Below, piece after piece: positions 1 through 64,000 of a DNA stretch of 64,000 bases (its first letter is position 1; each line of letters starts with the position of its first letter). The notes beneath the pieces were generated by a model. That model was not told the origin of the DNA, did not search any database, and was given only the letters and a program-made list of their open reading frames with translations. The position numbers and the translations under genes were made by a program. Origin of the DNA: Marinibacterium anthonyi (GTDB lineage Bacteria; Pseudomonadota; Alphaproteobacteria; Rhodobacterales; Rhodobacteraceae); the NCBI GenBank assembly GCA_003217735.2, contig CP031585.1:5473501-5537500 (forward strand), given 5' to 3'.

Positions 1-488
1 GTCGCGGCGTCGGGAGCAAGGAAGACGGTGAACAGCAGCGTTTCCAGATGGTTGAAGCGGCGCAGGTTGGTCAGCGCGCGACGCATGTGCGCCATCGGAA
101 GGTGCGGGAAGACGGCAAAGGCGATGGCGTGGGTGATCGTGTCGGGGATGCCGGGGAAGTCGAACCGGGGGTCTTCGACCAGCTGGCGGAGATCGAGGCG
201 CGAGGCATCGGCCAGTTCGGTCCGGTGCCCGGCCAGCAGCAGCGCGCGGGCGGCGTCGGTGGCCCAGTAATGGCCCGGATCAAGGTAGGGCACCGCCTTG
301 CAGCCCAGCCGCAGCGACCCGGCGCCGATGTCCAGCAGGTGGTGGTGCGGCAACAGCCCGGCGCCCTGCAGGATCTGCATCTGGATGCGGCCGGTTTCCT
401 CCCACCGTCCGCCGACGATGTCGCGATGACGGCCCGCCGCGATGGCGTCGTCGTAGAAACCGGCTTTCTCGTAGGGGTTGGAGGTCAT
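1..488 (-). CDS. Class I SAM-dependent methyltransferase (3' end outside window)
   Basis: Only the first 162 codons are present; the gene runs off the left edge. From ATG at 488 the protein reads MTSNPYEKAGFYDDAI, followed by the SAM-binding motif I LLDIGAGSLRLG (about residues 51-62), an acidic residue at the end of the next strand (WATDAA), and a strand with ITHAIAFAVFPHLP. This is the Rossmann-like fold of small-molecule class I methyltransferases. The substrate cannot be told. There is no clear Shine-Dalgarno sequence, and the next gene starts 52 bases away. The fold assignment is firm; the function is not. Confidence 0.7.
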   Translation of the reverse strand, partial: MTSNPYEKAGFYDDAIAAGRHRDIVGGRWEETGRIQMQILQGAGLLPHHHLLDIGAGSLRLGCKAVPYLDPGHYWATDAARALLLAGHRTELADASRLDLRQLVEDPRFDFPGIPDTITHAIAFAVFPHLPMAHMRRALTNLRRFNHLETLLFTVFLAPDAA

Positions 489-540
489 GTCGCGGCTTTC
501 GATCTGGGATGCGCCCAATGGGCCGGGGGGACGCCCCAAG

Positions 541-828
541 TCAACCGGGCCCGCGCAGGCGCAGGTAGCTGTCGGCCAGCGCCAGCACGTCGCGGGGAAA
601 GGCGGCGTCGTCCCGTGGCGCGATGGCTGCCGGGGCCAGGCCCGGATCCTTGCGGGCGTTCAGCATGGCGCCGATCCGGGTTTTGCGGTCAAGGACAAGG
701 CGCAGCAGCGCGCGCCGGCCTTCGCCCGGCAGTTCCGCGAGGTGGGCGCGCCGGTCCGGCGCATCGGCCGTGACCAGCTGCGCGGCCTGCTTGAAGACCG
801 GCGGGGTCTGTCCGCTGCCCAGCATCAT
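541..828 (-). CDS. Small hypothetical protein, about 95 aa
   Basis: A minus-strand frame from tandem ATGs at 828/825 to TGA at 541 gives a charged, helix-prone protein with the stretch GEGRRALLRLVLDRKTRIGA and the end DVLALADSYLRLRGPG. Composition is protein-like here, while the frame turns into Arg/His/Pro-rich shadow sequence upstream of about 850, so the true start is probably near 828. No domain was recognised and no Shine-Dalgarno sequence is visible. It lies head to head with a degraded SDR fragment on the plus strand. It could be a real accessory gene or a remnant. Confidence 0.4.
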   Translation of the reverse strand: MMLGSGQTPPVFKQAAQLVTADAPDRRAHLAELPGEGRRALLRLVLDRKTRIGAMLNARKDPGLAPAAIAPRDDAAFPRDVLALADSYLRLRGPG

Positions 829-849
829 GGCGATGTCGCCGCGCAGCTG

Positions 850-1053
850 GTCGGGGATGGTGGCACGCGCCTGTTCGCCAACCCGAATTCGGCGCGGGTG
901 GTGGCCGGGGACGGCTATGCGGCGATGATGCGGGGCGATCTGGACGCCTTTGGCGGCATGCGGTTCAAGCGGCGGCTGCAGCAGGTGATCGTGGGGCTTT
1001 TGCCCAGGCGGATGGCGCTGCGGCTGATCCGGCAGGCCCAGGAAACCGCCTGA
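850..1053 (+). pseudogene. C-terminal remnant of a short-chain dehydrogenase
   Basis: The plus frame ending at TGA 1051-1053 carries VVAGDGYAAMMRGDLDAFGG and then RRLQQVIVGLLPRRMALRLI. This looks like the last 55-65 residues of DltE/YqjQ-type short-chain dehydrogenases, where a GYxAMMxG segment precedes an amphipathic LLPRR helix. Upstream in the same frame there is no Rossmann motif, no NNAG and no YxxxK, and the region is instead occupied by the opposite-strand small ORF. I infer a 5'-deleted gene. It could also be a chance frame, but the match covers two consecutive family motifs. Confidence 0.45.
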
Positions 1054-1078
1054 GCCGCGCGCGCACGGGTGGGAACCG

Positions 1079-1111
1079 GCCATGCGGTAGCCATATGGGT
1101 GCCATGTGGGG
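1079..1111. repeat. 11-bp imperfect tandem repeat x3
   Basis: Three consecutive 11-mers, GCCATGCGGTA, GCCATATGGGT and GCCATGTGGGG, lie between the SDR remnant and trkH. All share GCCAT at an exact 11-base period. This is one of several such short arrays at gene boundaries in the window. Confidence 0.6.
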
Positions 1112-1290
1112 CGTCGCGGGGCCTTGCATCCGACGCGCGTTGGGGCTTTGGTCTGGGCGTCGCCACCGCCCAACGGCAGAACCATTGACCGCCAGCACCC
1201 GACCCGAGACCGATCCCCGGATCGCATGCCCTTTCGGGCAGGCCGTGGCTTCGCGCGGGTATGGGATTGGTCTGGGGCGGGGATGAGCGC

Positions 1291-2730
1291 ATGACTTTCA
1301 TCATCTTCGTCAATGGGCTGATCCTGATCTTCTTCGCCGTGCTGATGGGGATCGACGCGCTGATCTTTCCCGATACGGCCGAGGTGTTCGGCTTTGCCGC
1401 CCTGCTGACGGGGGCCTTCGGCGCCATGCTGAGCGTGGTGACGGCCTCGTCCTCGTACCGGGGGATCCGGCAATTGCATGCGTTTCTTCTGACCTCGTCG
1501 GTCTGGCTGGTCGCGGGGATGGTCGGGGCGGTGCCACTGTGGATGTGGAACCTGCCGCTGACCGACGCGCTGTTCGAGGCGATGTCGGGGATCACCACCA
1601 CCGGGTCCACGGTGATGAGCGGGTTGGATACGACGCCGCGCGGGGTGATCTTTTGGCGGGCGCTGCTGCAGGCGGTGGGCGGCGTGGGGTTCATCGTGAC
1701 GGGGATTGCCCTGCTGCCGATCCTGAAGGTGGGCGGCATGCAGCTGTTTCGCACGGAAAGTTCCGACAAGGGAGAAAAGGAGCTGCGCAATGCCGCCGTC
1801 TTCGCCTCGGCCACGCTGCAGGTCTATGTCGGGCTGATCGGGGTCTGCGCGGTGGTCTACCTGGCCGGGGGAATGGGGCCGTTCGATGCGATCACCCATG
1901 CGATGACGACGCTGTCGACGGGGGGATATTCCGGCTACGACGCGTCCTTCGGGCATTTCCAAAGCCCGTTCCTGCAATGGGCGGGGACGTTTTTCATGCT
2001 GCTGGGGGCGCTGCCCTTCGCCTGGTACATCCGGGGCGTCTATCGCTGGCGGTTCCGCAGCGAACAGGTCGAGGCGATGCTGATCACGCTGTCGGCGGTG
2101 ATTGCGGTGTTGACGGTCTGGATGGTGATCCGCAACGGGACCGAACCGCTGGAGGCGCTGCGGATGGTGGCGTTCAACGTCGTCTCGGTGGTGACGACGA
2201 CGGGCTACGCGACGACGGATTATACGCTGTGGGGGCCGTTCGCGGTGGCGGCGTTCTTCATCCTGACGGCGGTGGGGGGCTGTACCGGGTCGACGGCGGG
2301 GGGCGCCAAGGCGATGCGGTGGCTGCTGTTCGCCAAGGCGGCGCGGATGCAGGTCCAGCTGATCCGGCTGCCGCACCGGGTGACGTCGATCAAGTACGAA
2401 GGCAGGCCGGTGCAGGAGGACGTGATGGGCGGGGTGATCACGTTCTTCGTGGTCTACATGGGCACCTTCATGGTGTTGAGCATCGCGCTGGGGTTCTTCG
2501 GGCTGGACGTGGCGACGGCGACGAGCGGGGCGCTGACGGCGCTGGCGAACGTGGGGCCGGGGGTGGGCAAGATCATCGGGCCGGCGGGGAATTTCGCGAC
2601 GCTGAGCGACCCGGTCAAGCTGATCCTGTTCTTCGGCATGTTCGTGGGGCGGCTGGAGATGCTGACGCTTTACGTGATCCTGACGCCGGTCTTCTGGCGG
2701 GAGATCGGGCCGTTGAACCTGGCCGACTAG
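1291..2730 (+). CDS. trkH: TrkH-type potassium uptake channel subunit
   Basis: This is a 479-residue integral membrane protein of the TrkH/KtrB superfamily, the K+-translocating subunit of a Trk uptake system in the inner membrane. The four selectivity-loop segments are visible in order: SGITTTGSTVM, TLSTGGYSG, VVTTTGYATTD and LANVGPGVG. Each is followed by a membrane helix, as in the fourfold MPM repeat. Length matches the family (about 480). I chose ATG 1291 (MTFIIFVNGLILIFF) because it begins directly with the first helix after a G-rich stretch; ATG 1261 is in frame but adds a non-membrane tail. No trkA partner is in the window. Confidence 0.93.
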   Translation: MTFIIFVNGLILIFFAVLMGIDALIFPDTAEVFGFAALLTGAFGAMLSVVTASSSYRGIRQLHAFLLTSSVWLVAGMVGAVPLWMWNLPLTDALFEAMSGITTTGSTVMSGLDTTPRGVIFWRALLQAVGGVGFIVTGIALLPILKVGGMQLFRTESSDKGEKELRNAAVFASATLQVYVGLIGVCAVVYLAGGMGPFDAITHAMTTLSTGGYSGYDASFGHFQSPFLQWAGTFFMLLGALPFAWYIRGVYRWRFRSEQVEAMLITLSAVIAVLTVWMVIRNGTEPLEALRMVAFNVVSVVTTTGYATTDYTLWGPFAVAAFFILTAVGGCTGSTAGGAKAMRWLLFAKAARMQVQLIRLPHRVTSIKYEGRPVQEDVMGGVITFFVVYMGTFMVLSIALGFFGLDVATATSGALTALANVGPGVGKIIGPAGNFATLSDPVKLILFFGMFVGRLEMLTLYVILTPVFWREIGPLNLAD

Positions 2731-2745
2731 GGCCGGGCCGGGGGA

Positions 2746-2765
2746 ATGTCCCACGCGTGGGACAT
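2746..2765. terminator. Perfect 20-bp palindrome after trkH
   Basis: ATGTCCCACGCGTGGGACAT is its own reverse complement and begins 15 bases after the trkH stop. It could fold as a short hairpin in RNA, but it has no T-run and almost no loop, so it could equally be a dimeric protein-binding site. Confidence 0.4.
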
Positions 2766-2837
2766 GTGGCGGATCGTTTGAAACCAGCGGGTTACAGCGA
2801 CGGATTTACCAATCGTTAGGGAATGCGGCGGGTGTAG

Positions 2838-2858
2838 GATGGGTGGTGACCACCCATC
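2838..2858. terminator. Inverted repeat between convergent trkH and GGDEF genes
   Basis: GATGGGTGG and CCACCCATC form a 9-bp stem around a TGA loop, between genes that point towards each other. There is no T-run, so an intrinsic terminator is only a suggestion. Confidence 0.35.
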
Positions 2859-2860
2859 TT

Positions 2861-2896
2861 ACGGGCCATCATACGGGCCATCAAACGGGCCATCCC
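2861..2896. repeat. 12-bp tandem repeat x3
   Basis: ACGGGCCATCAT, ACGGGCCATCAA and ACGGGCCATCCC follow each other with an exact 12-base period, just beyond the 3' end of the diguanylate cyclase gene. The first ten bases are identical in all copies. Confidence 0.75.
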
Positions 2897-2904
2897 GCGA
2901 CCGG

Positions 2905-4221
2905 TCAGGTCGCGATCACGACGCTGTTGCGGCCCGCGCGCTTGGCCCGGTACAGCGCCGCGTCGGCGCGGCGCACGAGGTCGCCCGCCGTGGTCCGTGG
3001 CGCATGGACCGAGACGCCGACGCTGACGGTCACGTCCACCTGCAGCCCCGACGGCAGCAACACGGTCTGCCCCGCGACGGCCGCGCGCAGGCGTTCGCCG
3101 GTCTCGGCCGCGTCCGAGCCGCCGATATCGCCCAGCACGACGGCGAATTCCTCGCCGCCGTAGCGGAACAGCATGTCGGTCGGGCGGACGGCGCCGGACA
3201 GCGCGGCGGCGACCTGGCGCAACGCGTCGTCCCCGGCCAGGTGGCCATGGGTGTCGTTGAACGCCTTGAAATGGTCCACGTCGATCATCACCAGCGCGAA
3301 TGCGGCGCCGCCGGCATCGGCCTGCCGGATCATGTCATCCATCACCCTGTCGAATTCGCGGCGGTTTGCCACGCCGGTCAGCCCATCCGACCGCGCCGCC
3401 GCCGACAGGGCCATTTCCTGCTGGACGATCTGCTGCGTCATCGCGTTGAAGGCGTTCGCCACCGCCGCCAGTTCCGGCGGAACCCGCACGTCGATGGCGC
3501 TGTCGCGGTCGCCCTGCGCCACCCGCATCGCCCCGGCCACAAGCTGATCGGTGCTGCGGATGAGCGCGCGGTCGATCACCTCGATGCTGAGCGCGATCAT
3601 GACGATCGAGATCAGCGCGGCGGTGGCGGCGGCCCATTCGATCCTGCGCATGACGCGCAGCATCCTGTCGTGCTCGGCCTCCTGCATGACGCGCAGCCCG
3701 TCGACGACGCCGGCCAGGCTGCGGGCGAAGCCGATGATGTCCTGTTCGAAGTCCGCAAGCTCCGGATCCTCGACCCGGGCCTGTCCGGGCGCGACCTGGG
3801 CCGCCGCGCTGACCACCTGCGCCCACTGGCGGTTCACGTCGTCCAGGATCGGCTGGAACCGCGCATGCTGGCTGATCACGGCATCCAGGTCCCCAAGGTG
3901 GCGTTCGACCCGGCTTTCGGCGATCTGGAACCTGTCGCGATAGCTTTCAAGCCCGCCCCGGACATAGAAATTGACGTCGCTGGACAGTTTCCACAGCTCG
4001 TCGTTGATCCGTTCGGTCGGCATCAGGATCCGGTGGCGCAAGTTCAGCTCGTCCTGGAACGGCCGGGCGATGTTGTTGTGATAGCTGAGAAAACTGATCA
4101 CTCCGATCAGAACAAGAGGGATCAGGGCGATCCCCATGCCCGCAGCGATCCATGCCCGCAGCGAGAGGGTCTTGAGATAGGTATTCAGGCGATTCATTCG
4201 GTGACTTTTGCGGCGGTTCAC
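2905..4221 (-). CDS. Membrane diguanylate cyclase (HAMP-GGDEF)
   Basis: This 438-residue protein should make cyclic di-GMP from two GTP at the inner membrane. A helix at about 24-46 and another at about 195-216 enclose a periplasmic sensor region of about 145 residues rich in helices. A HAMP-like linker (about 217-265) and a GGDEF domain (about 275-438) follow. The active site is intact as RYGGEEF (355-359), and the product-inhibition I-site RPTD (346-349) sits exactly five residues upstream, so feedback control is expected. The metal-binding MIDVDHFKAFND stretch is present. No EAL domain is attached. The start is uncertain: ATG 4221 and ATG 4197 are both possible and neither has a clear ribosome site. 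Confidence 0.9.
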   Translation of the reverse strand: MNRRKSHRMNRLNTYLKTLSLRAWIAAGMGIALIPLVLIGVISFLSYHNNIARPFQDELNLRHRILMPTERINDELWKLSSDVNFYVRGGLESYRDRFQIAESRVERHLGDLDAVISQHARFQPILDDVNRQWAQVVSAAAQVAPGQARVEDPELADFEQDIIGFARSLAGVVDGLRVMQEAEHDRMLRVMRRIEWAAATAALISIVMIALSIEVIDRALIRSTDQLVAGAMRVAQGDRDSAIDVRVPPELAAVANAFNAMTQQIVQQEMALSAAARSDGLTGVANRREFDRVMDDMIRQADAGGAAFALVMIDVDHFKAFNDTHGHLAGDDALRQVAAALSGAVRPTDMLFRYGGEEFAVVLGDIGGSDAAETGERLRAAVAGQTVLLPSGLQVDVTVSVGVSVHAPRTTAGDLVRRADAALYRAKRAGRNSVVIAT

Positions 4222-4280
4222 ATTGGTTGACGACGGGGAACGGCAAAGAGTTCCCTTGACCGCGAACCGACAGCGTTACT

Positions 4281-4331
4281 TGGGCTCAAACCTGGAGGGG
4301 CCTCAAACTTGGAGTGGGCTGAAGCTTGGAG
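4281..4331. repeat. 17-bp imperfect tandem repeat x3
   Basis: TGGGCTCAAACCTGGAG, GGGCCTCAAACTTGGAG and TGGGCTGAAGCTTGGAG abut at a 17-base period upstream of the diguanylate cyclase. Copies differ at a few positions each. The rest of the 4222-4434 gap shows no gene. Confidence 0.65.
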
Positions 4332-4434
4332 CTTTCGCCGATTATGCCATGTCCGGGCCGATTTGCCACGGGTTGGACAGGGGTCCGAGACGGAATATTC
4401 GCCGCCCCGGGGATCGTCCCGCAGGGGCGGAAGA

Positions 4435-4884
4435 TCAGAGCAGAAAGTCGAAACCGCCCGCACCGGTGCCAAGGGCCGCGGTGTCGGCGTCCAGGTCCGT
4501 CACCTCGACAACCAGGATTTCGGGCCCGCCGTCGGTGCCGCGCCCGACCCGCGCATAGGCCTGCAGCCCGTCGTCCTGAAGCTGTGTTTCAAGGTCGTCC
4601 GCATAGGCCATCGCCTGGGCATAGGCGGCGGCGCCCTGGCTGTCGGTGGCGTAGTCGAAGGTGGCGCGGCCGATGTTCAGGGACTGGTCCTGGGCCACCC
4701 AGCCCGGGGTGTCGTAGGTGACGGTGGCGAAATTGAAGCTGTCGACGTCGTCCTGGGCGGCGATGGTGCGCAGAAGCACGTCGGCGTCGTCGGTCAGCTG
4801 GGTGTCGTAGCGGTCGATGACGGCTTCGACGGACTGAACCTGGCCGTCGATATCCGGGATCTTGAGGTAGCCGGAAAAGGGCAT
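4435..4884 (-). CDS. Acidic hypothetical protein, 149 aa
   Basis: I start it at ATG 4884 because AAGGAGAA lies just upstream; a longer frame to 4980 would only translate a 12-bp tandem array (AQIL repeated). The protein begins MPFSGYLKIPDIDGQ, is strongly acidic (many Asp and Gln), has no signal peptide or membrane helix, and ends GTGAGGFDFLL. The first 15 residues recall Hcp-family proteins of type VI secretion (small, starting with a GYxKI/DIxG strand), but I see no further match, and no type VI genes are nearby. It stands alone between the GGDEF gene and a peptide-binding protein. Function unknown. Confidence 0.7.
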   Translation of the reverse strand: MPFSGYLKIPDIDGQVQSVEAVIDRYDTQLTDDADVLLRTIAAQDDVDSFNFATVTYDTPGWVAQDQSLNIGRATFDYATDSQGAAAYAQAMAYADDLETQLQDDGLQAYARVGRGTDGGPEILVVEVTDLDADTAALGTGAGGFDFLL

Positions 4885-4898
4885 GACGAATTCTCCTT

Positions 4899-4946
4899 CA
4901 AGAATCTGGGCAAGAATCTGGGCAAGAATGTGGGCAGGAATTGGGG
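4899..4946. repeat. 12-bp tandem repeat x4 in the 5' leader of the acidic protein gene
   Basis: CAAGAATCTGGG occurs twice exactly, followed by CAAGAATGTGGG and CAGGAATTGGGG, with a strict 12-base period. The array lies immediately upstream of the ribosome-binding site of the gene starting at 4884, so it would be part of that mRNA leader or promoter spacer. Confidence 0.8.
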
Positions 4947-5092
4947 TGATTTGGTGATCGAAAGCAGGGAGATTAATCAAAAAAGCGGGACGGACCCCGC
5001 CTGTCAGACGTGGGGCGCCGCGGCGGGCCGTTCAAGGATAAACTTCAAGTTTCCGTGAATTGATGGAGTCGGGCCGGGCCGAAAACCACGAA

Positions 5093-5118
5093 CGCCCCCG
5101 CGAAAAATCGCGAGGGCG
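5093..5118 (-). terminator. Hairpin downstream of the peptide-binding protein gene
   Basis: GCCCCCGCG and CGCGAGGGC pair (one mismatch) around AAAAAT, about 30 bases past the stop at 5149. On the minus strand the hairpin is followed by a moderately T-rich stretch, consistent with an intrinsic terminator. Confidence 0.55.
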
Positions 5119-5148
5119 CTGCATGTCGAAGCCTTGCGGGCGGCGGGA

Positions 5149-6633
5149 TCAGTCGGGCCAGACGACCCCGGTCAGGTCGGTGGCGGCGGTGGGGGCATTG
5201 ACCCACAGCCCTTCGATGCCGGCCTTGGCCACGGTCAGCGCGGCCAGCTGGAACAGGTAGCCGTTCACGTAATCCTTGGCGATCATGGTCTGGGCCTGGC
5301 CCAGGATATCGTTACGCGCGTCGGGGTCGGTGGTGGCGTTCAGCCTGGCCATCAGGGCCTGGAAATCCGGGTTGTCGTACTGGAAATAGTAATCCGGCCG
5401 GGCATAGATGCCGATGTCCATCGGTTCGGTGTGCGACACGATGGTCAGGCCGAAATCCTTGCCCTTGAAGACCTGTTCAAGCCATTGCGCCCATTCGAGG
5501 TTTTCGATCTGGGCGTCGATCCCCACGGCGCGCAGCTGGGCGGCGATGATCTCGCCTCCGCGCCGGGCATAGGAGGGGGGCGGCAGTTTCAGCGTGGTGG
5601 AAAGGCCGTCGGCATAGCCGGCTTCGGCCAGCAGCGCCTTTGATTTCTCGGGGTCGTAGTCGGACAGCGATGTCAGGTCGACATAGGCGGGGTTGTGGGG
5701 CGCGAAATGGGTGCCGATGGGGGTGCCATAGCCGTACATGGCGCCGTCGATGATCGCCTGGCGGTCGATGGCGTGGGCCACGGCTTCGCGCACCTTGATG
5801 TCGTCGAACGGGGGCTGACCGTTGTTCATCCCCAGGATGGTTTCGCCTTCGGTGGACCCGACGAGGACCTGAAAGCGCGGATCGGCTTCGAACTGGGGCA
5901 GGTTTTCGGGGGCGGGGAAGCCGGTGAAGACATCGACATCCTCGGCCATCATCGCGGCGAAGGCGGCGGTGGGGTCCGAGATGAACTTGAACGTCGCGGT
6001 GGCGATGGCCGGCTGGTCGCCCCAGTAATCGGCGTTGCGGGTCAGCGTGATGTGATCGCCCTGCACCCATTCGCTGAACGTGTAGGGGCCGGTGCCCACG
6101 GGCGCGGTCTTGATATTCTCGATGGACTCGGCGTCGACGATGACCGCGTCGCCCCAGGCGAGGTTGAACAGGAAGCTGCCGTTGGGTTCGGAGAGCGTGA
6201 CGACCACGGTCAGCGGATCGGGCGTGTCGATGGACGCGATGCCGGTGTACAGCGCCTTCTGGGCGTTCTGGCTGTCCTCGGCGCGGGCGCGATCCAGGGA
6301 GAACTTGACGTCGGCGCTGTCCATCGTGGTGCCGTCGTGGAATGTGACGCCGTCGCGCAGGTGGAACGTGTAGGTCAGCCCGTCGTCGGAAATGTCCCAG
6401 GATGACGCCAGGCCCGGCACGACGGATCCGTCGCCCATGAACCGGGTGAGGCCTTCGAAGACGTTGGTGTAGACGACCGAGTCGATGGCCTGCGCGGCGG
6501 CCGAGGTCGGATCCAGATGCGGCGGTTCAAGCTGCATCGCGATGGTGATGGCGTCATGCGCCTGGGCGGCTCCGAGGCTGGCGGTCAGCGCGATGGCGCT
6601 GGCCATGCCAAGCCGCAGGGTGAAACGTGTCAT
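5149..6633 (-). CDS. ABC transporter substrate-binding protein, peptide/nickel (SBP_bac_5) family
   Basis: This 494-residue periplasmic binding protein resembles DppA/OppA. It has a Sec signal peptide (MTRFTLRLGMASAIALTASL, cut after AQA), then AITIAMQLEPPHLDP, the family segment LASSWDISDDGLTYTFHLRDGVTFHDG (split by normal family positions), and the KVREAVAHAIDRQAII helix. It should capture a peptide or similar ligand for an ABC importer. I chose ATG 6633 because GGGAG precedes it and the signal peptide starts there. No permease or ATPase genes adjoin it, so it is an orphan here and must use components encoded elsewhere. The ligand cannot be inferred. Confidence 0.88.
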   Translation of the reverse strand: MTRFTLRLGMASAIALTASLGAAQAHDAITIAMQLEPPHLDPTSAAAQAIDSVVYTNVFEGLTRFMGDGSVVPGLASSWDISDDGLTYTFHLRDGVTFHDGTTMDSADVKFSLDRARAEDSQNAQKALYTGIASIDTPDPLTVVVTLSEPNGSFLFNLAWGDAVIVDAESIENIKTAPVGTGPYTFSEWVQGDHITLTRNADYWGDQPAIATATFKFISDPTAAFAAMMAEDVDVFTGFPAPENLPQFEADPRFQVLVGSTEGETILGMNNGQPPFDDIKVREAVAHAIDRQAIIDGAMYGYGTPIGTHFAPHNPAYVDLTSLSDYDPEKSKALLAEAGYADGLSTTLKLPPPSYARRGGEIIAAQLRAVGIDAQIENLEWAQWLEQVFKGKDFGLTIVSHTEPMDIGIYARPDYYFQYDNPDFQALMARLNATTDPDARNDILGQAQTMIAKDYVNGYLFQLAALTVAKAGIEGLWVNAPTAATDLTGVVWPD

Positions 6634-6866
6634 GACCTGAACTCCCTGGTTCCGGCCGCTGTGGATGCGCGGCCCGTTGCGGCGGAGTGTCGGCAAGAAG
6701 TCGTGTTGTGACAAGCGTTTTGATCGGATCGGACCTGGGGCGGCGACCGGGGGCTTCACGGGAATGTGGGGCGCGGGCGGGCTGTTTGGAAACGGGTTTC
6801 GGGGTACACTGCGACACAGACATCCATTCCGTTCGACATGACCCCGCCAAAAGGGAGATGCCCAAG

Positions 6867-7346
6867 ATGCCTGCACCGTTTTACAATCGCCGTTCGTTTC
6901 TGGTTACCGCAGGGCTGACCGGCGCCGCGCTGGTCCGGGGGCCCGTGGGCGCGCTGGCGTCCTATGCGCCGACCCGGTCGATGCGCGGGGGCGCCAACAA
7001 TTACCACCCGGGCGCGCCGGTGGTGGACCGGCTGGGCAAGGGGTTCTTCGTGCGCGGCAAGGTGCTGCGGGCGGGCGATGGCGCGGCGTTGCAGAACGTG
7101 CGGATCCAGATCTGGGCGGCCACCGTGCTGGGCGGCGAACGCGAACCGCGCAACCGGGGATCGGTGATGACCCGCGCCGACGGGTCCTTTGAGCTGGAGA
7201 TGGAGCAGATCGTGCCCAACTTCGGCCAGCCGCACGCGCACCTGGCCTATGACGACGGCGCCTTCGACACGGTGTTCCTGCGGCCGGTGATGCCGTCGGC
7301 CAGCGACACGTCGGTCACGGCCGATTTCGTGCTGGCGCCTGCCTGA
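6867..7346 (+). CDS. Tat-exported intradiol-dioxygenase-like protein
   Basis: A protein of about 160 residues with a twin-arginine signal (NRRSFLVTAGLTGAALV) and a single beta-sandwich domain like the catalytic core of intradiol ring-cleavage dioxygenases: VRGKVLRAGDGAALQNVRIQIW, then a TRADGSFELE strand and a PHAHLAY motif that places two histidines where the iron ligands of the family lie. The N-terminal helical part of true catechol dioxygenases is missing, so ring cleavage is not assured. AAGGGAG ends nine bases before ATG 6867, which is why this start is preferred over ATG 6858. A heme-type membrane protein starts 7 bases downstream, so the two probably work together in an exported redox function. 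Confidence 0.7.
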   Translation: MPAPFYNRRSFLVTAGLTGAALVRGPVGALASYAPTRSMRGGANNYHPGAPVVDRLGKGFFVRGKVLRAGDGAALQNVRIQIWAATVLGGEREPRNRGSVMTRADGSFELEMEQIVPNFGQPHAHLAYDDGAFDTVFLRPVMPSASDTSVTADFVLAPA

Positions 7347-7392
7347 TCGCGGTGTGATTCGCGGTTTGAATCGGGGCTTTAATCGGGGTGTG
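7345..7392. repeat. 12-bp imperfect tandem repeat x4 across a gene junction
   Basis: GATCGCGGTGTG, ATTCGCGGTTTG, AATCGGGGCTTT and AATCGGGGTGTG are contiguous at a 12-base period. The array overlaps the TGA of the upstream gene and contains both candidate GTG starts of the downstream one, whose N-terminus then reads as RGLN, RGFN, RGVT repeats. Confidence 0.65.
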
Positions 7393-8019
7393 ACCCGCCC
7401 GCCCGGATGGATCCTTTGGGCGGCGGTTCTGGTGATCATGGCGGGGCCGGTGGCGGTGGCCGCCTTCAGCCCCTATTTGGCCTATCGCAACCCGGCCTAC
7501 ATCATCGGCGGGTTCGCCGGGATCCTGTCGCTGTCGTTCCTGTTCGTGCAACCGCTGCTGGCCGCCGGGTACATGCCCGGGCTGGCGGGTCCGCGCGGGC
7601 GGCGGGTGCACGGGTGGCTGGGGATGGCGATCCTGGTCTGTGTCCTGCTGCATGTGGCGGGGCTGTTCGTGACCAGCCCGCCGGATACGCTGGACGCGCT
7701 GCTGCTGGTCGCGCCGACGCCGTTTTCCGTTTACGGGGTCACCGCGCTGTGGGGCATCGCGATCACCGCGGGGCTGGTGGCGATGCGCCGGCGGATGGCG
7801 CCGGGTCTGTGGCGGTGGCTGCACAACGGGCTGGCGTTCGTGGTTGTCGTGGCCACGGTGATCCATGCCGTCCAGATCGAAGGCGCCATGGGTCCGGTCA
7901 GCAAGTCCTTGCTGTGCCTTGCGGTTCTGGTGGCCACCGCCGCCAGCCTGCTGGATCTGCGGGTCCTGCGCCCTATGCTTAAATCCCGGCAGCGGGGGAA
8001 GACCGAACCGATCCCCTGA
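7354..8019 (+). CDS. Ferric-reductase-like heme membrane protein
   Basis: A 221-residue protein with about six membrane helices of the ferric-reductase-like transmembrane family (MsrQ/YedZ-like). Histidines that would hold b-type heme are in VHGWLGMAILVCVLLHVAGL and in LHNGLAFVVVVATVIHAVQ. It lacks NAD(P)H and FAD domains, so it needs an outside electron donor. The upstream gene encodes a Tat-exported protein, which recalls the MsrP/MsrQ pairing of a Tat enzyme with a heme membrane subunit. The start is GTG, at 7354 or 7390; both lie in a 12-bp repeat array and neither has a strong ribosome site. Confidence 0.75.
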   Translation: MIRGLNRGFNRGVTRPPGWILWAAVLVIMAGPVAVAAFSPYLAYRNPAYIIGGFAGILSLSFLFVQPLLAAGYMPGLAGPRGRRVHGWLGMAILVCVLLHVAGLFVTSPPDTLDALLLVAPTPFSVYGVTALWGIAITAGLVAMRRRMAPGLWRWLHNGLAFVVVVATVIHAVQIEGAMGPVSKSLLCLAVLVATAASLLDLRVLRPMLKSRQRGKTEPIP

Positions 8020-8103
8020 CATATCGCGCCCCGAAACATGCCCTTGCCGGTTGAAGCCGCGCGCAAGGGCGGCTTAGACAGGGGCGAACAGGGAACGGGG
8101 CCA

Positions 8104-9672
8104 ATGGACGATATTTTCGTAATCGGAGGCGGCATCAACGGCTGCGGCATTGCCCGCGACGCCGTTGGACGGGGGCTGTCGGTGACTTTGGCCGAAAAGG
8201 GCGACCTGGCGCAGGCCACGTCTTCGGCATCGACCAAGCTGTTTCATGGGGGGCTGCGGTATCTTGAGTATTTCGAGATCCGGCTGGTGCGCGAGGCGCT
8301 GGAGGAACGGGAAACCCTGCTGAAGGCGATGCCGCATATTTCCTGGCCGATGCGGTTCGTCCTGCCTTTGAGCCCCGAGATGCGGTTCGACAATCATACG
8401 CCGGCGGCCAAGGTGCTGAACACGTTCATGCCCTGGATGAAGGGGCGGCGGCCCAGCTGGATGATCCGGGCGGGGCTGATGCTGTATGACAACCTGGGCG
8501 GGCGCCAGATTCTGCCGGGGACGAAACGGCTGGACCTGGACAAGGACCCGGCGGGCAAGCCGCTGCAGGATCATTTCCACGCGGCGTTCGAATATTCCGA
8601 CTGCTGGGTGCAGGATGCGCGGCTGGTGGTGTTGAACGCGCGCGATGCGCAGGCGCGGGGCGCCAAGATCATGACCCGGACCGAGGTCGTGTCGACGGTG
8701 CGCCACGCCGATCACTGGACGATCACCTGCCGCGACGGCGAAGGTGTCGAGACCGAGCATCAGGCGCGGCTGCTGGTCAATGCCGGTGGGCCCTGGGCGG
8801 CGGATGTGCTGGGGCGCGTGGCGCATGTGAATTCGGCCGACACGGTGCGGCTGGTGCGGGGCAGCCATATCGTGACGAAGCGGCTGTTTGATCATGACCG
8901 CGCGTATTTCTTCCAGGGAACCGACGGACGGATCATCTTTGCCATTCCTTATGAACAGGATTTCACCCTGATCGGCACGACGGACCGCGATCACCCCGAC
9001 CCGGAAACCGCGCCCGAATGCACCGACGAAGAGGCCGATTACCTGCTGGCCTTTGCGTCCGGCTATTTCCGCCGCCCGGTCACGCGCGAGGATATCGTGT
9101 GGCGCTATTCCGGGGTGCGGCCGCTGTATGACGATGGCGCCACGTCGGCCACGGCGGCGACGCGGGATTACGTGCTGACGCTGGACCGCGCGCAGGCGCC
9201 GCTGTTGTCGGTCTTTGGCGGCAAGATCACCACGTACCGCCGGCTGGCGGAATCGGCGCTGGAGAAGATCGGGACGGTGTTGCCCGTGGCCAAGGGGCCG
9301 TGGACCGCCGGCGTGACCCTGCCGGGTGGCGATATCGCGGTGGAGGCGGTGGCGGCGGCACAAAAGGCGCTGGCCGCGCGTTATCCTTTCCTGAGCGACG
9401 CCGAGGCGCTGCGGCTGTTCCGGACCTATGGCACCGAGGTGGAGGAGGTTCTGGGCGATGCGCAGACGCGGGCCGACCTGGGCCGGGATTTCGGCGGGCT
9501 GAGCGAGGCGGAGGTCGTCTGGCTGATGGACAGGGAATACGCGGTGAGCGCGGCGGATGTGCTGTGGCGCCGGACCAAGCTGGGGCTGCGCGTCCCGGAG
9601 GAGGATTGCGCGGCGCTTGAGGCATTCATGGCCGACCGCCGCACGCAGCAGAAAGAGGAGGCTGCCCGATGA
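8104..9672 (+). CDS. glpD: FAD-dependent glycerol-3-phosphate dehydrogenase
   Basis: This 522-residue flavoprotein oxidises sn-glycerol-3-phosphate to dihydroxyacetone phosphate and passes electrons to the quinone pool. The dinucleotide-binding [12 protein letters not shown] starts at about residue 7. Family segments follow: [57 protein letters not shown] and [15 protein letters not shown], and the C-terminal DAO_C domain ends the protein. I start at ATG 8104, where the Rossmann strand begins. Its last four bases overlap the glycerol kinase start (ATGA), so the two are one operon converting glycerol to DHAP. No glycerol facilitator, ABC importer or glpR lies beside it. Confidence 0.95.
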
Positions 9673-11147
9673 GCCATATCCTGTCGATCGACCAGGGCAC
9701 CACGTCGACCCGATCGATCATCTTCGACGACAAGATGCGCGCGGTGGCCAGCGCCCAGCAGGAATTTCCGCAGTATTACCCGGCCTCCGGCCAGGTGGAA
9801 CACGACCCCGAGGAGATCTGGGACAGCGTGGTCGGGACCATGCGCGCGGCGTTGGACAAGGCCGGGCTGAGTGCGGCGGACATCGCCGGGATCGGCATCA
9901 CCAACCAGCGGGAAACCACGCTGGTCTGGGAAAAGGACACCGGCAAGGCGCTGGGACGGGCGATCGTGTGGCAGGACAGGCGCACCAGCCCGATGTGCGC
10001 CGAACTGCGCGAGGACGGGTACGAAGATCTGGTGGCCTCGACCACCGGGCTGTTGCTGGATCCGTATTTCTCGGCCACGAAACTGGCGTGGATCCTGAAC
10101 ACCCACAAGAGCAGCCGGGAACGCGCGGCGCGGGGCGAATTGCTGTTCGGGACGATCGACAGCTATCTGATCTGGCGGCTGACGGGCGGCAAGAGGCACG
10201 TGACCGATGCCACCAATGCCGCGCGCACGGCGCTGTATGACATCGGCGCCGGGGAATGGAGCCCGGATCTGTGCGCGGTCTTCGGCGTGCCGGTCGAGAT
10301 GCTGCCCAAGGTGCTGGATTGCGCCGACGATTTCGGCGTGACGGATGTGCTGGGCGGGCAGGTCAGGATCCTGGGCGTGGCGGGCGACCAGCAGGCGGCG
10401 ACGCTGGGGCAGGCGTGTTTCGAACCGGGGATGTTGAAGGCGACCTATGGCACCGGGTGTTTCGCGCTGATGAACACCGGGGAAAGCCGGGTGACGTCGG
10501 ACCACCGGCTGCTGACGACGATCGCCTACCGGCTGGACGGGCAGGTGACCTATGCGCTGGAAGGGTCGATCTTTATCGCCGGCGCGGTGGTGCAATGGCT
10601 GCGCGATGCGCTGCAGATCATCGATACGGCGTCCGACAGCGGGCCGCTGGCGGAACAGGCGGATGCGGAACAGGGGGTGACGCTGGTGCCGGCGTTCACC
10701 GGGCTGGGCGCGCCCTATTGGGCGCCCGATTGCCGGGGCGCGGTGTTCGGGCTGACGCGCGGGTCGGGGCGGGCGGAATTCGCGCGGGCGGCGCTGGAAA
10801 GCGTGGCGTTCCAGACCCGCGACCTGTGGGAAGCGATGCGCGCCGATGGGGCCGGGGCCGAGGATACGGTGCTGCGGGTCGATGGCGGCATGGTGGCTTC
10901 CGACTGGACGATGCAGCGGCTGTCGGACGTGCTGGGCGCGCCGGTGGACCGGCCGGTGATGGCGGAAACCACGGCCCTGGGCGCGGCCTGGCTGGCGGGA
11001 ATGCGGGCCGGGATCTACCCGGATGCCAAGGGCTTTGCCGAGATGTGGAAGCTGGACCGGCGGTTCGAGCCGGAATCGAGCGAGGCCGCGCGCACGGCGG
11101 ATTACGACCGCTGGAAACGGGCGGTGAAGGCGGCGATGGCGTTCTGA
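9669..11147 (+). CDS. glpK: Glycerol kinase
   Basis: A 492-residue FGGY-family kinase that phosphorylates glycerol with ATP. It opens with the phosphate-binding [15 protein letters not shown], has the family motif [15 protein letters not shown], the substrate region AIVWQDRRT, and the C-terminal [20 protein letters not shown] and [14 protein letters not shown] signatures. Length is normal for the family. The start overlaps the glpD stop by four bases, indicating translational coupling. A GC-rich hairpin follows seven bases after the stop. Confidence 0.97.
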
Positions 11148-11153
11148 GGGTTG

Positions 11154-11171
11154 GGGGGCCGATTGGCCCCC
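11154..11171 (+). terminator. Hairpin after glpK
   Basis: GGGGGCC and GGCCCCC pair around GATT directly after the glpK stop. No T-run follows, so it may only protect the 3' end or act with Rho. Confidence 0.5.
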
Positions 11172-11318
11172 TAATGGTCCCGGATCGCGGGCGAGCCTCC
11201 CGCCCGCCCACCTTGGCCCACCTTGGCGCGCCCGCGATCCTTTGCGCGGGATGTGGGCTGTTGCGCTTCGCTCTGTCCCGGCCCTATCGTTCGGGCTGGA
11301 GAGAGGGAGGAGAGGCTC

Positions 11319-12059
11319 ATGCGCCTGCAGAACAAGACAGCCATCGTGACCGGAGGAGGATCCGGATTCGGGGCCGGGATCGTGCGGAAATTCGTGGCCG
11401 AGGGGGCGCGGGTGATGGTGGCCGATATCGACGCGGATGCCGCGGCCGAGGTCGCCCGCGAGGTCGGCGGCGTGGCCCATACGGTCGACGTGGCCTACGG
11501 GCAGTCGGTCAGGGCCATGGCCGGGGCGGCGATCCGGGCGTTGGGGCATGTGGACATCCTGGTCAACAATGCGGGCATCACCCATCTGCCGACGCCGATG
11601 GAAGACGTGTCGGAGGAGGATTTCGACAGGGTCTTTTCCGTCAATTGCAAGTCGGTCTACCTGACGGCCAAGTACCTGGTGCCGCACATGAAATCGCGGT
11701 CCGCAGGGGCGATCCTGAACGTGGCGTCGACCGCGGGCGTGTCGCCTCGGCCGCGGCTGAACTGGTACAATGCGTCCAAGGGCTGGATGATCACGGCGAC
11801 GCGGACCATGGCGGTGGAACTGGCGCCCATGGGGATCCGGGTGAACGCGGTGAACCCGGTGGCCGGGGAAACGCCGCTGCTGAAATCCTTCCTGGGCGAG
11901 GACACGCCCGAGATGCGGGCGACGTTCCTGGCGACCATCCCCATCGGCCGCTTTTCGACGCCCCAAGACATTGCGAACGCGGCCTGCTACCTGTGTTCCG
12001 ACGAAGCCAGCATGATCACCGGCGTCGCGATGGAGGTGGACGGCGGCCGCTGCATCTGA
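11319..12059 (+). CDS. SDR family NAD(P)-dependent oxidoreductase
   Basis: A 246-residue classical short-chain dehydrogenase. The cofactor loop TGGGSGFGAGI is at about 11-21, NNAG at 83-86, and the catalytic Ser137, Tyr150 and Lys154 (WYNASKG) are all present; MEVDGGRCI closes the protein. Asp36/Asp38 after the second strand favours NAD over NADP. ATG 11319 follows GGGAGGAGAGG. It resembles FabG-like and glucose-1-dehydrogenase-like enzymes, but the substrate cannot be told. It lies 171 bases after glpK, beyond a hairpin, so it is probably transcribed separately. Confidence 0.9.
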   Translation: MRLQNKTAIVTGGGSGFGAGIVRKFVAEGARVMVADIDADAAAEVAREVGGVAHTVDVAYGQSVRAMAGAAIRALGHVDILVNNAGITHLPTPMEDVSEEDFDRVFSVNCKSVYLTAKYLVPHMKSRSAGAILNVASTAGVSPRPRLNWYNASKGWMITATRTMAVELAPMGIRVNAVNPVAGETPLLKSFLGEDTPEMRATFLATIPIGRFSTPQDIANAACYLCSDEASMITGVAMEVDGGRCI

Positions 12060-12102
12060 CCGCCCCCCGGGGGGCGCGCGTTCAAGAAAGACGAAGACCC
12101 GC

Positions 12103-13116
12103 ATGATCCCCGGACCCAGGAACCTGATCACCGATATCGCCGGGCTGAAGGTCGGCAACGCCGCCGACGCGGCCCTGAAATCCGGCGCCACGGTGCTGAC
12201 CGCCGATGCGCCCTTTGCCGCGTCGGTCCATGTCATGGGCGGCGCGCCGGGCAGCCGGGAAACCGACCTGCTGGCGCCCGACAAATCGGTCGCCGCGGTG
12301 GATGCGCTGGTGCTGTCGGGCGGGTCGGCCTATGGGCTGGACGCCTGTTCGGGGGTCATGGCGGGGCTGCGCGCCGCCGGGCGGGGATACCGGGTGGGGC
12401 CGGCGGTGATTCCGCTGGTGCCGGGCGCGATCCTCTTCGACCTGCTGAACGGGGGCGACAAGGATTGGGCCGACAACCCCTATCCGGCGCTTGGGCGCGC
12501 CGCGTATGAGACCGCATCGCCCGATTTCGCCATCGGCACCGAAGGCGCGGGGACCGGGGCGCTGACGGCGATGGTCAAGGGCGGGCTGGGCTCGGCGTCG
12601 CTGGTGGTCGACGCAGGGATCACCGTGGGCGCGTTGGTGGCCGCGAACCCGATGGGCGCCGTCACCACGCCGGGCGACCGCCATTTCTGGGCCGCGCCCT
12701 TCGAGATCGACGGCGAATTCGGCGGGCTGGGGCCGGACCCGGCGGCCGGGCTGGGCCGGGTGCTGGACAGCCGCAAGGTGCGCGCCTTTTCCGCCCAGGC
12801 GGGGGAGCGGGCCAACACCACGATCGCCATCGTCGGCACCGACGCGGCGCTGAGCAAGGCCCAGTGCAAGCGGCTGGCCATGGCCGCCCACGACGGAATC
12901 GGCCGGGCCACGGTGCCCGCCCATGCGCCGGGCGACGGCGACCTGGTCTTTGCCCTGTCGACCGGGGCGCGGGAGGTCGCGGGCATCGACCGGGCGCTGG
13001 GGCTGATCTGTCACGCCGCGGCGCTGTGCCTGAGCCGGGCGATTGCGCGCGCGGTGTTTCACGCGCGGCCCATGCCGGGCGACCTGCTGCCGTGCTGGTC
13101 CGACCTGAACGGCTAG
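12103..13116 (+). CDS. P1 family self-processing peptidase (DmpA/NylC-like)
   Basis: A 337-residue member of the P1 Ntn-hydrolase family, which includes beta-aminopeptidases, L-aminopeptidase/D-esterase DmpA and nylon oligomer hydrolase NylC. The family opening NLITDIAGLKVGNA, the VLSGGSAYGLDA segment and GTEGAGTGA are present. The autocleavage site fits the ERANTTIAIVG stretch: cleavage between Asn238 and Thr239 would free Thr239 as nucleophile. The protein is cytoplasmic (no signal). It sits 43 bases after the SDR gene on the same strand and may be co-transcribed. The natural substrate is unknown. Confidence 0.88.
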   Translation: MIPGPRNLITDIAGLKVGNAADAALKSGATVLTADAPFAASVHVMGGAPGSRETDLLAPDKSVAAVDALVLSGGSAYGLDACSGVMAGLRAAGRGYRVGPAVIPLVPGAILFDLLNGGDKDWADNPYPALGRAAYETASPDFAIGTEGAGTGALTAMVKGGLGSASLVVDAGITVGALVAANPMGAVTTPGDRHFWAAPFEIDGEFGGLGPDPAAGLGRVLDSRKVRAFSAQAGERANTTIAIVGTDAALSKAQCKRLAMAAHDGIGRATVPAHAPGDGDLVFALSTGAREVAGIDRALGLICHAAALCLSRAIARAVFHARPMPGDLLPCWSDLNG

Positions 13117-13129
13117 GCCCCGACATGAA

Positions 13130-13158
13130 ACCGGTCGCGGGGGGGGCCCACGACCGGT
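13130..13158. terminator. Hairpin between convergent genes
   Basis: ACCGGTCG and CGACCGGT form a perfect 8-bp stem around a 13-base G/C-rich loop, midway between the P1 peptidase stop and the cytochrome c2 stop. It is well placed to end both transcripts, but lacks a T-run. Confidence 0.5.
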
Positions 13159-13179
13159 GCGAACACGCCGGAAAGCGGC

Positions 13180-13593
13180 TTATTCGGCGACGCTTTGCAG
13201 GTAGGCAAAGATGTCGTCCCCGCCCTTCTTCAGCTTGAACGCCATCTTGGACTTGGCGCCGCTGTCGCCGGTCTTGTCCTTCAGCCAGGCGCTGGGGTCT
13301 TCGACCCAGGCGGTGAAGTTGTCGAAATCCCAGACGACGCCGTCTTCACCCAGTTTCACCAGTTCCGCGTCATAGTTGAAATCGGTCGATCCCACGGCGC
13401 GTCCGGCCACGCCGTACAGGTTCGGGCCGGTCTTGCCGCCCTTGACGATCTCGGTGCCGTCATCGGCAATGATCGCATGGCAGGCCTTGCACTTGCGGAA
13501 GTCTTTTTCGCCCTTGCCGGCATCGCCGGTTTCGGCTGCCACGACCGGGGCGGCCAGAAGGCCTGCGATCAAGGTTGCAACGATCCGATGCAT
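13180..13593 (-). CDS. cycA: Cytochrome c2 (periplasmic c-type cytochrome)
   Basis: A 137-residue periplasmic electron carrier of the cytochrome c2 class that links the bc1 complex to terminal oxidases (or reaction centres in phototrophs). The signal peptide is MHRIVATLIAGLLAAPVVAA. The heme site is Cys35-Lys-Ala-Cys38-His39, and Met117 in SKMAFKLKK is the sixth ligand. The regions DGTEIVKGGKTGPNLYGVAG and the C-terminal DIFAYLQS agree closely with Rhodobacter cytochrome c2, including the insertions of the long c2 subclass. A promoter-like sequence lies upstream. The gene is divergent from idi. Confidence 0.93.
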   Translation of the reverse strand: MHRIVATLIAGLLAAPVVAAETGDAGKGEKDFRKCKACHAIIADDGTEIVKGGKTGPNLYGVAGRAVGSTDFNYDAELVKLGEDGVVWDFDNFTAWVEDPSAWLKDKTGDSGAKSKMAFKLKKGGDDIFAYLQSVAE

Positions 13594-13626
13594 GGTTTCC
13601 TCACTCCTGAATTGATCCTCGAGGAA

Positions 13627-13654
13627 GTTGTATGAGGCGCCTTGCCAGAGTCAA
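13627..13654 (-). promoter_or_regulatory. Sigma-70-type promoter of cycA
   Basis: On the minus strand TTGACT (13654-13649) and TACAAC (13632-13627) are 16 bases apart, with the cycA start about 34 bases further on. Both boxes are near consensus. Confidence 0.5.
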
Positions 13655-13747
13655 CGGCACCTTAGGACCAATGTCATACGCGATGAACGGCTTATGACCT
13701 ATGATCCGACCAGCGCCGAAACGCCGCACGGCCCCGGGTGGGCGCGT

Positions 13748-13775
13748 CTTGTCGCCTTGTCGCCTTGTCGCCTTG
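13748..13775. repeat. 8-bp tandem repeat x3.5 upstream of idi
   Basis: CTTGTCGC is repeated three times exactly, followed by CTTG. The array lies in the leader or promoter region of idi, where a change in copy number would shift promoter spacing by eight bases. Confidence 0.85.
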
Positions 13776-13839
13776 ACCAGCAGGGCGCGACACGGCATGA
13801 GCGCGGATCCCTTTGACCGAGCTGCCGCTGCCTGACCCG

Positions 13840-14406
13840 ATGACTGCCACTTCCGTTCCCAGTGCGGCCCAGAATGTGGCCCAAAACATGACCCGGATTC
13901 CGGCCTGGATCGACGACCGGCTTGTGCCGGTCGACAAGCTGGACGCCCATCTGCGCGGGCTGCGTCACAAGGCCGTGTCGGTCTTTGTGCGCAGCGAGGG
14001 GCGGATCCTGCTGCAGCGGCGCGCGCTGGGGAAGTACCATACGCCGGGGCTTTGGGCGAACACCTGCTGCACCCATCCGTATTGGGACGAGGCGCCGCGC
14101 GCCTGCGCGCTGCGCCGGTTGCGCGAGGAGCTGGGGATCGAGGGGCTGGAGCCGGAGTTTCGCGAGCGGCTGGAATATCGCGCCGACGTGGGCGGCGGCA
14201 TGGTCGAACACGAGGTGGTCGATGTCTTTGTCGCCGAGGCGGGCCGGGGTCTGACGCTGCGCCCCGATCCGGACGAGGTGATGGCGACGCGATGGATCAC
14301 CCTGCCCCAGCTGCAGGAGGCGATCGCGGCGGAGCCCGCGCGGTTCACGCCCTGGCTGCGGATCTACCTGGAGCGGCACCTGGACGGGATCCTGGGGCAG
14401 GGCTGA
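13840..14406 (+). CDS. idi: Isopentenyl-diphosphate delta-isomerase, type I
   Basis: A Nudix-fold isomerase that interconverts isopentenyl and dimethylallyl diphosphate for isoprenoid, quinone and carotenoid synthesis. The active-site stretch GLWANTCCTHPYWDE holds the catalytic Cys and metal-binding His; the second catalytic region is VEHEVVDVFVAE, and LRRLREELGI is the Nudix helix. It agrees well with the Rhodobacter enzyme. The start is uncertain: TTG 13813, ATG 13840 and ATG 13888 are in frame, none with a good ribosome site; the known family start matches the MTRIPAWIDDRL at 13888. Between 13840 and 13888 a 12-bp duplication encodes AQNVAQNM. Confidence 0.92.
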   Translation: MTATSVPSAAQNVAQNMTRIPAWIDDRLVPVDKLDAHLRGLRHKAVSVFVRSEGRILLQRRALGKYHTPGLWANTCCTHPYWDEAPRACALRRLREELGIEGLEPEFRERLEYRADVGGGMVEHEVVDVFVAEAGRGLTLRPDPDEVMATRWITLPQLQEAIAAEPARFTPWLRIYLERHLDGILGQG

Positions 14407-14444
14407 CCCCCCGGGACCTGCGCGTCTGGTGGGCGTGCGGCCGG

Positions 14445-14467
14445 GGTATTTTCAAAGAGAAAGAAGC
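14445..14467 (+). repeat. Half copy of the GGTATTT intergenic element
   Basis: GGTATTTTCAAAGAGAAAG followed by AAGC matches the left arm of the composite hairpins at 32.3, 39.9 and 52.9 kb, but no complementary right arm follows. It lies between the convergent idi and arfB genes. Confidence 0.5.
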
Positions 14468-14492
14468 AGGAGGGCGGTGCGTTGGACCGGCG

Positions 14493-14912
14493 TCAGGTGT
14501 CGTCGACCTTGCCGCGGAGCGCCTTGACGGTGCCGCGCTGCTTCTTGGCGTCGATCCGGCGGCGTTGGGAGGCGCGCGTGGGTTTTGTGGCGATGCGCCG
14601 TTTCGGGGTGACCAGAGACTGGCGGATCAGGTCGGCCAGGCGGTCGCGGACGATTTCGCGGTTGCGGGCCTGGCTGCGGGTTTCGTCGCAAAAGAGCACG
14701 ATGGCGCCTTCCAGGGTCCAGCGCCGGCCGGCCAGCCGTTTCAGCCGCGATTTGACCGCGGGGGTGAGCGCGGGAGAGCGTTCCGCCTCGAACCTCAGTT
14801 CGACGGCGGTGGAGACCTTGTTCACGTTTTGCCCGCCCGGGCCGCTTGAGCGCACGAATTGCTCGGTCAGTTCCCAGTCTTCGAGGGCGATCTTGTCGGT
14901 GATGCGCAGCAT
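14493..14912 (-). CDS. arfB: Alternative ribosome-rescue factor B (peptidyl-tRNA hydrolase, YaeJ)
   Basis: A 139-residue class-I release-factor-like protein that frees ribosomes stalled on mRNA lacking a stop codon. The GGQ catalytic loop is in FVRSSGPGGQNVNKVST, with the family ELRFEAE strand after it, and the C-terminus is the expected Lys/Arg-rich tail (RIATKPTRASQRRRIDAKKQ) that enters the empty mRNA channel. There is no anticodon-mimic domain, as in all ArfB. ATG 14912 begins the family sequence MLRITDKIAL. It has no Shine-Dalgarno sequence; TATGTA lies six bases upstream, so a leaderless mRNA is plausible. A terminator and folded RNA lie just upstream. Confidence 0.93.
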   Translation of the reverse strand: MLRITDKIALEDWELTEQFVRSSGPGGQNVNKVSTAVELRFEAERSPALTPAVKSRLKRLAGRRWTLEGAIVLFCDETRSQARNREIVRDRLADLIRQSLVTPKRRIATKPTRASQRRRIDAKKQRGTVKALRGKVDDT

Positions 14913-14918
14913 GGGGGA

Positions 14919-14924
14919 TACATA
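14919..14924 (-). promoter_or_regulatory. Possible -10 box for leaderless arfB mRNA
   Basis: TATGTA, then TCCCCC, then the ATG of arfB. The same layout (TATACT, ACCCCC, ATG) precedes dnaE2. No good -35 box is visible (TTTTTC at the expected place). Confidence 0.35.
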
Positions 14925-14942
14925 GCGTAGCGGGAAGACACG

Positions 14943-14975
14943 AAAAAGGGCCGCTCGATCCAATCGAACGGCCCT
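14943..14975 (-). terminator. Intrinsic terminator upstream of arfB
   Basis: On the minus strand AGGGCCGTTCGAT and ATCGAGCGGCCCT form a 13-position stem with one mismatch around a 3-base loop (TGG), followed directly by TTTTT. This is the strongest Rho-independent terminator in the window. It ends the structured RNA to its right, or acts as an attenuator, since arfB starts 31 bases later. Confidence 0.8.
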
Positions 14976-15047
14976 CTCGAAAGCTTCGGAGGTGGGTCGG
15001 TCAGACCTTGATCCGGTCACCCGGAGGATCTGCCCACGAGGGTTGCC

Positions 15048-15104
15048 CTACCTGGCAGCCTCCGGACCTGTCCCGACACCTCTCTCCAATACCTTTCTAG
15101 ACAC
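15048..15104 (-). CDS. Possible 18-codon leader peptide
   Basis: GTG at 15104 lies seven bases after GGAGG within AAAGGAGGTGATCC and opens MSRKVLERGVGTGPEAAR before TAG. The initiation signal is unusually strong, and AGA occurs twice, a codon rare in this GC-rich genome. The stop codon lies inside the hairpin described above. It may be a regulatory minigene rather than a functional peptide; it may also not be translated at all. Confidence 0.3.
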   Translation of the reverse strand: MSRKVLERGVGTGPEAAR

Positions 15105-15178
15105 TGGATCACCTCCTTTCACTCTGTTGCTGTTAGCTTCAGGCTATGATGAAGGAAGCAATCCACAAAGCAAAAACG

Positions 15179-15808
15179 TCAGGCCAGGGATGACTTTTGC
15201 GTCAAATGCTTCACGATCAGGCGGAAGGGGATCAGTGCGATCAGCGCCAGCGTGAGCTTGACCGACCAGTCCGCGACCCCCAGCGACACCCAGAGCGGCA
15301 CGATCGGGCCGGCGCCCAGCAGCGGCAGGGTTTCATTGGCCCAGCTGACGTCGTTGGCCGGTTCCAGGAAGGTCAGCGCGGCGGCGAAGGAGACCGAGAA
15401 GAAGATCACCGTATCCAGCGTGGCGCCGATCAGGGTGGAGGCCAGCGGCGCCTGCCACCAGGCGCGGCCGCGCAGGGCGGAAAAGACGGCGACATCGGTG
15501 AGCTGCGCGGCCAGGAAGGCCAGGCCCGAGCAGAGCGCGATGCGGAAGGTGACCAGCGGGCCGAATTCGCCCACGATCTGCGTGCCGATCAGCGAGCAGA
15601 CGACGCCCACGGCAAAGCCTGCCAGCACGACCTTGCGCGCCTGCGCGGCGCCGTACAGCCGGTTGGTCAGGTCGGTGACCAGGAAGGCCAGCGGATAGGT
15701 GAAGGCGCCCCAGGTCAGCCATTGGCCGAAGAGGAACTGAACGAGGATGTTGGAGGCCACCACGATGGCGGCCATGGCCAGGATGCCCGGCCAGAGAGTG
15801 CGTGTCAT
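15179..15808 (-). CDS. Queuosine precursor transporter (YhhQ/VUT family)
   Basis: A 209-residue inner-membrane protein with about six helices and the family signature YPLAFLVTDLTNRLYGAAQAR near residue 38. The family (COG1738, vitamin uptake-like) imports preQ0/preQ1 for tRNA queuosine modification. Acidic and aromatic residues typical of the family recur (VTFRIALCSGLAFLAAQLTD and TLIGATLDTVIFFSVSF). ATG 15808 has only weak upstream purines. It stands alone: the phytase-like gene ends 67 bases upstream in the same direction, and the candidate RNA lies downstream. Confidence 0.88.
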   Translation of the reverse strand: MTRTLWPGILAMAAIVVASNILVQFLFGQWLTWGAFTYPLAFLVTDLTNRLYGAAQARKVVLAGFAVGVVCSLIGTQIVGEFGPLVTFRIALCSGLAFLAAQLTDVAVFSALRGRAWWQAPLASTLIGATLDTVIFFSVSFAAALTFLEPANDVSWANETLPLLGAGPIVPLWVSLGVADWSVKLTLALIALIPFRLIVKHLTQKSSLA

Positions 15809-15874
15809 GTCTGATGCCCGTTTTGAACAAGGTTGCGGCGACTTGTTCCGCCGCTGATCGGCGGATGGGGGCGA

Positions 15875-16816
15875 TTACTTGGTCCGGTCGCCGGACGCAA
15901 GGGGGGTGGCGCCGGTTGCAATGCCGGGACCTGTCAGCGCGGCGCTGTCGCCCGGGGGCGGTTCGGGGAGGCGGTATTCGACGATCTCGGTCCGCTGGAA
16001 CCAGTTCTGGTTGTCGTCCGACACCATCGACGCGACGATCCGATCCTGCGGGTCGCGCCACACAGAGATGCCTTCGAGGTTGTCGTGCGCGCCGTTCTGG
16101 GTTTCCAGCAGCACCTCCATCGTGCCGCCAGACAGGGGTACGCGGACCAGTTCGGTGCGAAAGCCGATGCCGGTGAAGGCGCGCAGCAGCAGGTAGAGGT
16201 GGTCGTCGAAGATGTCGGCGCCGGAGGGTCGGAAGGACCCCTGGTCGGGCAGGTGCATCGCCACGGTCCAGGCGTCGTCGGCAAAGCGGTAGACCGGCAC
16301 GGTGCCGTCGCGGTCGGTCACCTTTTCGGGGATCGCGTACAGCCGGCCCTGGTCGTCCGAGGCCAGCGCTTCGAGCCCGCCGTTGGGGGGCAAGTTCTTG
16401 AATTCGCGGGGGACGGGCAGGGGATCGGCGGGGGCGCCGACGCCGGCGTAGCAATCGACGCGGTTCTTCATTTCGAACGACACGCACAGCCTTTTGTCGG
16501 GCATCCGGGCCAGGCCTTCGGCGTCGAAACGCCGGGCGTTCAGCGGCGCGCCTTTGGCGTCGGCGATGGGCGTGCCGCGCCAGTCGTGGGCCCGGACCAG
16601 GACGCCGTCCTTGCGGGTCAGCGCGACCTCGGCCCAGGTGCCCCGGTCGCTGATCATCACGGCAGAGCTGCCGTCGGGGGCCATGTCGATCCCGGAGAAG
16701 CCGCCGAACCAGGGTGCATCATGGCGCAGCGTCAGGCTGCCGATCAGGGTGGCGGGCTGGTCGGCCCGGGTCGGGCCGGCCAGCATGAGCAGGGTCGCAA
16801 GCGTGCGCAGGATCAC
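15875..16816 (-). CDS. Esterase-like activity of phytase family protein
   Basis: A 313-residue exported beta-propeller-like protein (PF13449 type). A short signal (ILRTLATLLMLAGPTRA) precedes GSLTLRHDAPWFGGFSGIDM, followed by the family features FDAEGLARMP, GGLEALASDDQGRLYAIPE and NLEGISVWRDPQDRI. The family has weak esterase or phytase-like activity and its physiological substrate is unknown. Translation begins at GTG 16816, seven bases after the mepA stop, so it is probably the last gene of an MFS-mepA-phytase-like transcript. Confidence 0.8.
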   Translation of the reverse strand: MILRTLATLLMLAGPTRADQPATLIGSLTLRHDAPWFGGFSGIDMAPDGSSAVMISDRGTWAEVALTRKDGVLVRAHDWRGTPIADAKGAPLNARRFDAEGLARMPDKRLCVSFEMKNRVDCYAGVGAPADPLPVPREFKNLPPNGGLEALASDDQGRLYAIPEKVTDRDGTVPVYRFADDAWTVAMHLPDQGSFRPSGADIFDDHLYLLLRAFTGIGFRTELVRVPLSGGTMEVLLETQNGAHDNLEGISVWRDPQDRIVASMVSDDNQNWFQRTEIVEYRLPEPPPGDSAALTGPGIATGATPLASGDRTK

Positions 16817-16823
16817 GACGCGG

Positions 16824-17690
16824 TCACTTGGGGTTCAGCACGATGGAGCAGGCCTGGGGCAGGTCGGCCAGGTAATATTCGCGCCGCGGCGTGGGCTTGG
16901 GCGCGTTCGGGTCCCGCGGCTTGGGCGGTTGCGGATTGATGATGTTGTTCACCCATTCCTGCGCCTCGGCACAGCCGTCGCCCGACGGCGGCGGATCCTG
17001 GTCGACGCAGCCGTCGGCGCCGCGGGGACAGTTCAGGCGGACGTGGAAATGGTAGTTGTGCGCGGGCCAGGACCGGATCTTGCGCAGCCATTTGCGGTTG
17101 CCCCGTTCCTGCTTGCACATCTGCACCTTGATCCCCGGCGACACGAAGATGCGCGCCACGCGCTTGTCCTTCGCGGCCTCGCGCAGGATCTCGAAATGTG
17201 CCTGGGTCCAGTTGTCGTTCACGTAGGCTTCGTTTTTCGTGGTCACGACGACGGACGAGATGCTTTCGCGCTGCTGCCGCGTCAGGTCCACCGTCTTGGC
17301 CGGCAGCATCCAGATGTCGGCATCCAGCCCGATCTGGTGGCTGCGGTGCCCCGACAGCATCGGGCCGCCGCGCGGCTGGGACATGTCGCCGATGTACAAC
17401 CCGGCCCAGCCCGGCTGTGTCGCGGCAAAGCGCGACAGGTCTTCGACAAAGTCCACCGTTTCCTGGTAGCCCCAGTTGCGGTTGCGCGACAGGCGCATCG
17501 CCTGCCAGGTCGGCCCGGTTTCCGGCAGCTGCCGGCCCCCGGCCAGACAGCCCCGCGAATAGGATCCAAAGGGTTCGGACAGGTGTGGCGAGGGCGAATG
17601 TTCGGCGCCGAACAGCTGTTTGGCAAGCGGTTGGGCCTGCAGGGGCAGGGTGGTTAACAGGAACAGGGCGATCGTGACCAGGTGGCGCAT
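16824..17690 (-). CDS. mepA: Penicillin-insensitive murein endopeptidase
   Basis: A 288-residue periplasmic LAS metallopeptidase that cuts D-alanyl-meso-diaminopimelyl cross-links in peptidoglycan. The signal peptide is MRHLVTIALFLLTTLPLQAQ. Zinc ligands are expected from HRSHQIGLDADIW (His118, Asp125) and HNYHFHVRL (His in 211-216). Conserved family cysteines occur in RGCLAGG and near the C-terminus. Length agrees with E. coli MepA (274). The start at 17690 is 12 bases downstream of the MFS gene stop, so both are likely in one operon. Confidence 0.92.
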   Translation of the reverse strand: MRHLVTIALFLLTTLPLQAQPLAKQLFGAEHSPSPHLSEPFGSYSRGCLAGGRQLPETGPTWQAMRLSRNRNWGYQETVDFVEDLSRFAATQPGWAGLYIGDMSQPRGGPMLSGHRSHQIGLDADIWMLPAKTVDLTRQQRESISSVVVTTKNEAYVNDNWTQAHFEILREAAKDKRVARIFVSPGIKVQMCKQERGNRKWLRKIRSWPAHNYHFHVRLNCPRGADGCVDQDPPPSGDGCAEAQEWVNNIINPQPPKPRDPNAPKPTPRREYYLADLPQACSIVLNPK

Positions 17691-17701
17691 TCGGCGGCCT
17701 T

Positions 17702-19042
17702 TCAGCTGCGGGTGTCTCCGTTGGGCTTGACCCATGCCAGCAGGATAAGGCCCGCGAGGAAAAGAGCAATGAGCGGGCTGACGCCAATCTGCTGGGATTG
17801 GCTGTACCAGGTCACGATTCCGATACACAGCGGCGCAAGGAAGCTGGTCGACTTGCCGGCCAGCGCGTACAGGCCGAAGGCTTCGGTCATCCGGTCGGGA
17901 TCGCCCTGGCGCACCATCATGGTGCGGCTGGCCGACTGGATCACGCCGCCCGCGGCGCCGATCGCCGCGCCCATGACGTACATGGCGATATTGGGCCAGG
18001 CGGATCCCTCGGGGACGGTGAACCCATAGACGCTGGTCGGGCTGACAAAGACGATGCCGACGGCGACCAGGGTCAGGACCAGGATGCAGGCGGTGATCAC
18101 GGGCTTGGGGCCGAACCGGTCGTCCAGGTGGCCGCCGGCCCAGGCAAAGATCGCGCCGAAGATGATGGCGGTGATGCCGAAGACGCCGGTGTCGACAACC
18201 GACCAGCCCAGCACGCCCGAGGCATAGATGCCGCCAAAGGCGTACATCCCGTTCAGCCCGTCGCGATACAGCATCGACGCGCCGAGAAAGGCGAAGAACG
18301 ACGGGGTCCGGGGCAGGTTCCGCACGGTGCGGCCCACGTCGGCCAGCGCGGCGCGCAGCGCGCCTTTCGACGCGCGCACCGGCGCCGGGTCGCGGACCCA
18401 CAGGAAGAAGGGCACCATGAAGACGATGTACCAGATCGCGGTCAGCGGGCCGACGAACCGGGTGCCTTCGCGCAGGGCCGGATCAAGCCCGAAGGCCGGC
18501 GGCAAGCCGATCAGCGTGCGCCCGGTGCCCGCGCCTTCGGCGAAGAAGACCAGCATGATGACAAGCGCCAGCAGGCCGCCGACATAGCCGAAGGCCCAGC
18601 CGTTGCCGGAAATGCGACCGATCTGCTGGCGTGTGCCCAGGTCGGGCAGCATGGAATTGGTGAAGATCGTGGCGAATTCCATACCGATCATGCCGATGGC
18701 GAACAGGCTGAGCGTCAGGACCAGGTTGAAATGTCCCGGCGCCGCCCACCAAAGCCCGGCAGACCCGATCACGTAAAGCAGCGAAAAGACCCGGACCCAG
18801 CGCAGCCGGTCGCCCGAAATGTCCGCCAGCGCGCCCAGGATCGGCGCCAGGAGCGCGATGATGATGCCCGCGGCGCCCACGCCGAAGCCCCAGGCCGATT
18901 GCGCGGCCGACCCGTCGCCCATCAGTTCCCGCACGTAGGGGGCGAAGATGAAGGTGACGAGGAGTGTGTTGTAGGGCTGGCTGGCCCAGTCGAAGAAGTA
19001 CCAGCCCCAGATGCGGCGGCGCCCGGCTTGGATATCGGTCAT
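17702..19042 (-). CDS. MFS transporter, UMF1 (YxiO/VPS22-like) family
   Basis: A 446-residue permease with about 12 membrane helices. It opens with the UMF1 signature RIWGWYFFDWASQPYNTLLV, then GLLALVIMLVFF and SGNGWAFGYVGG, as in the Atg22-like major facilitator group. The family includes amino acid exporters of vacuoles and uncharacterised bacterial permeases; the substrate is not known. I used ATG 19042 (MTDIQAGRRRIW) because the conserved N-terminus starts there. mepA follows 11 bases later. Confidence 0.88.
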   Translation of the reverse strand: MTDIQAGRRRIWGWYFFDWASQPYNTLLVTFIFAPYVRELMGDGSAAQSAWGFGVGAAGIIIALLAPILGALADISGDRLRWVRVFSLLYVIGSAGLWWAAPGHFNLVLTLSLFAIGMIGMEFATIFTNSMLPDLGTRQQIGRISGNGWAFGYVGGLLALVIMLVFFAEGAGTGRTLIGLPPAFGLDPALREGTRFVGPLTAIWYIVFMVPFFLWVRDPAPVRASKGALRAALADVGRTVRNLPRTPSFFAFLGASMLYRDGLNGMYAFGGIYASGVLGWSVVDTGVFGITAIIFGAIFAWAGGHLDDRFGPKPVITACILVLTLVAVGIVFVSPTSVYGFTVPEGSAWPNIAMYVMGAAIGAAGGVIQSASRTMMVRQGDPDRMTEAFGLYALAGKSTSFLAPLCIGIVTWYSQSQQIGVSPLIALFLAGLILLAWVKPNGDTRS

Positions 19043-19199
19043 TGCCTGATCTCTTTTTCCCGGCATCGATATGGCAGGGAATTCCTGACTTGCGCAAGCT
19101 GAAGTTCCTGTTCCGGTCAGGCGGGACTTGCCCTGACCGGCTGGTCTGATTAGGTGCATCTGACTGTATTCTCGGGAAATGATAGAGGAGAGCCGGCCA

Positions 19200-19487
19200 A
19201 TGATGGCGATCTACGGACCGCTGCAGCTGATCCTGAGTGTCGTGTATTTCATCATGATCGTGCACGTCATCATGAGCTGGCTGATCAATTTCCAGGTGCT
19301 CAACCTGCGTCAGCCCCTTGTCTACCAGATCTGGTCGGGGCTGAATCAGCTGCTTGAGCCGATCTATCGGCCGATCCGGAACATCCTGCCCAGTACCGGC
19401 ACGCTGGACCTGGCGCCGCTGGTGGCGCTGCTCATCGTGATTTCGCTTCGGGCTTACGTGCTGCCGACGATCTTCGGGTTCTACTGA
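19200..19487 (+). CDS. YggT family membrane protein
   Basis: A 95-residue protein with two hydrophobic segments joined by a loop holding LVYQIWSGLNQLLEPIYRPI, the typical YggT motif of small inner-membrane proteins tied to osmotic tolerance and cell division in various bacteria. GAGGAG lies eight bases before ATG 19200; the in-frame ATG 19179 lies upstream of this ribosome site and is therefore less likely. Divergent from the MFS gene. Confidence 0.88.
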   Translation: MMAIYGPLQLILSVVYFIMIVHVIMSWLINFQVLNLRQPLVYQIWSGLNQLLEPIYRPIRNILPSTGTLDLAPLVALLIVISLRAYVLPTIFGFY

Positions 19488-19505
19488 CGCCGGGGAACGG
19501 GGGGC

Positions 19506-19579
19506 AGAAAATTCGTCGAATTTTCTGGATCACCGCGAAACGTCACGTCCGGGTGCACAGAAAATGCACTGCATTTTCT
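19506..19579. repeat. Two related 21-bp palindromes
   Basis: AGAAAATTCG-T-CGAATTTTCT (19506-19526) and AGAAAATGCA-C-TGCATTTTCT (19559-19579) are perfect inverted repeats sharing the outer AGAAAAT/ATTTTCT but differing in the inner bases. Their centres are 53 bp apart. They lie after yggT and before recQ and could serve as terminators or protein sites. A cousin lies at 49362-49386. Confidence 0.75.
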
Positions 19580-19662
19580 TCCCCCGGCCGGTCGGCGCTT
19601 GTTCACCGAATCTTCATCTGCGATGCTTCCACTCCAGAGCAGATAACATCCACGAGGCAGAC

Positions 19663-21708
19663 ATGACCGGCGCCCTTCCGCTGTTGCGCGACGTTTTCGG
19701 ATTCGATGCGTTCCGCCCGGGCCAGGAAGAGATCGTGATGGCCGTCGCTGGCGGCGAAAACGTCATGGCCATCATGCCCACGGGCGGCGGCAAATCGCTG
19801 TGCTACCAGCTGCCCGCGCTTCTGCGCGACGGCGTCACACTGGTCGTCTCGCCGCTGATCGCGCTGATGCGCGACCAGGTCCGCGCCCTGCAGGAAGCCG
19901 GCATCGCGGCCGGCGCCCTGACCTCTGGCAATACCGAGGAAGAAACCGCCGCCGTCCACGACGCCCTGCAGGACGGCCGGCTGAAACTGCTTTACATGGC
20001 GCCCGAACGCCTGGCTTCGTCGGGCACGATCGCCTCGCTGAAACGTGCCGGCGTGTCGATGATCGCCGTGGACGAGGCCCATTGCGTCAGCCAGTGGGGC
20101 CACGATTTCCGCCCCGATTACCTGCGCATCGGTGCGCTGCGCCAGGCGCTCGACGTGCCGCTGTCGGCCTTCACCGCGACCGCCGACGATGAAACCCGCG
20201 CCGAGATCGTCGAAAAGCTGTTCACCGGCGCCGCGGCCCCCCGCCAGTTCCTGCGCGGCTTCGACCGGCCCAACATCCACCTGGCCTTCGGGGTCAAGGA
20301 CCGGCCGCGCCAGCAGATCCTGGAGTTCGCCGAAGCGCGCCGGGGGCAGTGCGGCATCGTCTACTGCGCCACCCGCGCCAAGACCGAAGACCTGGCCCGC
20401 GCGCTGGATGCCCAGGGCCACCTGGCGGTGTCCTATCACGGCGGCATGGACCCGGCCGACCGCCGCACCGTGGAAGAACGCTTTGCCCGCGAGGACGGTT
20501 TGATCGTCGTCGCCACGGTGGCCTTCGGCATGGGCGTCGACAAGCCCGACATCCGCTGGGTCGCCCATGCGGACCTGCCGAAATCCATCGAAAGCTATTA
20601 CCAGGAGATCGGGCGCGCCGGTCGCGACGGCGGCCCCGCCGAAACGCTCACGCTGTTCGGCCCCGAGGACATCCGCCTGCGCCGCGCCCAGATCGACGAG
20701 GGCCAGGCCCCGCCGGAACGCCGCGCCGCCGATCATGCCCGGATGAACGCGTTGCTGGGCCTGGCCGAGGCGATGGAATGCCGGCGCAAGACGCTGCTGG
20801 GCTATTTCGGCGAGACCGAAGTCACCTGTGGGCAATGCGACCTGTGCGATCAGCCGCCCGAGACGTTCGACGCCACCACCCCGGTGCGCATGGCGCTGTC
20901 GGCGATCCTGCGCACGGGCGAATATTTCGGCACCGGCCACCTGATCGACATCCTGCTGGGCAACGCGACCGACAAGGTGACCGCCCGGCGCCACGACCAG
21001 CTGCCGACCTTTGGCGTCGGCAAGGAGTACGACAAGCGGCAATGGCAGGCGATCTTCCGGCAAATGATGGGTCGCGATCTTGTTCGTCCTGATCCCGAGC
21101 GCCACGGGGCCCTGCGGATGACGGACCCCGCGCGACCCATCCTACGCGGCGAGGAACAGATCACCCTGCGCGCCGACACCGTGAAAAAGGCCGTGTCGAC
21201 GCCTGCCGTCCGGGCGATGGTCTCGGACGAGGACGCGCCGTTGTTCTCGGCGCTCAAGGCCAAGCGGCGCGCGCTGGCCGAGGCGGCGCAGGTGCCCGCC
21301 TACATCATCTTTACCGACCGCACCCTGACCGAGATGGCAGAGGCGCGGCCCGACACGCTGGACCAGATGGCCCGGATCGGCGGCGTCGGCGCCAAGAAGC
21401 TGGAACGCTACGGCGCCGATTTCCTGGAAGTCATCCGCGGCGCCAGCATCGATCCGATGCATCCGGCGCGGCGCAAGCTGGCCGGGCGCGGGTCGGGCGA
21501 GGTGTTCGACCGCCTGCAGGAGGTCCAGACCGACCTGGTGCGCGGCCCCGACGGGACCGACAAGCCGCTAAGCTGTTCGGCGGGCGAACTGGCCAAGGTG
21601 GCGGCGCTGCGCGGGGACGATCCGGTGATGCTGGAACGCCTGCTGGGCGAGCGCAAGGCAGAGCGGTTCGCCGCCGCCTTCCTCGACGTGCTGCGGGACG
21701 CCGGGTAA
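19663..21708 (+). CDS. recQ: ATP-dependent DNA helicase RecQ
   Basis: A 681-residue superfamily 2 helicase that unwinds DNA 3' to 5' in recombination and fork repair. Walker A is MPTGGGKSLCYQLP, the DEAH box is AVDEAHCVSQWGHDFRPDY, and motifs IV-VI (SYHGGMDP, ATVAFGMGVDKPDIRWVAH, QEIGRAGRDG) are complete. The RQC zinc cysteines are in METCRRK-like context and CGQCDLCDQ, a winged helix follows, and there is one clear HRDC domain plus a second, weaker HRDC-like tail. ATG 19663 begins the conserved part. A sequence GTTC-N7-CTTC lies 48 bases upstream, one base off a LexA site, but this may be chance. Confidence 0.95.
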   Translation: MTGALPLLRDVFGFDAFRPGQEEIVMAVAGGENVMAIMPTGGGKSLCYQLPALLRDGVTLVVSPLIALMRDQVRALQEAGIAAGALTSGNTEEETAAVHDALQDGRLKLLYMAPERLASSGTIASLKRAGVSMIAVDEAHCVSQWGHDFRPDYLRIGALRQALDVPLSAFTATADDETRAEIVEKLFTGAAAPRQFLRGFDRPNIHLAFGVKDRPRQQILEFAEARRGQCGIVYCATRAKTEDLARALDAQGHLAVSYHGGMDPADRRTVEERFAREDGLIVVATVAFGMGVDKPDIRWVAHADLPKSIESYYQEIGRAGRDGGPAETLTLFGPEDIRLRRAQIDEGQAPPERRAADHARMNALLGLAEAMECRRKTLLGYFGETEVTCGQCDLCDQPPETFDATTPVRMALSAILRTGEYFGTGHLIDILLGNATDKVTARRHDQLPTFGVGKEYDKRQWQAIFRQMMGRDLVRPDPERHGALRMTDPARPILRGEEQITLRADTVKKAVSTPAVRAMVSDEDAPLFSALKAKRRALAEAAQVPAYIIFTDRTLTEMAEARPDTLDQMARIGGVGAKKLERYGADFLEVIRGASIDPMHPARRKLAGRGSGEVFDRLQEVQTDLVRGPDGTDKPLSCSAGELAKVAALRGDDPVMLERLLGERKAERFAAAFLDVLRDAG

Positions 21709-21776
21709 ACGCCGGATGGCCTGCCCTTTCCGCGCGGATGCGCTATGCTGCGCGGCAATCAGAATGGAGTGACGGA

Positions 21777-22562
21777 ATGCTGGTGGTGGTTTCTCCGGCC
21801 AAGCGGCTGGACTGGGCGGAACGCGCGGTGGAGATGACCGCGCCGGAATTCGAAGCGGATGCGCAGCGGCTGGCGAAGACCATGCGCAACCTTTCGCTCA
21901 AGGATCTCAAGGGGTTGATGTCGCTGTCCGACGATCTGGCCAAGCTGAACCGCGATCGGTTCAAGGCCTTTTCCGACACGCCCGCGCCCGAGGATCTGCG
22001 CCCCGCCGCGCTGTGTTTCGCCGGCGACACCTACCAGGGGCTGGATGCGTCGTCGTTGGAGGCCGAGGAAATGGCCTGGGCGCAGGATCACCTGCGGATC
22101 CTGTCGGGGCTTTACGGCGTTCTGCGCCCGCTGGACGCGATCCAGGCCTACCGGCTGGAAATGGGCAGCCGGCTGAAGACGCGCCGGGGCAAGTCGCTGT
22201 ACGATTATTGGCGCGACGGGCCGGCAAAGGCGCTGAAGGCGCAGGCCGGGGCGATGGGCACCGATACGCTGGTCAATTGCGCCAGCCAGGAATATTTCGG
22301 GGCGGTCGACCTCAAGGCGCTGGGACTGACGGTGATCACGCCGACCTTCCTGGAAGACAAGGACGGCGAGCAGAAGATCGTGTCGTTCTTTGCCAAAAGG
22401 GCCCGGGGCAGCATGGCGCGTTTCGTGATCCAGAACCGGTTGACCGATGCCGCCGGCCTGGCCGATTTCGACTATGGCGGCTATCGCTTTGACGCCGACC
22501 GGTCGAGCCCGGAAAAGCCGGTGTTCGTCAGGCCTTACGAAGCCGCGGGCCTTGCCGCCTGA
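21777..22562 (+). CDS. yaaA: Peroxide stress protein YaaA
   Basis: A 261-residue DUF328/UPF0246 protein that lowers free iron and limits Fenton damage to DNA during peroxide stress in E. coli. It opens MLVVVSPAKRLDW and shows the family segments FAGDTYQGLDASS, LSGLYGVLRPLDAIQAYRLEMG and NCASQEYF. ATG 21777 follows GGAGTGACGGA. It comes 68 bases after recQ in the same direction. Its TGA is immediately followed by the reverse-strand stop of the histidine kinase, in a shared palindrome. Confidence 0.93.
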   Translation: MLVVVSPAKRLDWAERAVEMTAPEFEADAQRLAKTMRNLSLKDLKGLMSLSDDLAKLNRDRFKAFSDTPAPEDLRPAALCFAGDTYQGLDASSLEAEEMAWAQDHLRILSGLYGVLRPLDAIQAYRLEMGSRLKTRRGKSLYDYWRDGPAKALKAQAGAMGTDTLVNCASQEYFGAVDLKALGLTVITPTFLEDKDGEQKIVSFFAKRARGSMARFVIQNRLTDAAGLADFDYGGYRFDADRSSPEKPVFVRPYEAAGLAA

Positions 22563-22570
22563 TCAGGCGG
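22555..22570. other. 16-bp palindrome containing both convergent stop codons
   Basis: CCGCCTGATCAGGCGG is a perfect palindrome. Its TGA ends yaaA and its TCA, read on the other strand, ends the histidine kinase, with no base between. It may act as a minimal bidirectional terminator hairpin. Confidence 0.6.
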
Positions 22571-24716
22571 GGATGGCCAGCGCGGGGCGCGTGCCCTCGG
22601 GGCGGCAGGCGGCGATGCGATCGTGGATCGCCGCCTTGCGCAGCGGCTTGGTCAGGTAATCGTCCAGTCCCGCCTTCAGGATCTCCTCCCTGTCGCCATC
22701 CATCGCGTGCGCCGTCATCGCGATGATCGGCACATGGGCGCCGGTTGCAGCCTCGGCCGCGCGGATGTGCATCGTGGCCTCCTTCCCGTCCATGCCGGGC
22801 ATGGAAATATCCATGAAGATGAGGTCGGGTTGAAAGCTGGCATGGGCCGCCACCGCCTCTTCTCCGTTGGCGGCGAACAGCAATTCCACGTCCAGATCCT
22901 TGATCATCTTGCGAAACACCAGCTGGTTGGTCCTGTTGTCTTCGGCCGCGAGGATGCGCAGGGGGCGATCGGCGACCGGTTCGGCCCCCGGCGGCACAGG
23001 CAGGCCCGCCAGCGCGGCGAACAATTCGCTGCGCGACAGGGGTTTCTGCAGAACCGCCGTGACCAGCGCGCGCGCCGGATCGTTTTCCGCGTAATCGGGC
23101 GTGGCGCTCAGCATCAGGATCGGCGCGACGACCCCCTTGTCGCGCAGCGCCTCGGCCAGTTCGAACCCGTCCATCTCGGTCATGACGTGTTCGCACAGGA
23201 TCAGCTGGGCGGTGTCATCCACGACCTCCAGCGCCTCGAGCGTCGAGCGGCACCAGGTAACTTCGATCCCCAACTGCGCCAGCTGCTTTTCCAGGATCGA
23301 GGCGTTGACCCTGTGGTGGTCGATCACCACGGCCCGGCGCAGACCGGCGGGCATGCGCGGCGGCTGGGGCTGCGCGCCCTCGGCCACCGGGATCGGCAGC
23401 TGAAAGCCGAAACAGGCACCGCGGCCTTCCTCGCTTTCGACCCAGATCCGGCCCTTCATCATCTCGACCAGGCGGCGGGTGATCGCCAGGCCCAGTCCGG
23501 TGCCTTCGAAATGGCGGTTCTGTTCGCCTTCCACCTGGCTGAATTCGCCAAAGATCAGGTCCTTCTTGTGGGGATCGATGCCGATGCCGGTGTCCTCGAT
23601 CGTGACATGAACCGACGCCTCGCCGCCGCGGGGATCGGCGACGCCGGTCACCCGGATCAGCACGTGACCTTCGGCCGTGAACTTGACCGCGTTGCCGATC
23701 AGGTTGGTCAGCACCTGCCGGATCCGCCCCGGGTCGCCGACAAAGCGGGTGGGCAGGAACATGTCGTAGTCGATCAGCAGCGGCAGGTTCTTGTCGCGGG
23801 CGGCCGGCTGCAGCAGCATCACCACCTCGTGGATGCAGCGTTCCAGGTCGAAGGGTTCGGGATGCAGCGTCAGCTTCTCGGCCTCGATCTTGGAATAATC
23901 CAGCACGTCGTTGATGATGACCAGCAACGCCTCGCCCGAATTGCGGATGGTCGAGACGTAAAGCTTCTGTTCCTCGGTCAGGTCGGAATCGGCCAGCAGT
24001 TCGGCCATGCCGACGACGCCGTTCATCGGCGTCCGGATCTCGTGGCTCATGTTCGCCAGAAAGGCGGACTTGGCGCGGTTGGCGGCCTCGGCCCGTTCGC
24101 GTTCGGCCTTCAGCTGTTCCTCGTACCTGACGGTTTCGGTGATGTTGATGGCCAGCGATACCACGTCGCCGCCATGGCCGCGCTGGTCGAACAGCCGGAT
24201 GTATTCGTCGTTCCACAGCCTGATGTTGATCGGCTCGGGCGTGGGCGAATGCCAGCGGTCGGACATCATCTGGCGCCAGTCGGCCGGGTCCAGGTCACCG
24301 GGGTCGATGATGCCTTCCTCGGTCAGGACCTGCAGGATGCGCATGTAAGACACGCCCGGCGCGATTTCGTCCATGCCGTCAAACAGCGACAGGTAGGCCG
24401 AATTCGCACCGATCATGATGTTGTCGGCATCGAAAAAGGCGAACCCGTCGCGGATCGACTGGATCGAATGCCATAATCGCCGTTCGGCCAGTTCCACCTT
24501 TTCATTGGCCAGCGACAGGTCGGTGCGGAATTTCTCGTTCTCGTCGCGCACCGTCGCGACTTCGGCTTCGGTGCGGCCGATTTTCTGGGTCAGGGCCAGC
24601 GCGTGGCGGCCCAGCTTGCGGTTGGCGGCGGACAATTCCGCCTGTTTCAGTTCCAGCAGCCGTTCGGCCGCCAGCCGCGCGCGCCGTTCCTCGGCGAGTT
24701 TGTTGGCAAGACTCAT
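22563..24716 (-). CDS. Hybrid sensor histidine kinase with two receiver domains
   Basis: A 717-residue cytoplasmic kinase. Order: coiled coil (about 1-85), PAS domain (about 85-200), HisKA with His225 in [12 protein letters not shown], HATPase (about 325-445; N box [11 protein letters not shown]1 DTGIGI, G2 GTGLGL), receiver 1 (about 460-570) and receiver 2 (about 587-705). Receiver 2 is complete (Glu592-Asp593, Asp636, Lys680-type KPL). Receiver 1 is degenerate: the acceptor aspartate is Glu509 ([13 protein letters not shown]) and one acidic-pair residue is His, while Lys558 is kept. No membrane helix. No cognate regulator or phosphotransfer protein lies nearby. Ligand unknown. Confidence 0.92.
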
Positions 24717-24788
24717 GGCCCCGTTGATCCCCGACTGTCCGTGCCGGATATCCTCGGGGAAGCTGGTGAAGAATGACTTAAGGCCGAA

Positions 24789-24810
24789 GGGAATGGCGTG
24801 GGAATGGCGC
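24789..24810. repeat. 11-bp tandem duplication
   Basis: GGGAATGGCGT is followed directly by GGGAATGGCGC in the 160-bp gap between the histidine kinase and the alpha-2-macroglobulin gene. Confidence 0.55.
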
Positions 24811-24876
24811 GGAAATCGTTGCCGAACCGCCTGCCGCCATGCGACCTTGGGTCAGGGAACAGGAAGGAGACGGCCG

Positions 24877-27800
24877 ATGCGCGGGTTGACGAGTGCCATT
24901 GTGACGATGGTGGCGGGGCTGGCGGCGCTGCCAGGCGTATCCGGGGCCCAGACCATCCCCGAATCGCGGTTTGTCGTTTCGCGCGATGTGGATTTCTACG
25001 GATCCGACCTGCAGGCGCTGTTCGACACCGACCTGGACGCCTGCCTGCGCCAATGCGCCGCCGATGCAGCCTGCGCGGCGTTCACCTTCAATTCCCGCGC
25101 CGGCGCCTGTTTCCCGAAAAGCTCGATTTCCGACCGCAAGCCCTATGACGGCGCGATATCCGCCGCAAAGATGCCGACCGACCCGGCCGTCCTGCGCACC
25201 GCCACGGCCCGGCTGGCCGACATCGCCTTCCTGGGCGACGACACCCTGCGGGACGCCGGGCAGGACGCCCGCGACCTTGGCCTGCGCCATTCCGCCGGCA
25301 ATTACACTTTGGAAGAGCTGCTGGAAGGCGCCCGCGCCGCGTCCAACGACGGCGATCCGGTGCGCGCGATGGGCTATATCGGCGCCGCGGTGTCGGTGTC
25401 GGATCGCGGCGATCTGTGGACCGAATACGCGCGCCTGCTGCTGGCGCTGAACGGCGATGCCGGCGACCGGCGGGGCTATGCCGGGCGGGCGCTGCTGGCC
25501 TCGGCCAACGGCTATCTGCGCGCCGGCACCGCCGGGCAAGCCGCCGCCGCGCTGATCGAGATGGCGCAGGCGCTGGAACGCGTCGACCGGGGCCGCGACA
25601 TGATCGGCGCGCTGCGGCTGGCCCAATCGGTGCAGCCGCGCCCCGATATCGCAAAGGCGCTGGAAGACGCCATCGGCAAGTACGGGTTTCGCGTGGCCGA
25701 CACCCGGGTCGACAGCGATGCCCCCGCGCCGCGCATCTGCGTCGAATTCTCCGAAGACCTGGTGCGCACCGGACAGGATTACGCGCCCTTCGTCGGCCGG
25801 TCCGACGACAGGCTGGCCGTGACGGTCGAAGGCCGGTCGCTGTGCCTGGATGGTGTCGAACATGGGCAACGCTATCGGTTCACCCTGCGCGAAGGCCTGC
25901 CCGCCGCCAGCGGCGAAGCGCTGTGGAAGGACGTGGAGATCACCCAATACGTCCGTGACCGAAGCCCCGCCGTGCGCTTCCCGGGGCGGTCCTATGTTCT
26001 GCCCCGTGCCGCCGGGGCCAACCTGCCGGTGGAAACCGTCAACCTGACCGAACTGAACCTGACCCTGTCCCGCGTCAGCGACCGCAACCTGATCCGCGCC
26101 TTCCAGGACGATGTCTTTGCCCGGCCAATGTCCTACTGGCAGGCCGAACAGTTCAACGACCAGATGGCCGAACAGGTCTGGACGGGCACGGCCGAGGTCG
26201 AGACCGCGCTGAACCGCGACATGACGACCCGCCTGCCCATGGGCGCGGCCATCGACAGCCAACCGCCCGGCATTTACACCCTTTCCGCCCGCATTCCCGG
26301 CGCCGACCCCTATGACACTCCCGCCGCGACCCAGTGGTTCGTGCTGACGGACCTGGGGATCGGGACCTTGTCGGGGACGGACGGGCTGCACGTGGATGTG
26401 CGCAGCCTGGCCGACGCGACCGCGCTGCCCGGCGTCACCGTCGATCTGGTCTCGCGCGCCAATGCGGTGCTGGGGACCGCCGAAACCGATGCCAGCGGCG
26501 CGGCGGTTTTCGAACCGGGCCTGTCGCGGGGCACCGGCGCTTCGGCCCCCGCGATGGTCGTGGCGCGCACCGGGGATGACATGGCCTTCCTGTCGCTGAC
26601 CGACCCGGCGTTCGACCTGTCGGATCGCGGCGTCGAAGGCCGCCCGGCGCCCGGCCCCGTCGATGTCTTCCTTGCCACCGACCGCGGCGCCTACCGCGCG
26701 GGCGAGACGATCCATGCCACGGCGCTGGCCCGCAACGATCTGGCCACCGCCATCCCCGACGTGCCGCTGACCGCCATCCTGCGCCGCCCCGACGGCGTGG
26801 AACAGGCGCGCATCGTGTCCGGGCAAAGCGTTGCGGGGGGCCATGTGTTTGACATCGCGCTTGGCCAGACCGTGCCGCGCGGCGCCTGGACGCTGGACAT
26901 CAAGGTCGACACCGACCAACCGCCGCTCGCCTCCGCCACCCTGCTGGTCGAGGATTTCCTGCCCGAACGCATCGACTTCGACCTGTCGCTGCCCGTCGCC
27001 ACCCTGCGCCCCGGCGACACGCCGCCGCTGAGTGTCTCGGCCCGCTACCTGTTCGGCGCGCCGGGCGCGGATCTTGAGGTCGATGGCAGTGTGGTCTTGG
27101 GTCCCGCGACCGATGTCGCGGGTTGGACAGGCTACCAGTTCGGCCGCCACGACACCGCGCTGGCCCCGGTCCGCAGCTTCTTCGGCGGCCAGCGCACGGA
27201 TGCGGACGGCACCGCCGTGATCCCCGTCGAGATCCCGCAGCTTTCCGAAGCCGACCGCCCGCTTGAGGCGCAGGTGATCACCCGTGTCGCCGACGGCGCC
27301 GCCCGCCCCGTGGAACGCCGGATCACCGCGCCCGTCGCGCCGTCTTCCCCGGTCATCGGCATCCACCCGCGCTTTGACGGCGTGGTGCCCGAAGGCGGCG
27401 AGGCCGCGTTCGACGTGATCGCCCTGTCGCCGGCGCTGGACCCGATGGAGATGCAGGTGCAATGGACCCTGAACCGGGTCGAGACGCGTTATCAATGGTA
27501 CCAGCTTTACGGCAACTGGACGTGGGAACCGGTGGAACGACGGGTCCGCGAAGCCTCGGGCACGGCGACGCTGGGCGGGCTGGCGGCCTCGGTTTCGGCC
27601 CCGGTCGATTGGGGTCAGTATGAGTTGGTCGTGGAACGGGTGGGCGGCGAATACGCTTCGGCCTCGATGCTGTTCGACGCCGGCTGGTACGCGCCGGCCG
27701 ATGCGGCAACAACGCCCGACCGGCTGGAAATGTCACTGAACGCCGAAGACTACGCGCCCGGCGACACGGCGATCCTGCGCATCGTCGCGCGCAACGCCGG

Positions 27801-30297
27801 AACCGCGCTGATATCGGTCCTGTCCGAAGGTGTGATCACACGCCAGGCGGTCGAAGTGCCCGAAGGCGCGTCCGAGATCCCGTTGCAGGTGACCGACGCC
27901 TGGGGCACCGGCGCCTATGTCACCGCCGCTGTCCTGCGCCCGATGGACGTGGACAATGCCATGGGCCCGGCCCGCGCCCTGGGCGTGGCCTATGCCAGGG
28001 TACAGCCGGGGGCCAAGGCCCTGACCGTCGCCATCGACATGCCCGACACCGTCCAGCCCCGAACCACCGCGACAATCGGCGTGACGGTCGACGGCGTGGC
28101 CGAAGGTGAAACCGCCTATGTCACCCTGGCCGCCGTCGATCTTGGCATCCTGAACCTGACCGGCTTCCAAAGCCCTGATCCCCAGGCCCATTACTTCGGC
28201 CAGAAGCGCCTGGGCGTGGAAATCCGCGATGTCTATGGCCGCCTGATCGACGGGATGACCGGCGCCCTGGGCCGGGTGCGGTCGGGCGGCGACGCCGACA
28301 CCGGCATGCGCCGCGACAGCCCGCCGCCGACGCAACAGCTGATGGCGGTTTTCCAGGGCCCCGTGCAGATCGGCGCCGATGGCCGGGCCCGGATCCCGGT
28401 GGACCTGCCCGAATTCAACGGCACCGTCCGCCTGATGGCCGTCGCCTGGTCGAAGACCGGCGTCGGCCAGGCCACGGCCGACATGCTGGTGCGCGATCCC
28501 ATCGTCGCCACCCTGATCACGCCCCGCTTCCTGGCGCCCGGCGACACCAGCCGCATCGCGCTGGAGCTTGTCCACGCCGACGGCCCCACCGGCGACGTGG
28601 GCCTGTCGCTGTCCGCCCCGGGCCTGTCCCCGGGCGCGGTCCCGGCTTCGGTCACCCTGACCGAAGGCCAGACCCGACGCCTGGCGCTTGCCGTCACTGC
28701 GGGCGAAATCGGCGACTACCCCGTGACGCTCACGCTCACCACGCCGGACGGGACCCAGCTGAGCCAGACGATCACCTTGCCCGTCCGCTCCAACGATCCC
28801 GAAGTCGCGCGGACACGCCGGTTCCGCCTGTCGCAGGGCGAGGAATTCACCTTTGACGACAATGTCTTCTCCGGTCTGCGCCCCGGCACCGGACAGGCCC
28901 TGATCTCGGCCGGGCCGCTGGCCCGGTTCGACGTGCCCGGCCTTCTTGCCCAGCTGGATCGTTATCCGTATGGCTGCACCGAACAGGTCACCAGCCAGGC
29001 GCTGCCGCTGCTGTACCTGTCGTCGGTCGCGGGCATGATGGGCCTGCCCGGCCCGCAGGTGGACGACCGCATCGCGCAGGCCATCGACCGCATCCTCACC
29101 CGGCAGGCCCCGAACGGCAGCTTCGGCCTCTGGGCGCCGATATCGGGCGAATTCTGGCTGGACGCCTATGTCACCGACTTCCTGTCGCGCGCCCGCGCCC
29201 AGGGCCACGCGGTCCCCGACCTCGCCTTCCGTCTGGCCCTGGACAACCTGCGCAACCGGGTGAATTATGCCCCAGATTTCGACGAAGGCGGCACGGATAT
29301 CGCCTATGCGCTGATGGTGCTCGCCCGCGAGGGCGAGGCGTCGATGGCCGACCTGCGCTACTTCGCCGACGTCAAGGCCGCCGATTTCTCGACCGCGCTG
29401 TCCCTGGCGCAACTCGGCGCCGCTCTGGCCTCCTACGGCGACCAGCTGCGCGCCGATGCGCTTTTCACCGCCGCCGCGGCAAAACTGTCCAACGACACCG
29501 CCCCGAGCGAATTGTGGCGCGCCGATTTCGGAAGTGATCTGCGCGATGCCGCCGGCGTGCTGCGGCTGGCGGTGGCCAGCGGATCCACCGCCGTGGACCT
29601 CGACCCGCTGATCCAGCGGGTCACGGACGCCACCCGCCGGCGGTCCACCCAGGAAGCCGCCTGGACCCTGCTGGCCGCCCAGGCGCTGGTGCAATCGCCC
29701 GAAGCCTCGGGGCTGCTGATCGACGGCACCCCGGCGGACGGCCCCTTCGTGCGCCGGCGCGAAGCGGGCGAAGGCGGATCCGTTGTGATCACATCCGCCA
29801 CCGACCGCCCCGTCGACATCACCCTGACCACGCTTGGCGTGCCCGAGGTCGCCCCCGAAGCGGGCGGCGCCGGATATGTGATCACACGGGAATATTACGG
29901 CATGGACGGGCAACGCCTGGACCCCGGCCAGTGGATCGTCGGCGACCGGTTCGTCACCGTGATCCGCGTCAAGGCCGCGGAACGCACCGGCGCGCGGCTG
30001 ATCATCGACGACCCGCTTCCGGCCGGGATCGAGATCGACAATCCCAACCTGCTGCGCTCCGGTGACGTGGGCGCGCTGTCCTGGCTGGAAACCTCCGACG
30101 CCGAACATGCCGAATTCCGCACCGACCGCTTCATCGCGGCGGTCAATTCCTACGGCGGCGCGCCGGTGACGCTGGCCTATATCGCCCGCGCGGTCAGCCC
30201 CGGTGTCTACCACCACCCGGCCGCCACGGTCGAGGACATGTACCGCCCCGACCGCCGCGCCTGGACCGACACGTCGCGCACCGCCATCGCCGAATGA
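24877..30297 (+). CDS. Bacterial alpha-2-macroglobulin with PAN/Apple domain
   Basis: An 1,806-residue periplasmic protein that should trap proteases with a reactive thioester. A Sec signal (cut near VSGA-QT) leads to a PAN/Apple-like domain with paired cysteines (DACLRQCAADAACAAFTF), a helical stretch, macroglobulin beta-domains, the bait/MG10 region and the thioester motif CTEQ with Cys1367 (YPYGCTEQVTSQ). The thioester is therefore intact. The signal has no lipobox, unlike E. coli YfhM, so the protein is probably soluble or bound otherwise. ATG 24877 follows AAGGAGA. Its stop overlaps the start of pbpC, the standard partner for cell-wall repair after envelope attack. Confidence 0.93.
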   Translation: MRGLTSAIVTMVAGLAALPGVSGAQTIPESRFVVSRDVDFYGSDLQALFDTDLDACLRQCAADAACAAFTFNSRAGACFPKSSISDRKPYDGAISAAKMPTDPAVLRTATARLADIAFLGDDTLRDAGQDARDLGLRHSAGNYTLEELLEGARAASNDGDPVRAMGYIGAAVSVSDRGDLWTEYARLLLALNGDAGDRRGYAGRALLASANGYLRAGTAGQAAAALIEMAQALERVDRGRDMIGALRLAQSVQPRPDIAKALEDAIGKYGFRVADTRVDSDAPAPRICVEFSEDLVRTGQDYAPFVGRSDDRLAVTVEGRSLCLDGVEHGQRYRFTLREGLPAASGEALWKDVEITQYVRDRSPAVRFPGRSYVLPRAAGANLPVETVNLTELNLTLSRVSDRNLIRAFQDDVFARPMSYWQAEQFNDQMAEQVWTGTAEVETALNRDMTTRLPMGAAIDSQPPGIYTLSARIPGADPYDTPAATQWFVLTDLGIGTLSGTDGLHVDVRSLADATALPGVTVDLVSRANAVLGTAETDASGAAVFEPGLSRGTGASAPAMVVARTGDDMAFLSLTDPAFDLSDRGVEGRPAPGPVDVFLATDRGAYRAGETIHATALARNDLATAIPDVPLTAILRRPDGVEQARIVSGQSVAGGHVFDIALGQTVPRGAWTLDIKVDTDQPPLASATLLVEDFLPERIDFDLSLPVATLRPGDTPPLSVSARYLFGAPGADLEVDGSVVLGPATDVAGWTGYQFGRHDTALAPVRSFFGGQRTDADGTAVIPVEIPQLSEADRPLEAQVITRVADGAARPVERRITAPVAPSSPVIGIHPRFDGVVPEGGEAAFDVIALSPALDPMEMQVQWTLNRVETRYQWYQLYGNWTWEPVERRVREASGTATLGGLAASVSAPVDWGQYELVVERVGGEYASASMLFDAGWYAPADAATTPDRLEMSLNAEDYAPGDTAILRIVARNAGTALISVLSEGVITRQAVEVPEGASEIPLQVTDAWGTGAYVTAAVLRPMDVDNAMGPARALGVAYARVQPGAKALTVAIDMPDTVQPRTTATIGVTVDGVAEGETAYVTLAAVDLGILNLTGFQSPDPQAHYFGQKRLGVEIRDVYGRLIDGMTGALGRVRSGGDADTGMRRDSPPPTQQLMAVFQGPVQIGADGRARIPVDLPEFNGTVRLMAVAWSKTGVGQATADMLVRDPIVATLITPRFLAPGDTSRIALELVHADGPTGDVGLSLSAPGLSPGAVPASVTLTEGQTRRLALAVTAGEIGDYPVTLTLTTPDGTQLSQTITLPVRSNDPEVARTRRFRLSQGEEFTFDDNVFSGLRPGTGQALISAGPLARFDVPGLLAQLDRYPYGCTEQVTSQALPLLYLSSVAGMMGLPGPQVDDRIAQAIDRILTRQAPNGSFGLWAPISGEFWLDAYVTDFLSRARAQGHAVPDLAFRLALDNLRNRVNYAPDFDEGGTDIAYALMVLAREGEASMADLRYFADVKAADFSTALSLAQLGAALASYGDQLRADALFTAAAAKLSNDTAPSELWRADFGSDLRDAAGVLRLAVASGSTAVDLDPLIQRVTDATRRRSTQEAAWTLLAAQALVQSPEASGLLIDGTPADGPFVRRREAGEGGSVVITSATDRPVDITLTTLGVPEVAPEAGGAGYVITREYYGMDGQRLDPGQWIVGDRFVTVIRVKAAERTGARLIIDDPLPAGIEIDNPNLLRSGDVGALSWLETSDAEHAEFRTDRFIAAVNSYGGAPVTLAYIARAVSPGVYHHPAATVEDMYRPDRRAWTDTSRTAIAE

Positions 30298-32312
30298 AAC
30301 GCACCGCGCTTCTGTGGCTGGGCCTCGCCCTGGCGCTTGGCGCCGGGGCGCGGGACGCATTCGACGCCTGGATCGACGCCACGGTGCTGCCGCCCACGGT
30401 GGCCGAAACTTCTGTGGAAATGCGCGACCGCAACGGCGCGCTGCTGCGCGCCTACCCGGTGGCCGACGGCATCTGGCGGCTGCGCCCCGGCGCGGTGGAT
30501 CCGGGTTTCATCGCCATGCTGCTGAATTACGAGGACCGGCGGTTCCGGGATCACAACGGCGTCGACCTGCGCGCCATGGCCCGCGCCGTGGCGCAGGCGG
30601 CCTGGTACGGGCATGCGGTGTCGGGCGGATCGACCCTGACCATGCAGGTCGCGCGCCTGCTTGAGGATGGCACCACCGGCCAGATCGCCGGCAAGCTGCG
30701 CCAGATGCGCGTGGCCTGGGCGCTGGAACGCCGCCTTGGCAAGGACCGCGTGCTGGACCTGTACCTTACCCATGCGCCCTATGGCGGCAACCTCGAAGGC
30801 GTCCGCGCGGCGGCCCAGGCCTGGTTCGGCAAGCCGCCCGCCCGGCTTGACCCGCAAGAGGCGGCGTTGCTGATCGCCTTGCCGCAATCGCCGGTCGCGC
30901 GCCGCCCCGACCGCCATCCCGCCACCGCCCGCGCCGCCCGCGACACGGTTCTGGACCGTGCCGAGGCGGCCGGGCTTCTCAGCCACCCGGACGCCACCGA
31001 CGCCCGCGCCCGCGCCGTGCCGCGCCGGATGCGGCACTTTCCCCTGCACGCCGCCCACCTCGCCGATGCCCTGCACGAGTCCGATCCGGCGCGCGACCGC
31101 TTCGACCTGACGATCGACCGCGACATCCAGTCCCGGCTGGAAACCCTGGCCCGCGCCTCCGCCATCGCCGCCGGCGACAGGATATCCGTCGCGATCCTCG
31201 CCGCCGACCATCAGACGGGCGAAATCCTGGCCTCGGTCGGATCACCCGGTTACGCGGACATGGATGCGCGGCAGGGCTACGTGGACATGGTGACGGCCCT
31301 GCGCTCCCCCGGCTCCACCCTGAAACCGCTGATCTACGCGCTGGCCTTCGACCGGGGTCTGGGACACCCGGACACGGTGATCCGCGACGCGCCGGCCACC
31401 TTCCGGGGCTACGCGCCGCAGAATTTCGACGGCACCTTCCGGGGCGACGTGCGCATGCGCGAGGCGCTGCAGATGTCGCTGAACGTGCCGGTGGTGAAAC
31501 TGACCGACGCGCTGGGTCCGGCCCATGTCATGGTGGCGCTGAAACGCGCCGGCGCCGACCCCATCCTTCCCGGAGGCGCCCCGGGACTGGCCCTGGCCCT
31601 GGGCGGTGTCGGGCTGACCCTGCGCGACCTGGTCCAGCTTTACGCGGGGCTTGCCCAGGGCGGGCAGGCGCCGGTGCTGCATGCGCTGGCGGCCAAGGGG
31701 CAGACCGAACGCCTGGTCTCGGACGTGGCAGCCTGGCAGGTGGGCAACATCCTGGCGGGCCTCGCCCCGCCCCCGGGCGCGCCGGACCGGCGGATCGCCT
31801 ACAAGACCGGGACGTCCTATGGCTATCGCGACGCCTGGTCGATCGGCTTCGACGGTCGTTACGTGATCGGAATCTGGGTGGGGCGCGCGGACGGCACCCC
31901 GGTGCCAGGCATCTCGGGCGCGGGAAACGCAGCGCCGATCCTGTTCACCGCCTTCGGCCGCCTGGGCCGCACCCCGGTCCCGCTGTCACCACCCCCCCCG
32001 TCGACCCTGATCCTGGCCAATGCCGACCTGCCCCTGCCGCTGCGCCGCTTCGGCCCGGACCGGGTGCTCCGCCAAGGCCCGGCGCCCCGACTGGCCTTTC
32101 CGCCGGACGGGGCGATCTTTCCCGACGGGCCGGTGACGGTGAAACTGGACGGCGGAACGGCGCCCTTCACCCTGCTCGCCAACGGCGCGCCCGTGGCGAC
32201 GGAGCTGCGCCGCCGCGTGGTCGACCTGCCGGATCCGGGGCTTGGCTTTTCCACCCTGACGGTGATCGATGCCGAAGGGCGGTCGGATCGGGTGCGGATC
32301 CGGGTCAAGTGA
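30294..32312 (+). CDS. pbpC: Penicillin-binding protein 1C
   Basis: A 672-residue class A peptidoglycan synthase, anchored by one N-terminal helix. The GT51 glycosyltransferase part has the catalytic Glu80 in NYEDRRFRDHNGVD and GGSTLTMQVARLL; the transpeptidase part has Ser341 in SPGSTLKP, SLN (395-397) and KTGTS. A BiPBP_C beta-domain closes the protein (about 590-672), as is normal for PBP1C. The start overlaps the macroglobulin stop (ATGA), so the two are translationally coupled. About 20 bases after its stop begins a composite GGTATTT hairpin element. Confidence 0.96.
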   Translation: MKRTALLWLGLALALGAGARDAFDAWIDATVLPPTVAETSVEMRDRNGALLRAYPVADGIWRLRPGAVDPGFIAMLLNYEDRRFRDHNGVDLRAMARAVAQAAWYGHAVSGGSTLTMQVARLLEDGTTGQIAGKLRQMRVAWALERRLGKDRVLDLYLTHAPYGGNLEGVRAAAQAWFGKPPARLDPQEAALLIALPQSPVARRPDRHPATARAARDTVLDRAEAAGLLSHPDATDARARAVPRRMRHFPLHAAHLADALHESDPARDRFDLTIDRDIQSRLETLARASAIAAGDRISVAILAADHQTGEILASVGSPGYADMDARQGYVDMVTALRSPGSTLKPLIYALAFDRGLGHPDTVIRDAPATFRGYAPQNFDGTFRGDVRMREALQMSLNVPVVKLTDALGPAHVMVALKRAGADPILPGGAPGLALALGGVGLTLRDLVQLYAGLAQGGQAPVLHALAAKGQTERLVSDVAAWQVGNILAGLAPPPGAPDRRIAYKTGTSYGYRDAWSIGFDGRYVIGIWVGRADGTPVPGISGAGNAAPILFTAFGRLGRTPVPLSPPPPSTLILANADLPLPLRRFGPDRVLRQGPAPRLAFPPDGAIFPDGPVTVKLDGGTAPFTLLANGAPVATELRRRVVDLPDPGLGFSTLTVIDAEGRSDRVRIRVK

Positions 32313-32331
32313 CCAACACTGCGATCCATGA

Positions 32332-32454
32332 ACCGCGCTTTGCGCGGTGCCTCCGGCGGAGGGTATTTGCCACCAAGAAGAAGGAGAGACGCCTCGCGAT
32401 CTTTCCGGCCGGGGCGGAGAACCGTAGCCATGTCTTCTTCTTGGCAAAAATACC
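32332..32454. repeat. Composite intergenic hairpin element, copy A
   Basis: The element starts with ACCGCGC-TTT-GCGCGGT, continues GCCTCCGGCGGAG, then a left arm GGTATTTGCCACCAAGAAG (to 32383) and, after about 50 bases, a right arm CTTCTTCTTGGCAAAAATACC split here at 32434-32454. The arms are complementary apart from a small offset. It lies between the convergent pbpC and amidotransferase-like genes. Confidence 0.75.
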
Positions 32455-32493
32455 TAGCGGCGCAGGTCCATCCGCCCGCGCCGCGCCTGAAGG

Positions 32494-34539
32494 TCAGCGG
32501 CGGCCTTCGCGCATCCAGCCCGCCACGATGAGGCCGGCGGCCAGCATCAGCACCAGCCAGGGCGGCAGCAGCGGCGTCTGGCGGACGTCGCGGGTTTCGT
32601 AGGCGTTGCGCGGGGTCAGGCCGATCCAGCCGCGCCCCGCCGCCGGGCGGCCTTCGCGGACGTTGCGCAGGACCGGAACGCCGTCTTCCAGACGCAGCAC
32701 GCCGCCGCGCAGGGGGGCTATGACCGGCTCCAGGATGTCGCCGGTGGCGATGGTCTGTTCGAACTCCCTGGGTGCCGCGGGGCCCAGGCCGATGACCGTT
32801 TCCTGGTCGTCTTCCGTCAGCCGGTACAGCCCGATTTCGGGGCCGTCGTAAAGCGCCTCGTAGCGGCCGGGAGAGACCTCCTGCAGCGTGACCTGGTCCT
32901 GTGTCCCATCGGGGCGGGTGACGGTGACCGGGCCGACGTCGTCGCCAAGCGTGCGGCGGATGATGCGCATGGTCTGGCCGGTGGGTTCGGCCCAGAGCGC
33001 CTCTTCCTCCAGCTCGGGTTCCTTCATCATCCAGTGCGCCAGCCGGCGCAGCAGTTCCAGCTGCGGGCCGCCGCCCTGGTAGCCGCGGTTCCACAACCAG
33101 GCGTGGTCCGAGGCCAGCAGGGCCACGCGCCCTTCGTCGACCCGGTCGAGGATCAGCAGCGGGCGGTCGTCGATGCCGGTCATGACGACTTCGGAGCCGT
33201 CCTTTGGCGTCACGTCGACCTGTCGCAGCCAGGGGCCCCAGCTGTCCTGCCCGGAGAGGTCGGATGTCACCGGGTGGCGGTGGCCCAGCTCCGTCACCTT
33301 GGGGCGGTACTGGTCCTGGATCACCCGTGCGGTGGGTTCCGCCGGAAGGATGTCGCCCAGGGGCGAGCGGTAGAGGCTGGCGGCGGTGGCGAAATCGGGG
33401 CCGGCCGCGACCAGGACGGCGCCGCCCTTGCGCACGTATTGCGCCACGTTGTCCAGGTACAGCGACGGCAGGATCCCGCGCCGCTTGTAGCGGTCGAAGA
33501 TGATCAGGTCGAAATCGTCGACCTTTTCCAGGAACAATTCGCGCGTCGGGAAGGCGATCAGCGACAATTCATCCACCGGCACGCCGTCCTGCTTTTCGGG
33601 CGGCCGCAGGATGGTGAAGTGGACCAGGTCCACGGAACTGTCGGATTTCAGCAGGTTGCGCCAGGTCCGCCCGCCGGGGTGGGGTTCGCCCGACACCAGC
33701 AGCACGCGCAGCCGGTCGCGCACGCCGTTCATCTGGATCAGCGCGGTGTTGTTGCGGTCGGTCAGTTCGCCGTCGGCTTCGGGAACGCTGAACTGGATCA
33801 CGTTGCGCCCGCCGTGGGGCAGGGTGATCGGCAGGTCGATGTCCTGGCCGATCGGGATATCGTAGCGCGCCGGTTCGCCGCCATCGACCGAGATGTCGAG
33901 CGGCGCGGTCGTCGCGCCGTCTGGCGCATCCCCGGAATCCTCGACCCGAAGCGTCAGCGTCACCGGTTCGCCGATGATGGCGAAGGCGGGCGCGTTGCTG
34001 ACCGTGAGCCTGCGGTCCCAGTCGGTGGCATGGCCGGTCAGCAGCAGGTGGGTGGGCGCGGGCAGGTCGGGGGCCATGTCCATGTCGTGGATGCGCCCGT
34101 CCGACAGCAGGATCACACCCGCGACACGGGCGCGCGGTTCCTCGGCCAGGGCTTCGGACAGGGCCGTCATCGCCTGGGTTCCGGCGTCGCCCGGCCCGTC
34201 GGGGATGGTGACCCGGCGCAGTTCGGTGTTGGGGCGTGCGGCGATCTCGGCCGCCAGGTCCTCGGCGGCGTCCTCGGTCTGGGCGGGGCGGTCCGACAGG
34301 CCCTGCGATGAACTCTTGTCCTCCAGCATCACCACGATGTCCGACAGCGGCGTGCGGTCTTCCATCTGGTAGGCCGGGCCGGTCAGGGCGCCGACGACCA
34401 CCAGCGCGGCCAGACCGCGCAGCGCCCAGCCCGACAGCCCGCGCCAGGCCGCGAAGATCACCGCGGCCAGCGACAGCACCCCGGCGACAGCCAGCAGCTG
34501 CCAGGGGATCAGCGGATCGAAAACCAGTGTGCCTGTCAT
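32494..34539 (-). CDS. Membrane protein with glutamine-amidotransferase-like domain
   Basis: A 681-residue protein with two N-terminal helices (about 12-58), one C-terminal helix (about 655-675), a von Willebrand-like strand (DIVVMLEDKSSS), a beta-sandwich part and a class I amidotransferase-like fold (VLLVSGEPHPGGRTW to GAVLVAAGPDF). I see no catalytic Cys-His pair, so it is probably a structural or binding version. It is the last gene of the MoxR operon; its start overlaps the stop of the BatA/DUF4159 gene (ATGA). Such operons in alphaproteobacteria are linked to envelope stress and chaperone functions, but the biochemical role is unknown. Confidence 0.8.
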   Translation of the reverse strand: MTGTLVFDPLIPWQLLAVAGVLSLAAVIFAAWRGLSGWALRGLAALVVVGALTGPAYQMEDRTPLSDIVVMLEDKSSSQGLSDRPAQTEDAAEDLAAEIAARPNTELRRVTIPDGPGDAGTQAMTALSEALAEEPRARVAGVILLSDGRIHDMDMAPDLPAPTHLLLTGHATDWDRRLTVSNAPAFAIIGEPVTLTLRVEDSGDAPDGATTAPLDISVDGGEPARYDIPIGQDIDLPITLPHGGRNVIQFSVPEADGELTDRNNTALIQMNGVRDRLRVLLVSGEPHPGGRTWRNLLKSDSSVDLVHFTILRPPEKQDGVPVDELSLIAFPTRELFLEKVDDFDLIIFDRYKRRGILPSLYLDNVAQYVRKGGAVLVAAGPDFATAASLYRSPLGDILPAEPTARVIQDQYRPKVTELGHRHPVTSDLSGQDSWGPWLRQVDVTPKDGSEVVMTGIDDRPLLILDRVDEGRVALLASDHAWLWNRGYQGGGPQLELLRRLAHWMMKEPELEEEALWAEPTGQTMRIIRRTLGDDVGPVTVTRPDGTQDQVTLQEVSPGRYEALYDGPEIGLYRLTEDDQETVIGLGPAAPREFEQTIATGDILEPVIAPLRGGVLRLEDGVPVLRNVREGRPAAGRGWIGLTPRNAYETRDVRQTPLLPPWLVLMLAAGLIVAGWMREGRR

Positions 34540-37307
34540 TGGCCCAGCCTGTCGAGAAGCGCAGGCACGTGCACCTGGTCCGATTTGTAGTTGCCCGTGA
34601 GCACGTGCATCACGAGGTTCACGCCGAACCGGTTGGCCAGTTCCCTTTGCCGTTCCCCGGCAAAGCCCCGGCCCACCGGCAGCAGGGCGCGTCCGTCCGC
34701 GTCCACCGCCCAGGCGCCGGCCCAGTCGTTGCCGCCGATGATCACCGGCGTCACCCCGTCGTTGAGGTTGCGGAACGGCATGCCTTCGACCTGTTCGGCG
34801 TCCGGCGGCGCGGCTTCGACCCAGACGTCGCGCCCGGCGTAACGGCCCGGGAAGTCCTGCAGCAGGTAGAAGGTGCGCGTCAGCACATGGTCATGGGGGA
34901 TCGGTTCCAGCGGCGGGATGTCCAGCGGCGCCGCCAGTTGCTGCAGCCGCCGGCCATTGGGGCTGGACGCGCCAAAGCCCGCCACGTCCGCATCGCGGGT
35001 GTCGAACACGATCAGCCCGCCGGAGCGCAGGTAATCGTTCAGCCGGGCATAGGCCTCGTCCGAAGGCTGTGGCTGGTCGGGGGTGATCGGCCAGTAGAGC
35101 AGCGGGTAGAACGCCAGCTCGTCGGTTTCCAGGTTCACGCCTTCGGGGTCGCCCGGTTCGACCGAGGTGCGATAGCGCAGCACGTCGCTGAGCCCCTGCA
35201 GCCCGGCCTGCGCCAGGTCGTCGACCCGCGCGTCGCCGGTGATGACGTGGGCCAGCACCAGTTCGTCGGTGGCGCGCAGCGCCTTGGCCTCGTCCTCGAT
35301 CAATTGGGCGTGGCCGGGCTGGGCCGTCAGCCCAAGCGCCAGCACCACCAGCAGGCCGGCCACCGCGCGCTGTCCGCGCAGGCGCCCCGACAGGCCCAGC
35401 GACGCCAGGATATCGGCAATCAGCATCGCCAGCGCCAGTGTCAGAAGGATGCCGCCCAGCGGTTTCTCGGCAATTGTGCCCAGCCCTTCGACGGGGACAT
35501 CGGCGGGCCAGATGGCAGGGGTCAGCATGGTCTCGGCTCCGATCACGTTGCGGGCCAGGCGGCGGTCGCCCGACTGGTAGAGACCGGGCAGAAGCTCCGG
35601 GCCCAGCTGCGCTTCGGCCAGCGCGGGGCCTTCGACGCCGGGCCGGGTGCCGGCGTCGATCAGGTCGCCATGGCCGTCCAGCACCTGCACCGGCGTCCAG
35701 GTCGTGCCCTCAAGATCCACGGCAGACGGTTCGTGCGCGGTGGACGACACCGCCAGCCGTTCCAGCATCTGCACGAACAGCCCCGACAGCGGCAGCGTCG
35801 ACCATTCCGCGTTGGCGGTCACGTGGAACAACACCACCTGGCCCTGTCCCACCTGCTTGCGCGTCACCAGCGGCGTGCCGTCGGCAAGCGATGCAATCAC
35901 CCGGTCGGCCAGCGTCGGATCCGGCTGGGCCATAACCTGGGCGTTGACCTTCACGTCATCGGGGATCTGCAGCCCGTAGAAGGGCGAGCCTTCGGCAAAG
36001 GGCGCCAGCCCCTTGGGTTCGCCCCAACTCATCGCGCCGCCGACCGACCGGCCGCCTTCGCGCAGGCGCACCGGCATCAGCGGGTCCTCCTGCGACCGGC
36101 TCACGTCGCTGGCGGCCAGCCGCGGCCCGGCAAAGCGCAACAGCATCCCGCCGTCCTCGACCCAGGCCTGCAGCGCCTCTTCCTCGGCCGCCGACAGGGT
36201 CGCCACATCGGCCAGCACCACGACATCCGGGTTCGCCGGCAACAGGTCGGTCAGCGCGCCTTCCAGCAGCTCGGCCGTCGGCAGCAGCGCCTGGTGCAGG
36301 TAATGCAGCGGCGACAGCAGCTGCAGCCCCTCGCGGTCGTCGCGCCCGGAAATCAGCGCCACCTCGCGCCGCCGCAGGCTGTCGTCGGTCAGTGACGTCG
36401 CCCCGGCCGAATTCTGTCCCTGCACCTCGAACCGGGTGACCCGCGCGCGCAATTCGGACGGCAGCGACAGCGCCGCCTCGGCCTGCAGCGATCCTTCGTC
36501 GAAATGCGCCGTGGCGCTGGCCAGCGTGCGCGGCGTGCCCGACGGGTCGCGCCCCTGCGCCAGGATCTCGACGTCCCGAGACGCTCCGGGAACGGAGCGG
36601 CGAGCGGTCACCGTCACGGCGCCGTCCTCGAACACCGCCGGCGCCAGCCCGATCACCGCGTTCCCGGTCTGGTAGGCATGCAGCGCGCCCTTGGCCTGCA
36701 ACGCCTGGACCAGCCGGTCGCGGCCCGGGTAATCCAGCCCGTCGGAAATCCAGTGCGTATCGAACCCGCCGTCGACCCCATCCAGCGCGGCGATCGCGGC
36801 ATCGACCTGTGCCTCGGTCGGCGCAAAGGGTTCGGGCGTCAGCCCGGCCACCCGGGGCCGCCACGAATCCGCCGCCTGGAACACCGGGTCTTCCGGCGCG
36901 GTCAGCCGCAGGATCGCCACGGGCCGGTTCGCCCGCCCGGCCTCGGCCAGTTGCGCCGCCACCAGGTCGGTCTTGTCGACCCAGCGTGTCGCCCCGGCCC
37001 AGGACCCGTCCATCACGATCAGCAGCGGCCCGCTGCCCTCGGCAGTGCGTTGGGGGTTCAGGACGGGGCCGGCCAGCCCGATGATCACGGCGGCCACCGC
37101 CAGGATCCTGAGCAGCAGCAGCCACCAGGGCGTGCGGTCGGTCACGGTGTCGTCGTCGGTCAGCCCCAGCAACAGCGCCACGCCGGGGAACCGGCGGCGG
37201 ATCGGCGCCGGCGGCACCGCCCGCAGGATCAGCCACAGCACCGGCAGGGCCAGCAGGGCCAGCAGCAGCCAGGGCGCGGAAAATCCGATGCCTGCGATCA
37301 CGGTCAT
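34536..37307 (-). CDS. BatA-like/DUF4159 membrane protein
   Basis: A 923-residue protein. The N-terminus (GFSAPWLLLALLALPVLWLI and a second helix near 62-82) is the aerotolerance/BatA N-terminal domain. A long periplasmic-type region follows, then two helices near 630-690 and a C-terminal DUF4159 domain (from about 700: ELAFYPLLYWPITPDQPQPS, GGLIVFDTRDAD, FYLLQDFPGRYAG, GVNLVMHVLTGNYKSDQVHV). It sits between DUF58 (29 bases upstream) and the amidotransferase-like gene (4-base overlap). In Bat-type systems such proteins assemble with a MoxR ATPase; its direct role is not known. Confidence 0.87.
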   Translation of the reverse strand: MTVIAGIGFSAPWLLLALLALPVLWLILRAVPPAPIRRRFPGVALLLGLTDDDTVTDRTPWWLLLLRILAVAAVIIGLAGPVLNPQRTAEGSGPLLIVMDGSWAGATRWVDKTDLVAAQLAEAGRANRPVAILRLTAPEDPVFQAADSWRPRVAGLTPEPFAPTEAQVDAAIAALDGVDGGFDTHWISDGLDYPGRDRLVQALQAKGALHAYQTGNAVIGLAPAVFEDGAVTVTARRSVPGASRDVEILAQGRDPSGTPRTLASATAHFDEGSLQAEAALSLPSELRARVTRFEVQGQNSAGATSLTDDSLRRREVALISGRDDREGLQLLSPLHYLHQALLPTAELLEGALTDLLPANPDVVVLADVATLSAAEEEALQAWVEDGGMLLRFAGPRLAASDVSRSQEDPLMPVRLREGGRSVGGAMSWGEPKGLAPFAEGSPFYGLQIPDDVKVNAQVMAQPDPTLADRVIASLADGTPLVTRKQVGQGQVVLFHVTANAEWSTLPLSGLFVQMLERLAVSSTAHEPSAVDLEGTTWTPVQVLDGHGDLIDAGTRPGVEGPALAEAQLGPELLPGLYQSGDRRLARNVIGAETMLTPAIWPADVPVEGLGTIAEKPLGGILLTLALAMLIADILASLGLSGRLRGQRAVAGLLVVLALGLTAQPGHAQLIEDEAKALRATDELVLAHVITGDARVDDLAQAGLQGLSDVLRYRTSVEPGDPEGVNLETDELAFYPLLYWPITPDQPQPSDEAYARLNDYLRSGGLIVFDTRDADVAGFGASSPNGRRLQQLAAPLDIPPLEPIPHDHVLTRTFYLLQDFPGRYAGRDVWVEAAPPDAEQVEGMPFRNLNDGVTPVIIGGNDWAGAWAVDADGRALLPVGRGFAGERQRELANRFGVNLVMHVLTGNYKSDQVHVPALLDRLGQ

Positions 37308-37336
37308 GTGGTGGCTCCGTTCAACTCAGCCAATGG

Positions 37337-38224
37337 TCAGGCCGTGCCCCCGTCAAGGGCCCGGTAGAGCCAGAGCAGCGCCGATTGCGCGCTCTCGCCG
37401 GTATGATGCGTTCCGAACTGCCATCCTGTCACGCGGCAGAGTTGAAACAATTCGTCCTTTCGTGCCGCCAGCCGCTCCTGGTACCTGGCGCGCAGCTCCC
37501 CGGCCTTCAGCGTCTCATGGCGGATCGACCCGCCGACGCTTTCAAAGATCGTCCGCCCGTGAAAGGGAAACATTTCCTCGGCCGGGTCCAGAACCTGCAG
37601 CAGCACGCCGCGCACACCGCGATCGGCGGCCTTGGTCAGCGCCAGCCGCACCTGCGTCATGTCCCCCAGGAAATCCGAGATGAAGACCGCCCGCGCATGG
37701 GGGATCATCGCCCGGTGTTCGGGCGGGGCATAATCCTGGTCGTCATCGACCGACAGGAATTCGGCCAGCCGCATGATCTGCATGTTGCCCCGTCGCGGCG
37801 GCAGGCTGGTGCCGGTCAGGCCCACCCGTTCCCCGCCCCGGACCAGCAACACCGACGTCGCCAGCGCCAGCAGGCGCGCCCGGTCGATCTTTTCCGGCAG
37901 CGCCTTCTTGCCCTGCGGTTCGGACGTGAACCGCATCGACGCGCCCTGGTCGACCCAGATCATCACCGATTGCGCGATCTGCCATTCCCGTTCACGCACG
38001 AACTGCTGGTCGCCCCGGGCGGACCTGCGGTGGTCGATCATCCGCCGGCTGTCACCCAGCTGCGCCGGGCGGTACTGCCAGAAATCGTCGCCCATCCCGG
38101 CGCGCCTGCGCCCGTGATCGCCCAGCAGGACGGTCCCGGCCAGCTGTTCGGCACGCGCCAGCAGGGGCGGCAGGGCGCTGGCTTCGGTCTCGGAGCGCTG
38201 GCGAAGATCGCGGGCCGGGATCAC
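37337..38224 (-). CDS. DUF58 domain protein (MoxR partner)
   Basis: A 295-residue cytoplasmic protein with the DUF58 signature GMGDDFWQYRPAQLGDSRRM followed by IDHRRSARGDQQFVREREW, and a vWA-like core (QSVMIWVDQGASMRF). In MoxR operons the DUF58 protein is thought to be the substrate adaptor or target of the MoxR ATPase. Its first four bases overlap the moxR stop. The metal site of a true vWA domain (DxSxS) is changed to DQGAS. Confidence 0.88.
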   Translation of the reverse strand: MIPARDLRQRSETEASALPPLLARAEQLAGTVLLGDHGRRRAGMGDDFWQYRPAQLGDSRRMIDHRRSARGDQQFVREREWQIAQSVMIWVDQGASMRFTSEPQGKKALPEKIDRARLLALATSVLLVRGGERVGLTGTSLPPRRGNMQIMRLAEFLSVDDDQDYAPPEHRAMIPHARAVFISDFLGDMTQVRLALTKAADRGVRGVLLQVLDPAEEMFPFHGRTIFESVGGSIRHETLKAGELRARYQERLAARKDELFQLCRVTGWQFGTHHTGESAQSALLWLYRALDGGTA

Positions 38225-39243
38225 GCGGCGGCCCCGGTTCCCGTGTCAACACGCTTGGCAAGGCCCGCGGCGGTGGTCTCGATCAGCTCCGGCAGGCTGT
38301 CGCCCCGCGCGCGGGCGGCAAAGTTCAATGCCATCCGGTGGCTCAGCACGGGCTTGGCCATGTCCAGCACGTCATCGGCATTGGGCGCCAGCCGGCCTTC
38401 CAGCAGCGCCCTTGCCCGGACCGTCATCATCAGCGCCTGCGCGGCCCGTGGACCGGGGCCCCATGCGACGGTATCGCGCACGCGATCCGACACGCCGGGT
38501 TCGTCCGGACGGAAGGCCCGCACCAGGTCCAGGATCAGTTCCACCACCGAATCGCCCACCGGCATCCGCCGCAACAGCTTCTGCGCCGCGATCAGCTCGT
38601 CCCGGGTGAACACCTCGTGCGCCACGTCCTCGGTCACGCCGGTGGTCGCCAGCAGGATCTCCTTCTCGGTGGCACGGTCGGGATATTCCACGTCGATCTG
38701 CACCAGGAACCGGTCCAGCTGCGCCTCGGGCAGCGGATAGGTGCCTTCCTGTTCGATCGGGTTCTGGGTCGCCAGAACATGGAACGGCGCATCCAGCGCC
38801 CGGTCGGCGCCCGCGACGGTCACCGTCTTCTCCTGCATGGCCTGCAGCAGCGCCGATTGCGTCCGGGGACTGGCGCGGTTGATCTCGTCCGCCATCAGCA
38901 GCTGGCAGAAGATCGGCCCGGGAATAAAGCGAAAATTCCGGCTGCCGTTCTCGGCGGTGTCCAGAACTTCCGACCCCAGGATGTCGGCCGGCATCAGGTC
39001 CGGCGTGAACTGGATCCGGTTGCCCTGCAGGCCCAGAACGGTGGAAAAGGTTTCCACCAGCCGGGTCTTGCCGAGGCCCGGCAGACCTATCAGCAGGGCG
39101 TGACCGCCACACAGGATCGCGGTCAGCGTCAGGTCGACCACGCGTTCCTGCCCGATGAACCGGCGGGTGATTGAGGCTTTCGCCTCGGCGAGCTTGGCCT
39201 CGACGGCTTCGATCTCGGCGACCAGGTCCGTGGGGTCCGACAT
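38221..39243 (-). CDS. MoxR family AAA+ ATPase
   Basis: A 340-residue AAA+ chaperone-like ATPase. Walker A is GLPGLGKT (53-60), Walker B is LLMADEINRA (Asp119-Glu120), and the MoxR-type QFTPDLMPADILGSEVLD and LATQNPIEQEGTYPLPEAQL segments are complete. It is the first gene of a four-gene operon (MoxR, DUF58, BatA/DUF4159, amidotransferase-like), all overlapping or nearly so. GAAAGGA precedes ATG 39243. A divergent DUF1285 gene starts 57 bases away, so the two promoters share the 39244-39300 region. Confidence 0.94.
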   Translation of the reverse strand: MSDPTDLVAEIEAVEAKLAEAKASITRRFIGQERVVDLTLTAILCGGHALLIGLPGLGKTRLVETFSTVLGLQGNRIQFTPDLMPADILGSEVLDTAENGSRNFRFIPGPIFCQLLMADEINRASPRTQSALLQAMQEKTVTVAGADRALDAPFHVLATQNPIEQEGTYPLPEAQLDRFLVQIDVEYPDRATEKEILLATTGVTEDVAHEVFTRDELIAAQKLLRRMPVGDSVVELILDLVRAFRPDEPGVSDRVRDTVAWGPGPRAAQALMMTVRARALLEGRLAPNADDVLDMAKPVLSHRMALNFAARARGDSLPELIETTAAGLAKRVDTGTGAAA

Positions 39244-39300
39244 GACAATCCTTTCGCGGGTCATATATGTTGGTAGGAAAGTGTATCTCGGCAATTCGGA

Positions 39301-39894
39301 ATGGCAAAAGGCATGATGGGACAAAAACCCGTGACCCCGTCGGCCGAGGGGATAGCTGCCTCGGTCAAGGCAACGAAGGGCCGCGGCCTTCCCCCGGTCG
39401 AAAAATGGGATCCGCCCTTCTGCGGCGATCTGGACATGCGCATCGCGCGCGACGGCACCTGGTTCTACCTTGGCACCCCGATCGGGCGGCCGGAACTGGT
39501 AAAGCTCTTTTCCTCGATCCTGCGCAAGGACGGCGCGGATTACTTTCTCGTGACCCCTGTCGAAAAAGTGGGCATCACGGTGGATGACGCCCCCTTCGTG
39601 GCGGTGGATTTCGAAGCCACGGGCAACGGACCCGACCAGGTGCTGACCTTCACGACTCACGTGGGCGACATGGCGATCGCCGGCCCCGACCACCCGATCC
39701 GGGTTACCCGTGACCCCGAAACCGGCGAACCATCCCCTTATGTCCTGATCCGCCGCAACCTCGAAGCGCTGATCGACCGCAAGAGTTTCTACCGCCTGGT
39801 CGAGATCGGCACCCATCACGACGGCTGGTTCGGGCTCTGGTCCGGCGGGCAGTTCTTTCCCGTCATCCCCTCGCGCGAGCTTGACGCGGCCTGA
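39301..39894 (+). CDS. DUF1285 domain-containing protein
   Basis: A 197-residue cytoplasmic protein with the DUF1285 pattern LPPVEKWDPPFCGDLDMRI, DGTWFYLGTPIGRPELVKLF and a C-terminal FYRLVEIGTHHDGWFGLWSGGQFFPV. Function is unknown. It is divergent from the MoxR operon and often neighbours it in this order of bacteria. Its TGA is immediately followed by a composite hairpin element. Confidence 0.88.
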   Translation: MAKGMMGQKPVTPSAEGIAASVKATKGRGLPPVEKWDPPFCGDLDMRIARDGTWFYLGTPIGRPELVKLFSSILRKDGADYFLVTPVEKVGITVDDAPFVAVDFEATGNGPDQVLTFTTHVGDMAIAGPDHPIRVTRDPETGEPSPYVLIRRNLEALIDRKSFYRLVEIGTHHDGWFGLWSGGQFFPVIPSRELDAA

Positions 39895-39988
39895 AGCGCG
39901 TACCGCGCTGCCTTCGGCGAGGGTATTTAAGAAGAGAAAGAAGCCCAAAAGCGCGCGCTGCTGCTTCTTTCTCTTCTTAAATACCCTC
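39895..39988. repeat. Composite intergenic hairpin element, copy B
   Basis: AGCGCG-TAC-CGCGCT, then GCCTTCGGC, then two perfect 26-base arms: GAGGGTATTTAAGAAGAG plus AAAGAAGC at 39919-39944, and its exact complement at 39963-39988, separated by 18 bases. The element begins at the base after the DUF1285 stop codon and ends about 105 bases before hydroxypyruvate isomerase. Confidence 0.85.
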
Positions 39989-40093
39989 CGCCATCGACGC
40001 ACGCGCCGTCGCCGGGACATCGCGCCACGCGCACCCGTCTTGACGTCAGCGCCGCTGCCCGCCATCAAACCTGCGCGTTACGGGGGACCGCAC

Positions 40094-40846
40094 ATGCCGC
40101 GCTTTGCCGCCAATCTCAGCCTGCTCTGGACCGAGCTTCCCTATCTCGAGCGTTTCGCCGCCGCGGCGGCAGCCGGGTTCGAGGGGGTCGAGGTTCTGTT
40201 CCCCTATGACCTCGCCGCGCAGGAGACGCGGCGCGCGCTGATCGCCTCGGGGCTCGACTTTGTCCTGATGAATGCCCCGCCGCCCAATTACACCGGCGGG
40301 GTCCCCGGATACGGCGCCCTGCCGGGTGGGCAGGCGCGGTTTGCCAGCGATATCAAACGGGTGCTGCGCTATGCTGAATTGCTTCGGCCGAACTTCATCC
40401 ACGTGATGTCCGGGCAGGGCGAGGGCGACGAGGCGCGCGCCACCTTCATCGAGAACCTGCAGACCGCCGCCGACATGGCGCCCGGGCAGGTCTTTACCGT
40501 CGAGCCGCTGAACCGGGGCACCTTCCCCGGCTATTTCATGTGCGACTATGACCTGGCGCTGGATGTGCTGGATGCCGTCGATCGGCCCAATGTCGGGCTG
40601 CAATACGACAGTTTCCATTCGCAGGAGATCCACGGCGACGCCCTGGACGTCTGGGACAGGGTCAGATCCCGCGTCGTGCACGTCCAGATCGGCGATTCAC
40701 CGGGGCGAGGGGCACCGGGCAGCGGCAAGGTGGATTTCGCGGCGCTCTTCGCGGCCATCGACGACAGCGGCTATGACGGCTGGATCAGTGCCGAATACCA
40801 TCCCGGCAGGAAAACCGAAAAGACCCTGGACTGGATGACTGGCTAG
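40094..40846 (+). CDS. hyi: Hydroxypyruvate isomerase / 2-oxo-tetronate isomerase family
   Basis: A 250-residue TIM-barrel sugar-phosphate-isomerase-like enzyme. It begins MPRFAANLSLLWTELPYLER and shows LMNAPPPNYTGGVPGYGALPGGQARF, FIHVMSGQ, FTVEPLNRGTFPGYF, NVGLQYDSFH, HVQIGDSPGRGAPGSGKVDF and WISAEYHP, the metal and substrate residues of the Hyi/OtnI group. It should convert hydroxypyruvate to tartronate semialdehyde or isomerise a related 2-oxo acid. No glyoxylate-pathway genes adjoin it, so which reaction is used cannot be told. ATG 40094 follows GGGGGA. Confidence 0.88.
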   Translation: MPRFAANLSLLWTELPYLERFAAAAAAGFEGVEVLFPYDLAAQETRRALIASGLDFVLMNAPPPNYTGGVPGYGALPGGQARFASDIKRVLRYAELLRPNFIHVMSGQGEGDEARATFIENLQTAADMAPGQVFTVEPLNRGTFPGYFMCDYDLALDVLDAVDRPNVGLQYDSFHSQEIHGDALDVWDRVRSRVVHVQIGDSPGRGAPGSGKVDFAALFAAIDDSGYDGWISAEYHPGRKTEKTLDWMTG

Positions 40847-40875
40847 GCGCCCACGCACCGGCCCCCGGGCAAGGG

Positions 40876-41325
40876 TTACCGGGACTCCTGCACGCGGCGG
40901 ATGGCCAGCCGCCCGTTGATCCGCACGATTTCCTTGCGGTCGGACAGGCTCAGGTACATGCCCAGGACCAGGAACAGCAGCCCCACGCCCATGTCGGTGA
41001 TCAGCAGCGGCGTCCAGTGAAGCCCGGCCGGCACGACCTGGCCGATCCCGGCCGAGGCATCCGCCGTGCCCGCCGCAGCCTCCGATCCGGAGGTCTGGCG
41101 CATCAGGGGGCGGGCCAGCATCAGCAGGCCGCTGAACAGGAACCCGTGGCCCCAGGCCCGGTAGCCCGACCGCGACAGCCAGACGACAATCGAGACGATG
41201 ACCGCGTTGATCGCGGCAAAGGTCAGGGCGACATTGGCCCCCAACGTTTCGCCAAGGGGCAGCATGGCCACGAAAATGACAGCAAGGAAGACTGCCGCGG
41301 CCGCGATTCTGGACAGCTGGGTCAT
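40876..41325 (-). CDS. Hypothetical membrane protein, 149 aa
   Basis: ATG 41325 follows CCGGAGAGACA. The protein has about four hydrophobic segments (8-28, 32-52, 58-75 region, and LLITDMGVGLLFLVLGMYLSL near 110-130) and a basic C-terminus (RKEIVRINGRLAIRRVQESR). No family was recognised. It converges on hydroxypyruvate isomerase and has a promoter-like AT-rich stretch upstream. Confidence 0.75.
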   Translation of the reverse strand: MTQLSRIAAAAVFLAVIFVAMLPLGETLGANVALTFAAINAVIVSIVVWLSRSGYRAWGHGFLFSGLLMLARPLMRQTSGSEAAAGTADASAGIGQVVPAGLHWTPLLITDMGVGLLFLVLGMYLSLSDRKEIVRINGRLAIRRVQESR

Positions 41326-41373
41326 TGTCTCTCCGGGTTTCGACGCGCCGGCAGGCACGCCGAGTTAATTAGC

Positions 41374-41410
41374 ATTTTAATCATTACTGCGACATCCGTT
41401 CGCAGGGCAA
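41374..41410 (-). promoter_or_regulatory. Possible promoter of the 149-aa membrane protein gene
   Basis: On the minus strand TTGCCC (41410-41405) is followed after 18 bases by TAATGA (41386-41381), within a markedly AT-rich stretch in an otherwise GC-rich sequence. The rest of 41411-41606 shows no gene. Confidence 0.35.
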
Positions 41411-41606
41411 TCCGGATGTTGCCAGGCGGTAGGCCAATTTGTGCCGGGATCAAAGACAGTTAACGGCCGCCGACGCCCAAAGCATGGGCAAAGCCGGCCC
41501 TGCGGCCTTCACCGCGCGGCTTCGGGCCCGGCCCGTTTCCTGTCCCCGTATCGATTCTGCCCACCCATGGCCGAACCGGGCGACAACCGCCGCCACAGCC
41601 GCCGCC

Positions 41607-44405
41607 TCAGTGTGCCTCGGCCCAGTTGGCGCCCTTGCCGGCGTCGACCACCAGCTTCACGTCCAGCTTGACCGCCGGATCGGCGGCGCCTTCCATGATC
41701 TCCTTTGCGCGCGGGATCAGGTCGTCGACCGCGTTCTCGGCCACTTCGAACAGCAGTTCGTCGTGCACCTGCAGCAGCATCTTCGCCGGCAGGCCTTCGA
41801 TCGCGGCGGGCATCCGGATCATCGCGCGCCGGATGATGTCCGCCGCCGTCCCCTGGATCGGCGCGTTGATCGCCGCACGCTGGGCAAAGCCCGACCGGGG
41901 GCCTTTTGCGTTGATCTCGGGCGTGTGGATCTTGCGGCCGAACAGGGTCTGGACGAATTCGTGTTCCCGGGCAAAGCCGCGCGTGTCGGCCATGTAATCC
42001 TTGATCCCCGGAAACCGTTCGAAATACCGGTCGATAAAGCCCTGCGCCTCGGCCCGCGGGATACGCAGGTTGCGCGCCAGGCCAAAGCCGGAAATCCCGT
42101 AGATCACCCCGAAGTTGATCGCCTTGGCCTGCCGGCGCACGTCCGGCGTCATCTGGTCCAGCGGCACGCCGAACATCTCGGACGCGGTCATCGCGTGGAT
42201 GTCCAGGCCGTCGGCAAAGGCCTGCTTCAGCTCGGGGATATTGGCGATATGGGCCAGGATACGCAGCTCGATCTGGGAATAGTCGAGCGACACCAGAACG
42301 TTGCCCGGTTCCGCCACGAAGGCCTCGCGGATGCGCCGCCCTTCCTCGGACCGCACCGGGATGTTTTGCAGGTTGGGATCGGTCGACGCCAGCCGCCCGG
42401 TGTTCGCCCCGGCAATGGAATAGGACGTGTGAACGCGCCCGGTGTCCTTGTTGATGTGTTCCTGCAGCGCATCCGTATAGGTCGACTTCAGTTTCGACAG
42501 CTGGCGCCAGTCCAGCACCCGCCCCGGCAGGTCGTGTTCGGTCGCCAGGTCCTCCAGCACGTCGGCCGGGGTCGAATACTTGCCGTTCTTCCCCTTCTTG
42601 CCGCCGGGCAGGGACATCTTGTCGAACAGGATCTCGCCCACCTGGCTTGGCGATCCGACGTTGAACTTTTCGCCTGCCAGCTCGTGGATCTCGTGTTCCA
42701 GCGCCGCCATCTTCTGGGAAAACGCGTTGGACATGCGCGACAGCGTATCGCGGTCGACCTTGATCCCGTGCATTTCCATCGTCGCCAAAACCGGCACCAG
42801 CGGGCGTTCCAGCGTTTCATAGACCGTCGTGACCTTCGCCACATGCAGCTGCGGCTTGAACGTCTTCCACAGGCGCAGCGTGATATCGGCGTCCTCGGCG
42901 GCATAGGCCGTCGCCTTGTCGACCGGCACCCGGTCGAAGGTGATCGCCGATTTTCCCGACCCCAGCAAAGGCTTGATCGGGATCGGCGTGTGCCCAAGAT
43001 ACCGTTCGGACAGCGTATCCATCCCGTGGGTATGTTCGCCCCCGTGCATCGCGTAGGACATCAGCATCGTGTCGTCGATCGGGTCCACCCTGACCCCGTA
43101 TCGGGCAAAGATCTTGGCGTCGTATTTCATGTTCTGCCCGATCTTCATCACCGCCGGGTCCTCAAGAACGCCCTTCAGCGCATCCAGGGCGTCGTCCAGC
43201 CCCATCTGCCCCTCGGCCAGTTCGTCGGACCCGAACAGCCCTTCACCGGCTTCGGCCCTATGGGCCAGCGGCAGGTAACAGGCCTTGCCCGGTTCCACCG
43301 CCAGCGAGATCCCGACCAGTTCGGCGATCATCTCGTTCAGGCCGGTGGTTTCGGTGTCCACCGCCACCCAGCCCCGTTCGCGGATCTGCGCGATCCAGGG
43401 CTCCAGCTCCTCCATGCTGGTCACGGCGGTGTATTCGGCATCGTCAAACGACGGCATCTCGGGCGCCGCCTCGGTCTCGGCCTTCGGCGCTTCCACCACA
43501 GGGGCCTCGACGCCCGTCTGTTCGGCGATCCGCTTGGTCAGCGTGCGGAACTCCATTTCCGTCAGGAAGCCCAGCAGAACCTCGGGATCGGGCGCCTTCA
43601 CCTCAAGATCGTCCAGCGTGAAATCCAGCGGTGTCTTGCAATCCAGCTGCACCAGCTGGCGCGACAGGCGGATCTGGTCGGCATTGTCGATCAGCGTCTG
43701 GCGGCGCTTGGGCTGCTTGATCTCGCCGGCGCGGTCCAGCAGCGCATCCAGGTCGCCGTATTCGTTGATCAAAAGCGCGGCGGTCTTGATCCCGATCCCC
43801 GGTGCGCCCGGCACGTTGTCCACCGAATCCCCGGCCAGCGCCTGCACGTCGACCACCCGGTCGGGCCCGACCCCGAACTTGGCGCGCACACCGTCGACCC
43901 CGATCCGCTGGTTCTTCATCGCATCCAGCATCTCGACCCCGTCGCCGACCAGTTGCATCAGGTCCTTGTCCGAACTGATGATCGTCACCCGCCCCCCGGC
44001 CTCGCGCGCCTGGCAGGCCAGCGTCGCGATGATGTCGTCCGCCTCGAAGCCCTCAAGCTCCTTGCAGGCGATGTTGAACGCCTCGGTCGCGGTGCGCGTC
44101 AGCGGGATCTGCGGGCGCAGATCCTCGGGCATCGCCTCGCGGTTGGCCTTGTACAGGTCGTACAGGTCGTTGCGGAAGGTGTGCGACCCCTTGTCAAAGA
44201 TCACCGCCACATGGGTCGGCGCGTCCGGCCCGTGGTTGTCTTCGACATAGCGGTGCAACATGTTGCAGAACCCCGCCACCGCGCCGATCGGCAGCCCGTC
44301 GGACTTGCGTGTCAGCGGTGGCAGCGCATGGTAGGCCCGAAAGATGAAGGCCGACCCGTCGATCAGGTGCAGATGGCACCCCTTGCCGAAGGATGTATCA
44401 CTCAT
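41607..44405 (-). CDS. polA: DNA polymerase I
   Basis: A 932-residue three-domain polymerase for Okazaki fragment processing and repair. The 5'-3' exonuclease (about 1-300) has LHLIDGSAFIFRAYHA and GDSVDNVPGAPGIGIKTAA. The 3'-5' proofreading domain is intact (VAVDTETTGLNE, GQNMKYDAKIF, YAAEDADITLRLW). Polymerase motifs are DYSQIELRILAHIA (A), RRQAKAINFGVIYGISGFG (B) and QVHDELLFEV (C). ATG 44405 follows AAAGGAA. This start codon overlaps, on the opposite strand, the ATG of the small exported protein gene at 44404, so the two genes share their start region. Confidence 0.97.
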   Translation of the reverse strand: MSDTSFGKGCHLHLIDGSAFIFRAYHALPPLTRKSDGLPIGAVAGFCNMLHRYVEDNHGPDAPTHVAVIFDKGSHTFRNDLYDLYKANREAMPEDLRPQIPLTRTATEAFNIACKELEGFEADDIIATLACQAREAGGRVTIISSDKDLMQLVGDGVEMLDAMKNQRIGVDGVRAKFGVGPDRVVDVQALAGDSVDNVPGAPGIGIKTAALLINEYGDLDALLDRAGEIKQPKRRQTLIDNADQIRLSRQLVQLDCKTPLDFTLDDLEVKAPDPEVLLGFLTEMEFRTLTKRIAEQTGVEAPVVEAPKAETEAAPEMPSFDDAEYTAVTSMEELEPWIAQIRERGWVAVDTETTGLNEMIAELVGISLAVEPGKACYLPLAHRAEAGEGLFGSDELAEGQMGLDDALDALKGVLEDPAVMKIGQNMKYDAKIFARYGVRVDPIDDTMLMSYAMHGGEHTHGMDTLSERYLGHTPIPIKPLLGSGKSAITFDRVPVDKATAYAAEDADITLRLWKTFKPQLHVAKVTTVYETLERPLVPVLATMEMHGIKVDRDTLSRMSNAFSQKMAALEHEIHELAGEKFNVGSPSQVGEILFDKMSLPGGKKGKNGKYSTPADVLEDLATEHDLPGRVLDWRQLSKLKSTYTDALQEHINKDTGRVHTSYSIAGANTGRLASTDPNLQNIPVRSEEGRRIREAFVAEPGNVLVSLDYSQIELRILAHIANIPELKQAFADGLDIHAMTASEMFGVPLDQMTPDVRRQAKAINFGVIYGISGFGLARNLRIPRAEAQGFIDRYFERFPGIKDYMADTRGFAREHEFVQTLFGRKIHTPEINAKGPRSGFAQRAAINAPIQGTAADIIRRAMIRMPAAIEGLPAKMLLQVHDELLFEVAENAVDDLIPRAKEIMEGAADPAVKLDVKLVVDAGKGANWAEAH

Positions 44406-44886
44406 GCCGACGTTCCTTTTCACGCGCGCGGTTCCGAACGCGCTACGGATAGCAATTGTGGGGCTGATTGCCACCCTCCCCATGCCGCTTCTTGCCGATG
44501 AAGCCTGCACTTTGGCCAATGACTGGTGCGTGCCCTTCGTCGGATGTCTGGAAGACGGCAGCCTGCACTTCGTCGGCCGCACCCACGGGCGGCGCGATGG
44601 ACCCCTGGCGGCCCGGACCTCGCAAGGCGCGCAATGCACCGGCACGTGGAAGCGCACGATCGTCGGCGCCGGCAAGGCCGGCTTTTCCTGCGACGACGGG
44701 CGGGCGGGCAACGTGCTTTACACCTATTTCGACGCCCCCACCGGCACGGCGGTCGGCCGGGGCAGCACCGAGACGGGCGAACGGCTGATCTTCTTCTCGG
44801 GCCGCGCGATCCGGGATTTCATGTCCGCCGACGGCACCTTCGACCCCGACCTGATCGGCTGCGTGTCCGAGGCCTTGCTGTCCTGA
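44404..44886 (+). CDS. Small exported hypothetical protein
   Basis: A 160-residue protein with a Sec signal (NALRIAIVGLIATLPMPLLA, mature from about DEACTLAND). Cysteines are in EACTLANDWCVPFVGCLEDG, QCTGTW, FSCDD and IGCVS, suggesting disulfides in the periplasm. No family was recognised. GAAGGAT lies eight bases before ATG 44404, inside the 5' end of polA, so its promoter must also lie within polA or be shared. The initiating ATG overlaps the polA ATG in a CATG tetramer. Confidence 0.7.
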   Translation: MPTFLFTRAVPNALRIAIVGLIATLPMPLLADEACTLANDWCVPFVGCLEDGSLHFVGRTHGRRDGPLAARTSQGAQCTGTWKRTIVGAGKAGFSCDDGRAGNVLYTYFDAPTGTAVGRGSTETGERLIFFSGRAIRDFMSADGTFDPDLIGCVSEALLS

Positions 44887-45211
44887 CAATCATCGGGGAA
44901 TGCTGCGTTGAGGCACATCCTAAGGGTGATTACTGTTTGCGTGGACATTATATGAGGGGTTACTTTAATGACATGAATTCGCCGCAATACCGTTTATTTT
45001 CAACGGCATCCGCGAAGGCAGAAATACATCTATAAGACGAATTAACTATTGATCGGATCTCTACTTCAGGTATTTTGGAATCACGCGGCACCACGTGCCG
45101 CAGCCGAAAGGCGCAGGGATAACTACTCAGCACCGGAGCCGTAAGGTTCTGGAAAGAAACAGCAAGGCCACGTCACGGATCATTCGGCGGGCCAACTGGT
45201 TGGAGAGTATT
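44887..45211. other. AT-rich intergenic region upstream of the first Hint gene
   Basis: This 325-base stretch has clearly lower GC than its neighbours (runs such as TTACTTTAATGACATG and CATCTATAAGACG) and no credible gene. It contains GCGGCAC-CAC-GTGCCGC, a 7-bp stem, and promoter-like AT-rich segments (for example TATATG near 44950). It probably carries the promoter and a long leader of the gene at 45212, or is recently acquired DNA. Confidence 0.45.
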
Positions 45212-46291
45212 ATGCCTGATCGCTCGACAGATTTGGACTCTGTCTACGACTATGGGGGAAGTCTTGTTTCTCTCGGTTCCAATATCATAGTTTCCTCTTT
45301 CTCTGGCCCGTCTACGGCGACTCTGGAATTCGACGACGCCGATGACGATTTCACCTACGAGCCGACGGAGGCGGCAACCTTCAATGGCGAAACCGTCACA
45401 GCCACGGCGGCCGGCACTGTCGTAGTGGGGATCAACCTTGGCGTCTTGCGCATCAATCTGGATGAACCGGTACCCGTCAACGTCATCGAAACAACGGGCG
45501 GCACCTACGTCGAGTACCCCGAATCGCAGCCCTCTGAACTGCTGGACGGGCTGGTCACCGAGATCCTGAACACCCCGCTGATCGGACCCGTCCTAAGCAG
45601 TCTCGGCATCACCGACGTGGCGGCCTATGTCGAACAAAACGCGCTGCTGACCTTCACGCTGGATCAGGACATCGCGATCCCGGTCTGCTTCCGGTCCGGC
45701 ACGCTGATCCTGACGAAATACGGTCAGCGCCGCGTCGAGGATCTGCAGGTCGGCGACGAGGTCATCACCCGTGACAACGGGTTCCAGCCGATCCGCTGGA
45801 TCGACTGCACCCGGGTCGAGGCAAAGGGCGCCTTCGCGCCTATCGAATTCCTGCCCGGAACCATCGGCAATGACGAAGCGCTGTTCCTGTCCCCGGAACA
45901 CCGGGTGCTGATGACCGGCTGGGCGCCGGAGCTGCTGACGGGCGAACCCGAGGTTTTCGTCGCGGCCAAGCACCTGGTCAACGACGGAAATATCCGGATC
46001 TGCCCCGGTGGCCACGTGACCTATGTGCACTTCATGCTTGACCGGCACGAGATCGTCTTCGCCAACGGGGCGCAATGCGAATCCTTTCATCCCGGCGACG
46101 TGGGCCTGCGCGCCATGGACCGCGACGCGCGTTCGGAACTTTTTGCCCTGTTTCCCCATCTGGCCGAAATGAACCTGCTGGCCACGCGCAAGACGGCGCG
46201 ATTTGACACCAAGCGGGCCGTGGGGGCGGCCATAGGCAGGCTGTCCATGGGCGGAGCGGTCAACACGACCGAATTCCGGGTCGAACGCTGA
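45212..46291 (+). CDS. Hint (hedgehog/intein) domain protein
   Basis: A 359-residue protein with a Hint_2 domain from about 158 to 310. It begins at Cys159 (VCFRSGTLILTKYGQRRVED), continues LQVGDEVITRDNGFQPIRWI, LSPEHRVLMTGW, FVAAKHLVND and VTYVHFMLDRHEIVFANGAQ, and lacks the terminal His-Asn of splicing inteins. The N-terminal 150 residues are acidic, beta-rich and without a classic signal peptide, as in many large roseobacter Hint proteins suspected of type I secretion or self-processing. TGGAGAG precedes ATG 45212. A second Hint gene converges on it. Confidence 0.85.
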   Translation: MPDRSTDLDSVYDYGGSLVSLGSNIIVSSFSGPSTATLEFDDADDDFTYEPTEAATFNGETVTATAAGTVVVGINLGVLRINLDEPVPVNVIETTGGTYVEYPESQPSELLDGLVTEILNTPLIGPVLSSLGITDVAAYVEQNALLTFTLDQDIAIPVCFRSGTLILTKYGQRRVEDLQVGDEVITRDNGFQPIRWIDCTRVEAKGAFAPIEFLPGTIGNDEALFLSPEHRVLMTGWAPELLTGEPEVFVAAKHLVNDGNIRICPGGHVTYVHFMLDRHEIVFANGAQCESFHPGDVGLRAMDRDARSELFALFPHLAEMNLLATRKTARFDTKRAVGAAIGRLSMGGAVNTTEFRVER

Positions 46292-46592
46292 CCAGCCCGG
46301 CGTGCCATGAACAGCGGCGATCCGCCCCCGGCAGATCGCCCGGGCATCGGCGTCTTGCGGGAAATCTCCCCGGGGCGATGCGCAACCAGACCCGCATCCC
46401 GCGCATCCTCCGTCCCGCAAACCCCGGTGCCCACAAACACCGCGGCGACCGATGCCTGTATTCTAGGTCCGTTCGCTGCTGAAACACATGGAATACATCG
46501 GGGGAATCCACCTTTCCCACGCACGGGACACCCCCGATGTTGCCGGAAGGCCGCCTCTTCCTCATCCCGAAAGCGGCGGTCTCCCGGCGTCT
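46292..46592. other. Intergenic region between convergent Hint genes
   Basis: This 301-base gap has no credible gene. It holds a large inverted repeat (46496-46539) and otherwise GC-rich unremarkable sequence. Confidence 0.5.
46496..46539. terminator. Nested hairpin between the convergent Hint genes
   Basis: CATCGGGGG (46496-46504) pairs with CCCCCGATG (46531-46539), with an inner TCCC/GGGA stem around ACGCAC. It is well placed to stop transcription from both sides, but no T-run follows. Confidence 0.5.
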
Positions 46593-47543
46593 TCAAGCCG
46601 CGAGTGGCTTGCCTGCCCGTGCCAGGCGGGCGCGGATATCGGCCGGCACCAGCCTGGCCGCCGAAATCCGGACCCGGTCCATTTCCCCGATCGTGCGTTC
46701 CTCGCCGAACAGGTCCAGGTATTCGGCGAAATTGTCAAAGGCCCGCCGTCCGACGTAGTCGATAAAGCTTTCGGCCGGCGCCCCGTTGGCCAGGATCACG
46801 TCATGCGCTTCGGTTTCCAGGTGGTAATAGGTGAACCGTTCGGCCAGCCGGTCCTGCGGCTCCCAGCGGATGGTCGTCCCGTTGACCAGCGCGCTGGCAT
46901 TGATCGCCAGGTCGTCCACCACCATCGCATGATCGCCCGTCACCAGCAGATCGCTGTGCGGCACCCCGTCCCCCAGCGCCCCGGCCGTGATCCGCACCGG
47001 CACGAACCGGTCCGTCGGGGTGAAAGCCCGCATCACGGTCTGCCGTCCCACCCAGATCACCGGCACCGCCCGCCCATCGGCGGTGTGCAACAGGTCGCCG
47101 GTCTTCAGCGTCTCGACCGCCCGTTCGCCTTGGGGCGTCGTAATCAGCGTGCCGGTGGCAAAACATTCCACCAGCGGCGCGAAGTCGATTCCGCCGCCTT
47201 CGAAACTGTCCGGGAAGTCCTCGATCGGCGCGGACGACACGACATAGAGCGTGTTGTTGAAGGACGAATTCGTCAGCACCATGAAGTCCTGCCCGTCAAC
47301 GGTGATATAGCCGGCATATTGCCCGGCCACCCCCGCCGCGCTGGTGACGTTCTCGTTCAGCTCGAAAACGTCGTTGTCCAGCGCCCCACCGTCCGTCGTG
47401 GTGATCGTGGTCGATATCGCCGTGGGGCTGTCGTCGATGGCGGGCGGCCCCTGCAGCCCGCTGACGTCCCCTTCGATCAGCGTGTAGGTGCCGTTGTCAT
47501 ACGAATAAAGCGCGGCCGAGTTGATGTCGTAAGATGCAGTCAT
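46593..47543 (-). CDS. Hint (hedgehog/intein) domain protein, second copy
   Basis: A 316-residue protein. ATG 47543 is preferred over ATG 47549 because AAAGGCA lies at good spacing. The N-terminal 120 residues are acidic and Thr/Asn-rich (for example TVDGQDFMVLTNSSFNNTLY), and the Hint_2 domain starts at Cys127 (ECFATGTLITTPQGERAVET), with DLLVTGDHAMVVDD and THYH-like RFTYYHLETEAHDVILANG, then ESFIDYVGRRAF and a basic C-terminus. It differs greatly from the first Hint protein outside the domain core, so the pair is not a recent tandem duplication. Function unknown. Confidence 0.85.
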   Translation of the reverse strand: MTASYDINSAALYSYDNGTYTLIEGDVSGLQGPPAIDDSPTAISTTITTTDGGALDNDVFELNENVTSAAGVAGQYAGYITVDGQDFMVLTNSSFNNTLYVVSSAPIEDFPDSFEGGGIDFAPLVECFATGTLITTPQGERAVETLKTGDLLHTADGRAVPVIWVGRQTVMRAFTPTDRFVPVRITAGALGDGVPHSDLLVTGDHAMVVDDLAINASALVNGTTIRWEPQDRLAERFTYYHLETEAHDVILANGAPAESFIDYVGRRAFDNFAEYLDLFGEERTIGEMDRVRISAARLVPADIRARLARAGKPLAA

Positions 47544-48149
47544 CGTCATTGCCTTTCGTTGGGTCGGAAGGTGTCGTGTCGCTTCCGAAAGGGGGGCCCG
47601 CGGATTGGCAGGCCGGTCAGAACGAACTGGGCAGGCGCACGGGATCGGCCCCGTGACAGCCACGGGCAGGCGGCGCAGCCATGATGCGTCTTCGAAAGTT
47701 GCGGTATCCGGCCGCACGACCGGGCCACCGCGGCAAAGCGCACGGAATGGCGGTCGTTTCGGTCCTCTGATGCGCGCTCGGTCGCTCCCGCCAGGGGCGG
47801 GCTTGGGCTGCCGGCATGACGCACTCTGCAAAAGTCGAACCACTGACCAAATTCATTCCGGGCAGGATCATCGTATCACGGTTTGGTGTCATCAAAGACG
47901 GGTCGTGACGGTGCGGGCGGAAATCTGCCACGGATCGCGCCGGACCGCTGCGCGCATGCCTGGCTCACCCGGGGGCGGGATTGGTTAACAATTTGTTAAT
48001 GCGTGATTTTTCGTGTCGGATCCGGACGGGCGGCCATCTGGCTGCGCCGGATTTTCGCGGATCTCGATGTACAAAACGGACAATTCGCGGTGCCGGTCTT
48101 GTACAAAACGGTCAGAACAGCTGTGCCGACCGCGGGGGCGCGGTGCGGA
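47544..48149. other. 606-bp intergenic region with operator-like repeats
   Basis: There is no credible gene. Visible are TTAACAA-T-TTGTTAA near 47985-47999, and two direct repeats of TGTACAAAACGG at 48068 and 48100. The left half is GC-rich and presumably holds the promoter of the second Hint gene. Confidence 0.45.
48068..48114. repeat. Direct repeat of a TGTACA-containing 15-mer
   Basis: TGTACAAAACGGACA (48068-48082) and TGTACAAAACGGTCA (48100-48114) differ at one base and are 32 bp apart, three helical turns, so both would face the same side of the DNA. This spacing suggests a cooperative protein-binding site. Confidence 0.6.
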
Positions 48150-48329
48150 TCAGGCCGCGTCCTCAAAGCCTTTCAGAACGTATTTGCAGTCGCAATACGG
48201 GCATTCCACGTAGCCGGTTTCGGCCGGGATGCTCAGCCAGACGCGCGGATGCCCCAGCGCGCCTTCGCCGCCGTCACAGGCCACGCGGCTGGTTTCCACG
48301 ATCTTGGTTTCAGGCGCCTCGATGGTCAT
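48150..48329 (-). CDS. Zinc-finger domain protein (NDUFS6/COG4391-like)
   Basis: A 59-residue protein. The zinc site is formed by [19 protein letters not shown] (Cys and His) and [12 protein letters not shown] (CxxC), as in the small zinc-finger proteins related to the mitochondrial complex I subunit NDUFS6. GAGGATT precedes ATG 48329. In alphaproteobacteria the relatives assist complex I assembly or stability. It is divergent from the ABC ATPase gene. Confidence 0.85.
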
Positions 48330-48431
48330 GCGCAATCCTCTTCGACAGGCTGCACCCGGGCGGTTGCCGGGCAGCGGGTAAGAAGCTAAGTCGCGTTATG
48401 CGCCAAGCCAGTTACAGGAGCAAGTGTCGCG

Positions 48432-49361
48432 ATGTCCCAGGACGCCATCCGGATCGAAGGTCTGCGCAAGACCTATGCAGGCGGCCGGGGCCAGGCCCCG
48501 AAAGAGGCTTTGAAAGGGGTCGACCTGGCCGTCCCCCGCGGCTCCGTCTTTGGTCTTCTGGGGCCCAATGGCGCCGGAAAATCCACCCTTATCAACATCT
48601 TGGCTGGCCTGGTGATCAAGTCCGCCGGCAAGGTCGAGATCTGGGGCTTTGACCAGGATCAGACCCCCCGCCAGTCCCGCGCCGCCATCGGGGTGATGCC
48701 GCAGGAACTGAACCTCGACCCGTTCTTCTCGGCCCGTGGCGCGCTGGACGTGCAGGCCGGCCTGTACGGCGTGCCCCGCAACCAGCGCCGGACCGACGAG
48801 ATCCTGGACCTGATCGGGCTGTCCGACAAGGCCGACGCCTATTCCCGCACGCTTTCGGGGGGCATGCGCCGGCGGCTTCTGCTGGGCAAGGCGCTGGTGC
48901 ACGCGCCCAACGTTCTGGTGCTGGACGAACCCACCGCCGGGGTGGACATCGAACTGCGGCAGATGCTGTGGACCAACGTCCGCCGCCTGAACGAACAGGG
49001 CATGACGATCATCCTGACGACCCATTACCTGGAAGAGGCCGAAGAGATGTGCGACGAGATCGCCATCATCGACCAGGGCCAGGTCGTCGCCCGCGACAGC
49101 ACTGCCAATCTTCTGGGCCGACTGGACGGAAAATGCATGGTTATTCAACCTGATAGCCCAACGTCGATCTTGCCGGACGCCCCCGGCATCGACGCCGCCC
49201 TGCGCCCCGACGGGTCCATCGCGCTCAGCTACCGCGCCCGCGCCACCACCGCCGAGGAAGTGCTGACCGCGGTCCACGCGGCCGGCATTTCCATCCGCGA
49301 CGTGCGCACCGAACAGGCGGACCTGGAGGACGTTTTCCTGTCGCTCACCGGGTCGGGCTAG
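48432..49361 (+). CDS. ABC transporter ATP-binding protein, ABC-2 export type
   Basis: A 309-residue ATPase of the YadG/NodI/CcmA-like group. Walker A is GPNGAGKST, the Q-loop is GVMPQELNLD, the signature is LSGGMRRR, and Walker B is VLVLDEPTAGVD, with the H-loop His in TTHYLEEAEEM. A C-terminal extension of about 80 residues is normal for this group. These ATPases energise export of polysaccharides, lipids or drugs with an ABC-2 permease, but no permease gene lies beside it: the next gene converges, and upstream is the divergent zinc-finger gene. Confidence 0.92.
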   Translation: MSQDAIRIEGLRKTYAGGRGQAPKEALKGVDLAVPRGSVFGLLGPNGAGKSTLINILAGLVIKSAGKVEIWGFDQDQTPRQSRAAIGVMPQELNLDPFFSARGALDVQAGLYGVPRNQRRTDEILDLIGLSDKADAYSRTLSGGMRRRLLLGKALVHAPNVLVLDEPTAGVDIELRQMLWTNVRRLNEQGMTIILTTHYLEEAEEMCDEIAIIDQGQVVARDSTANLLGRLDGKCMVIQPDSPTSILPDAPGIDAALRPDGSIALSYRARATTAEEVLTAVHAAGISIRDVRTEQADLEDVFLSLTGSG

Positions 49362-49386
49362 GGAAAAGTATCTCAGATACTTTTCC
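49362..49386. terminator. Perfect hairpin abutting the ABC ATPase stop
   Basis: GGAAAAGTATC and GATACTTTTCC form an 11-bp perfect stem around TCA, starting at the base after the TAG. It lies between convergent genes and shares the outer GAAAA/TTTTC with the palindromes at 19506-19579. Confidence 0.7.
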
Positions 49387-49405
49387 TCGTGGGGGGCGGC
49401 GCGCT

Positions 49406-49870
49406 TCAGGCCGGATCGATGCGCAACTGGTAGCAGTTGTTCCGCGCGGATCGCACATGAACACAGACAACCCTATGATCCTGCAGGATTTTCCAGGCCC
49501 TCTCCGCCAGCTTTGCGCTTGGCACCACGGCGCCGGTGCCATAGACGATGCGCTCGTCGGCGGAATATCCCTTGATCAGGTAATCGGGCGAGGTGGTCAG
49601 GATCTGCGGCACCTCCGTCCCGCCGCCCGCTTCACAGGGATCCCCACACAGAAAGATCGGCCCGGTCTCGGCATAGGGCTGCGTCTTCGAAAACGGCCTA
49701 TGCGCCAGGATCAGCATCGGCGCGCCCTCGGGAATCAGCTTCAGACAATGGCGGCAGGGGTTGCCCCCGCCGTCCGACACCACCCGTTCGGGCGCGTTTC
49801 CATAGGCATCCGGGCCGCCCGCCTGCAGCTTGCGGACCTCGTCAGTGGGCAGGGGAATGTAGGTGAGCAT
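49406..49870 (-). CDS. DUF1203 domain-containing protein
   Basis: A 154-residue cytoplasmic protein with the DUF1203 features NPCRHCLKLIPEGAPMLILA and FLCGDPCEAGGG and a C-terminal VCVHVRSARNNCYQLRIDP. The cysteines suggest metal binding. GGAGATA precedes ATG 49870. It is divergent from dnaE2, with 107 bases between. Function unknown. Confidence 0.88.
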   Translation of the reverse strand: MLTYIPLPTDEVRKLQAGGPDAYGNAPERVVSDGGGNPCRHCLKLIPEGAPMLILAHRPFSKTQPYAETGPIFLCGDPCEAGGGTEVPQILTTSPDYLIKGYSADERIVYGTGAVVPSAKLAERAWKILQDHRVVCVHVRSARNNCYQLRIDPA

Positions 49871-49951
49871 GGGCTATCTCCTTTCCCCGCAACCATTTCC
49901 CGAACCCGCACCTCAAGCGACCCGAACCATGCGCCTTCGGACTCCACTGCG

Positions 49952-49971
49952 GAACAAAACGTGAATATACT
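49952..49971 (+). promoter_or_regulatory. LexA (SOS) box and -10 element of dnaE2
   Basis: GAAC-AAAACGT-GAAT (49952-49966) matches the alphaproteobacterial LexA direct repeat GAAC-N7-GAAC at seven of eight fixed bases. It overlaps TATACT (49966-49971), a good -10 box six bases before the ATG. Repression by LexA and a leaderless mRNA are inferred. Confidence 0.6.
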
Positions 49972-49977
49972 ACCCCC

Positions 49978-52863
49978 ATGTTTGCCGAACTCTCCATAAC
50001 CTCGAACTTCACCTTCCTCACCGGGGCCTCCCACCCCGAGGAATACATGGACCGTGCCGCCTCCCTTGGCCTGCCCGCCATCGCCATCGCCGACGACAAT
50101 TCCGTCGCCGGCATCGTCCGCGCCCACACCCGGGCCCGCAAGATCCGCCGCCTGGTGCAGGAACGGCTCGACTGGGACGCGGCACACACCCTCATCGGCC
50201 CGCCCGCGCCGCCGGACCTGCCCCTTCCGCCCTCCGCCCCGATCCGCAACGCGCCCCGCCTGATCCCCGCCGCGCGGCTGCTGTTCACCGATGCCTCGCC
50301 CGTCACCGCGCTGCCGAACGACCGGCAGGGCTGGGCCAACCTTTGCCGGATCCTGTCCGCGGGGCGGCTGAGGGCCAAGAAGGGCGATTGCATCCTCACC
50401 CTCCACGACCTCCTGGAACGCCCCGCTGGCCTGCACCTGCTGATCTGGCCGCAAGGCGACTGGCCCGCCACCGCCCGCCGGCTGGCACAGGCCTGTCCGG
50501 GCCGGGTCCATGTCCTTCTGTCGCCCCGCTACGACGGCGCCGACACCACCCATTTCGACAAGATTACCACGCTGTCCCAATCCCTTGGCCTCGACACCAT
50601 CGCCTCTGCCGCGCCGCTGATGCACCATGGCGGCCGCCGCCGCATGGCCGATGTCCTGTCGGCCATCCGCCTTGGCCGGCGGGTCGAACAGCTGGGCCGC
50701 AACGCACTGGCCAACGCCGAACAGCGCCTGCGCGGCGCCGCCGACCTGCGCCGCATCTTCACCCCCCACGAAGATGCCATCGACCGCGCCGGGGCCCTGG
50801 CCGAAACCCTCACCTTCTCGCTGGACGAGTTGCGCTACGAATACCCCTCCGAAGGCACCGAAACGGAAACCCCGGCCCAACGCCTGTCGCGCCTGGCGCA
50901 CGAAGGCCTCGACTGGCGCTACCCGGGCGGCGCGCCGCAGCGGGTGCGCGACATGCTGGCCCATGAACTCGACCTGATCTCGCGCCTGAAATACGATCCC
51001 TATTTCCTGACCGTCCGCGACATCGTCCATTTCGCCCGCTCGCGGAACATCCTCTGCCAGGGCCGCGGATCGGCGGCCAATTCCGTGGTCTGCTACTGCC
51101 TGGGCGTGACCTCGGTCTCACCGGAAATCGGCACCATGGTCTTTGAACGCTTCGTGTCCGAAGCCCGCGATGAACCCCCCGACATCGACGTCGACTTCGA
51201 ACACGAACGGCGCGAGGAGGTGATCCAGCACATCTATCAACGCTACGGCCGGGAACGCGCCGGTCTCTGCGCCACGGTCATCCACTACCGCGGCAAACGC
51301 GCCATCCGCGAAGTGGGGCGCGCCATGGGCCTGACCGAAGACACGATCTCCGCCATGTCCTCGCAGCTCTGGGGGTTCTTTTCCGCAAAGGGCCTGGAGG
51401 CACAGCGCATGGCCGAGATCGGGCTGGATCCATCCGACCGCCGCCTGCAACAGACGATGGAGCTGGTCTACGAAATCGTGGGGTTCCCCCGGCATTTGTC
51501 ACAACATGTGGGCGGGTTCATCATCACCGAAGGCCGCCTGGATGAACTGGTCCCGATCGAGAACGCAACGATGGAGGATCGCACGGTCATCTGCTGGGAC
51601 AAGGACGACATCGACACTTTGGGCATCCTGAAGGTCGACGTGCTGTCGCTTGGCATGCTCACCTGCATCCGCAAGGCCTTCGACCTGATCGAACGCCACC
51701 ACAAGACGGCCCACACCCTGGCGACGCTGCCGCCCGAGGATCCCCGGGTCTACGACATGCTCTGCCGGGCGGATTCCATCGGGGTCTTCCAGGTGGAAAG
51801 CCGGGCGCAGATGAACTTCCTGCCCCGGATGAAGCCGCGCAATTTCTACGACCTGGTGATCGAGGTCGCCATCATCCGCCCCGGCCCGATCCAGGGCGAC
51901 ATGGTGCATCCCTACATCCGCCGCCGCAACGGCGAGGAACCGGTCAGCTTCCCGTCCGACGAGCTGGGCGCGGTGCTGGGCAAGACGCTGGGCGTGCCCC
52001 TGTTCCAGGAACAGGCCATGCAGATCGCCATCGTCGGCGCGGGCTTCACCCCGGACCAGGCGGACCGGCTCAGGCGCTCGCTCGCGACCTTCAAGAAACA
52101 CGGGTCGGTCAGCGAATTCAGGGCCCTGTTCCTGAAGGGCATGGCGAAAAACGGTTACGACGCCGATTTCGCCCAACGCTGCTTTTCCCAGATCGAAGGC
52201 TTCGGGTCCTACGGGTTCCCCGAAAGCCACGCGGCGTCCTTTGCGTTGCTGGTCTACGCCTCGGCCTGGATCAAGCGCCATCATCCGGGCATCTTCGCCT
52301 GCGCCCTGCTGAATTCCCAGCCGATGGGCTTCTACGCGCCGGCCCAGATCGTGCGCGACGCGCGCGAACACGGGGTGGAGGTGCGCCCCGTCGATATCAA
52401 CGCCAGCTTCTGGGACAACGCGATGGAGCCCGACGACGCGGGCGGCCTCGCCCTGCGGCTGGGGTTCCGCCAGATCAGCGGACTGGCCGAGGAAGAGGTG
52501 GGGTGGCTGACGGGCGCGCGGGCCAATGGCTACCGGGCTTTGGGGGATGTCTGGCGCAGGGCTGGGCTGGGGCCCAAGGTCCTGCAAAAGCTGGCCGAAG
52601 CGGATGTCTTCGCCGGCATCGGTCTCACGCGGCGCGACGCGTTGTGGGAAGCCAAGGCCATCGCCTCGGCCAAGCCCCTGCCGCTTTTTGCCAGCGATAT
52701 CGACGGAGAGGTTCACGACGAACCCGCAGCCATCTTGCCCGAGTTGACGCTGGGCGAGGCGGTGGCGGAGGATTACGTGGCGCTTCAGCTCAGCCTCAAG
52801 GCGCATCCCATGACGCTTTTGCGGGCGGGCTTCACGCTGGCGGGGGGGGCGATACCGCGCTGA
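49978..52863 (+). CDS. dnaE2: Error-prone DNA polymerase DnaE2/ImuC, C-terminally truncated
   Basis: A 961-residue C-family polymerase alpha subunit for damage-induced mutagenesis. The PHP domain opens FAELSITSNFTFLTGASHPE with the inactive AIADDNSVAG form typical of DnaE2. Polymerase residues are present (PPDIDVDFEHERREE with Asp402/Asp404, KVDVLSLGML, PESHAASFALLVYASAWIK). The family is usually about 1,050-1,170 residues: this one stops right after LSLKAHPMTLLRAG and lacks the C-terminal OB-fold. Its last codons (IPR, stop) lie inside a composite hairpin element. No imuA/imuB genes adjoin it. No Shine-Dalgarno sequence; a LexA box lies upstream. The product may still work or may be decaying. 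Confidence 0.92.
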   Translation: MFAELSITSNFTFLTGASHPEEYMDRAASLGLPAIAIADDNSVAGIVRAHTRARKIRRLVQERLDWDAAHTLIGPPAPPDLPLPPSAPIRNAPRLIPAARLLFTDASPVTALPNDRQGWANLCRILSAGRLRAKKGDCILTLHDLLERPAGLHLLIWPQGDWPATARRLAQACPGRVHVLLSPRYDGADTTHFDKITTLSQSLGLDTIASAAPLMHHGGRRRMADVLSAIRLGRRVEQLGRNALANAEQRLRGAADLRRIFTPHEDAIDRAGALAETLTFSLDELRYEYPSEGTETETPAQRLSRLAHEGLDWRYPGGAPQRVRDMLAHELDLISRLKYDPYFLTVRDIVHFARSRNILCQGRGSAANSVVCYCLGVTSVSPEIGTMVFERFVSEARDEPPDIDVDFEHERREEVIQHIYQRYGRERAGLCATVIHYRGKRAIREVGRAMGLTEDTISAMSSQLWGFFSAKGLEAQRMAEIGLDPSDRRLQQTMELVYEIVGFPRHLSQHVGGFIITEGRLDELVPIENATMEDRTVICWDKDDIDTLGILKVDVLSLGMLTCIRKAFDLIERHHKTAHTLATLPPEDPRVYDMLCRADSIGVFQVESRAQMNFLPRMKPRNFYDLVIEVAIIRPGPIQGDMVHPYIRRRNGEEPVSFPSDELGAVLGKTLGVPLFQEQAMQIAIVGAGFTPDQADRLRRSLATFKKHGSVSEFRALFLKGMAKNGYDADFAQRCFSQIEGFGSYGFPESHAASFALLVYASAWIKRHHPGIFACALLNSQPMGFYAPAQIVRDAREHGVEVRPVDINASFWDNAMEPDDAGGLALRLGFRQISGLAEEEVGWLTGARANGYRALGDVWRRAGLGPKVLQKLAEADVFAGIGLTRRDALWEAKAIASAKPLPLFASDIDGEVHDEPAAILPELTLGEAVAEDYVALQLSLKAHPMTLLRAGFTLAGGAIPR

Positions 52864-52948
52864 AGCGCGGTGCCTTCGGCGAGAGGTATTTGTGCAAAGG
52901 TGAAGCAGAAGCGCCGCGCTCTTGTTTTCACCTTTGACAAAATACCTC
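52854..52948. repeat. Composite intergenic hairpin element, copy C
   Basis: ACCGCGC-TGAA-GCGCGGT, then GCCTTCGGCGAG, then arms GAGGTATTTGTGCAAAGGTG (from 52883) and its partner ending ACAAAATACCTC at 52948; 19 of 22 arm positions pair. The loop of the first hairpin contains the dnaE2 stop codon. It lies between convergent dnaE2 and folC. Confidence 0.8.
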
Positions 52949-52986
52949 CGGGGGAGTCCTCCAACGGAGGACGGGGGCAGCGCCCC

Positions 52987-54255
52987 CTACCCGTTCCGCC
53001 GCAAGATCGATCCGGCAAGGTAGAGCGACCCACAGATCAGAATCCGTTCCGCGCTTTCTCCGGCCAGCGCCACGGCCTCTTCCGTCGTTGCCGCGACTTC
53101 GGCGTTCATGCCAACGGCGCGGGCGCGTTCGGCCAGGACCTCGGGGTCCAGGCCATTTGGTTCCCCGGGAATCGGCACCGCGATCAGGCGGTCGGTGATC
53201 CGGGCCAGTGGCGACAGGAAACCGCTGCAATCCTTGGTGTTCATCATGCCCGTGATCAGTACCGTCGGGCGCGGCGACAGCCCGCCCAGCAGATCGGCCA
53301 ACGCGATGCCCGCCGCGGGATTATGGCCGCCGTCAAGCCAGAGCTCGCGATTACCGGCCGCCTCGACCAGCGGTCCGGTCGTCAGGCGTTGCATCCGGGC
53401 GGGCCAGGAGACGTTTTCCATCGCGGCGATGGCGCCGGTTTCGTCCACGCCCAGGGTCCGCAACACGCTCAGCGCGGCGCCGGCGTTGTCGTATTGGTGA
53501 CGACCGCGAAGGGCCGGCAGGGGCAGGTCCAGCAGACCGGTTTCATCCTGATAGACCAGACGGCCGCGTTCTTCCGCAACCTGCCAGTGTTCGCCCTGCA
53601 CCAGCAAAGGCGCGCCGGCGCGGGCGGCGACGCGTTCGATGACCTCCATCGCGCGGGGATCCTGGCGGCTGACCACGCAGGGGACGCCGCGCTTGATGAT
53701 CCCGGCCTTTTCGCCCGCGATGGCCTCGATCGTGTCACCCAGGAATTGTTCGTGATCCATCGACACCGGCGTGATCACCGTGGCCACCGGATCGTCGACC
53801 ACGTTGGTCGCATCCAGGCGCCCGCCAAGGCCGACCTCCAGCAGGGTGTAATCCGCCGGCGTTTCGGCAAAGGCCAGCAGGGCGGCGCAGGTGGTGATCT
53901 CGAAATAGGTGATCTCTTCGCCGCCGTTGGCGTCGTAGCAGCGGTCCAGGGCGTCGATCAGCGCGGCTTCGGAGATCAGATCTCCGGCCAGGCGGACGCG
54001 TTCGTGGAACCGGGCGAGGTGGGGCGAGGTATAGGCATGGACGCGCTTGCCCGCCCCTTCCAATCCGGCGCGGATCATCGCCTGGGTCGATCCCTTGCCG
54101 TTGGTTCCGGCGATGTGGATCACCGGGGGCAGGCGTTTTTCCGGGTGGCCCAGCCGGGCCAGCAGGCGCCACATGCGATCCAGGGTGAGGTCGATCACCT
54201 TGGGATGCAGCGCCATCATCCGTTCCAGGATGACATCGGACCCCTGCGCGGTCAT
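52987..54255 (-). CDS. folC: Folylpolyglutamate synthase / dihydrofolate synthase
   Basis: A 422-residue Mur-ligase-like enzyme that adds L-glutamate to dihydropteroate and to folates using ATP. The P-loop is HIAGTNGKGSTQAM (50-57), followed by YTSPHLARFHERVRL, the FEITTCAALLAFAE segment, VGLGGRLDATN and WLDGGHNPAAGIAL. Length matches the family. Its start overlaps the accD stop by three to four bases, the conserved accD-folC arrangement in proteobacteria. Confidence 0.95.
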   Translation of the reverse strand: MTAQGSDVILERMMALHPKVIDLTLDRMWRLLARLGHPEKRLPPVIHIAGTNGKGSTQAMIRAGLEGAGKRVHAYTSPHLARFHERVRLAGDLISEAALIDALDRCYDANGGEEITYFEITTCAALLAFAETPADYTLLEVGLGGRLDATNVVDDPVATVITPVSMDHEQFLGDTIEAIAGEKAGIIKRGVPCVVSRQDPRAMEVIERVAARAGAPLLVQGEHWQVAEERGRLVYQDETGLLDLPLPALRGRHQYDNAGAALSVLRTLGVDETGAIAAMENVSWPARMQRLTTGPLVEAAGNRELWLDGGHNPAAGIALADLLGGLSPRPTVLITGMMNTKDCSGFLSPLARITDRLIAVPIPGEPNGLDPEVLAERARAVGMNAEVAATTEEAVALAGESAERILICGSLYLAGSILRRNG

Positions 54256-55256
54256 TCAGAAGCTTTGCCAGAAGGCTTGGCCGCCGGTTTCGTCCCCGGC
54301 TTGGCCGCCGGGTTGTCCGAGGTCTTGACGGAGGTCTCTGGCGCGGGCGCGACGTCGACCGCCAGTTCCTCGGCGTTCGGGGGCGGCAGGTCGCCCTTGA
54401 TCGCGGGCGGCAGGTTCAGCAGCATCCGGATGATGGTGATCAGCTCGTCTTTCATCTCCATCCGGTGGGTCACCCGGTCGAGCATGCCGTGATCCAGCAG
54501 GTATTCGGCGCGCTGGAACCCATCGGGCAGCTTTTCGCGGATGGTCTGTTCGATGACGCGCGGGCCGGCGAAGCAGATCAGCGCGTTGGGTTCGGCGATA
54601 TGCACGTCGCCCAGCATCGCGTAGGACGCGGTCACGCCGCCCGTGGTCGGGTGGGTGAGCACGACGATATAGGGCAGGCCCGCCTCCTTCACCATTTCCA
54701 CGGCGACGGTGGTGCGGGGCATCTGCATCAGCGACAGGATGCCTTCCTGCATCCGCGCGCCACCGGCGGCGGAAAACAGGATCAGCGGGCGCTTCAGCCG
54801 TACCGCTTCCTGGGCCGCAGCGATGATGGCGTTGCCGACATACATGCCCATCGACCCGGCCATGAAGGAAAAGTCCTGCGCGGCGGCGACGATGGGCGTG
54901 CGGCCCATTTCCCCGGTGGCGACAAGCATCGCTTCCTTCTCGCCCGTGCCCTTCTGGGCCGCGCGCATGCGGTCGGGGTATTTCTTCTGGTCGCGGAAAT
55001 GCAGTGGGTCGGCCTTGGGCTCGGGCACCGCGACTTCGGTAAAGACGCCACCGTCGAACAGGGCCGCGAACCGATCCCTTGGCGTCAGCGCCATGTGATG
55101 GTTGCAGTTCGTGCAGACGTTCAGGTTGTCCGACAGTTCCCTGTGGAACAGCATCGTTCCGCAGTTACTGCATTTCTGCCACAGATTCTCGGGCGTCTCG
55201 CGGCGCGAGAAGATCGAGTTGATCCGCGGACGGACAAAGTTGTTGATCCAGTTCAT
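54252..55256 (-). CDS. accD: Acetyl-CoA carboxylase carboxyltransferase, beta subunit
   Basis: A 334-residue subunit that, with AccA, transfers CO2 from biotin to acetyl-CoA in fatty acid synthesis. The N-terminal zinc ribbon is Cys29/Cys32 (CSNC) and Cys48/Cys51 (CTNC); the crotonase-like core has MAGSMGMYVGNAI, SAAGGARMQEG, LTHPTTGGVTAS and FAGPRVIEQTI. The last 40 residues are a low-complexity tail of Ala, Lys, Pro and Ser (TKPAAKPSGKASE) beyond the conserved domain. folC follows with an overlapping start. Confidence 0.96.
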   Translation of the reverse strand: MNWINNFVRPRINSIFSRRETPENLWQKCSNCGTMLFHRELSDNLNVCTNCNHHMALTPRDRFAALFDGGVFTEVAVPEPKADPLHFRDQKKYPDRMRAAQKGTGEKEAMLVATGEMGRTPIVAAAQDFSFMAGSMGMYVGNAIIAAAQEAVRLKRPLILFSAAGGARMQEGILSLMQMPRTTVAVEMVKEAGLPYIVVLTHPTTGGVTASYAMLGDVHIAEPNALICFAGPRVIEQTIREKLPDGFQRAEYLLDHGMLDRVTHRMEMKDELITIIRMLLNLPPAIKGDLPPPNAEELAVDVAPAPETSVKTSDNPAAKPGTKPAAKPSGKASE

Positions 55257-55316
55257 TCACGCGCCCCTCGCTTCGGGTTCGGGGGCTGAAATAGGCTGCA
55301 TGGCCGGCAATTGCAA

Positions 55317-56216
55317 TCAACGCCGCAAGGCAAGTCGCGCAACCAGCCAGCAAACCAGCATCGACGCAAAGTCAACCGGGAGCCAGGCGCGCACCAGCGC
55401 GGGGTCCACAGCCGCCGCCGGGCTGACGAAAAGCGCCAGGCCATTCATGCTGTCGGTGACCGAAATGACCAGAAGCGCGGTGAAGTTGTTGGCGAAATGC
55501 ACCGCGATGGCGGGGCCCAGCGTGCCGGCCCGCGCGGTCAGATCCGCCATGAGGATGCCGAAGACCGCCGCCCAGACGGCGACCAGCAGCGCATTTTCGC
55601 CCGCCTCGGAGGGCACGTAATGGCCGGCGGCAAAGATCAGCGACGGCACGCCGATCCAGATCCACGGAGACCGGAACCGGGCGGCCAGTTGCTGCTGGAG
55701 GTAGCCCCGAAAGAGGATTTCCTCGGTCGAGACCTGGATCAGCAGGGCCACAAGCGACAGCGGCAGAAGGGCGATCCACCGGCCGACAGGCATGTTCAGC
55801 GTCAGCGACAGGCCGCTGTCCCAGGGCGGCAGCACCAGCAGGGCAAGGCCCAGCCCGACCAGCAGGATCAGCACGTCGCGGAATTGGGCCCAGGCCCTGC
55901 GCAGCGGGCCGATCAGGGTCGCGGGGCCACGGCCATGCAGCAGCCGCGCCGCCAGAACCGCCCCCAGCGCGAAGAAGGAAAACGTGCCAAGCAGCATCAC
56001 CAGCGCGCCGGGCGTCGTGCCGATGTGCCCCCCGGCCGAGGCGATCTCGGTCCGCCAGAAGCCGGGCGCCAGGGTCGACAGCACAGCCGCCAGCGCCATG
56101 TTCAGCGCCAGCCCGACCCCGACGATCACCACAAGTCCGACACCCAGGCGCCAGAGTTCCGGCCGGGTGCGCGCCGGCGCAACGAAATCCCCAAGGGCGG
56201 CCCAGCGGGACGCCAT
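55317..56216 (-). CDS. CPBP family intramembrane metalloprotease
   Basis: A 299-residue protein with about eight membrane helices and the three CPBP (Abi/CAAX-processing-like) motifs: STEEILFRGYL (Glu165, Glu166, Arg170), FAAGHYVP (His199) and AIAVHFANNF (His240, Asn244). These form the membrane active site of the Rce1-like glutamic/metal protease fold, so it is probably active. It starts one base after the stop of the large ABC/cyclic-nucleotide gene, so the two are translated from one mRNA. Its substrate is unknown; a role linked to the upstream protein is inferred from position only. Confidence 0.88.
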   Translation of the reverse strand: MASRWAALGDFVAPARTRPELWRLGVGLVVIVGVGLALNMALAAVLSTLAPGFWRTEIASAGGHIGTTPGALVMLLGTFSFFALGAVLAARLLHGRGPATLIGPLRRAWAQFRDVLILLVGLGLALLVLPPWDSGLSLTLNMPVGRWIALLPLSLVALLIQVSTEEILFRGYLQQQLAARFRSPWIWIGVPSLIFAAGHYVPSEAGENALLVAVWAAVFGILMADLTARAGTLGPAIAVHFANNFTALLVISVTDSMNGLALFVSPAAAVDPALVRAWLPVDFASMLVCWLVARLALRR

Positions 56217-56217
56217 G

Positions 56218-59200
56218 TCAGGCGTTTTCCTTGCTTGTGATCTCGTCAAAGGCCTCGCCGTCCTCTTCCGCGGTGATCCGTTTCATGTCCATCCCGCGTT
56301 TCTCGAGGAACCCGACAACGGCCTGAAGGTGGCCCGCGACGGTTTCCAGAAGGGCGACGGCCACCGTCGCATCGGCTTCGATCACGTCGCGGAATTCCTC
56401 GGCGCCGATGCGCAGGAAGCGGGTCTTCTCGACGGCAACCAGGTCCATCGTCCGGGGTTCCTTCATGATGACCGAAAGATCCCCGATCAGGCGGCCGGGT
56501 TCGACCACGGTGATCGGCTTGTCCCCGGGTTCGGCATTGGCCCATCGCAGTTCGGCCCGGCCCGACAGGCACAGATAGACCGCATCCGACGGCTGCCCGG
56601 CGCGAAAGATCACCTGGTCGGTGCGTGCCGAATACCAGCGGGCGGAAAACGCCAGCAGGCGCTGGTTGCGGGCATCCAGCCGCGAAAAAAGCTCTGTCGC
56701 GGAGATGGCGCGCAGCTTGTGGCGGAATTCCTCGGTGCCTTCCGACCCGGAGCCGGTCACCGACACTTCGGCGCCGTCGATCCGACCGTCCTTCAGTTCG
56801 ATCAGCATGTCGTATTCGGACGGGTTGCGGAACTTGCGTTCCATGAAGATCGTCGTGGTGTCGGGCAGCAGTTCGCGCAGGTTGTTGCGCGCCGCCGCCC
56901 GGGCCGCCGAATCATGGCTTTCCAGCACCCGGTCAAAGATCAGCAGGTCGGGCCGCTTCAGCGCCGCCCGGCTGAAGGCCGCGCGTTCGTGCAGCGTCTT
57001 GGGCAGGTTGGCGCCGCCCATGCCGGTGTGCAGGTCAAAGATCAGCCGGGCGATCCGCCAGCGCAGTCCTTCGTCCGACAGCAATTCGGCCACCACGTCC
57101 TCGACATCGTCGGCGCGGGCGCCGGCGTGCAGGGAAATCCGCCCGTAAAGCGCGTTTTCCAGCACCGTCAGGCGCGGCAGGTAGGTTTCCGGCGATACCG
57201 GCACGAACAGCTTCGCGCTCATCCTGCGCAGGGTCTCGCGGTGGGATTTGCGGACCTCGACGATGCGTTTCTGCAGTCGTTCGGGAAAGCCCGCGCCGAT
57301 CTGTTCGGCGGTCAGGGTGAAGGGGACGGTCATCAGCAGCAGCTGTTCGTCCCCGTCCAGCCCGTCATCGCCGCGCACCCGGCGCTTGGACACGATTTCG
57401 ACCAGGCGGCGGAACTGGTCCGGATCCAGCCCGACGCGGCGGAACAGCGGGTGATCGGTGCCGTCATGGCCGAAGGTGTGCAGCAGCGTGTCGACCACCG
57501 ACTGCCCGATGTTGAGCGCCTGCAGGCTGAGCCCTTCGCTTTCGATCAGGTCGCGGAACATCCGCGCCATTTCGATCCCGTTGGACGAAATCGGCGACCG
57601 GGGCGAGGCGAACAGCAGGTTGCCCGCCAACGGGACGGCCGGGTTGAACAGGTCCGGATCGAAGCGGAAGACGATGTCGTCCAGCCCCTTGTCGGCGATG
57701 CGTTCCTGAACCGTGTCGCGCAGGCCGACGATGGCGCTGGCCAGGTCGCGGTGCACCTCGGGCGAAATCCTCAGCTGCAGGGCGCGTCGAAAGATTTCCT
57801 CGTCCTGGCCGATGGCCTGGATCAGGCGGAACCACCAGCTGCCGACGTCGTCCCGGTCGGTATAGCCGCCGATGGAGGGATCGAACCAGTCGGCATCCAC
57901 CGGATCGGGGCAATTGCCGGATCGCCGCGCCTCGACCCCGGCGCGGCTTTTGGCCCAGTCGGAATCCTTCGGGTCGCCGGAATGCATCGAAAAGGGCATC
58001 AGCAGGTTCTGCCCCAGCGTGCCGTCGAACAGGTAGGGTTGCGAATGGGCGTAACCGATGCGCGCCGCGATCACCGCCTGGTGGACGGTGGACAGGTCGC
58101 GCCCGCCGATCTCGACCCGGCCACGTGTCGGCATGACCTCACGCGTCAGAAGCCCGGCCAGCGCGGCGCATTCGGCCGCGTTACCGCCCTGGATCGCCAG
58201 CCGGCTGCCGGCGGGGATGTCCAGCGAGATGTCCTCGAGCACGAGGTTGCCGTCCTCGTCCGTGACGGTGACGTCCTTGATCGAAATGTCGCCCTTCAGG
58301 CGCGGGATCTCGTCGGGGATGTTGTCGATCAGGCGTTCGTCGATCATCGACTTGGGCGCAAAGCGATCCATGACGATGGTCCAGCGCAGCGACATGTCCT
58401 GCACCTGGTTGTAGTAATCCAGCAGCTCTTTCCAGGGCGCGGCGATGTCCTTGTAGGCCGCCAGCCCCGCCACCAGCGCGCCGACGCTGATCTGGCCGTT
58501 GATCGCCAGGTAGCCGCCGACGAGGTAGAAGAAGAACGGCGTAAGCTGGGTGATCAGGTTGTTGAGGAACTTCATGAAGAACTTCTTCTGGTAGATCTTG
58601 AAGCGGATCTCGAAGATCCGCCCCAGACGATCCGTCAGAAGCGCGCTGCGGAAGCGCCAGCCGCCATTGGCCCGCAGGTCCGAGATGCCCGCCGCCGTTT
58701 CGCCGATTTCCGACGACAGGTGGCGGATCTCGACGATGCGGTCCTTGTTCAGCAGGTTGATCTGGCGCTGCAGCATCGGGATCAGCCAGGCCTGCAGCGG
58801 GATCAGCGCTATGGCGGCCAGCCCGAACCAGACGCTTTGCATGAACAGGAACGCGACGATGGTCAGCATCTGGCCGGCCTGGAACACCGGCTGGGCCACA
58901 GCATCGCCCATCAGCCCGCCCATCGGCTCGGCCTCGGAGGTGATCATCGACACCAGTTCGCCCTGGCTGGTGGTGCGGAAATAGGGCGCCGGAAAGCGCA
59001 TCATCCGGTCCAGCAACTGAAAGCGCAGCCGGCGCAACATGCGTTCCGACACGGTGCCCTTGTAGGTGTTGATCCGCATCTTGAAGACGCCCGAAGCCAG
59101 GACGGCGGCCAGGAACAGCACGCAGAGAAACACCAGGTATTCGACCTGGGTCAGCCGGATCCCCCAGACCGAGATCGTGGAATTCACCGCGCCGATGGCG

Positions 59201-59331
59201 TCGTTGATGATCTTCTTCGGCAACTCGAGAGAGATGTAGAGGAAGGGGAATGACAGCACCGTGAGGGCCAGCAGAATCAGCTGGTCGCGCTTGGAATAGC
59301 GCCAGATGAAGGCGAAAAGTGTACGGTCCAT
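56218..59331 (-). CDS. ABC-exporter-like protein with degenerate NBD and cyclic-nucleotide-binding domain
   Basis: A 1,037-residue membrane protein. Residues 1-325 look like an ABC exporter membrane domain (helices near 18-36, 62-84, 150-186, 255-275, 280-297). An ABC-like domain follows but is dead by sequence: the Walker A position is IQGGNAAECAALAG (381-392) with no GKS/T; the signature position reads NLPKTLHERAAFSRA instead of LSGGQ; Walker B is DLLIFDRV, with Arg for the catalytic Glu; and the H-loop is IFMERKF. A unique insertion of about 250 residues (about 450-705) splits it. Residues 880-1010 are a CRP-like cNMP fold (VIFRAGQPSDAVYLCLSGRA, PGRLIGDLSVIMKEPRTMDL). ATG 59331 lacks a clear ribosome site. 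CPBP protease follows. Confidence 0.88.
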   Translation of the reverse strand: MDRTLFAFIWRYSKRDQLILLALTVLSFPFLYISLELPKKIINDAIGAVNSTISVWGIRLTQVEYLVFLCVLFLAAVLASGVFKMRINTYKGTVSERMLRRLRFQLLDRMMRFPAPYFRTTSQGELVSMITSEAEPMGGLMGDAVAQPVFQAGQMLTIVAFLFMQSVWFGLAAIALIPLQAWLIPMLQRQINLLNKDRIVEIRHLSSEIGETAAGISDLRANGGWRFRSALLTDRLGRIFEIRFKIYQKKFFMKFLNNLITQLTPFFFYLVGGYLAINGQISVGALVAGLAAYKDIAAPWKELLDYYNQVQDMSLRWTIVMDRFAPKSMIDERLIDNIPDEIPRLKGDISIKDVTVTDEDGNLVLEDISLDIPAGSRLAIQGGNAAECAALAGLLTREVMPTRGRVEIGGRDLSTVHQAVIAARIGYAHSQPYLFDGTLGQNLLMPFSMHSGDPKDSDWAKSRAGVEARRSGNCPDPVDADWFDPSIGGYTDRDDVGSWWFRLIQAIGQDEEIFRRALQLRISPEVHRDLASAIVGLRDTVQERIADKGLDDIVFRFDPDLFNPAVPLAGNLLFASPRSPISSNGIEMARMFRDLIESEGLSLQALNIGQSVVDTLLHTFGHDGTDHPLFRRVGLDPDQFRRLVEIVSKRRVRGDDGLDGDEQLLLMTVPFTLTAEQIGAGFPERLQKRIVEVRKSHRETLRRMSAKLFVPVSPETYLPRLTVLENALYGRISLHAGARADDVEDVVAELLSDEGLRWRIARLIFDLHTGMGGANLPKTLHERAAFSRAALKRPDLLIFDRVLESHDSAARAAARNNLRELLPDTTTIFMERKFRNPSEYDMLIELKDGRIDGAEVSVTGSGSEGTEEFRHKLRAISATELFSRLDARNQRLLAFSARWYSARTDQVIFRAGQPSDAVYLCLSGRAELRWANAEPGDKPITVVEPGRLIGDLSVIMKEPRTMDLVAVEKTRFLRIGAEEFRDVIEADATVAVALLETVAGHLQAVVGFLEKRGMDMKRITAEEDGEAFDEITSKENA

Positions 59332-59527
59332 GGTATGCCCCGGCTGGACGGACGGCGCGGGGCGCCTTGGGAGGGGAATGAACGTAGGTAAGGCTCCGGC
59401 GAACGGAAAACAAGTTTTAGCACAATGGTATGACCGGGGAATGACCGCTGATCGCGGGGCGGCGCCCTTGTCTGGGCGGCGGGCCGGGTCTATTGCCTGT
59501 GGAACCGAAAGCCAGGGGGAGGCCGCC

Positions 59528-61291
59528 ATGCTGAAACGAACGTTCGACAAGTCCAGATTGCCCAGCCGTCATGTGACCGAAGGCCCCGAGCGCGCGCCGC
59601 ACCGGTCGTACCTGTACGCCATGGGCCTGTCCGACACCGAGATACACCAGCCCCTGGTCGGCGTCGCCACCTGCTGGAACGAGGCCGCGCCCTGCAACAT
59701 CTCGCTGAGCCGCCAGGCCCAGGCGGTGAAGCTGGGGGTGAAGGCGGCCAGCGGCACGCCGCGCGAATTCACCACCATCACCGTGACCGACGGCATCGCC
59801 ATGGGCCATGAAGGCATGCGGTCGTCGCTGGCTTCGCGCGAGGCGATCGCGGATACGGTGGAACTGACGATGCGCGGCCATTGCTATGACGCCATCGTGG
59901 GCCTTGCCGGCTGCGACAAGTCGCTGCCGGGCATGATGATGGCCATGGTGCGCCTGAACGTGCCGTCGGTCTTCATCTACGGCGGGTCCATCTTGCCGGG
60001 CAAGGCGCCCCAGGTCGACGAGATTCCCGAAGATTTCCGCACCCGCGACCTGACGGTGCAGGACATGTTCGAAGCCGTGGGACGCCATCAGAACCATGAA
60101 TTGTCCGACGCCGCGCTGGACATGCTGGAACGGGTCGCCTGCCCGTCGGCAGGGGCCTGCGGTGGCCAGTTCACCGCCAACACCATGGCCTGCGTGTCCG
60201 AGGCGATCGGGCTGGCGCTGATGAATTCGTCGGGCATGCCCGCGCCTTACGAATCGCGCGACCAATACGCCGAGGCGTCCGGCCAGGCGGTCATGGACCT
60301 GATCGAAAAGAACATCCGCGCCCGTGACGTGGTGACCCTGAAGTCGCTGGAAAACGCCGCGCGCGTCGTCGCCTGCACCGGCGGGTCGACCAATGCGGGC
60401 CTGCACCTGCCGGCCATCGCGCACGAGGCCGGGATCGATTTCTTCCTGGACGACGTCTGCGAGATCTTCCGCGACACGCCCTATTTCGTAGACCTGAAGC
60501 CGGGCGGCCAATACGTGGCCAAGGACCTGTACGACGCGGGCGGCATCCCGGTGGTGATGAAGGAACTGCGCAAGGCCGGCCTGATCCACGAAGACTGCAT
60601 GACCGCTACGGGCCGCACCATCGGCGACGAACTTGACCGGATCACCCGCAAGGCCGACGGTCGCGTGATCTATCCGATCGACACGCCGCTGACCAAAACG
60701 GGGGGGGTCGTCGGGCTCAAGGGCAACCTGGCACCCGAAGGGGCCATCGTGAAGGTCGCGGGGATCGAACCGCAACACCAGCGCTTTGTCGGCCCGGCGC
60801 GGGTCTTCGAATGCGAGGAAGACGCGTTCGAGGCCGTCAAGGCGCGCACCTACAAGGAAGGCGACGTGATCGTCATCCGCAACGAAGGCCCCGCCGGCGG
60901 TCCGGGGATGCGCGAGATGCTGGCGACCACGGCCGCCCTGTCGGGCCAGGGCATGGGCAAGAAGGTCGCCTTGATCACCGACGGGCGGTTCTCGGGCGCG
61001 ACCCGGGGATTCTGCGTCGGCCATGTCGGGCCGGAATCCGCGCATGGCGGGCCGATCGCCTTGCTGAAGGACGGCGACGTGATCACCATCGACGCCATTA
61101 CGGGCGACCTGTCGGTCAACCTGACCGAAGACGAGCTTGCTGAACGCAAAGAGAACTGGAAAGGCCCACGCACCACGAATTACGCGTCGGGCGCCCTGTG
61201 GAAATATGCCCAGCTGGTGGGCTCTACCTACAAGGGCGCGGTGACGCATCCCGGTGCGCAGGCCGAAACGCATGACTACATGGACCTTTAA
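59528..61291 (+). CDS. ilvD: Dihydroxy-acid dehydratase
   Basis: A 587-residue iron-sulfur enzyme of branched-chain amino acid synthesis that dehydrates 2,3-dihydroxy-isovalerate and -methylvalerate. Cluster cysteines are Cys56 (TCWNEAAPCN), Cys129 (GLAGCDKSLPGMMMA) and Cys211 (CPSAGACGGQFTANTM). The VTDGIAMGHEGMRSSLASRE and GRFSGATRGFCVGHVGPE signatures identify it. I favour IlvD over related sugar-acid dehydratases by overall length and N-terminus, but a sugar-acid role cannot be fully excluded. GGGGGAGG precedes ATG 59528. It is divergent from the ABC/cNMP gene and overlaps the next gene. Confidence 0.93.
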   Translation: MLKRTFDKSRLPSRHVTEGPERAPHRSYLYAMGLSDTEIHQPLVGVATCWNEAAPCNISLSRQAQAVKLGVKAASGTPREFTTITVTDGIAMGHEGMRSSLASREAIADTVELTMRGHCYDAIVGLAGCDKSLPGMMMAMVRLNVPSVFIYGGSILPGKAPQVDEIPEDFRTRDLTVQDMFEAVGRHQNHELSDAALDMLERVACPSAGACGGQFTANTMACVSEAIGLALMNSSGMPAPYESRDQYAEASGQAVMDLIEKNIRARDVVTLKSLENAARVVACTGGSTNAGLHLPAIAHEAGIDFFLDDVCEIFRDTPYFVDLKPGGQYVAKDLYDAGGIPVVMKELRKAGLIHEDCMTATGRTIGDELDRITRKADGRVIYPIDTPLTKTGGVVGLKGNLAPEGAIVKVAGIEPQHQRFVGPARVFECEEDAFEAVKARTYKEGDVIVIRNEGPAGGPGMREMLATTAALSGQGMGKKVALITDGRFSGATRGFCVGHVGPESAHGGPIALLKDGDVITIDAITGDLSVNLTEDELAERKENWKGPRTTNYASGALWKYAQLVGSTYKGAVTHPGAQAETHDYMDL

Positions 61292-61904
61292 GGCAATCCT
61301 GGCCGGTCTGGCGCTGATCGTCCTGGCCGGCTGTACCGAAGATTTCGCCACCCTGGGCAAGACCGGGGCCGGCAACCAGAATACCACGGTGGTGATGGGC
61401 GGCAGACGTGTGGTGCTGCGGGCACCGCCTGGCTTTTGCATCGACCCCGCGTCGGTCACCAAGTCGGGCCGCGACGGCTTTGCCATGCTGGCCCGCTGCA
61501 ACCGGCTGTCGCCGGAAACCGCCATCGCGACGCTGTCGGGGCAAAGCCCGGCCGTGGTCACCGTCAGCACCAAGCCCTGGACGCTGGGCGATCAGCCGAT
61601 CACCGCCACGACCATCGCCGACGCCTATCCGCAGGGCATGGTGATCGAACAGCGCAACGGCCCCGTGGTGCCCATGGTCAAGGCGCGCGGCGGCGCGCCG
61701 GAGCGCAGCGGCCTTGGCAAGGTCCACTGGCGCAGCGCCTTCGTGGTCAATGACCAGCTGGTCGTGCTGGGCCTCTTCGCGCCGGAAAACAGCCGCGCGG
61801 TGGGATCCACCGGCGCTTCGCTTCTCGGCCAGCTGGCGCAGCGCACGATGTCGGCCAGTCGCCAGATTGCTGTGCCGATCGCCGCAACCGCGGCGAAAGA
61901 ATGA
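61272..61904 (+). CDS. Putative lipoprotein
   Basis: A 210-residue exported protein. MTTWTFKAILAGLALIVLAG precedes Cys, giving the lipobox LAGC, so it is probably a lipid-anchored periplasmic protein. The mature part is TEDFATLGKTGAGNQNTTVV and a beta-rich domain. No family was recognised. Its ATG lies 20 bases inside ilvD, in another frame, so translation is coupled to ilvD. Confidence 0.8.
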   Translation: MTTWTFKAILAGLALIVLAGCTEDFATLGKTGAGNQNTTVVMGGRRVVLRAPPGFCIDPASVTKSGRDGFAMLARCNRLSPETAIATLSGQSPAVVTVSTKPWTLGDQPITATTIADAYPQGMVIEQRNGPVVPMVKARGGAPERSGLGKVHWRSAFVVNDQLVVLGLFAPENSRAVGSTGASLLGQLAQRTMSASRQIAVPIAATAAKE

Positions 61905-62024
61905 CGTATTTCGTCGCCCCCCGCATTTGCCGGATTTCCGCCCCGTTCCGGCTTCGCTAGAAAGGGCGTCAGGCCGGCCTTTGCCGGGACAGCGGACGAT
62001 ACAGCAAGGGGTCTGGGACGCGGG

Positions 62025-62786
62025 ATGGGCAGTTATCTTGATCGCGCACGCTTTTTGCGGGGCATCCGGCGCTGGCGCCGGCTGGCCCGGCTGGCCGAAA
62101 GCACCGATCTTGCGGACCTGCGCGCCCAGCGAAACCAGGCGCGCGAGCTCCGCCATCACCTGGACCGGCTGATCCACGTGGCCGACGGGCGCCTGGCGCT
62201 GCCCGCCATCGGCACCAGCGCCTTCCCCCGCCCCCACGGCACCGACTGGGCCTGGCGGCCCGAGGCTTGGCGCGGCCCGCTGGGCCGGATGGGCCTGGCG
62301 GCGGTGCCCACAAAGGCACAGATCGGCCAGGAACTGACGGTTTTCCACGACTGCACCCATTCCGAACTGACCCTGCGCCAGCTGCGCAACCGGCGCGAGG
62401 AAGACCTTGCGCCCTTTGCCCTGCGCATGGATGTCTTCCGGTTCGACGGGTCCTTCCTGTCGCTGGTGCTGGACCTGCCGCAGGCCGCCGTTCAGGGGCT
62501 GACGCGCGACCACCTGGTCCGCCTGGCGACGCTGGTCGAGACCGAAAAGCCGATCGAGATCTTTGCCCGGCTGAACGTCCAGCACGGGCCCAACACCGAA
62601 CAGATCGTGCGGGAACTGCCGCTGAACCAGAAAGAGGTCGTGGTTGAATTCGACCTGGCCTATTCCGAACTGAACGAAAAGCGCGTCGAACGGGCCTGGA
62701 TCGACCTGATCTTCGAAGGCCCCGAGATGAACCAGGTGGTTCTGCGCGACCTGACCCTGGCCCGGCTGCCCCGGGCCGCGCTTTAG
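62025..62786 (+). CDS. DUF6478 family protein
   Basis: A 253-residue cytoplasmic protein found in Rhodobacterales. It opens with a basic helix (MGSYLDRARFLRGIRRWRRL), then has DGRLALPAIGTSAFPRPHGT, WAWRPEAWRGPLG, FHDCTHSELTLRQLRNRRE and a C-terminal beta-rich half ending FEGPEMNQVVLRDLTLARLP. Function unknown. A GGGACGCGGG stretch precedes ATG 62025. A small partner gene follows 17 bases later. Confidence 0.82.
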   Translation: MGSYLDRARFLRGIRRWRRLARLAESTDLADLRAQRNQARELRHHLDRLIHVADGRLALPAIGTSAFPRPHGTDWAWRPEAWRGPLGRMGLAAVPTKAQIGQELTVFHDCTHSELTLRQLRNRREEDLAPFALRMDVFRFDGSFLSLVLDLPQAAVQGLTRDHLVRLATLVETEKPIEIFARLNVQHGPNTEQIVRELPLNQKEVVVEFDLAYSELNEKRVERAWIDLIFEGPEMNQVVLRDLTLARLPRAAL

Positions 62787-62803
62787 ACCGACCGGAGGAT
62801 CCC

Positions 62804-63163
62804 ATGGAACTCAGCGAAACCGTCCTGCGCAACGCGGTCTGGGAAGGCCGGCTGACCAGCGCTTCGGCGTCCGAACCGGCGGTCAGCGTGACCTGGCTGG
62901 ACCGGCCGGTCGAGGGGATCGACCTGACGCCCGAGGGCGACGGGCGCTGGCGCCTGCGCGTGCCGGTCCCGACCGAGGCGGTAGCCGACGGGGTGCAGAC
63001 CTTTGTCATCGCGGATGCGGCCAGCGGCACGCGGCTGGCCAGCTTCACGCTGATCGCCGGCGCCCCCGCCGCCGATGACATCAGGGCCGAGATCGAACTG
63101 CTGCGCGCCGAACTCGACATGCTGAAAAGCGCCTTCCGCCGCCATTGCGTGGAAACCGCCTGA
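62804..63163 (+). CDS. Small hypothetical protein, 119 aa
   Basis: ATG 62804 follows CCGGAGGATCC, a good ribosome site. The N-terminal 85 residues look beta-rich (VTWLDRPVEGIDLTPEGDGR, QTFVIADAASGTRLASFTLI), and the end is a short helix with a coiled-coil pattern (IRAEIELLRAELDMLKSAFR). No family was recognised. It probably forms an operon with the DUF6478 gene. Confidence 0.75.
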   Translation: MELSETVLRNAVWEGRLTSASASEPAVSVTWLDRPVEGIDLTPEGDGRWRLRVPVPTEAVADGVQTFVIADAASGTRLASFTLIAGAPAADDIRAEIELLRAELDMLKSAFRRHCVETA

Positions 63164-63192
63164 ACCGCCTTTTCGACATCCGGACATGAAAA

Positions 63193-63216
63193 AGCCCACC
63201 CCGCGCGGGGTGGGCT
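63193..63216. terminator. Bidirectional terminator palindrome
   Basis: AGCCCACCCCGC and GCGGGGTGGGCT form a 24-bp perfect palindrome between convergent genes. On the minus strand TTTTTC follows, a proper intrinsic terminator for the CtpA gene; on the plus strand TCTTG follows. Confidence 0.85.
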
Positions 63217-63287
63217 CTTGATGGTGATGCCGAAGGGAAGACCTTCGACAGGGTGGGGGCGCGGGGTGGGCGGACCCACCCCTGCCG

Positions 63288-64000
63288 TCACTGGTCGTCC
63301 GGCTGGAAGGCCGACAGACCCTTGAGGATGTCGATCGCGTAAGCCAGCTGATAGTCGTCCTGGCGCCGCTCGGCCGCGGCTTCCGCCTTGGCCTGGTCTT
63401 CCTCGATCTGCTTGATCTCGTCCTCGGTCAGGCTGTCGTTGGACAGGCGGCCGCGCAGGTCGGCCTCGGACCGGGTGCGCGGGCTCGTGGCGTCTTCCTC
63501 TTCCTCGGCATTCGGGTTCGGACGCGGTTGTTCCACAACGATGTCCGGCGACACGCCCAGGTTCTGGATCGACCGACCCGACGGCGTGTAATAACGCGCC
63601 GTGGTCAGGCGCATCGCGCCGTCGGACCGCAGCGGCATCACCGTCTGCACCGATCCCTTGCCAAAGCTCTTGGTGCCCACGACGATCGCCCGGCGATGAT
63701 CCTTCAGCGCGCCGGCGACGATTTCCGACGCCGAGGCGGACCCGCCGTTGATCAGCACAACGATCGGCTTGCCGTCGATCAGGTCCCCGGGTTCCGCGTT
63801 GAACCGTTCGCCATCCTCCGGATGCCGGCCACGGGTCGACACGATCTCTCCCTTGTCGAGAAAGGCATCGGCCACCTTGATCGCCTGGTTCAGCAACCCG
63901 CCCGGGTTGTTGCGCAGGTCCAGCACGACGCCGTTGATCTTGTCCAGGCCGCCGGCCGCGTCGATCTGTTCCTTCAGCCCCTCTTCGAGGTTCGGATAGG
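63288..64000 (-). CDS. ctpA: S41 family C-terminal processing peptidase (5' end outside window)
   Basis: The last 237 codons of a periplasmic Ser/Lys protease (CtpA/Prc). The visible part has [17 protein letters not shown], the catalytic serine in [20 protein letters not shown] and the catalytic lysine in [13 protein letters not shown], then [22 protein letters not shown]-terminal acidic/coiled stretch (about the last 70 residues, rich in Glu, Ala and Lys) precedes the end [13 protein letters not shown]. The PDZ domain and signal peptide would lie beyond the right edge. Confidence 0.93.

Follow-up and report, generated by a model that had tools for sequence, protein, structure and literature searches.

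ABC proteins of the SUR/CFTR type use the ABC fold as a receptor or channel and not as a pump. Heterodimeric ABC exporters are described as having one degenerate site, and ABCC7 and ABCC9 as binding ATP at both sites (PMC7756269). HetC of Nostoc is a peptidase-containing ABC exporter whose cyclic-nucleotide-binding domain (CNBD) is needed for function; this domain is N-terminal and binds ppGpp, with no detectable binding of cAMP, and the protein also possesses a C39 peptidase domain and an essential ATPase Glu (PMC10986499).

Here, we describe an ABC-exporter-like gene of Marinibacterium anthonyi (A, encoding P0001), which lies in a stretch of 64,000 nucleotides (the window), and its paralog B. 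Unlike type IV ABC exporters such as TmrAB, TM287/288, PCAT1 and MsbA, A and B have no canonical ATPase motif, and A carries a large insertion and a CNBD; the heterodimeric exporters differ in that only one of their sites is degenerate. A resembles HetC in combining an exporter fold and a CNBD in one protein, but its CNBD is C-terminal and it has neither the C39 peptidase domain (Pfam scan of P0001, E up to 1) nor the ATPase Glu. SUR2 structures were found among the fold matches to the A model; whereas SUR/CFTR-type proteins bind ATP (PMC7756269, for ABCC7 and ABCC9), A lacks the residues for ordinary hydrolysis. No published description of the family of A was found among the papers listed from the open-licence PMC literature, which is weak evidence of novelty.

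Table 1. Features of the A locus, in window coordinates.
Feature	Position	Strand	Evidence
Gene A, ABC-exporter-like with dead nucleotide-binding domain (NBD) and C-terminal CNBD (P0001, 1037 aa)	56218..59331	-	ORF, Pfam, alignment, AF2 model
Membrane domain of A with the fold of type IV ABC exporters, residues 1-335	58327..59331	-	
Degenerate ABC domain of A, N-terminal half, residues 336-446, P-loop Lys lost	57994..58326	-	Pfam, alignment
Family-specific insertion of A, residues about 447-735	57127..57993	-	family alignment
Degenerate ABC domain of A, C-terminal half without signature or catalytic Glu, residues 736-870	56722..57126	-	alignment
CNBD of A, Pfam span residues 903-986	56374..56625	-	Pfam
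CPBP/Rce1-like intramembrane protease gene (P0002, 299 aa)	55317..56216	-	Pfam Rce1-like; tight neighbour of A; same place in A-less genomes
accD-like carboxyl transferase beta gene	54252..55256	-	Pfam Carboxyl_trans and Zn_ribbon_ACC; 79/80 A loci
folC-like Mur-ligase-family gene	52987..54255	-	Pfam Mur_ligase_M/C; 79/80 A loci

Architecture and degenerate ATPase motifs of protein A

The ORF of gene A translates into 1,037 residues and a stop, in which Pfam recognized ABC_membrane (residues 54-290, 70 bits), a partial ABC_tran (residues 365-455, 36 bits) and cNMP_binding (residues 903-986, 55.3 bits against a cut-off of 27.5). The ABC_membrane domain has the exporter fold and the NBD fold is complete, as in type IV ABC exporters; fold matches to the AF2 model (pLDDT 87.9, pTM 0.76) were dominated by ABC exporters and gave little information on the insertion or the CNBD (Foldseek). 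A fell short of the curated NCBIfam cut-offs for MsbA and the further named exporter equivalogs (best TIGR02203, 132 bits versus 602), and all of the 25 matching NCBIfam families listed, from a total of 82, were under their own cut-offs.

The preliminary description had proposed a catalytically dead ABC domain, and this was borne out: the degenerate motifs that it quoted are present in A, and the H-loop His is absent in addition to the Walker A Lys, the signature and the catalytic Glu. At the P-loop Lys position, the A of the window has Cys and the other 81 of the 82 A rows in the family alignment have Arg, while the catalytic Glu, signature Gln and H-loop His are missing in all 82, that of the window included. 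No close homolog with intact Walker A/B was found among these rows, which argues against a sequence error or single-strain decay. Judged from the alignment, the ABC part of A is devoid of the residues on which an ordinary ATP-driven pump depends, a loss that is fixed in A-type relatives.

In 29 rows of A, conservation was 0.783 in the membrane domain versus 0.612 in the NBD core, whereas the canonical TIGR02204 exporter from related genomes (18 rows) showed 0.675 and 0.748, respectively; the conservation pattern in A is inverted relative to that of an active exporter. TIGR02204 was taken as the control since exporter L005 occurred in just 3/41 genomes; its motif filter was passed by 26/28 loci, and 18 same-family rows were compared. 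In the one pair compared, dN/dS of A was 0.142/0.479 overall and 0.075/0.434 in the membrane domain, and dN was below dS in every domain, indicating purifying selection throughout. The losses common to 82/82 rows, purifying selection on all domains and inverted conservation show that A is not in decay. A pseudogene or sequencing error was ruled out by the shared losses, this selection and the full-length A ORFs, with motif losses fixed across many genera.

Cyclic-nucleotide-binding domain, insertion and paralog B

The CRP-like CNBD noted earlier was confirmed by Pfam at the C-terminus of A, and its link with the family recurs in distant relatives, in which the CNBD is a neighbouring gene; it is fused or nearby in 39/40 class-wide family loci. 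The consensus of the CNBD phosphate-binding cassette includes a Glu and an Arg. Both are kept in 35/36 separate CNBDs and in 6/7 B rows; in A, the Arg is kept and the Glu is replaced by Asp in 82/82 rows, and because of this replacement cAMP/cGMP binding by the CNBD of A may be altered or lost.

The insertion, first described as unique and about 250 residues long, is present with about 290 residues (about 447-735); far from being confined to this protein, it characterizes a class-wide alphaproteobacterial family found in 131/385 genomes. Within the insertion and the flanking NBD taken together, an Asn-centred segment occurs three times (at Asn 442, 571 and 726; repeat controls were run). A sequence-profile search for a PDB relative of the insertion gave one chance-level match (E 0.56), and the search of Pfam gave two weak single-member matches, neither convincing. 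In 41/52 rows of class-wide relatives, the residue that follows the P-loop Lys position is Asp or Glu, and in 36 of these 41 the Walker B position is not acidic (Fisher p = 0.025, computed on rows); the tree sign test for this swap was not significant (median p 0.5), and a Walker A/Walker B acid swap in these relatives may be regarded as a lead. Relatives consisting of the membrane domain only also exist, with no NBD found nearby. It is conceivable, although doubtful, that the family represents ABC-exporter folds with a tripled NBD segment that drifted from an ATP-driven flippase to a hydrolysis-independent glycolipid gate or scaffold controlled by a nucleotide second messenger; class-wide members with an acidic P-loop residue and a neutral Walker B residue would then be an intermediate stage and the roseobacter A:B the end stage, while the membrane-domain-only relatives would be examples of a membrane part existing with no NBD at all.

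None of the seven rows grouped as B keeps the P-loop Lys, catalytic Glu, signature Gln or H-loop His. By hand scoring, each of the 31 genomes assigned an A also carries B, and B occurs without A in a further eight. A copy counted as A if it was highly identical to P0001 or had CPBP as its neighbour, and as B if it showed 45-53% identity and had no such neighbour; only some B copies were placed on the tree (the B-clade copy of G190 is L198). G001, with A split at contig ends, and G827, with the CPBP gene at the end of another contig, were counted as A, and 14 of the 53 genomes with the ABC family, assigned to neither class, were left out (G010, G019, G817, G823, G841, G859, G899, G901, G905, G913, G931, G955, G966 and G979). 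G859 contains an A-like fragment of 206 residues and gave no CPBP match. In the membrane-domain tree, B rows fall inside the A rows, on a 97/89 branch with L083, L122 and L127, so that the two do not separate there as sister groups.

Glycosyltransferase genes and possible roles of A and B

The family is accompanied by a conserved glycan-synthesis gene set, which consists of GT28-like and GT4 glycosyltransferases, a histidine phosphatase and a methyltransferase. GT28 and GT4 genes were each found in 30 of the 40 class-wide loci, counted as presence within the fetched stretch and not always as two genes of each type; at L187, L191, L241-L243, L026 and L029 the automatic target was another ABC gene, so that offsets there are misleading. 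Across 248 genomes of the window's family, with kinship ignored, GT28 occurred in 52/53 genomes with the ABC family versus 5/195 others, including 31/31 A genomes and 39/39 with A or B; five genomes had GT without ABC at the cut-off used. In the window's family, the GT operon (GT28-GT4-GT4-phosphatase-GT28) is retained at a site no longer adjacent to A or B in eight of ten fetched loci, with parts of it in the other two (Pfam for one). In 12 of the 39 genomes assigned a B, the distance between B and GT28 is 2.9-40.2 kb. A multicopper oxidase control gene, chosen for its patchy distribution and lack of relation to the family, present in 8/248 genomes and in four of the 53, was too rare to inform, and CPBP is the more useful comparison gene; by gene content, the ABC family appears to be tied to glycosyltransferases more closely than to the adjoining CPBP.

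We tentatively favour, at a level somewhat short of probable, that A is a membrane component of a glycan pathway and acts independently of ATP hydrolysis, as a pseudo-exporter with a fused CNBD, acting in an A:B pair gated by ligand. A would be a type IV ABC-exporter fold no longer hydrolysing ATP, and would form a heterodimer with B, as their co-occurrence suggests; a ligand on the CNBDs, more likely on that of B than on that of A, would shift the domains and open or close the membrane part of A:B, which may present or pass a lipid-linked glycan intermediate, or alternatively hold the glycosyltransferases at the membrane, in both cases without ATP hydrolysis. Since gene A co-travels with glycosyltransferases more closely than with CPBP, the data suggest that a pump fold has been co-opted as a signal-controlled element in the assembly of cell-surface sugars.

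It is unlikely, though consistent with a DUF3307 gene beside B in 27/31 loci (Pfam for one) and a cyclase gene near B in 10/31 (one weak and oppositely placed; Pfam for one), that A and B are purely regulatory, SUR-like receptors gating another membrane protein, for instance the DUF3307 protein, with no substrate moved or presented. Conservation in A is highest in the membrane domain and the family-wide link is with glycosyltransferases, both of which argue against such receptors; this explanation and the glycan-component one overlap. That A and B are still ATP-driven transporters, through unusual chemistry or an active ABC partner encoded elsewhere, is quite unlikely, as the catalytic Glu, signature Gln and H-loop His are missing in 82 A and seven B rows, and the NBD core of A is less conserved than its membrane domain.

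The adjoining CPBP protease gene and implications

CPBP proteases are characterized by the motifs EExxxR, FxxxH and HxxxN. P0002 (an ORF of 299 residues and a stop) shares the family domain and these motifs with CPBP/Rce1-like proteases, and scored below the curated cut-off in all six NCBIfam matches to Myxosortase/MrtX equivalogs. One base separates the stop of A from the ATG of CPBP in the window, confirming an apparently intact CPBP gene one base after A. Among 80 A loci kept from 380 candidates, CPBP follows A in 78, with the motifs intact in 78/78; the genes overlap by 1-14 bases in 60/78 (start codons script-chosen), so that a tight junction is conserved and the exact 1-base gap is not. 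Further downstream lie accD and a Mur-ligase-family gene, which we take to be folC.

The preliminary description had suggested that A is a ligand-responsive scaffold controlling, or presenting substrates to, this protease. With kinship ignored, CPBP occurs in all 31 A genomes versus 141/217 others (p = 6e-6, with A scored partly by CPBP linkage), and such a role gains weight since A alone is always accompanied by CPBP. However, CPBP homologs occur in 172/248 genomes of the window's family, and the association with the whole ABC family is not significant (42/53 versus 130/195, p = 0.09, kinship ignored); co-occurrence in related genomes holds for A alone and not significantly for the family. 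In genomes lacking A, all 18 of the CPBP loci retrieved show CPBP-accD-folC with no A before it; conversely, the A locus L120 lacks CPBP. CPBP is absent beside B (31 loci) and in 39/40 class-wide loci, the sole exception being a locus of A itself; it is outside the conserved gene set of the ABC family except at A loci. Control of the protease is therefore unsupported and decidedly improbable, and is set behind the glycan component; what endures of the scaffold or sensor idea is the loss of ordinary-pump residues and the real CNBD link. Given the overlapping genes and the constant company of CPBP with A alone, co-expression is likely, and CPBP can be considered a probably co-expressed neighbour and at most a putative partner. 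That A and B are relics drifting to pseudogenes, to which the loss of every catalytic motif might point, is hardly credible given the full-length ORFs, dN below dS in each domain (one pair) and a pattern fixed over many genera.

From sequence comparison, marine roseobacters keep A under selection despite the loss of every key ATPase residue, and the tempting pairing of A with the protease seems to rest mainly on position. If the glycan-component explanation is true, one family would hold a natural series that begins with a near-canonical ABC exporter and ends with an exporter fold encoded by two genes and without ATPase, tied to a second-messenger-type sensor and a glycan pathway. It would become directly testable whether the membrane domain of an ABC exporter can function when ATP is not hydrolysed, and what takes the place of hydrolysis. 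It would also provide a functional lead for several uncharacterised genes that are co-located in many Alphaproteobacteria.

ATPase-dead exporter fold and constraint on A

Pfam assigned an ABC_membrane, a partial ABC_tran and a cNMP_binding domain to protein A, the ABC-exporter-like protein P0001. The motif losses in its nucleotide-binding domain (NBD), as claimed in the preliminary description, are real; the same losses recur in all 82 aligned A rows and are not limited to the strain of the window. The P-loop Lys is kept in 0/82 rows (81 Arg, and one Cys in A of the window), and the catalytic Glu, signature Gln and H-loop His are each found in 0/82, A of the window included. Each of these four residues is likewise present in 0/7 rows grouped as B, the paralog of A. 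Going by these sequences, ATP hydrolysis of the usual type by A would almost certainly be impossible. In one pairwise comparison by a simple counting method, with L046 from Marinibacterium profundimaris (on the same contig as genome G002, which is listed as the same genus), dN/dS was 0.142/0.479 for the whole protein, 0.075/0.434 for the membrane domain and 0.186/0.598 for the cyclic-nucleotide-binding domain (CNBD), indicating that A is maintained: an ABC-exporter-fold protein that is ATPase-dead and carries a sensor domain.

Coordinates of protein A, its neighbours and related loci
Feature	Location	Strand	Remark
A (P0001)	window:56218-59331	-	ORF, 1,037 residues
P0002, CPBP/Rce1-like protein	window:55317-56216	-	ORF, 299 residues
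Unassigned short gene	window:61254-61904		past ilvD; frequently conserved at the far end of the locus
DUF6478 gene	window:62025-62786		past ilvD; frequently conserved at the far end of the locus
Membrane-domain-only relative	L041:5956-7194		
Membrane-domain-only relative	L244:5776-6957		
Other membrane-domain-only loci	L245, L246, L247, L248, L042		
Example B loci for DUF3307/cyclase neighbours	L031:9994-11730, L026:5397-5897		Pfam

Mean pairwise identity among 29 A rows was highest for the membrane domain (0.783), followed by the NBD core (0.612) and the insertion (0.540), whereas in the canonical TIGR02204 exporter from related genomes (18 rows; the two genome sets are only partly the same) the membrane domain (0.675) was less conserved than the NBD (0.748). 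The order of conservation in A is opposite to that in the canonical exporter, with constraint off the ATPase. At seven loci there is a membrane-domain relative for which tblastn detected no NBD in the vicinity (Pfam was run on two of these relatives); this supports, rather than proves, that the ABC membrane part can be useful without ATP hydrolysis. A multicopper-oxidase-like match lies in six of the seven stretches, three of these matches (L245-L247) being weak and incomplete, and the surroundings of L041 and L244 resemble copper-resistance clusters.

Repeats in the insertion and the CNBD sensor

According to profile comparison of class-wide (Alphaproteobacteria) rows, the stretch after the Q-loop is tripled, and a conserved Asn stands in each copy (residues 442, 571 and 726 of A). 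The match probability was 97% between copies 2 and 3 (E 2e-11), 91% between copies 1 and 3 (E 1e-6), and 93% between copies 1 and 2, there over 23 columns only. Control segments without columns common to the query stayed below 2%, except for one insertion segment, which contains the repeated helix and gave 58% and 17% against copies 1 and 3. In the structural model of A, DSSP assigned to copies 2 and 3 the element order strand-helix-strand-helix-helix. The insertion of A found no convincing relative among Pfam and PDB sequences. Asp/Glu stands for the P-loop Ser/Thr in 41/52 class-wide rows (alignment A2), 36 of these 41 being non-acidic at the Walker B position; the Mg-site acid may possibly have been swapped between Walker B and the P-loop, a swap not significant when tested on the tree.

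The gene-neighbour survey covered 40 loci fetched with flanks, four of them (L196-L199) from the window's own family, Rhodobacteraceae. A CNBD was found in 39/40, fused in six and mostly encoded by a separate gene adjoining the ABC gene in the rest. Genes that are both neighbouring and found fused carry a classic mark of joint function. Fusions outside the roseobacter clade were scored in L141 (alignment only), L169 (Pfam) and L216 (gene-neighbour survey), and the fused and separate states need at least four changes on the membrane-domain tree. The consensus of the phosphate-binding cassette is Glu plus Arg; both are present in 35/36 separate CNBDs and 6/7 B rows, and A rows have Asp for this Glu in 82/82, with the Arg kept. 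HetC, a cyanobacterial exporter, also carries a CNBD, which bound ppGpp and did not detectably bind cAMP (PMC10986499).

Position of the CPBP protease gene

Among 80 A loci kept out of 380 candidates, CPBP follows A in 78, and accD and folC come after A in 79. One locus (L085) stops at a contig edge; in L120 (Sulfitobacter sp. F26204), A was found without CPBP and accD begins shortly after it. The single base between the A stop and the P0002 ATG, described earlier, holds in the window, but the two genes overlap by 1-14 bases in 60/78 loci. In 18/18 CPBP loci fetched from A-less genomes, CPBP lies in the same place ahead of accD-folC; therefore, A was likely inserted upstream of this pre-existing group. 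A tandem CPBP pair precedes accD in L229 and several genomes of the window's family.

The functional coupling of A to the protease proposed in the preliminary description appears improbable. Co-occurrence was scored in 248 genomes of the window's family, nearly one per genus, 172 of which have CPBP matches. CPBP accompanied A alone in 31/31 genomes versus 141/217 (p = 6e-6, ignoring kinship; A was scored partly by CPBP linkage), which makes such coupling slightly less improbable, but the ABC family as a whole (E up to 1e-60, 53 genomes) was not significantly associated with it (42/53 versus 130/195, p = 0.09, ignoring kinship), and the A-less loci keep CPBP-accD-folC regardless. The association of A alone with the glycosyltransferase type GT28 (31/31 versus 26/217) is stronger. 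Adjacency is weak evidence for joint function here, and A is tied to the protease mainly by position.

Paralog B and the glycan gene cluster

B is a second copy in the window's genome with 50% identity to A. By hand scoring, B accompanies A in 31/31 A genomes and stands alone in eight others, with 14 of the 53 ABC genomes assigned to neither class; A is linked to this dead twin through co-occurrence. The tree of membrane domains unites A-like with B-like rows in one clade (100/98), within which B groups with some A rows (97/89), so A and B do not separate there as sister groups. Of 31 loci regarded as B or B-like, 27 have a DUF3307 gene adjoining B and 10 have a class III cyclase (HAMP-cyclase-like) gene near, one of the ten being a weak, oppositely placed match. 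Genome G190 has three full-length family copies (L197, L198, L240), of which L198 is long-branched inside the B group.

In the flanked-loci survey, GT28-like genes and GT4, another glycosyltransferase type, were each present in 30/40 loci. They frequently occur as two genes per type, for the most part upstream of the ABC gene in divergent orientation. A histidine phosphatase was present in 27/40 loci and a methyltransferase in 21/40; identities came from Pfam and NCBIfam, on examples only. Glycosyltransferase genes also precede the ABC and CNBD genes in three rhizobial records. Two rhizobial plasmids (L241, L242) have cytochrome o oxidase genes a few kb away from an ABC-family gene, its CNBD gene and glycosyltransferases.

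In the window's family, the cluster persists though the ABC genes have left it. Of the 39 genomes scored with B, 12 have it at a distance of 2.9-40.2 kb from GT28, and the order GT28-GT4-GT4-phosphatase-GT28 occurs in 8/10 loci around a GT28 gene (L300-L304, L306, L307, L309), with a methyltransferase near in seven of these eight; L305 has GT28-GT4-GT4 only, and a contig end cuts the cluster in L308. A UDP-sugar dehydrogenase gene is ahead of the cluster in L303. The weak ABC-profile matches in L300, L305 and L307 have the sequences of ordinary ABC ATPases.

With GT28 scored at ≥48% identity (57 genomes; seven weaker matches, 31-39%, excluded as paralogs), 52 genomes have both it and the ABC family, ignoring kinship, and the pattern is alike in 61 relatives. 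The sole ABC genome without GT28, G899, has a membrane-domain-only relative; GT28 without ABC occurs in five (G005, G006, G797, G861, G863), G006 having a membrane-only relative below the cut-off. The simplest reading of A and its twin would be an A:B heterodimer, and we hypothesize that A may act by gating or as a scaffold. Through gene order and co-occurrence, A is likely tied to the glycan pathway.
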